A stretch of DNA of 22,352 nucleotides from a virus, in the IMG/VR virus record IMGVR_UViG_3300020190_000386, positions 1 through 22,352 of that record. One strand, 5' to 3'. The notes beneath the pieces are model-generated. The model did no database searches. It saw only the letters and a program-made list of their open reading frames with translations, and was not told the origin of the DNA. Positions within the stretch are counted from its first letter, which is position 1. Every line of letters begins with the position of its first letter. The position numbers and the translations under genes were made by a program. Below, piece after piece: positions 1 through 22,352 of this stretch.

Positions 1-971
1 AAGTTACCAACAAGCTCATCAGGAACCATGTTGGTCATTTTAGCTAATATCTCAAGTAATAAACCATAAGATGCTATATTGAATGGTAAACCTAAGAATG
101 TATCTACTGAACGTTGATTCCACATTAATGAGATTGCTCGTTGGGGTAATGATTTTGGATAAAATGGAGTTCCCATATGTTTAAGTTCTAATGGTGTTCC
201 GTTTATTTCTATATTCAAACCCGATTTAGAATATAGCTCCCATCTTTCTTCCAAACTCAATTCTCTCGTATAAACTTGAAATCCATAATGACATGGTGGA
301 AGAACCATTTGGTCTAATTCACCTACATTCCAAGCCGAAACCATTAGTCGTCTTGAGTCTGGATTTGTTTTAAGGTCGTTGATTAGGTTTTGGATTTGGT
401 CTATTCTTGGATTATGTTTTTTTATTTCGTCAATAACAAATTTTCTATTCGATGAACCATTTGGTAATTTCCCATTTTGGATATCATAATTTACTTCATG
501 TGTATAAACATCATCTAAATCATCGATAAAACTACTACCCCAACTTCTCCATTGCTTACCATACAGAGGTCCTAATTCACCCCACTTCTTAGCAAACTCA
601 TCATCTGTTTTGATTTGGTTGATAAACTCTTCTTGTGTGTAGTAGTCTGGAACTCCACCAGTTTGCTCATTCAACTTTTCACCTTTAATAAGGTAATTCT
701 TATAAGCATCTCCATCCCAAATATGACAATCATTATCAACAAGGTATTTGATATTGGTGTCACCACGTAAAAACCATAACAATTCTGTTACAATTCCTTT
801 CCAATACATTTTTTTGGTTGTGAGTAAAGGAAAGCCTAAACTCATATCATGACGAATCTGTCTTCCAAATACGGAACGTGTCTTGCCATTTCTACCTTCT
901 TTTAATTCTCCACTCTTAAACACATCGTATAGTAGTCTAAGATAATCGTGTTCAATGTTATTTTTTGCCAT
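1..971 (-). CDS. thyA: Thymidylate synthase ThyA (C-terminus cut by window edge)
   Basis: Converts dUMP to dTMP using methylene-tetrahydrofolate, feeding phage DNA synthesis. The frame is open from the ATG at 971 to base 1, giving about 323 residues without a stop, so the 3' end lies outside the window. Visible family hallmarks are RSVFGRQIRHDM near the start (phosphate-binding Arg), PLLTTKKMYWKGIVTELLWF, LGPLYGKQWRSWG, and DSRRLMVSAWN followed by LPPCHYGFQVY, where the catalytic nucleophile is Cys227 (codon at 291-293). QRSVDTFLGLPFNIASYG near the end supplies the nucleotide-binding Asn. The segment between the GDGDAYKNY-like region and LGPLYG is longer than in E. coli ThyA, as in many phage and eukaryote-like forms. 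Its ATG overlaps the preceding small membrane-protein gene by 14 bases, so the two are probably translationally coupled. Confidence 0.96.
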   Translation of the reverse strand, partial: MAKNNIEHDYLRLLYDVFKSGELKEGRNGKTRSVFGRQIRHDMSLGFPLLTTKKMYWKGIVTELLWFLRGDTNIKYLVDNDCHIWDGDAYKNYLIKGEKLNEQTGGVPDYYTQEEFINQIKTDDEFAKKWGELGPLYGKQWRSWGSSFIDDLDDVYTHEVNYDIQNGKLPNGSSNRKFVIDEIKKHNPRIDQIQNLINDLKTNPDSRRLMVSAWNVGELDQMVLPPCHYGFQVYTRELSLEERWELYSKSGLNIEINGTPLELKHMGTPFYPKSLPQRAISLMWNQRSVDTFLGLPFNIASYGLLLEILAKMTNMVPDELVGN

Positions 972-1149
972 ATTTTTTTCTCAAGTATTCTGCCCATGCA
1001 GATTGCTTACGTCCATTAACAAAGAACCAACCTAAATTCATTTCAAACCATTTATTAATTTCGTATGCCCAATGACATATAATGTGCCAAAATAACCAAA
1101 CTAATATTATAATCCAAAAACTAATTAACAGTATTAATAACAGATTCAT
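958..1149 (-). CDS. Small single-pass membrane protein, unknown function
   Basis: This 63-residue protein has one strongly hydrophobic N-terminal stretch (about residues 3-27, rich in L, I, F and W). A charged, aromatic C-terminal half ends in a basic KKYGKK tail. That suggests an inner-membrane anchor with a cytoplasmic tail. It overlaps the upstream gene by 29 bases and the thyA start by 14 bases, which supports real translation inside an operon. An AGAAG sequence sits directly before the ATG but is too close to be a classical ribosome-binding site. I do not recognise a family. A lysis or superinfection-exclusion role is possible but nothing in the sequence shows it. Confidence 0.6.
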   Translation of the reverse strand: MNLLLILLISFWIIILVWLFWHIICHWAYEINKWFEMNLGWFFVNGRKQSAWAEYLRKKYGKK

Positions 1150-1363
1150 CTTCTATAATTTTTGCATCTTGTACAGTTTCACAAAATATGAAATGTGTTT
1201 CGGATCGTAAAACATGATCTGCACCAACCCATTCCATATACAACTTAACATATTCCATATCGGGGTCATCTCCTATCTTACGAGCGAACCCTGATACAGG
1301 TTTTTTCTTGATAACAATGTACATTGCATCACCATGGCGATATAATGTTTTGATCAAATTCAT
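1121..1363 (-). CDS. Small hypothetical phage protein (80 aa)
   Basis: A soluble, mixed-charge protein lying just 3' of groEL in the direction of transcription, 3 bases after its stop. It contains a compact core running from MYIVIKKKPVSG to SETHFIFCETV that looks like a small alpha/beta domain. I recognise no named family. The start is uncertain. ATG 1363 follows the groEL stop closely, but the ATG at 1324 (MYIVIKKKPV) has a GGTGA sequence about 6 bases upstream and begins exactly at the conserved-looking core, which would give 67 residues. It overlaps the following membrane-protein gene by 29 bases. Confidence 0.6.
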   Translation of the reverse strand: MNLIKTLYRHGDAMYIVIKKKPVSGFARKIGDDPDMEYVKLYMEWVGADHVLRSETHFIFCETVQDAKIIEDESVINTVN

Positions 1364-1366
1364 ATA

Positions 1367-3007
<1,641 letters not shown>

Positions 3008-3011
3008 TTAA

Positions 3012-3020
3012 TATAAATAT
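3012..3020 (-). promoter_or_regulatory. ATATTTATA leader motif before groEL
   Basis: 34 bases upstream of the groEL ATG, inside a 16-base perfect palindrome (3011-3026). Here the spacing fits a promoter element followed by a leader with AAGGA. Confidence 0.4.
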
Positions 3021-3023
3021 TTA

Positions 3024-3048
3024 TATATCGTGTTTCGTTGTCGATATA
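3024..3048. repeat. Inverted repeat upstream of groEL
   Basis: Seven-base arms TATATCG and CGATATA are separated by 11 bases. They lie 47-71 bases upstream of the groEL ATG. This could be an operator for a dimeric regulator or an AT-rich stem-loop. The sequence alone does not decide. Confidence 0.4.
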
Positions 3049-3074
3049 CGTATGTCATATATTAATATATAGAA

Positions 3075-5165
3075 TCATTTAGCAATTTCCAAGAACTTAG
3101 AATTCAATGTTCTTGCAACTTCTTGCATGTTCTTGGGATTGATAAATTTAGCATCAAGTCCGTACATGGTATGGAATGGAGTCTTATCATAACTATATCC
3201 GGTACTGGCAATGAAATAACTAATAACATTGATACCCAATTCGCGAAATCCATTAACAACTCTGCGAGTGAATTGAACACCATTATAATGATAAGCAACG
3301 CCCGATACATCGGTTGGGTATCCATCTGAGTAATTAATAAAGATGCATTCATCACCTTTTGCATCACGTTTAATGTCTTGCTCAATGCTCTTGAATGCCA
3401 ACCCCTCCGGAGTACACCCAAATGTATCTAGATATTTAAAATAATTACGAATCTTACTCATTTTATCATGTGCCGAATCATATGCATAAACCGTAATTGC
3501 TTTTTCTTTACTACCCGTTGATGATTCGGTACCGCGCAATGAAATTTGCACACGGATGCCAGTTGTCATAGAAGCAGCTTGTGCAATTGCAACGGCTGAC
3601 ATAATGGCATTGCGAAACTTTTCACCTGCCATTGAGCCAGATGCATCAATTGAAATATGAATAAAATAATTTTTGAACTGATCCGTTACAATGCGATGAA
3701 ACACGTTAGCATTATCATAACCCAATTGGGAAATCAATCTGCGATCAATCTTACCAGCTTGCAAACGAGTGGTCTTCAAGGTACGATCTGAATTGCGAAG
3801 CTGCAACTTTCGTCCCAATGTCTTGCCTAAAATAATACCTTGCGTAATGTTTTGATCATTTTCAATAAGCGATTTAACACGATATTGATTGGATGCTACA
3901 TCGGCTGCATAATTTAACGTGCCTGCAATATAATCATTTGATCTGTTAGCAAATAAATGAGGCATTGCTGCAATGATACCTGCAGTCAATTTCTTGATAA
4001 CAATTGTATCAACAAAATCGGAAGTACCTGATTCATTTGTTGCTACTTGACGAACCTCTGTACCCGATTCGCGGATAGCATTAACGATGCTTGCCTGCGT
4101 TTTATTCAGTCTACCTGTTTTCTTGTTGTCGCCCTTAAGGAAATCTCGTTGCTTTTCAATTGCCTTTTCTAATTTCTTAAGGTCATTTGCTGACAATGAA
4201 GATCCGCTATTAATAGCACCTTTGGTTGCATCATCCGAAGCTTCGCTTTCGCCATCTTCATCGCCATCATCGCTTTCGCCATCTTCATCACCATCATCGC
4301 CTTCGCCATCACCTTGACCCGTACCACCGTCACCTTGCTGAGGGTCTCCGTCTTGCGGTTGCTCTTCATCTGATTTTTCTTCCGCTTCTGCTTCTGCTAC
4401 AGCATCCTTAACAAGCTTGTATACTTTGCATGCAACTAACAATGCATCTTCGGTAGATTGCAATCTTTGAATGTTTCGAAGATCAATCACATTCCAAATT
4501 TCTTGCAATGCAGCAAGTGCTTTCAAATTGCGGTTAGGGTTAGTTAGATTGATGATATGAAACATGTAATCCTCCCATGTCTCTTGACACTTCTCATTAG
4601 CTACCAATGCCTTATCAATAACTTTGTCATTAAAATACTTATCATACATTGCCTCATAATACATACGATAACCTGGAGCACTAGTATAGATATAAAAGTC
4701 AATGCGTCGATCTTCAATCCAATTCAATAAATCTTTGATGATCACAAAGTCTCGGTGTTGCATTGTCATGTCCGGATCAAGTCCATTCATTCGAACAATT
4801 TGTGCCATTGGCGTATTTGCCAAAATGCCACCTTTTAACATTCCAAAATCAGTCATGACAATATGCGAGCCTTCATGCAATGCTAATCCAACAGCTGGAT
4901 CGAAATTCTTATCATCAAGTTTGGTGCCAATCACAACAGACTCGCCATTGGTATAGCTTGCATCTGCGGACTGAAATACTACGGGAATCGCTTTGCCCGT
5001 TACAATGTTAACAAAATTGGCAATAGCTCGTTGCGTAGCAGCTAATTTAGTATAATCAATACCATCGCCGCGTTTGAAATCTGTGTCAAAATCATCACTC
5101 AACCAAAAGCTAGATGCTGACTTTGAATAATATCGTTTGCCATCAAATTTATCTAAAATACTCAT
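3075..5165 (-). CDS. Metallopeptidase-like / VWA-domain protein, partner of a MoxR ATPase
   Basis: This 696-residue protein has three visible parts. Residues 1-255 contain ALHEGSHIVMTDF (HExxH at 97-101) and, about 50 residues on, NWIEDRRID with Glu151. That is the layout of a zinc gluzincin-like site as in DUF2201-type N-terminal domains. Residues 258-312 are a highly acidic Asp/Glu/Gly linker with internal repeats. The C-terminal part is a von Willebrand A domain with an intact MIDAS motif DASGS (D507, S509, S511). The layout parallels CobT, CoxE and VWA partners of MoxR/CobS AAA+ ATPases, and such an ATPase is the next gene upstream. The pair probably acts as an ATP-driven metal-insertion or remodelling machine. 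Whether it is a true cobaltochelatase is doubtful, since no cobalamin gene is present. AAAGAG before ATG 5165 supports the start. Confidence 0.85.
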   Translation of the reverse strand: MSILDKFDGKRYYSKSASSFWLSDDFDTDFKRGDGIDYTKLAATQRAIANFVNIVTGKAIPVVFQSADASYTNGESVVIGTKLDDKNFDPAVGLALHEGSHIVMTDFGMLKGGILANTPMAQIVRMNGLDPDMTMQHRDFVIIKDLLNWIEDRRIDFYIYTSAPGYRMYYEAMYDKYFNDKVIDKALVANEKCQETWEDYMFHIINLTNPNRNLKALAALQEIWNVIDLRNIQRLQSTEDALLVACKVYKLVKDAVAEAEAEEKSDEEQPQDGDPQQGDGGTGQGDGEGDDGDEDGESDDGDEDGESEASDDATKGAINSGSSLSANDLKKLEKAIEKQRDFLKGDNKKTGRLNKTQASIVNAIRESGTEVRQVATNESGTSDFVDTIVIKKLTAGIIAAMPHLFANRSNDYIAGTLNYAADVASNQYRVKSLIENDQNITQGIILGKTLGRKLQLRNSDRTLKTTRLQAGKIDRRLISQLGYDNANVFHRIVTDQFKNYFIHISIDASGSMAGEKFRNAIMSAVAIAQAASMTTGIRVQISLRGTESSTGSKEKAITVYAYDSAHDKMSKIRNYFKYLDTFGCTPEGLAFKSIEQDIKRDAKGDECIFINYSDGYPTDVSGVAYHYNGVQFTRRVVNGFRELGINVISYFIASTGYSYDKTPFHTMYGLDAKFINPKNMQEVARTLNSKFLEIAK
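4244..4297 (-). repeat. 27-bp tandem repeat coding an acidic linker
   Basis: Two consecutive 27-base units differ at one position (CATCGCC versus CATCACC on the plus strand), and a third, partial and more diverged copy follows. They encode DGDEDGES-type acidic peptides in the linker of the VWA protein. The high similarity suggests recent slippage expansion, so linker length may vary between related phages. Confidence 0.8.
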
Positions 5166-5180
5166 ATACTCTTTATTTTA

Positions 5181-5195
5181 TATATAATATGAAAT
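5181..5195 (-). promoter_or_regulatory. Leader motif ATTTCATATTATATA of the VWA gene
   Basis: On the coding strand this 15-mer is identical to the one in front of the MoxR gene (6477-6491). In both cases an A-rich spacer, AAAGAG and the ATG follow. It is likely a promoter (the TATTATAT core resembles a -10) or a shared translational leader. Confidence 0.4.
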
Positions 5196-5223
5196 TACTA
5201 TTCAGTTTCCAACCAGATTGCAT

Positions 5224-5280
5224 AAAAAAAGAGACAGATCACGCTGATTAACGGGTGGTGATTTTTGCCGTAACTGTCTC
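5224..5280 (-). terminator. Rho-independent-terminator-like hairpin between moxR-like and VWA genes
   Basis: On the coding strand GAGACAG (5274-5280) pairs with CTGTCTC (5231-5237), followed by seven T (5224-5230). An inner ATCAC/GTGAT stem stacks directly on the outer stem along the 3' arm, leaving an 11-base bulge on the 5' side and a 15-base loop. It lies 20 bases past the ATPase stop. Its position would end or attenuate transcription between the ATPase and the VWA gene, which has its own leader motif. Confidence 0.7.
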
Positions 5281-5299
5281 CTTTTCGAGCTATGAAAAA

Positions 5300-6460
5300 T
5301 TAGAATGAGGTTTCTTGTCCTTCGGCATCAACCCCGGTATTAAAGATGTCTTTCATATCGGTTGCCATATGCTTTTGTATAATTTGCTTAACAAAGGTTC
5401 TTTCGGAATCCGTACCGCCCGATGCATCAAAGAAAGGAAGGATTGATACCTCAGCCGCTTCTGACAAAGAAAAGCCATCTGCCAACAATTCACATACGCG
5501 CACCGTCATACGAGTGGATACCATTGTGGTAAGTTTGCCTTCTTCCGATCTCCATTCCTTACGAGTTGCATCTGCAATATCTGCTACCGCATGAATCAAA
5601 CTGCGGTTTACGGCCGGAAATCGTTTTGTTAATAAATCTTCTTCTTGAGATAGTGACAAGATATCAACTTCAATAATTTCAAATCGATCCATCAATGCCC
5701 GATCCAATACTCGAGTGGATGTATATTCGGTACCAATGTTTGCCGTTGCAATAAATGATACGCCCGATGCAACTTTGATAGTAGGAGAATTGATATCTTC
5801 ATCCAATCGCAAATACCGTTGACCCTCATCTAATACGGTCATCAAGATATTCCAAGCTTCGGGGTGCGCACGAGACAATTCATCTAATAGAATAACTGCA
5901 TTGTCGGTTTGAATTGCCTTGACAAATGCTGATTCATCAAACGATGTTTGACCATCAACGAAATGTGTATTACCAATCAAGGTTGCTCGAGGATCTTGCG
6001 TTGCACCCAAGTTAAAATAAAAGAAAGGACGATTGGTTGCTACGGGAAGATCTTTTGCTGCTTGCGTCTTACCACAACCTGCAGGACCAACCATCATGAT
6101 ATTTTTGCCACGCACTGCCGAACGAACCAAATATTTCCATTTGATGTCGGACATTTCCAATGTTGCAGGCTTAATTTTATAAGCATTCTGAATCAAACTA
6201 AACACTGCATCTTGTTCTTGTGGCATAGGTTGTGGAGTTGATTGTGATTGTTTGATGTCTTCTAATTCAAAGCCGGACTTGTTCATTCGTTTGGCTCGGC
6301 CGGTTTCTTCATCAAACAACAGTATCTCATCATTATCAAATGCGTGCTTGATCATGATAGGGCGGAACAAATTGCTAATGTCAATGCCCGTGCCAAATTC
6401 AATAATACGTTGTTTGCCATTTACTAAGGTTGGCACACCAATAACTTTTTTGTTTTTCAT
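5300..6460 (-). CDS. MoxR/CobS-type AAA+ ATPase
   Basis: A 386-residue AAA+ ATPase. Walker A is GPAGCGKT at 125-132, Walker B is VILLDELSR at 189-197, sensor 1 is FIATAN at about 237-241, and an arginine-finger segment RALMDRF lies near 254-260. The sequence fits the AAA_5/MoxR group, which includes CobS and works with VWA-domain partners. The VWA gene follows immediately downstream. The first 100 residues are a non-ATPase extension with a small beta-rich part and a Gln/Pro stretch (71-83). CobS-like ATPases are known from cyanophages and other T4-like phages, and their role there is unproven. AAAGAG lies just before ATG 6460 and could be hidden in a leader hairpin. Confidence 0.9.
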   Translation of the reverse strand: MKNKKVIGVPTLVNGKQRIIEFGTGIDISNLFRPIMIKHAFDNDEILLFDEETGRAKRMNKSGFELEDIKQSQSTPQPMPQEQDAVFSLIQNAYKIKPATLEMSDIKWKYLVRSAVRGKNIMMVGPAGCGKTQAAKDLPVATNRPFFYFNLGATQDPRATLIGNTHFVDGQTSFDESAFVKAIQTDNAVILLDELSRAHPEAWNILMTVLDEGQRYLRLDEDINSPTIKVASGVSFIATANIGTEYTSTRVLDRALMDRFEIIEVDILSLSQEEDLLTKRFPAVNRSLIHAVADIADATRKEWRSEEGKLTTMVSTRMTVRVCELLADGFSLSEAAEVSILPFFDASGGTDSERTFVKQIIQKHMATDMKDIFNTGVDAEGQETSF

Positions 6461-6499
6461 AACTCTTTTTATTTTCTATATAATATGAAATAAAGAGTT
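6461..6499 (-). promoter_or_regulatory. Leader of the ATPase gene with SD-sequestering hairpin
   Basis: On the coding strand AACTCTTT (6492-6499) is exactly complementary to AAAGAGTT (6461-6468). The second arm contains the probable ribosome-binding site AAAGAG and ends at the ATG. Between the arms lies the 15-mer ATTTCATATTATATA (6477-6491) shared with the VWA leader. If transcription starts upstream, folding would hide the ribosome-binding site. If it starts inside the 15-mer, the site is free. Confidence 0.45.
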
Positions 6500-6509
6500 A
6501 CATTCCAAC

Positions 6510-6623
6510 CTATTCGTCTTGTTTTTTATGTTTTTTCTTGCGAGTGTAAGTTTTTTTGCTCTTCTGTATGATTGGACGAGTTGCTTGCCAAATTTCCTGC
6601 ATAGTTACTTCAATCTTTTTCAT
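6510..6623 (-). CDS. Tiny basic protein (37 aa)
   Basis: ATG 6623 to TAG 6510 encodes a 37-residue protein. The N-terminal half is helix-like (MKKIEVTMQEIWQATRP). The C-terminal tail is strongly basic (KSKKTYTRKKKHKKQDE). Tails of this sort, with the pattern K-x-Y-[ST]-R-K-x-K-H-K, recur in small phage proteins as far as I recall, without a known role. Nucleic-acid binding is a fair guess from charge alone. It fills the gap between the ATPase gene and the Cys protein gene, which makes a real gene likelier. No strong ribosome-binding site is visible. Confidence 0.55.
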   Translation of the reverse strand: MKKIEVTMQEIWQATRPIIQKSKKTYTRKKKHKKQDE

Positions 6624-6659
6624 GGCAAAAATATATGAAAATGTTTTGCAAAATCCAAA

Positions 6660-7022
6660 TTACCATTTTCTACAAGACCAATATCTTGCTGAGGTTCTAT
6701 CCTTGGCAGTATGACAACGGTGTCTTGCTCTAAATGAACGCCTACGTGCGGGATTGCTTTTACGTATTCTCATATTAGGGTCGCCGAAGTTGACCTTTAC
6801 AACGTTGCCTTTGGCATTTTTAACGTAGACTTTGAATTTTTTAACATCGCCGCGCATTGGTTTGCCCAATTGCACTTTGCGACCTTGATATTCGGCTTCA
6901 TTGATTCCAGCTTCCATGATGGTTACATATTCTGGATTTTCATCTGCAGATTTGATTGTTTCAATTAAGCATTCAGCACAATATGCTTCTGCTACTGGTA
7001 TTTGCGATTCATGTAATGTCAT
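6660..7022 (-). CDS. Conserved phage protein with basic, Cys-containing C-terminus
   Basis: A 120-residue protein. A central beta-type segment KKFKVYVKNAKGNVVKVNFG leads into the Arg-rich tail NPARRRSFRARHRC...TSARYWSC. This tail recurs at the end of unnamed proteins in many marine and freshwater phages, sometimes near head-assembly genes. C15 and C18 (CAEC) with C103 and C117 could make a four-cysteine zinc site. The start is strongly supported by AAGGTGA 4 bases before the ATG, which overlaps the previous stop codon. The function is unknown. The basic tail suggests DNA or RNA contact or a virion role. Confidence 0.75.
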   Translation of the reverse strand: MTLHESQIPVAEAYCAECLIETIKSADENPEYVTIMEAGINEAEYQGRKVQLGKPMRGDVKKFKVYVKNAKGNVVKVNFGDPNMRIRKSNPARRRSFRARHRCHTAKDRTSARYWSCRKW

Positions 7023-7025
7023 ATA

Positions 7026-7032
7026 TCACCTT
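7026..7032 (-). promoter_or_regulatory. Strong Shine-Dalgarno site AAGGTGA
   Basis: Near-consensus SD sequence that also includes the TGA stop of the 621-residue gene, and that fixes the start of the next gene at 7022. It is notable because genes of the presumed Bacteroidetes host seldom rely on SD pairing. Confidence 0.75.
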
Positions 7033-8891
7033 AAGTATTCGTTTTTAATATTTAATTGTAATTTGGCCTCAGCTAACCATGACTCTCGACTATAACTTGA
7101 CCAATGAGTTATGGTTGGAAGTTGATTTAATATGTCTGTAACTACGCGTGCATATACAATTGGTATAACTCTTGGTATAACTCTACCATCGTAATTTGTA
7201 AAATTTGGTTCTTTTTGCTGCATAAGTGTCCATATGCTGGCAGCTAATGGGTCTCGGTCTCGGTAGTTTGCTAGTTCAACACTATGACCAGAATAAAAAT
7301 CGCTACCTGGATTTAATTCTGTAAGGCCGGTTTCTTTTGTGTCTCGAATTAATTTGGCAACTGTCATTGATATTTTGCAATTGTTTAAATATAAAACGTT
7401 GACAGTTTGAGGCAATCCAGCAAAAGATTTAACCTCACTGTTATGAATAGTTACATTAGAAGGTCCTGCTGGCAATCCTTTAAAACTTTCAATTGTGCAG
7501 TTTTTTAATTCTAATAAACCCGTAATGTTTGTCGACAATGCTTCAAAAGAATCAATATCCATGTGTCGAAGTACTAAAGTCTTTGCAATTCGTGGAAAAT
7601 TTTCAAATGATGCTGGTTGCGGAGTTATAGCAAATGTATTAACTTGTTTAAATGCAATAGGCGAATATGGTATATCTACTTTGTATATGATGTTTAGATC
7701 TGGTGCAGATACATATAATTTATCTGATTCCTGAAATATCGTTTCGCTTTTTATTTTTTCTAACAGATTGGATCCGCCTTGTACATAATGATATAAAATA
7801 TATTTTACTTCATCAGTAGTCGTAGCCAAACGCCGGTCCTTAATCATTGCAGAAATTTTTTCTTGAATCTTTGGATCTGACCAACGCGTAACGGTATCTA
7901 ACCCAGTATCACAATACAATGTATCTTTTAATTTGAATATGCCTTGTTTGTTTGGTTGTACTGCACCTAACAATCGATTAATTTCGTCTAAAAATCCAAT
8001 TGGCGGCGTACCATATACTTTTTGTTCTGCTTGATACAATACGTTGCTTGGATCTTCTAACGAAACAAACGGTTTGATTGCAACGCGTGCTACAGGATTT
8101 TTAATGTTTAAATCATCATTACGAACTAAATATGCAACCAATGTTCCAGCTTCAACATCATGTTGAACATACTGTGCATTGATTCCACTATATAAATTCA
8201 TGCAGCTTGTCCATCCACGACCTGTACTCATTCCTGCTACATCGTATCGATGTTTTGAAAATACAATGTAAAACGATTTAACTTTGTTTTCTCGATACAA
8301 TTTAACTTCTGGAATTTTGTTATATTTGTCTATAAGATCTTCGATTTGTTCGACTGCCTCATCTTTCAATTGTTTTCGAACATCTTCCATTGGACGTTGG
8401 CCCATCAACGTTTCTCGACCTTTTTCATCTTTCTCGATGTAGTTTTCAAGTTCTTTTAATTTGTGTTGAATTTTAATTTTAGTAATAATACCAGTAATCC
8501 ATTTAGACACTTTTGTTTTGCGGCCATATTCATCTGCTACCATCCCTGCAAACAGGTCGTCCCAATTAGGCATACGCGTACTGTATTCCGGTTTACCATC
8601 TATACGGTCTACCCGCGCAACTAAATCTCGCATTTCATACCAAAAGTTAGAATATTCATCACTCACATCGCTAATATCCATGCCAAATTCTTTGGTTTCA
8701 TATGGTACGCCGATGCGATCCAATCTACGTGATGATTTGGTATCCGGCAATGCTGCCAATGCACTCAACACTGCATCTTGTTGTTGTTCAATGTTTGGAT
8801 TACGTTGCATGGAAACATATTCACGTGCTTTATCTAAGGGCAGTGCTTCTTTGATCAATTGAACTTCTAAAAGTGTTTTCAATCTAATCAC
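7026..8891 (-). CDS. Large putative internal (ejected) virion protein with leucine-rich-like repeats
   Basis: This 621-residue protein begins MIRLKTLLEVQLIKEA, a putative capsid-targeting peptide with a prohead-protease-like site IKE|A after residue 15. Residues about 205-275 hold SKHRYDVAGMSTGRGWTSC and GTLVAYLV, a block I have met in large unnamed phage proteins. Residues 446-508 contain three exact 21-residue repeats starting IDSF, IESF and VKSF, each with an L-x-L-x-N-like centre, resembling leucine-rich repeats. No catalytic motif is certain, although the conserved His, Asp, Arg and Cys in the 212-230 block could form one. It shares an ATGA-type junction with the peptidase-like gene upstream. 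I infer a head-packaged effector. A host-directed enzyme with an LRR recognition domain is one model, and it is unproven. Confidence 0.65.
   Translation of the reverse strand: MIRLKTLLEVQLIKEALPLDKAREYVSMQRNPNIEQQQDAVLSALAALPDTKSSRRLDRIGVPYETKEFGMDISDVSDEYSNFWYEMRDLVARVDRIDGKPEYSTRMPNWDDLFAGMVADEYGRKTKVSKWITGIITKIKIQHKLKELENYIEKDEKGRETLMGQRPMEDVRKQLKDEAVEQIEDLIDKYNKIPEVKLYRENKVKSFYIVFSKHRYDVAGMSTGRGWTSCMNLYSGINAQYVQHDVEAGTLVAYLVRNDDLNIKNPVARVAIKPFVSLEDPSNVLYQAEQKVYGTPPIGFLDEINRLLGAVQPNKQGIFKLKDTLYCDTGLDTVTRWSDPKIQEKISAMIKDRRLATTTDEVKYILYHYVQGGSNLLEKIKSETIFQESDKLYVSAPDLNIIYKVDIPYSPIAFKQVNTFAITPQPASFENFPRIAKTLVLRHMDIDSFEALSTNITGLLELKNCTIESFKGLPAGPSNVTIHNSEVKSFAGLPQTVNVLYLNNCKISMTVAKLIRDTKETGLTELNPGSDFYSGHSVELANYRDRDPLAASIWTLMQQKEPNFTNYDGRVIPRVIPIVYARVVTDILNQLPTITHWSSYSRESWLAEAKLQLNIKNEYLR
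7368..7556 (-). repeat. Three 21-residue LRR-like repeats
   Basis: Protein repeats at residues 446-466, 467-487 and 488-508 of the 621-residue protein share the pattern [IV]-x-S-F-x-[AG]-L-[SP], followed by a hydrophobic strand and N-x. Each unit is 63 bases. The bases are diverged, so this is an old duplication kept at protein level. Confidence 0.7.
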
Positions 8892-9640
8892 TATAACTCC
8901 TGCCGGATTGCTAATTTAGGAAGATATGATCTCCAAGTAGTTAATATGTTTTCTTTTTCTTGTGGCGTGATTGTTTCATTTTCTACCCACATAGATAAAT
9001 ATTCGTCAACTATCGTTTTAAATGGCCGTTTGCTTTTCTTTGCCTTGAAATACAAACCTTGAAGCATCGCTGGTATTTCTTTTGGCAGTGTAAAATAACG
9101 TGCTGCAGTCAATTTGCCCGATTCAATTTTATTTCTAAGTGCTGCATCTGATGAAATGTATTTGCCATCAATTGTATTCCACCCGCTTTGAGTAACATGT
9201 TCGATTTCATGCCGCAATGTGTCTCGAAGATTCATTGCAATGTCACTAAGTGTCCTAGGATATTCTGTAGGATCTAATTCAAATCGTATTTCAATTAATG
9301 GCGGTGTTTCGGCATCTCGTTTAGAATCATTGTATGCATCGCCCCCATATTTAAGATCATTTAACCCGTCAATCCATTGCACTTTGAGTTGCAAATAAAA
9401 CTCTACCGGGATGGTTGCGTTTTCTATTTCATCAAAATATATTTTGGGCTGAGTTTCATCATCTTCAATGTGAGGTACCGTTTCTCCTTGCTTGTAAAAG
9501 ATCTTTACACTACCATATCGACCTGCAGGATCGGATACTGCTGAGTAACTGTCTTTGATTATGCCAAGCAATTTATTTGATAATGTGGTTACTAAAGAAT
9601 CATATCGGCCTTCTAAAAATAATTGCTTCATAGATATCAT
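8891..9640 (-). CDS. HExxH metallopeptidase-like protein with head-targeting N-terminus
   Basis: This 249-residue protein begins MISMKQLFLEG, matching the shared N-terminal signal of the cluster. The centre has NLRDTLRHEIEHVTQSG with HEIEH at 144-148, the canonical zinc-protease helix. Downstream, LPKEIPAMLQGLYFKAKKSK provides Glu residues that could be the third zinc ligand. Similar short HExxH proteins occur in T4-like marine phages without a tested substrate. I infer a packaged protease that acts during head maturation or after entry. The ATGA overlap with the upstream gene supports ATG 9640. The downstream gene overlaps by a single base. Confidence 0.75.
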   Translation of the reverse strand: MISMKQLFLEGRYDSLVTTLSNKLLGIIKDSYSAVSDPAGRYGSVKIFYKQGETVPHIEDDETQPKIYFDEIENATIPVEFYLQLKVQWIDGLNDLKYGGDAYNDSKRDAETPPLIEIRFELDPTEYPRTLSDIAMNLRDTLRHEIEHVTQSGWNTIDGKYISSDAALRNKIESGKLTAARYFTLPKEIPAMLQGLYFKAKKSKRPFKTIVDEYLSMWVENETITPQEKENILTTWRSYLPKLAIRQEL

Positions 9641-10950
9641 ATTAATACTTCATATTTAATTATTGATTCAGGCGTTAATGATCTAGTACGCTTTACTTGT
9701 CCTTTTAAATCTTCTATCTGTCTAACCGTTTTATTAATTACTTGTTTATATGCCGCTGGATTTTGTTGCTTAAATGTATTAAAAAATCCTTGAATTGTGT
9801 TAAGTTCGGGATTTCTAAGAATACTCATTGGATCTTTAAATTGAAGTAATTTTTTATAACTGCTAACACTTCCTAATATTTCCAATGAATTTGAAGATAA
9901 AGGTACAAGATAATGTTGGCTAGTTGCAAACCATTGCGCAATTTCATCCAATGCTTTGATAGTTTTCTGTTTACCAATTCGTTTAACGATTGTTTCCGTA
10001 TTCGTTGTTATTATTTTTTGAATAGGTGCAAGTTGTGCTACTATTTCTATATCATGAAAAAAGTAATTTTTAAGCCAATTTCTTCCAGATTTTTTAGATA
10101 ATGAATATTCTGCATTTGGTATGTATGGTGCATGCGGATCATATGTGTTTTTACTTTTAGGATTTGTAATCGTATGCGTTTTTAAAGAAAATGTTATCCT
10201 AGGATCTTTTGCGTGAGTAATTTCATGAGTAATTACATTTTTAATATAGTTACTTTGTGCGTCAGCGCTACCTTTAAAGTTAGATAATAATATGTAATCT
10301 TGAACTAGATATATACTTTGATCGTCATTCGATGCCCATCCTGCTGACCCCTTCGGTATATCAGGATAAAGTTGTTTAGCAACATCTCTTGTTACTACAT
10401 GTACTTCAACTTTAGTTCCTTGCGGTAAAAATGGATTACCGACATATTTTTGATAGTTCTGGCCAGTTTTAGATTTAAATTTCTGTACTTGCTTCCAAGT
10501 CGTAGACCAATCCTTTTTAAGTTTTAAAAACTTATCTGATGAAAATGTATGATGTTGGCCTGTCTGACTAACCTTGCCGTTTGCTATAGTTTTTATAATT
10601 TCATTAGTTATTCGATCTATTTCTTTTAATTCTTGAGCTGCAAATGGAATTCCTTCTTTAATTTTAAATTCTAAACTAGCAGCTGTTGCAGTTGTATCTA
10701 ATTGCTTGCTTAAATTTTGTTCTAATTTTGTGGCCGTAAGTTTACGTTGTTTTATATCACGAAGATATTGAACCCGTTGTTCTTTTGAAAGCAGATTCCA
10801 ATATTCATATACTTCCGGATTCGTTCTTTCCCAATTTGCAAGTTGTTTTAACTCTGATACATATGATAAATCTCGAGCAACATATCGACCAGTTTTTAAC
10901 TTTTTTCCGTTAGAAAATAACTGAATTAATCGTTGTATGAGACGTTTCAT
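9637..10950 (-). CDS. Second HExxH metallopeptidase-like protein (437 aa)
   Basis: The zinc motif VITHEITHAKDPR has HEITH at residues 242-246. Just before it, SAGWASNDDQSIYLVQDY looks like the beta strand lining such an active site. The N-terminus, MKRLIQRLIQLFSNGKK, is amphipathic and basic but lacks the L-x-E end of the neighbours' signal. The first 170 residues are helix- and Lys/Gln-rich, possibly coiled coil. The start at ATG 10950 is chosen because AAGGA lies 7 bases upstream (10957-10961); a TTG at 10956 in frame is less likely. The gene follows a 49-base gap holding the ATATTTATA motif. Function is inferred from the motif only. It lies beside another HExxH protein, so the two may act together. 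Confidence 0.7.
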   Translation of the reverse strand: MKRLIQRLIQLFSNGKKLKTGRYVARDLSYVSELKQLANWERTNPEVYEYWNLLSKEQRVQYLRDIKQRKLTATKLEQNLSKQLDTTATAASLEFKIKEGIPFAAQELKEIDRITNEIIKTIANGKVSQTGQHHTFSSDKFLKLKKDWSTTWKQVQKFKSKTGQNYQKYVGNPFLPQGTKVEVHVVTRDVAKQLYPDIPKGSAGWASNDDQSIYLVQDYILLSNFKGSADAQSNYIKNVITHEITHAKDPRITFSLKTHTITNPKSKNTYDPHAPYIPNAEYSLSKKSGRNWLKNYFFHDIEIVAQLAPIQKIITTNTETIVKRIGKQKTIKALDEIAQWFATSQHYLVPLSSNSLEILGSVSSYKKLLQFKDPMSILRNPELNTIQGFFNTFKQQNPAAYKQVINKTVRQIEDLKGQVKRTRSLTPESIIKYEVLI

Positions 10951-10979
10951 TGACAATCCTTAATTAAACTGGTATTTGA

Positions 10980-10988
10980 TATAAATAT
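10980..10988 (-). promoter_or_regulatory. ATATTTATA leader motif, 29 bases before a start
   Basis: One of the recurring AT motifs in front of minus-strand genes. Here the distance to the ATG leaves room for a transcript start and the AAGGA ribosome-binding site, so a promoter role is plausible. Confidence 0.4.
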
Positions 10989-10999
10989 TATGTTATAAA

Positions 11000-11554
11000 T
11001 TATTCAAGTAAATTGTAATTCCAATAACGTTCTTTGTCTTCATTAAATGGATTACCTGATTGTTGATAAAAACAATTCATACAAAGCATTTGAAGATTTT
11101 CTATGCAATGATTTGTTTCATCTCCATCAATGTGGTCTAAAAGTAAAGGAACGGTATCATCAGTTATTCTGCGTTCTGCATAACCACAGGAATTGCATTG
11201 TTCTGGAAGTATTGCCAATGCCAACAATCTATTGCGTAGCTTCCAGGTAGGATAGTTAGGATGCTTACCTGTCAAGATATTATCAATTGAATATATACCC
11301 TTATTGGCTTTGCAAACGTCTTTTGGTATGCCTACCCCAAATTGATTTTTATGTAGCTCATACAATGTCTTTCCGGTATCTCGATCCACGTACATTCGAG
11401 CATACTTTTTATAAGTAGTAAATGATATTTTGAGAAAGCGAGCAGCTTCGGCATTAGATTTAGTATTTTCCATTGCATAGCGTATTTCGCTTTCTGGAAT
11501 ATCCAATGCCGTCTTGCCAATACCGTAAACGTATTTGTATTGTTTTTCTTCCAT
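11000..11554 (-). CDS. HNH endonuclease with N-terminal helix-turn-helix
   Basis: This 184-residue protein has a helix-turn-helix segment with SEIRYAMENTKSNAEAARFL and KISFTTYKKYARM (about 22-52), then a spacer. The HNH fold carries zinc Cys pairs CNSC (120, 123) and CMNC (158, 161) around LLLDHIDGDETNHCIENL with catalytic His141 and Asn. The last H of the classical motif is Phe after NC, and similar substitutions (often Tyr) occur in phage relatives I recall. Such proteins cut DNA and behave as free-standing homing or packaging-related nucleases. The ATG 11554 start overlaps the previous TAA by one base. A longer in-frame start at 11617 would overlap that gene much more and lacks support. 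Confidence 0.87.
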   Translation of the reverse strand: MEEKQYKYVYGIGKTALDIPESEIRYAMENTKSNAEAARFLKISFTTYKKYARMYVDRDTGKTLYELHKNQFGVGIPKDVCKANKGIYSIDNILTGKHPNYPTWKLRNRLLALAILPEQCNSCGYAERRITDDTVPLLLDHIDGDETNHCIENLQMLCMNCFYQQSGNPFNEDKERYWNYNLLE

Positions 11555-11940
11555 TAATACAATCCGTGCTTCCTTAGTGTGGTAACTGCATCTTTTGGAA
11601 ATGTTTTTGTTTCCCACATTTCTTTAACTATATCTTGCAATTTAACTACTTTTGCTGTAAAAAATGTAGGATGAACTTTTGAAAGTTGTTTAACTTCTGC
11701 AATCCAATATGAATATACCGGATATTTTTCATCAAACCGATCTTTATCTGTACGATTTTCCCAATATTCAATTTGATCTTGCAATGGCCACATATGGATC
11801 GGAATGTTTGGATCTTTACGTATACCAGATAATACCGGCATATTTTCATTTCGTTTCAAGTTTTTAGTAATAAACTTGTCCATAAGTATTGCAGAACGAT
11901 CTTTTGGAGACATTCCGGTGTGTGCTGATTTTTTACCCAT
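11554..11940 (-). CDS. Hypothetical protein (128 aa)
   Basis: A basic, soluble protein with a disordered Lys-rich start (MGKKSAHTGMSPKDRS) and an aromatic central region (HMWPLQDQIEYWENRTDKDRF). A helical C-terminus follows. I recognise no family. Its ATG overlaps the upstream small gene by 8 bases and its TAA overlaps the HNH gene start by one base, so it is part of the ClpS operon and probably translationally coupled. Confidence 0.65.
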   Translation of the reverse strand: MGKKSAHTGMSPKDRSAILMDKFITKNLKRNENMPVLSGIRKDPNIPIHMWPLQDQIEYWENRTDKDRFDEKYPVYSYWIAEVKQLSKVHPTFFTAKVVKLQDIVKEMWETKTFPKDAVTTLRKHGLY

Positions 11941-12130
11941 TTTGTTTTTGTTTTTCTGTTAATATAACTATTTTGCGCCATGCATCTTCTGCACGGTATG
12001 CATATGTTTTAAACTTAATGATATCAAGTTTTTTTCGAGCTGCTTCCATACGGCGCATGTTTCGATGATACGTTGCATGCAACATTGCAATGCGGAAACG
12101 AATAATGTAATTACGAATTTTTCTTATCAT
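11933..12130 (-). CDS. Small, very basic helical protein (65 aa)
   Basis: Arg/Lys-rich and predicted to be almost all helix by composition (RKIRNYIIRFRIAMLHATYH...MRRMEAARKKLD). Two amphipathic helices seem likely. It overlaps clpS by 20 bases upstream and the 128-residue gene by 8 bases downstream. The function is unknown. Binding of nucleic acid or of a host complex is possible from charge only. Confidence 0.6.
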   Translation of the reverse strand: MIRKIRNYIIRFRIAMLHATYHRNMRRMEAARKKLDIIKFKTYAYRAEDAWRKIVILTEKQKQNG

Positions 12131-12389
12131 GTTTTTCTAGTGTTGCAGTTAAATTGCATTTAATAAAATATTCATATACGGCTTCGCATGCATCATGAGT
12201 ATCTATAAATACTGCACAACGGCCTACGTTATGCACAATTAATGCACATTGATGTGCTTGAAGTTCGTTATGATCGCACGCATCCATAATGCATCCTATT
12301 ACATGATCAAACGTATTGCGATTATCGTTGTGTAATACAACTTGATGCTTGCCTCGTTTAGAAGATTTCTTCAACACTTGCTTTGACAT
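12111..12389 (-). CDS. clpS: ClpS-like N-degron adaptor, Bacteroidetes type
   Basis: ClpS binds proteins with destabilising N-terminal residues and hands them to the Clp AAA+ unfoldase for degradation by ClpP. From MSKQVLKKSSKRGK the core runs QVVLHNDNRNTFDHVI through QAHQCALIVHNVGRCAVF to LTATLEK, the full alpha/beta ClpS fold in about 92 residues. The N-degron pocket Asn21, Asp22 and His53 keep the E. coli N34, D35 and H66 pattern with identical spacing. The third pocket-loop Asp is Asn23, and the gate residue is Phe27 as in Bacteroidetes ClpS rather than Met. The start is uncertain: in-frame ATGs at 12413 and 12449 are possible, but 12389 gives the family's usual N-terminus and the least overlap. 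No good ribosome-binding site is seen. Confidence 0.9.
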   Translation of the reverse strand: MSKQVLKKSSKRGKHQVVLHNDNRNTFDHVIGCIMDACDHNELQAHQCALIVHNVGRCAVFIDTHDACEAVYEYFIKCNLTATLEKHDKKNS

Positions 12390-12561
12390 CGCGTATAATT
12401 GCACATTGTTCATATAATTCTCGATCCGTAGCATATCGCAGCGATTCATTCAAAAAATGCAATCTGCGTTCTTTACTCCATTGTTCTGGCCACTCCCAAT
12501 CGTTAGTTGCCATGGTGTTAATCGAATCAATAAATAATTGTTCTATAAAGTTTTGATTCAT
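12358..12561 (-). CDS. Small protein with UVR-like motif (67 aa)
   Basis: Residues about 38-62 (NESLRYATDRELYEQCAIIRDV) resemble the UVR motif of UvrB/UvrC, ClpC and McsA (a helical hairpin with a Y-E-x-[AC]-A-x-[IL]-R-D core). The N-terminal half is acidic with W-E-W. The gene starts the operon leading into clpS, which it overlaps by 32 bases. UVR motifs mediate protein contacts in both the excision-repair and the Clp protease systems. The clpS neighbour makes the Clp link attractive, but the motif match is short and by eye. Confidence 0.6.
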   Translation of the reverse strand: MNQNFIEQLFIDSINTMATNDWEWPEQWSKERRLHFLNESLRYATDRELYEQCAIIRDVKASVEEIF

Positions 12562-12596
12562 AACTTAATATAATGAATAATATGTTTGTATCCAAA

Positions 12597-13358
12597 TTAT
12601 TTAATAACTAGCTTTTGGCCAATTTGTAGTGTGTCTGATTTTAATTTATTTATGCGTTTAAGTGAATCAACTGTAGTACTGTGTTTTTGTGCAATTGCAC
12701 TTAACGAATCTCCAGGTTTAACAATATAGGATTTTCCTTTTTTTGAGTCTTGTTTAATTTGCGAATATGTTTTACCCTTATTTGGTCCTTGTTCGTATTT
12801 TTCTGTTTTAGGATCATATCCAAACCATTTGCTGTCTTTTGATCTACCCCACTCATCTCTTTCATCCAGTAAATTAAAAATTTGCTGTGCAATTTTTCGT
12901 CGGGTGGGTAAACTTTTCGCAAGTGCTCCGGCTCGAGGTCGTTCGGAGTATCTTGCAAAGCCTTCTGCTTTATCTGCAGCAGTTTTACCGAACGCCATGG
13001 CTTTTTGAAATTGCCGGGTTTCATATGCATATGTTCCATCATACTCATCTAAAAGTTCATATTTAATAAAATTTAATTGAACTGTTAAATTTGTCATTGC
13101 GCTGTTTCGTTTTTTTGCAAATGCAGCTAATGCTTTTTTTCTAGGACCAAGCCATTGTACTAAACCAAAATCTCCGCCACTGCCTACCGCTGCAGGATTA
13201 AATGTAGATTCGGCCCACATATTACCAACAATTGCAGCTGCTTGAATTTTTGTAAATCCTCTATTGATCAACGATTGTGCTAAAGATTTACCTTGTTCAA
13301 TTTTATCTCCAGTAAGAACTCCTTTGCCTTCAAAGAGCAAAGCTTTTAACTGTATCAT
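12597..13358 (-). CDS. Lysozyme-like muralytic protein with LysM and head-targeting N-terminus
   Basis: A 253-residue protein with three parts. Residues 1-10, MIQLKALLFE, form the shared putative capsid-targeting peptide. Residues about 20-165 match the Phage_lysozyme2 (PF18013) type: AAIVGNMWAESTFNPAAVG with probable catalytic Glu50, then GDFGLVQWLGPRK. Residues 210-252 are a LysM peptidoglycan-binding domain (YIVKPGDSLSAIAQKHS... LQIGQKLVIK). Since the dedicated endolysin is elsewhere (18507-19187), this enzyme more likely opens the cell wall locally at DNA entry. The packaging signal would place it inside the virion. It shares an ATGA junction with the DUF5872-type gene upstream. Confidence 0.9.
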   Translation of the reverse strand: MIQLKALLFEGKGVLTGDKIEQGKSLAQSLINRGFTKIQAAAIVGNMWAESTFNPAAVGSGGDFGLVQWLGPRKKALAAFAKKRNSAMTNLTVQLNFIKYELLDEYDGTYAYETRQFQKAMAFGKTAADKAEGFARYSERPRAGALAKSLPTRRKIAQQIFNLLDERDEWGRSKDSKWFGYDPKTEKYEQGPNKGKTYSQIKQDSKKGKSYIVKPGDSLSAIAQKHSTTVDSLKRINKLKSDTLQIGQKLVIK

Positions 13359-13759
13359 GATTTTTTACCCCAATTCTTTGCACCTTTCTTTCTGCAGGCT
13401 GATAATGCCAATGATCCATATGCCGAAGGCCATGTTCCTCCATTGCGCGTGTATCGTGCTTTTACTTTGTAGTAGCAAGAATCTCGTTTTGCTTTCTTTT
13501 TTTCATCAATTACAGCTTCAGCCTTAGGAGTACGTTTACCCATACCCACTTTACGCTTTTGTGCAACTAACGATTTCTTTTCTTTTTTATCAAATGAACT
13601 CCATGTTTTAGGAGTATCTTTAGAAACCTTACGCGATGGACGACATTTCTTAACGCCTTTAGTTTTGTCGTTACCACAAGGACGTCCATGTTGATCTGTC
13701 CATTTTTCCTTTACCCATCGGCGAAGGTCTTCTGATAACAAATCAACTAAACGTATCAT
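13355..13759 (-). CDS. DUF5872-type protein with head-targeting N-terminus
   Basis: A 134-residue, Lys-rich protein. After the shared signal MIRLVDLLSE|D comes RRWVKEKWTDQHGRPCG with KKCRP, the DUF5872 pattern I associate with phage and giant-virus proteins. The C-terminal block CYYKVKARYTRNGGTWPSAY...LSACRKKGAKNWG is another widespread phage module. The highly basic composition suits DNA binding inside the capsid. The function of the family is unknown to me. It has ATGA junctions on both sides, with the lysozyme gene and with the next upstream gene. Confidence 0.8.
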   Translation of the reverse strand: MIRLVDLLSEDLRRWVKEKWTDQHGRPCGNDKTKGVKKCRPSRKVSKDTPKTWSSFDKKEKKSLVAQKRKVGMGKRTPKAEAVIDEKKKAKRDSCYYKVKARYTRNGGTWPSAYGSLALSACRKKGAKNWGKKS

Positions 13760-14094
13760 GGTCTGCCTTTTTCTTCTCTAATAATCAATTCGCCTAATAC
13801 TTCTAATCGACCTACTTCACGTTGAAATTCAATTTGAGTCATTGAAGTAGAAATCTTTTTATATGTGGCATCAAATTCGCGTTTAGCTTTGTCTAAATCA
13901 AATCGACCCGCAGCTGCTCGTTTATAATAAGGCAATTTAACTTTGAAATGATGCCAAGTTAATAAAGCCAATCCGCCTTTTTTATGAGCCGTAGTTGCAA
14001 TCTTCTCTGCACCAGCTTCGCGCGTATCAGCAAATGATTCAAAAGTATCTTTTTTTTCTTCTTTTGATTCAAACAGTAAATTTATTAGTTTCAT
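13756..14094 (-). CDS. Conserved phage protein with head-targeting N-terminus (112 aa)
   Basis: It begins MKLINLLFE|S, the shared signal. The body has ADTREAGAEKIATTAHKKGG, then LALLTWHHFKVKLPYYKRAA and a C-terminal EVGRLEVLGELIIREE. This combination is one I recognise from many marine T4-like and related phages without a function. ATG 14094 is preferred over the in-frame GTG at 14109, because only then does the protein start with the cluster signal, and homologous signals start at the K-L pair. The ATATTTAT leader motif lies immediately upstream. Confidence 0.8.
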   Translation of the reverse strand: MKLINLLFESKEEKKDTFESFADTREAGAEKIATTAHKKGGLALLTWHHFKVKLPYYKRAAAGRFDLDKAKREFDATYKKISTSMTQIEFQREVGRLEVLGELIIREEKGRP

Positions 14095-14097
14095 ATT

Positions 14098-14106
14098 AAT
14101 AAATAT
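14098..14106 (-). promoter_or_regulatory. Variant leader motif ATATTTATT
   Basis: Lies 3 bases before ATG 14094 and overlaps the end of the upstream gene. One base differs from the ATATTTATA found at five other starts. Confidence 0.3.
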
Positions 14107-14768
14107 CACAATGTAGCAATCAATTTGTATGATTTACATCCAAATAATAACATGGATCTAAAATCAGCTTGTTGAAATGCATCTAACGAATGTTTTGATA
14201 ATCTATTGAATCGTTTAATAACAGATATTATTTCATTCCAGTCTGTATATTCTAATACGGTTTCTACATAACTAACATCAACTAACATATCTTGTACATT
14301 AGGATAGTCCCATTCAATATGTACTACGGGCATAACTCGATCGTCGTTTATATAATCAATACATAAATCCAATCCGCACTTAAAACTAGTACTTAGAATG
14401 CGAAGAAGTTCGGGACGTTGCTTTGCATAACTTCGTACTTGTTCTGCCGCATCACCTGATAATGGATATCTAAAAACAAATTGACTGTGATCGAGTATCA
14501 ATGCAGATTGTTCTTGTTGCGTAAGCCATGGTTGAATAATGGCATGAGCTCCCTTTGCTGCATCTCCATCTTTATACCATGTTGTGTCATGTTCTAATGA
14601 GATATCATTGTGTGCGTAATATGCTTGTTCAATTTCATTTAAATCAAACCCCTCGTGGTCTACATGACACGTATAATTTAATAATACATGTTCAGCAACG
14701 GCATCAGGCAATGGTTTAGAAATTTGAATATCAGAGTATACGGGTTTCGATACGTTATAACTTAACAT
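14106..14768 (-). CDS. Hypothetical protein (220 aa)
   Basis: An acidic, soluble protein with no transmembrane segment and no motif I can name. Mid-protein there is a His- and aromatic-rich stretch (TWYKDGDAAKGAHAIIQPW), and later DLCIDYINDDRVMPVVHIEWDYP. Unlike its neighbours it lacks the N-terminal L-x-E signal (MLSYNVSKPVY), which suggests it stays in the infected cell or follows another route. It starts one base into the stop of the preceding gene and ends next to the ATATTTAT motif of the following one. Confidence 0.65.
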   Translation of the reverse strand: MLSYNVSKPVYSDIQISKPLPDAVAEHVLLNYTCHVDHEGFDLNEIEQAYYAHNDISLEHDTTWYKDGDAAKGAHAIIQPWLTQQEQSALILDHSQFVFRYPLSGDAAEQVRSYAKQRPELLRILSTSFKCGLDLCIDYINDDRVMPVVHIEWDYPNVQDMLVDVSYVETVLEYTDWNEIISVIKRFNRLSKHSLDAFQQADFRSMLLFGCKSYKLIATL

Positions 14769-15166
14769 TACATCATGTTTTTTATTATGTTAGCAAAATT
14801 TGTTTTTGAATTGTTAAAATCAAAATCAGCATCATCAAACAATTTAGTTTCAAAAGAATTTTTTGATTTTTTTATCAAGCAAACCGTTGCATCAAATTGT
14901 TCTAATCCATTAAGCAAATATACAATTCCAAAATATGCATACGTATCACAAACTTTAGCAATGAAGTCTGCTTTTGAAAATATCAATTTCAATGTACCTA
15001 AATCTTCAATAGGTGCAGTAAATACATGTTCTTTGCGTTTCAATCCTAAATATGAAAACTTAGGAGATGTTTTCATTTGTTTTGCAAATTCTTTGAAAAA
15101 TGGTTTTGCTAATTCTTTTGGATCAACAATATTCTCTTCAGTCAATATGTTTTTTAGTTTCATCAT
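14768..15166 (-). CDS. Hypothetical protein with head-targeting N-terminus (132 aa)
   Basis: It begins MMKLKNILTE|E, matching the cluster signal. The rest is an alpha/beta protein rich in Phe and Lys with no recognised family. There are two possible ATGs in tandem (15166 and 15163), and the first forms an ATGA overlap with the previous stop. A packaged internal protein is the best inference. No enzymatic motif is visible. Confidence 0.7.
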   Translation of the reverse strand: MMKLKNILTEENIVDPKELAKPFFKEFAKQMKTSPKFSYLGLKRKEHVFTAPIEDLGTLKLIFSKADFIAKVCDTYAYFGIVYLLNGLEQFDATVCLIKKSKNSFETKLFDDADFDFNNSKTNFANIIKNMM

Positions 15167-15582
15167 CGTGTTAGATCCTTATCATCTAGAGCTCCACCTG
15201 TTACCCAAGCCGTACAACTTCTAGAGCCTGCACATTTGAAATGAAGAAAATTGCAATATCCCAAATCAGCTTTTTCAACTGTTGCCATGGCATCTACGTT
15301 TTTTTCATTGCCTTCGATGCCCTTTTGCATACACTTCCACATTTTATCTGAAACATCAAATGCTGCACAATTACCACATTTCATAGTTTTTGCTGTAGTT
15401 TCATCTATCTTCCAACGCTTAGCAGCAGTTTTCCAATAGTTGCCTGGTTTATCTGGATTAGCTGGACCATAATAGTATTTATTAATTGCAGTTTGCCGAT
15501 TCTTAAGATTCACATCGATGTCCTGTGTTGCAGCAGGACAACCCGTTTTTGCTTCAATCAATAAATGCTTTAACTTTTCCAT
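15163..15582 (-). CDS. Cys-rich, possibly metal- or Fe-S-binding phage protein with head-targeting N-terminus
   Basis: This 139-residue protein begins MEKLKHLLIE|A (shared signal), then GCPAATQDIDVNLKNRQ and YYYGPANPDKPGNYW, a block seen in many phage genomes as I recall. Seven cysteines follow the pattern C15, C69-x2-C72 (CGNCAAF), C84, C110 (LGYC), C117 (FKC) and C123. The CxxC...C...C layout is reminiscent of HiPIP-like or zinc-ribbon proteins. The metal and function are unproven. It ends VTGGALDDKDLTR and has an ATGA junction with the next gene. A redox or Fe-S protein packed in a capsid would be unusual. Confidence 0.75.
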   Translation of the reverse strand: MEKLKHLLIEAKTGCPAATQDIDVNLKNRQTAINKYYYGPANPDKPGNYWKTAAKRWKIDETTAKTMKCGNCAAFDVSDKMWKCMQKGIEGNEKNVDAMATVEKADLGYCNFLHFKCAGSRSCTAWVTGGALDDKDLTR

Positions 15583-16067
15583 TATTTTCGACGTTTTGAA
15601 ATTTCTATTGCTGCCAATTGTTTGAGTGCAGCTTTACGTGTTTTATGCGTCCCTAATCGTTTTCCGCCTTTAGATGGATATACTGCATATCCTCCTTTAA
15701 CTTTGCGAATTGTTTCGTGCATTGCTTGTTTGAGTTGATCTTTGAATCCAACAGGAACAAATTGTGGTTGTGTGGTATTGCCTCCGAAGCCATGCATTTC
15801 ATGATCTTCGTGATGCCCCATGGCATTCATTAAGAAATCACCTACTTCTTGAATGTCATCTTTTGAAGTAGCAACATGATCTGCAGCCCAATCGTGCCCA
15901 TTGCTCAATATGCTTTGAACTTGACTCGGATCCATTTGCAACATGGCATCTACATATTTTTTGATTGTTTTTAAATTGCCAAAAAACATGTAATTGGTGT
16001 TTTCGGAATCTTGACATCCGCTTTTGGCTCCGCCGCAACCACAACCACATTCGTTCAATCGTTTCAC
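15582..16067 (-). CDS. Conserved phage protein with CGCGCGG N-terminus (161 aa, GTG start)
   Basis: Starts with GTG at 16067 (MKRLNECGCGCGG), one base after the preceding stop codon. Three parts are visible: a Cys-rich N-terminus with C7, C9, C11 and C18; a central helical block NYMFFGNLKTIKKYVDAML...GHDWAADHVATSKDDIQEV, conserved in phages of several groups; and a basic C-terminal module GGYAVYPSKGGKRLGTHKTRKAALKQL, also a frequent phage tail segment. RLNE|C could be a minimal prohead-protease-type end, but weaker than in the neighbours. Function unknown. His-Glu-rich residues about 85-92 (HHEDHEMH) may bind metal. Confidence 0.75.
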   Translation of the reverse strand: MKRLNECGCGCGGAKSGCQDSENTNYMFFGNLKTIKKYVDAMLQMDPSQVQSILSNGHDWAADHVATSKDDIQEVGDFLMNAMGHHEDHEMHGFGGNTTQPQFVPVGFKDQLKQAMHETIRKVKGGYAVYPSKGGKRLGTHKTRKAALKQLAAIEISKRRK

Positions 16068-16068
16068 G

Positions 16069-16239
16069 TTAGTCCTTTGCTAATACTGACCAGATTGTTC
16101 CAGTTAGTGAAACAATGCCGCCGATGATTTCCGTAGCAGCAGTTTCATCAATAAGTCCTTTAGCAATCAAGATACCACCTACAAATGTTAAGGTGTGTCG
16201 AAGAATTCCAAGTAATTGTTCTCGTGTTAAACGTTTCAT
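16069..16239 (-). CDS. Small holin-like membrane protein (56 aa)
   Basis: ATG 16239 to TAA 16069. The protein starts MKRLTREQLLGILRHTLTFVGG, continues with the hydrophobic ILIAKGLIDETAATEIIGG, and ends IVSLTGTIWSVLAKD. Two short hydrophobic segments separated by an acidic turn are typical of small phage holins and of a widespread 55-60 residue phage family. AAGGAAA lies 4 bases before the ATG, and the ATATTTATA motif lies 14 bases upstream, so expression signals are good. It could also be a non-lytic membrane protein. Confidence 0.75.
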   Translation of the reverse strand: MKRLTREQLLGILRHTLTFVGGILIAKGLIDETAATEIIGGIVSLTGTIWSVLAKD

Positions 16240-16253
16240 TGTTTCCTTTTTTA

Positions 16254-16262
16254 TATAAATAT
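16254..16262 (-). promoter_or_regulatory. ATATTTATA leader motif before the holin-like gene
   Basis: Sits 14 bases upstream of ATG 16239, with AAGGAAA between. It is one of the best-placed copies for a promoter -10 or AT-rich leader element. Confidence 0.4.
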
Positions 16263-16279
16263 GATGTTTATAATATTAG

Positions 16280-16939
16280 TTAAGTTAATAGAACTTGTCT
16301 CCACTGGCCATTATTTGCATTGTATACATATAGGTATTCGTTGGCATCGTCCCAATATATTGAACCTGCAACTGGTTGATCTGGTCGAGCATTTGGTAAT
16401 ACAAACTTTCCTGTAAACCCAGAACCGCCTAGTCCGGCCAAGTTTATTATGCCATTTTTATTTGCAGTTATGTTTGTATTCGCATCAAGTTCTCCAGCAA
16501 ATCCAACACGAGAGCCAGATATAAATGCCGATCCAGTTACTATTAGTGCATCTTGAGCCAGCGTAGCGGTGCCTATTCTTAACGAACCCGTAATGCCCAT
16601 TGACCCAGTTACTTGTGCACTACCCGTAAACGGAAATCCTACTCCCGAACCTCCACCTGCATTAAGAGCAAATGATGCTGTTACAGCGTATGATGAACTC
16701 AATGCCGATACGGCATAACTTGCCGTTACTGGAACATTTCCTGCATAAGAAGCACTCAATGCAGTTGTAGCAAAAGATGCTGTTCCCGTTAACGCACCAA
16801 CCAATGACCCCGAAAAAGATCCAGTTGCAACAACGGTTGTAGTTGTGCTAGTTCCATCCAATGCATCTATAATATTTGTTATGTGCGTAGGTTGTATCGT
16901 TCCGCCGCCGGTTATTCCCGTTCTACTTATTGTTCCCAT
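16280..16939 (-). CDS. Fibre-like structural protein with TASYA repeats
   Basis: A 219-residue protein of low complexity, rich in Gly, Thr, Ser and Ala. Residues 51-92 carry repeated TASFA/SASYA/TASYA/SSSYA units, and residues 104-141 hold TGS-x(3) units, both typical of phage tail-fibre or appendage shafts. The C-terminus, PVAGSIYWDDANEYLYVYNANNGQWRQV, is a common tip or attachment domain of environmental phage fibres. It probably trimerises on the virion surface. AAGGACG is located 3 bases before ATG 16939, and the start overlaps the previous gene by 17 bases. The nearby sugar-modifying genes may act on the same surface. Confidence 0.8.
   Translation of the reverse strand: MGTISRTGITGGGTIQPTHITNIIDALDGTSTTTTVVATGSFSGSLVGALTGTASFATTALSASYAGNVPVTASYAVSALSSSYAVTASFALNAGGGSGVGFPFTGSAQVTGSMGITGSLRIGTATLAQDALIVTGSAFISGSRVGFAGELDANTNITANKNGIINLAGLGGSGFTGKFVLPNARPDQPVAGSIYWDDANEYLYVYNANNGQWRQVLLT
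16664..16789 (-). repeat. TASYA-type repeat region in the fibre gene
   Basis: Degenerate repeats with period of about 6-10 residues (GTASFATTALSASYA, VTASYAVSALSSSYA, VTASFAL). Such arrays can recombine and change fibre length. Confidence 0.7.
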
Positions 16940-17120
16940 TTACGTCCTTGTTTCGTTTTTTGTATATTGGCCAATTCTTTGTTTTTTCGTTGAGCCACGT
17001 TTGTCGTTCATCACAACCGCAATCTTCATCTATAAGTTTAGCAATTTGTTTTGCTAATTGATCTAAACGAGTCGCACTTGTTATGCGTTTAATATCATCA
17101 CCCAATCCTTTACTTGACAT
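16923..17120 (-). CDS. Small conserved phage protein with CGC motif (65 aa)
   Basis: It begins MSSKGLGDDIKRITSATRLDQLAKQIAKLI and continues DEDCGCDERQTWLNEKTKNW. The combination GLGD-x-I-x-x-(I/T)-T, then CGC-x-x-R-x-x-W-L-N, recurs in short proteins of many phages in my memory, with no tested role. ATG 17120 is chosen because GGGAG lies 5 bases upstream; an in-frame ATG at 17132 would include the ribosome-binding site in the coding part. It overlaps the upstream gene by 11 bases and the fibre gene by 17. Confidence 0.75.
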   Translation of the reverse strand: MSSKGLGDDIKRITSATRLDQLAKQIAKLIDEDCGCDERQTWLNEKTKNWPIYKKRNKDVNGNNK

Positions 17121-18147
17121 ATTTACTCCCATTTCTTATTTTGTTTAATAATTGCATCATAACCGTTTGCCATTGAGGCGTATGTGGTATTTCAAATACT
17201 CGAGTACCTGGATATGTATAAGATTGTTCAGGATGCATCAATTGCATATGTCCCGTATCATCAATACCTAATACTTTATATGGTACCCGTTGCATTGTAA
17301 TTTGATTGCCTGGTATCATGGTACATCGTCCAGGATGTTTCCATTGTCCTTGCGAATCAAAAACACCGCCGGTTTTTTTAATAATCATGTTCCATTCTGT
17401 TTCTGTAAGTATGCGTTCTTTATTAACATGTTGTGCTAACGCATTAGTTACATTTTCATCAATTATCAATTGATTAGCAGTTATGTGATGAAGCATTTCT
17501 TTTAGTCGATCAATTAATCCTTTGTTTCGCAAATATTTAAAAGCTAAATTTTCTATAGAATACTCGCCTACTGCATCTAGTCCTGCCTGGCGCAAATTGC
17601 GAAGTTTAACTAGAATGCGTTTTATTTTTGTTTCTGCTTTTGGATCAGCGTCGTCAATGTTTTCAATTTCATATTCATATGGCTGAGCTTTCTGCCGAAT
17701 CAAATCATCATCAATTGAAATTGTATCTGCATCAGGTTTACGTATCCATTTATTTTTCATTACGGAAAATATACCAACCGATCCATGCAAACTTTCATTT
17801 GAATCTTGTGCATACAATTCAATGTTCATTCCTTTATATGTTAATGGATATTTTGAATTCCATATGCTTTTTTTGGCTTGTAGATATTGTTGAACTAAAT
17901 ACAAATTATCGCCAACATTCAAATAATTTACAACAACGTGTAAATCTACATCGCTATGTTCTGTCCAATTATAGTTTGCATTGCTACCAATCAATATAAC
18001 ATCCAAAATAGGAGCATCAATTTCTAGAGAATCATGAAATGCAGTTGCAATTTTCATAAAGCCAGCACGGAGCTTCTTAGACAAACATTGATCCGTTGTC
18101 CACAATTTTGGATTGAGTTGATGTTGTGTTTCGTATTCGTTCAGCAT
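17110..18147 (-). CDS. Nucleotidyltransferase-fold protein with C-terminal phage domain
   Basis: A 345-residue protein. Residues about 28-115 show the MNT/pol-beta-type nucleotidyltransferase core: ILIGSNANYNW (Gly54-Ser55), SDVDLHVVV with the Asp66-x-Asp68 metal pair, and a likely third carboxylate Glu110 in GMNIELYAQD. The middle is helical. Residues 258-323 are a separate module, GQWKHPGRCTMIPGN...VPYKVLGIDDTGHMQLM...YPGTRVFEIP, which I have also met at the end of other phage proteins. The substrate is unknown; related folds transfer nucleotides to proteins, RNA or small molecules. MLNEYETQHQLNPKLW at the N-terminus looks conserved, supporting ATG 18147, although no ribosome-binding site is visible and the ATATTTATA motif ends 4 bases before the ATG. 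Confidence 0.8.
   Translation of the reverse strand: MLNEYETQHQLNPKLWTTDQCLSKKLRAGFMKIATAFHDSLEIDAPILDVILIGSNANYNWTEHSDVDLHVVVNYLNVGDNLYLVQQYLQAKKSIWNSKYPLTYKGMNIELYAQDSNESLHGSVGIFSVMKNKWIRKPDADTISIDDDLIRQKAQPYEYEIENIDDADPKAETKIKRILVKLRNLRQAGLDAVGEYSIENLAFKYLRNKGLIDRLKEMLHHITANQLIIDENVTNALAQHVNKERILTETEWNMIIKKTGGVFDSQGQWKHPGRCTMIPGNQITMQRVPYKVLGIDDTGHMQLMHPEQSYTYPGTRVFEIPHTPQWQTVMMQLLNKIRNGSKYVK
17126..17130 (-). promoter_or_regulatory. Shine-Dalgarno GGGAG deciding the start at 17120
   Basis: Strong SD at correct spacing before ATG 17120 and downstream of the alternative ATG 17132. Confidence 0.65.
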
Positions 18148-18151
18148 TTTA

Positions 18152-18160
18152 TATAAATAT
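18152..18160 (-). promoter_or_regulatory. ATATTTATA leader motif, 4 bases before a start
   Basis: Lies in the 15-base gap before the nucleotidyltransferase gene. It is too close to the ATG to act as a -10 for that start. A leaderless transcript or an AT-rich translation enhancer is possible. Confidence 0.35.
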
Positions 18161-18162
18161 CA

Positions 18163-18510
18163 TTATTTCCAAAAGAGCTGTACTAAAATAAGAGATACTG
18201 CTAACATCAATGAAACTGCAGTTTTTAAATTGATAGCTTCGCCTTTAAACATGTATGTCATTATGGTAAAAATAAAGATACCTGCAACAAATGATGTAAA
18301 TCGTCCAGGCCAAAATTGGCCTCCGAAACCTGATACTGCATAACGAGTTGCTTCCATGAACGCCCATGTTATAGGAACTCCCAAAAACATCAAAGAAATC
18401 TTATATGTTCTTGCCCATTGCCAAAGCAACGGTCCATTTACTTGAACCCATACAACGATTTGACCCAATAAGAATATTGTTATTGATAGTGCAATGTGTC
18501 GATAATTCAT
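18163..18510 (-). CDS. Multi-pass inner-membrane protein of the lysis module
   Basis: A 115-residue protein that is nearly all hydrophobic, with about four membrane helices separated by WARTYK, the Gly/Phe-rich loop GFGGQFWPGRFTS and KGEAINLK. A WP-x-R-F loop followed by a last helix pair recurs in a small membrane family of marine phages, as far as I recall. Start: ATG 18510 forms a perfect ATGA overlap with the amidase stop, whereas the in-frame start at 18546 adds a polar, implausible leader. An accessory lysis role (holin or antiholin) is inferred from location only. Confidence 0.72.
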   Translation of the reverse strand: MNYRHIALSITIFLLGQIVVWVQVNGPLLWQWARTYKISLMFLGVPITWAFMEATRYAVSGFGGQFWPGRFTSFVAGIFIFTIMTYMFKGEAINLKTAVSLMLAVSLILVQLFWK

Positions 18511-19187
18511 TGCAAAGATTTTAGCATTGCAATCATACGAGGACAAGGATAAATATCCGATTTATCTTTGCGATAAGAATTATGAGTATAAACGCCCGGT
18601 TCTCCTTGCAAAGCTCGCGTTGATACTGTCCATAAGTCATCATGTCGGTATGTTAAATCAATGCCATATGTTTCATTCCAATACACCAATAATTGACGCG
18701 TTGATTCAATTTGTGCATCTGTATATCGATGATAAAATTTATGTCCTTTATATGGAATTTCTAATTCAGTAACTTGATCTGCAGGAACTTCGCGATCTAC
18801 ATAGTTATAAAATTTGCCATTAACTCGATCCAATGGCCCCCAGTTACAAATCTCAATACCAATTGCATGTTTATCTAATGATCGGTATGGTAAACCTTTT
18901 GATTTGAATACATCTGGTTTAATTCCTAGATGATAACCCCAATGCTTAGATGAAAATGCTTGACAAATTTCACCATCATATGTATCTTTTGATTGACCTT
19001 TACCTGAAATTGTAACGCAAGTTGCAATGCGACCTCTATCATCCGTATCCCACATTCTAATAGTGCCAATGCCAGAAGAGTTACCTGCAGTATGATGAAG
19101 TACAATTTGTTTCTTTTCGGTTGCTTCTTTTATGTATTGCGATTCTCGCAATGGAACTTGTTTGATTTTTGATGTATCTAGTTTCAT
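18507..19187 (-). CDS. N-acetylmuramoyl-L-alanine amidase (endolysin)
   Basis: Cleaves the bond between N-acetylmuramic acid and the stem peptide at the end of infection. The 226-residue protein has the Amidase_2/PGRP layout: VLHHTAGNSSG with zinc His31/32, GYHLGI, GIEICNWG, and the C-terminal YTHNSYRKDKSDIYPCPRM with His202 and Cys215. The H-x(n)-C spacing parallels T7 lysozyme. No signal peptide or SAR helix is visible, so export depends on a holin, and several holin-like genes flank it. The N-terminus MKLDTSKIKQVPLRE|S and YIKE|A include prohead-protease-like sites, but the signal is less clear than in the cargo cluster. It is 3 bases after the holin-like gene. Confidence 0.92.
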   Translation of the reverse strand: MKLDTSKIKQVPLRESQYIKEATEKKQIVLHHTAGNSSGIGTIRMWDTDDRGRIATCVTISGKGQSKDTYDGEICQAFSSKHWGYHLGIKPDVFKSKGLPYRSLDKHAIGIEICNWGPLDRVNGKFYNYVDREVPADQVTELEIPYKGHKFYHRYTDAQIESTRQLLVYWNETYGIDLTYRHDDLWTVSTRALQGEPGVYTHNSYRKDKSDIYPCPRMIAMLKSLQ

Positions 19188-19190
19188 AAC

Positions 19191-19607
19191 TTAATCTTTT
19201 TTTCTCGTACCTTTATGTAAATCAATTTTATCTAATATGTCTGTTAATAATTTTCCTTCAATAAATCCTGCTATTGAAGCATTTTTCAAAGCACTAATGA
19301 TTTGGAAGAATATAAATGGCAACAATATTGTTTCACTCAGCCAACTTGTTCCTGGAAATCCTTTTTCAATAATTAACAACGTTGTTAAAAACATGATCCA
19401 AACTATACCAGTTCTTAAAATTTTAAGAGCTTTACATGTTTTAAAGCCTTCTCGGCGCGTTCCCGCAATAATTCCGAATATACCATCTAATGCTACAGTA
19501 ACAACGATTGCTAAATATTGTTCGGCGTTATCCATTGTTAGGTTTAATAAATACGTGCAAAGAAATGATACTGTTGTTGCTACTGACATCAATAATCCTG
19601 TTTTCAT
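19191..19607 (-). CDS. Holin-like membrane protein
   Basis: About four hydrophobic segments. LDGIFGIIAGTRREGFKTCKALKILRTG is characteristic of the phage holin 4 type (PF05105-like: D-x(2)-[FT]-G followed by a basic loop). The charged C-terminus KIDLHKGTRKKD fits a cytoplasmic tail. Position directly upstream of the amidase gene is the classical holin-endolysin order. The start is uncertain: ATG 19607 (MKTGLLMS) has AAAGG 10 bases upstream, while ATG 19643 and 19616 are also in frame. The longer form would overlap the previous gene by 20 bases. Confidence 0.78.
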   Translation of the reverse strand: MKTGLLMSVATTVSFLCTYLLNLTMDNAEQYLAIVVTVALDGIFGIIAGTRREGFKTCKALKILRTGIVWIMFLTTLLIIEKGFPGTSWLSETILLPFIFFQIISALKNASIAGFIEGKLLTDILDKIDLHKGTRKKD

Positions 19608-19623
19608 TCTACTCATACCTTTT

Positions 19624-19920
19624 TCATACAGTTGGTTCATCATCTTGTTTCTTTTGTTGGTTTGAAAACTTGTCTACTACAGTTCCAAACATGGCAGCAA
19701 TAACAATATATTCTATAGCATCAACTAAATATTCTGCAGGTGCAATAGATTTTGAATAAAGTGCATTGACAAACATTATAACTAGCAAAGACACAAATCC
19801 AACTGCGCTGATAACACGCTTTGACGATACATCGCCTGATCGAGCATCTGATAACATGCGTTGAAAAAAGTTTTTGCTTTTACTCAATGTAATCCTTACG
19901 TTTAATAACAATTGTTTCAT
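19624..19920 (-). CDS. Small two-helix membrane protein (98 aa), lysis-associated
   Basis: An amphipathic N-terminus (MKQLLLNVRITLSKSKNFFQRML) is followed by SDARSGDVSSKRVISAVGF and two membrane helices (about 44-57 and 66-84). The tail is charged (NQQKKQDDEPTV). The D-V-S-S-K-R segment before the first helix is common in small phage membrane proteins, notably from Bacteroidetes phages as I recall. It is located directly before the holin-like gene, so a holin or antiholin partner is plausible. The start at ATG 19920 is preceded by the ATATTTATA motif only one base away. Confidence 0.7.
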   Translation of the reverse strand: MKQLLLNVRITLSKSKNFFQRMLSDARSGDVSSKRVISAVGFVSLLVIMFVNALYSKSIAPAEYLVDAIEYIVIAAMFGTVVDKFSNQQKKQDDEPTV

Positions 19921-19921
19921 G

Positions 19922-19930
19922 TATAAATAT
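19922..19930 (-). promoter_or_regulatory. ATATTTATA leader motif, 1 base before a start
   Basis: The same motif as at 3012, 10980, 16254 and 18152, in the 11-base gap between the glycosyltransferase gene and the lysis module. It marks the boundary between two gene groups. Confidence 0.35.
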
Positions 19931-19931
19931 G

Positions 19932-21098
19932 TTATTGTTTCGTTTTAATTAGATTTTTTTCATAAGTATTAATATGCATTATGGTAATTTTAAGATTTCC
20001 TAATTCAAATTGCTCACCAGGTTGTGTAAATTCTTTTAGAAGATCAGTTGCATTTAGAATTTCTGACAGCTGTTGAACGTAATTAAAATCTTGTTGTGTG
20101 AATTTATTGCCATCTATTTCAACTACAATATCATCATAATCATATCGGTCCGCAACCGTCAATGAATGGCATCGTTTACGTAAATCATACAATGTCTTAG
20201 GCTGTTCTGTTGTTACATACTTCATCCATTCTGCATCAGAATAGATTCTATCACACCATGGCTCTAATGCATGTAAAAGTTGTTGACTGCAATTTTCTAT
20301 ACGAATTGCAACGTTGTATTTAGGAAATATAATAGGATGTTGATATTCATCATTACGTATCCAACTACCCCATTTGCGAATATAATTTCGTCCTGCTTTT
20401 TCCGAAACTTGTTTGAAATAATCATCGTCTTTACCAACTTCTTCAGTCCATCGATGGCCTCTGCAAGTTAAATGATATACAAATGCATCGCGACTTTGAA
20501 TTAGTTCATATCCAGATAAAATCCAACGTTGAAAAATATCCGAATCTTCATATGGAAATGGGGCAAATAATGGATCGTGGCCGCCCATTGCTTGAAAATC
20601 CGTTTTATACAAAATCCATGGCGCAAACATTCCTTTAGTTGTTTGATTTTTAAATTCGGCTTGAAGCTCCTGGCAATACAATTCAAAACCTAATACATTT
20701 AATGTATCAAAATCTTGTCCAAAATCCATAATGATTTTTTCTTTTCCAGCTGGATGTAATGGTGGTTCAATACGGGTTGCACAAACAACTTTTCCAGGTT
20801 CTAAGTGCTTTATCATGTTTTCAATATAATTCGGTCCTAAAATCATATCAGCATGTAATATACCTACTATTTCGTTAGTAGCCATATCAATACCTTTATC
20901 ATAAAGTATTGTATGTCCTACACGATCTTCGCTTCTAAATGAAACACATTCTTGTTGTTGAATCCATTCCCACGAACCGTCAGTCGACCCATCATCTAAT
21001 AAAATAATTTCTGCTGCAGGAGCATGCTTCTTAATACTTGCGTATACATTCTTAAGATGTCGCAAATTGTTGTAACTAGGAATTACTAATGTTATCAT
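19932..21098 (-). CDS. GT2-family glycosyltransferase
   Basis: A 388-residue protein starting MITLVIPSYNNLRHL. It has the GT-A fold marks: IILLDDGSTDGSW (35-43), GILHADMILGPN with the DxD-like metal site HAD (82-84), and FPYEDSDIFQRWILSGYEL, the usual acceptor-side ED motif. It transfers a sugar from a nucleotide-sugar donor; the acceptor is unknown. Residues after about 250 form an extra domain without a recognised motif. ATG 21098 gives an ATGA overlap with the methyltransferase gene and starts exactly at the fold. An in-frame start at 21122 is less likely. Its upstream neighbours suggest a glycan-building or virion-decorating module. Confidence 0.9.
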   Translation of the reverse strand: MITLVIPSYNNLRHLKNVYASIKKHAPAAEIILLDDGSTDGSWEWIQQQECVSFRSEDRVGHTILYDKGIDMATNEIVGILHADMILGPNYIENMIKHLEPGKVVCATRIEPPLHPAGKEKIIMDFGQDFDTLNVLGFELYCQELQAEFKNQTTKGMFAPWILYKTDFQAMGGHDPLFAPFPYEDSDIFQRWILSGYELIQSRDAFVYHLTCRGHRWTEEVGKDDDYFKQVSEKAGRNYIRKWGSWIRNDEYQHPIIFPKYNVAIRIENCSQQLLHALEPWCDRIYSDAEWMKYVTTEQPKTLYDLRKRCHSLTVADRYDYDDIVVEIDGNKFTQQDFNYVQQLSEILNATDLLKEFTQPGEQFELGNLKITIMHINTYEKNLIKTKQ

Positions 21099-21784
21099 AA
21101 TTTTTGAATTGTTAATGCCCATATAACATTGGGCGTGTGAATATTATATACTGAATAATACTTTGGATCATTGATTTCAGAACTCATTTCATCCCAGTTT
21201 TGAAAATCAGCTGAATAATAAAATCGTTCGTTGCTTATTTGAAAACCATGTTTATTTAAAATTTGTTTGATTAATTCTTGTCGCCGATAATCATAGTACC
21301 GAAGAAATGGCTCTCCTGATTCTTCATAATTCATATACGGTCCAGCTGGTAATGTTATGATAAGTTTTGAATCTGCATCTTTAAGTAGTTTACATGATTT
21401 TAATATTCCTCGAATATCATGATTCCAATAGCATACATCATCTTCTACTAATCCATCGGCCATTCTATTACCAGCAAACCAGAATCCAAAGTGCTCAAAT
21501 ACTGAAATTGAAATAATATAATCAAATTGACGAGTTTCATCAAATTTAATGAAATCGCATTGAATATGTTCCCAGTCCGTATTTTGTCTTAACCAATATT
21601 CTGGCAAAGATGGCATAATGTCTGTAGTAGATACAGTTGTAAATCCTTTTTCATGTATAGTTTCTGAAATACCTTCATATCCACCTTGACATTCTCCAAT
21701 AATTAATACTGATTTTGAATTATCAGTTAGCTGATCTGCAAAGTATGGAACTTCTACGATCTTTGTTCCTTTCAATTGATTCAT
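21095..21784 (-). CDS. SAM-dependent methyltransferase
   Basis: A 229-residue Class I methyltransferase. Motif I is the degenerate SVLIIGECQGGYEG, the acidic loop is near TTDIMPSLP, and motif IV is FDYIISISVFEHFGFW, as in Methyltransf_11/23 enzymes that modify sugars and small molecules. The segment SKLIITLPAGPYMNYE follows the usual beta 5 strand. Sitting between two glycosyltransferase genes with ATGA overlaps on both sides, it probably methylates a sugar or glycan. DNA methylation is unlikely since there is no NPPY/DPPY motif. Confidence 0.85.
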   Translation of the reverse strand: MNQLKGTKIVEVPYFADQLTDNSKSVLIIGECQGGYEGISETIHEKGFTTVSTTDIMPSLPEYWLRQNTDWEHIQCDFIKFDETRQFDYIISISVFEHFGFWFAGNRMADGLVEDDVCYWNHDIRGILKSCKLLKDADSKLIITLPAGPYMNYEESGEPFLRYYDYRRQELIKQILNKHGFQISNERFYYSADFQNWDEMSSEINDPKYYSVYNIHTPNVIWALTIQKL

Positions 21785-22352
21785 ATTGTATAATTTTCTC
21801 CGTAATTTCTTAATTTGAAATATAAATCTTTATATGTAGAATTAAGAAAATAATTGTACATTCCATGTTCGGCTCGTTGACAAAATTCAGATACGCCGAT
21901 ATTGATTTTATTTTCTTTAAAGGTCAATGAATTCATGTGAGTAATTGTATTATTATCTGATACTATAGTTTTTAATCTTAAAGAATCTGCAACGCATCCG
22001 GCATAAAAATCTAAGCCCCAACCATGTATTAACTCTGCAGGAAATTGTTGAATTTGTTCTAAAATATCTCTTCGAAGTAACGGAGCTTGGAAATCTATCC
22101 AACTAACTTCTCGCAAACCTTTTCCCCAATTCCACATTTGTTTCCAATGACATTGTTCAATTGATGCATTGATAACAGTTGCAGAATATACTGCAGCATC
22201 TGAATCTTGTGCTTCTCGTAATGATGTAGTTAAAAATGCAGGACCATGAAATACTAAATCGTTGTTTAAAAAATATAAGTATTCATGTTTTGTTTGTAAA
22301 AAATAATCAAGTACTACATTAAATCCGCCGCCAAAATATACATTTTCTTCTA
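21781..22352 (-). CDS. Glycosyltransferase, GT2-like (N-terminus beyond window)
   Basis: The frame is open to the right edge, giving about 190 residues without the start. The visible part begins EENVYFGGGFNVVLDYFL, then HEYLYFLNNDLVFHGP, the GT2 arrangement in which the NND segment takes the DxD metal-site place. Further on are WIDFQAPLLRRDILEQI and LIHGWGLDFYAG, the acceptor-side motif with W-G-x-D. It precedes the methyltransferase with an ATGA overlap. An in-frame ATG at 22137 is internal and not the start. Sugar and acceptor cannot be read from the sequence. Confidence 0.82.
   Translation of the reverse strand, partial: EENVYFGGGFNVVLDYFLQTKHEYLYFLNNDLVFHGPAFLTTSLREAQDSDAAVYSATVINASIEQCHWKQMWNWGKGLREVSWIDFQAPLLRRDILEQIQQFPAELIHGWGLDFYAGCVADSLRLKTIVSDNNTITHMNSLTFKENKINIGVSEFCQRAEHGMYNYFLNSTYKDLYFKLRNYGENYTI

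Follow-up and report, generated by a model that had tools for sequence, protein, structure and literature searches.

A phage-encoded ClpS with a predicted change in its alpha-amino-binding site and a UVR-like neighbour

ClpS is a small host protein that delivers selected proteins for Clp proteolysis. A gene for a protein of this type lies in a 22,352-base virus fragment from IMG/VR, which is referred to here, over its whole length, as the window. Through such a protein, a phage may steer the destruction of host proteins, or it may block it.

Identity of clpS and its conserved neighbours

The clpS gene begins with an ATG start codon and encodes 92 amino acid residues; its coordinates (Table 1) include the stop codon. 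The protein consists of a basic N-terminal extension of 14 residues (MSKQVLKKSSKRGK), a core formed by residues 15-86, and a basic tail. It matches the Pfam ClpS profile PF02617 with 55.2 bits (E=6e-15; the curated cut-off is 23 bits), and also PHROG 27368, which is annotated as an ATP-dependent protease. The core of the AlphaFold (AF2) model has a pLDDT of about 97. When this model was compared with the PDB using Foldseek, all 38 matches at E<=0.001 were ClpS, and the model differs from ClpS structures by an rmsd of 0.8-2.0 A. The C-terminal domain of L7/L12 was considered as a look-alike and was ruled out by the sequence profile and by a far weaker fold match.

The original prediction had named a ClpS adaptor at this position, lying among tiny phage genes and having Asn21, Asp22, and His53 as key pocket residues. 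Translation and alignment agree with the coordinates and the residue numbers, and the flanking genes are small open reading frames of a phage contig. The identity as ClpS is borne out by profile, fold, and tree, including the structure prediction, on which it could have failed.

Close relatives of the protein occur at 14 IMG/VR loci, and a profile extends the set to 119 viral relatives. The gene evolves under purifying selection, with a median pairwise dN/dS of about 0.2 among close relatives.

Table 1. Positions of clpS, of its pocket codons, and of the neighbouring genes in the window
Feature	Positions	Strand	Basis or remark
clpS, 92-aa ClpS-type adaptor	12111..12389	-	Pfam ClpS, Foldseek, dN/dS
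Pocket-loop codons N21-D22-N23	12321..12329	-	Translation, alignment
H53 codon	12231..12233	-	Equivalent by alignment to His66 in E. coli and His79 in Caulobacter
UVR-like 67-aa three-helix protein	12358..12561	-	Overlaps clpS start by 32 nt
65-aa basic protein	11933..12130	-	Overlaps clpS end; conserved block, 47/47 loci
128-aa protein	11554..11940	-	Conserved block, 47/47 loci; independent anchor
HNH endonuclease-like protein	11000..11617	-	PHROG HNH, E=3e-15; conserved block, 47/47 loci; independent anchor

The gene is always found behind the gene for the 67-residue protein, within a conserved block of five genes. A scan with an alignment of the 67-residue protein found 65 viral loci, and clpS lies downstream in all 63 that have room for it. 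When the HNH and 128-residue genes were used as anchors instead, 125 loci were found (many from the same contigs), and all 125 have both clpS and the UVR-like gene. Because these anchors are independent of finding ClpS, the result shows the two genes to be core genes of the lineage. It adds two things to the original prediction: the overlapping UVR-like gene, and the place of the pair among the core genes. That the two genes are perfectly linked was rejected as strong evidence of joint function. Since the HNH, 65-residue, and 128-residue genes downstream are linked equally well, linkage singles out no functional pair.

The 67-residue protein resembles the UVR domain in the pattern L-x3-L-x2-A ... 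YEQCAIIRD. Its alignment to UVR with hhalign has a probability of 62.5% and a score of 24.8, compared with at most 16.5 in 300 column shuffles and 19.1 for the reversed profile. The Pfam UVR profile (PF02151) gave no match above its curated cut-off for the protein or seven relatives, and distant members of the family lose the RD residues. Its AF2 model (pLDDT 92) has helices at residues 5-17, 30-46, and 50-65. A fold search with this model returned nothing significant; McsA ranked second with E=1.7. The protein has a dN/dS of 0.15. Its resemblance to UVR is suggestive, and is better taken as a lead than as membership of that family.

Lineage, host, and origin of the gene

The nearest long relative of the window is a contig of 159.6 kb. 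It encodes a Gp23 capsid protein (E=1e-73) together with a prohead protease of the S77 type (E=3e-34). Both are also present in a relative of 130.6 kb. Judging from these sister contigs, the lineage is a T4-like myovirus; the window, at 22 kb, stops short of the two genes. Among named phages, the capsid protein of the 159.6-kb contig comes closest to that of Flavobacterium phage immuto (57.7% identity), followed by Microcystis phage Mel-JY01 (55.4%). In immuto, no ClpS was found near the HNH gene or in collection-wide protein searches.

In the window, five genes on the minus strand between 12597 and 15582 (starts 13358, 13759, 14109, 15166, and 15582) carry the pattern L-x-x-[LI]-[LIFM]-x-E within their first 20 residues. 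When internal segments were drawn at random 2000 times, this never occurred. A sixth gene on the same strand (8891-9640, start 9640) fits a looser version. The pattern looks like a capsid-targeting sequence of the T4 type with a site for the prohead protease, and the relatives have an S77 protease.

A ClpS tree built from 74 columns places the 15 sequences of the window clade in one group (support 99) inside the Bacteroidota ClpS, nested among the Flavobacteriales and adjoining the Flavobacteriales/Crocinitomicaceae. This phylogeny against cellular ClpS agrees with the Bacteroidetes-type sequence noted originally. Because the tree has a long stem and leaves many of its forks unresolved, it does not pin down the host family. 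Other phage ClpS proteins fall elsewhere, and the supported branches force at least three changes of label.

Neither ClpP, Clp_N, nor Aat was found in window-clade contigs of up to 159.6 kb, although these contigs are fragmentary and absence from them is not proof. With no phage-encoded partner found in these contigs, the phage ClpS would need a Clp ATPase of the host. Genomes that encode the closest cellular ClpS mostly have Clp_N (12 of 14), and half of them have Aat (7 of 14); in two of the 14, a UVR motif lies within the same ClpC-like open reading frame as Clp_N.

Substrate pocket and remodelled surface

In Caulobacter ClpS, the alpha-amino group of the substrate is held by Asn47, Asp49, and His79, while the side-chain pocket is made of other residues (PMC12493166). 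These three align with N21, N23, and H53 of the window protein. Asn23, which had been pointed out before as replacing a pocket-loop Asp and is confirmed by the alignment, is therefore a change at one of the three positions that hold the alpha-amino group. The hydrophobic pocket is conserved in the alignment (F27, V30, A49, and L80). The description of the binding pocket as intact is thus right for its hydrophobic part, and does not hold for the alpha-amino site, which is altered both here and across the lineage.

Position 23 is Asp in 73 of 77 cellular Bacteroidota sequences and in 33 of 34 other viral sequences, but in none of the first set of 15 sequences from the window clade. Of the 73 distinct sequences from the phage lineage, only 13 combine the canonical N, D, and H, compared with 73/77 in bacteria. 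Variants among the 73 include D at position 21; N, S, T, P, Q, E, or K at position 23; and D at position 53. Fisher's test gives an extreme raw value of 7e-24, but for sequences that are related to each other. By parsimony, 10 changes of the triad are needed on a tree that was built without the triad columns and is weakly resolved. Both F27 and V30 are present in 67/73 sequences. As far as alignment can tell, the alpha-amino-binding site has been altered repeatedly in the lineage while the hydrophobic pocket has stayed.

Some relatives of the window protein (L231-L247, L257, and L279) have Asp in place of the pocket His. The same replacement has been reported for Leptospira ClpS1 (PMC12493166).

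Loss of the second loop Asp was rejected as proof that N-degron binding is lost. Arabidopsis ClpS1 carries an identical H-N-D-N loop, and its structure was solved with a peptide (7d34), so Asn23 alone does not abolish binding.

Differences are also found outside the pocket. The N-terminal extension has 12-14 residues and a median charge of about +6 in the phage lineage, compared with cellular medians of 20 residues and -3. It is this part of ClpS that the pore loops of E. coli ClpA engage during delivery (PMC9663308). Residues 54-72 form a remodelled face in the alignment, and the changes fixed in the clade include F61, D63, C68, H46, and N54. E79 and K84 of E. coli ClpS, which contact ClpA (PMC12493166), align with T64 and E69 of the window protein. 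Since Bacteroidota ClpS mostly lack these two residues as well, their absence says little about docking to a Bacteroidota ClpC.

Possible roles and known systems

One model for the role of the protein is that of a substrate adaptor. A T4-like phage lineage may have acquired clpS from Bacteroidota hosts similar to Flavobacteriales and kept it as a core gene. The phage ClpS would most likely dock on the N-domain of host ClpC or ClpA, and would bring chosen proteins, probably with bulky hydrophobic N-termini, to host ClpCP. Its requirements for the N-terminus of a substrate are perhaps altered, and the UVR-like protein may cooperate with it in the way that plant ClpF does with ClpS1. The chances that phage ClpS acts as such an adaptor on host ClpC or ClpA, maybe together with the UVR-like protein, are about even. 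The Pfam match and the fold, the retention of F27 and V30, purifying selection, and the nesting within Bacteroidota ClpS argue for it. So do phage contigs in which no Clp parts were found, set beside bacterial genomes that have Clp_N, and the constant presence of the UVR-like gene. Against it stand T64 and E69 at the ClpA-contact sites, the non-canonical alpha-amino site, and the short basic extension; moreover, adjacency that belongs to a wider conserved block is weak evidence of joint function. In plants, the UVR and N-terminal domains of ClpF and the core of ClpS1 are important in the interaction with ClpC1 (PMC7966870). The bolder proposal, in which the UVR-like protein and a retuned ClpS form a two-part core adaptor that re-targets host ClpC under changed N-degron rules, as a viral counterpart of ClpF-ClpS1, is rather doubtful.

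The short, basic extension, unlike that of cellular ClpS, and the altered alpha-amino site could also belong to an inhibitor. Such a protein would occupy the N-domain of host ClpC, displace host ClpS, and block delivery, including that of ssrA-tagged or N-degron phage proteins, while delivering nothing itself. There is precedent in E. coli and Leptospira, where ClpS inhibits degradation of ssrA substrates, and Leptospira ClpS also inhibits the ATPase activity of ClpA (PMC9663308, PMC12493166). However, a pure blocker would have no need of the conserved hydrophobic substrate pocket, and this alternative is possible but somewhat unlikely. It is improbable that the ClpS fold no longer serves Clp at all and binds, for example, some other N-terminus or an internal motif. 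The rarity of the canonical triad and the remodelled face around residues 54-72 would fit such a change of use, but the Phe/Val pocket and the fold are kept under purifying selection, and plant ClpS1, crystallised with a peptide, shares the N-D-N loop. Least probable is a copy of host ClpS that simply does the job of host ClpS, namely quality control, during infection. The shared fold, the hydrophobic pocket, and the host-type origin agree with this, whereas the changes fixed in the clade and the repeated changes at the alpha-amino site do not. Delivery of substrates to the host protease is the preferred reading.

The closest cellular proteins are the ClpS of Flavobacteriales, which share the fold and the NTFDHVI/QCA/H pocket framework, lie closest in the tree, and are up to about 49% identical over most of the core. 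The phage protein differs in the lost second loop Asp, the short and basic N-terminal extension, the remodelled region 54-72, and the basic C-terminal tail.

Phage-encoded ClpS is already known. It is found in jumbo phages such as PA5oct, Atu_ph07, MIJ3, Phosso, and others, which have larger genomes and sequences of the Proteobacterial type. The second loop Asp is likewise absent, independently, from ClpS of PA5oct (N-D-N) and Atu_ph07 (D-D-Q). The ClpS of Atu_ph07 was annotated in 2018, and ClpA, ClpX, and ClpP-like proteins of its own were reported (PMC6102473). Iyer et al. 2021 proposed that phage ClpS feeds targets to host ClpAP (PMC7824862). Among INPHARED records, 20 match E. coli ClpS, two of which are probably bacterial DNA. 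These two are assigned to Acinetobacter phage MD-2021a (CAKLQF020000008 and CAKLQH020000043) and were rejected as phage ClpS; in CAKLQF020000008, clpS is flanked by argC and clpA.

ClpS of the Bacteroidota type also occurs in two uncultured huge phages of 630-640 kb, LR756502 and LR756504. Unlike the window protein, it has a canonical N-D-D loop there, and each phage has three ClpP-like proteins as well as UVR proteins; no Clp_N domain was found in either. In the binary adaptor of plants, ClpS1, whose loop also reads N-D-N, is paired with ClpF, a ClpC-binding protein that bears a UVR domain (PMC7966870). The phage partner, whose UVR identity is suggestive only, has 67 residues and lacks the YccV domain.

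As far as the searches went, a T4-like Bacteroidota lineage with clpS as a core gene, an altered alpha-amino site, and a UVR-like neighbour is new. No test of the suspected role of phage ClpS in hijacking host proteolysis was seen in the papers found. The lineage offers at least 73 sequences as a natural panel that varies at the alpha-amino recognition site while the remaining pocket stays constant. Together with the candidate co-adaptor and the cultured relative immuto, for which the searches gave no ClpS, this panel makes it possible to test directly whether phages redirect the N-degron pathway or block it.

Elsewhere in the window, a phage GroEL is encoded at 1367-2977 (PHROG, 590.8 bits), and is also found in seven related contigs of the lineage. 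A MoxR-type AAA ATPase adjoins a CobT/vWA-like protein at 3075-6460. Finally, the genes at 8891-9640 and 9637-10956 encode HExxH motifs (HEIEH and HEITH), and their products may be zincin-like metallopeptidases.
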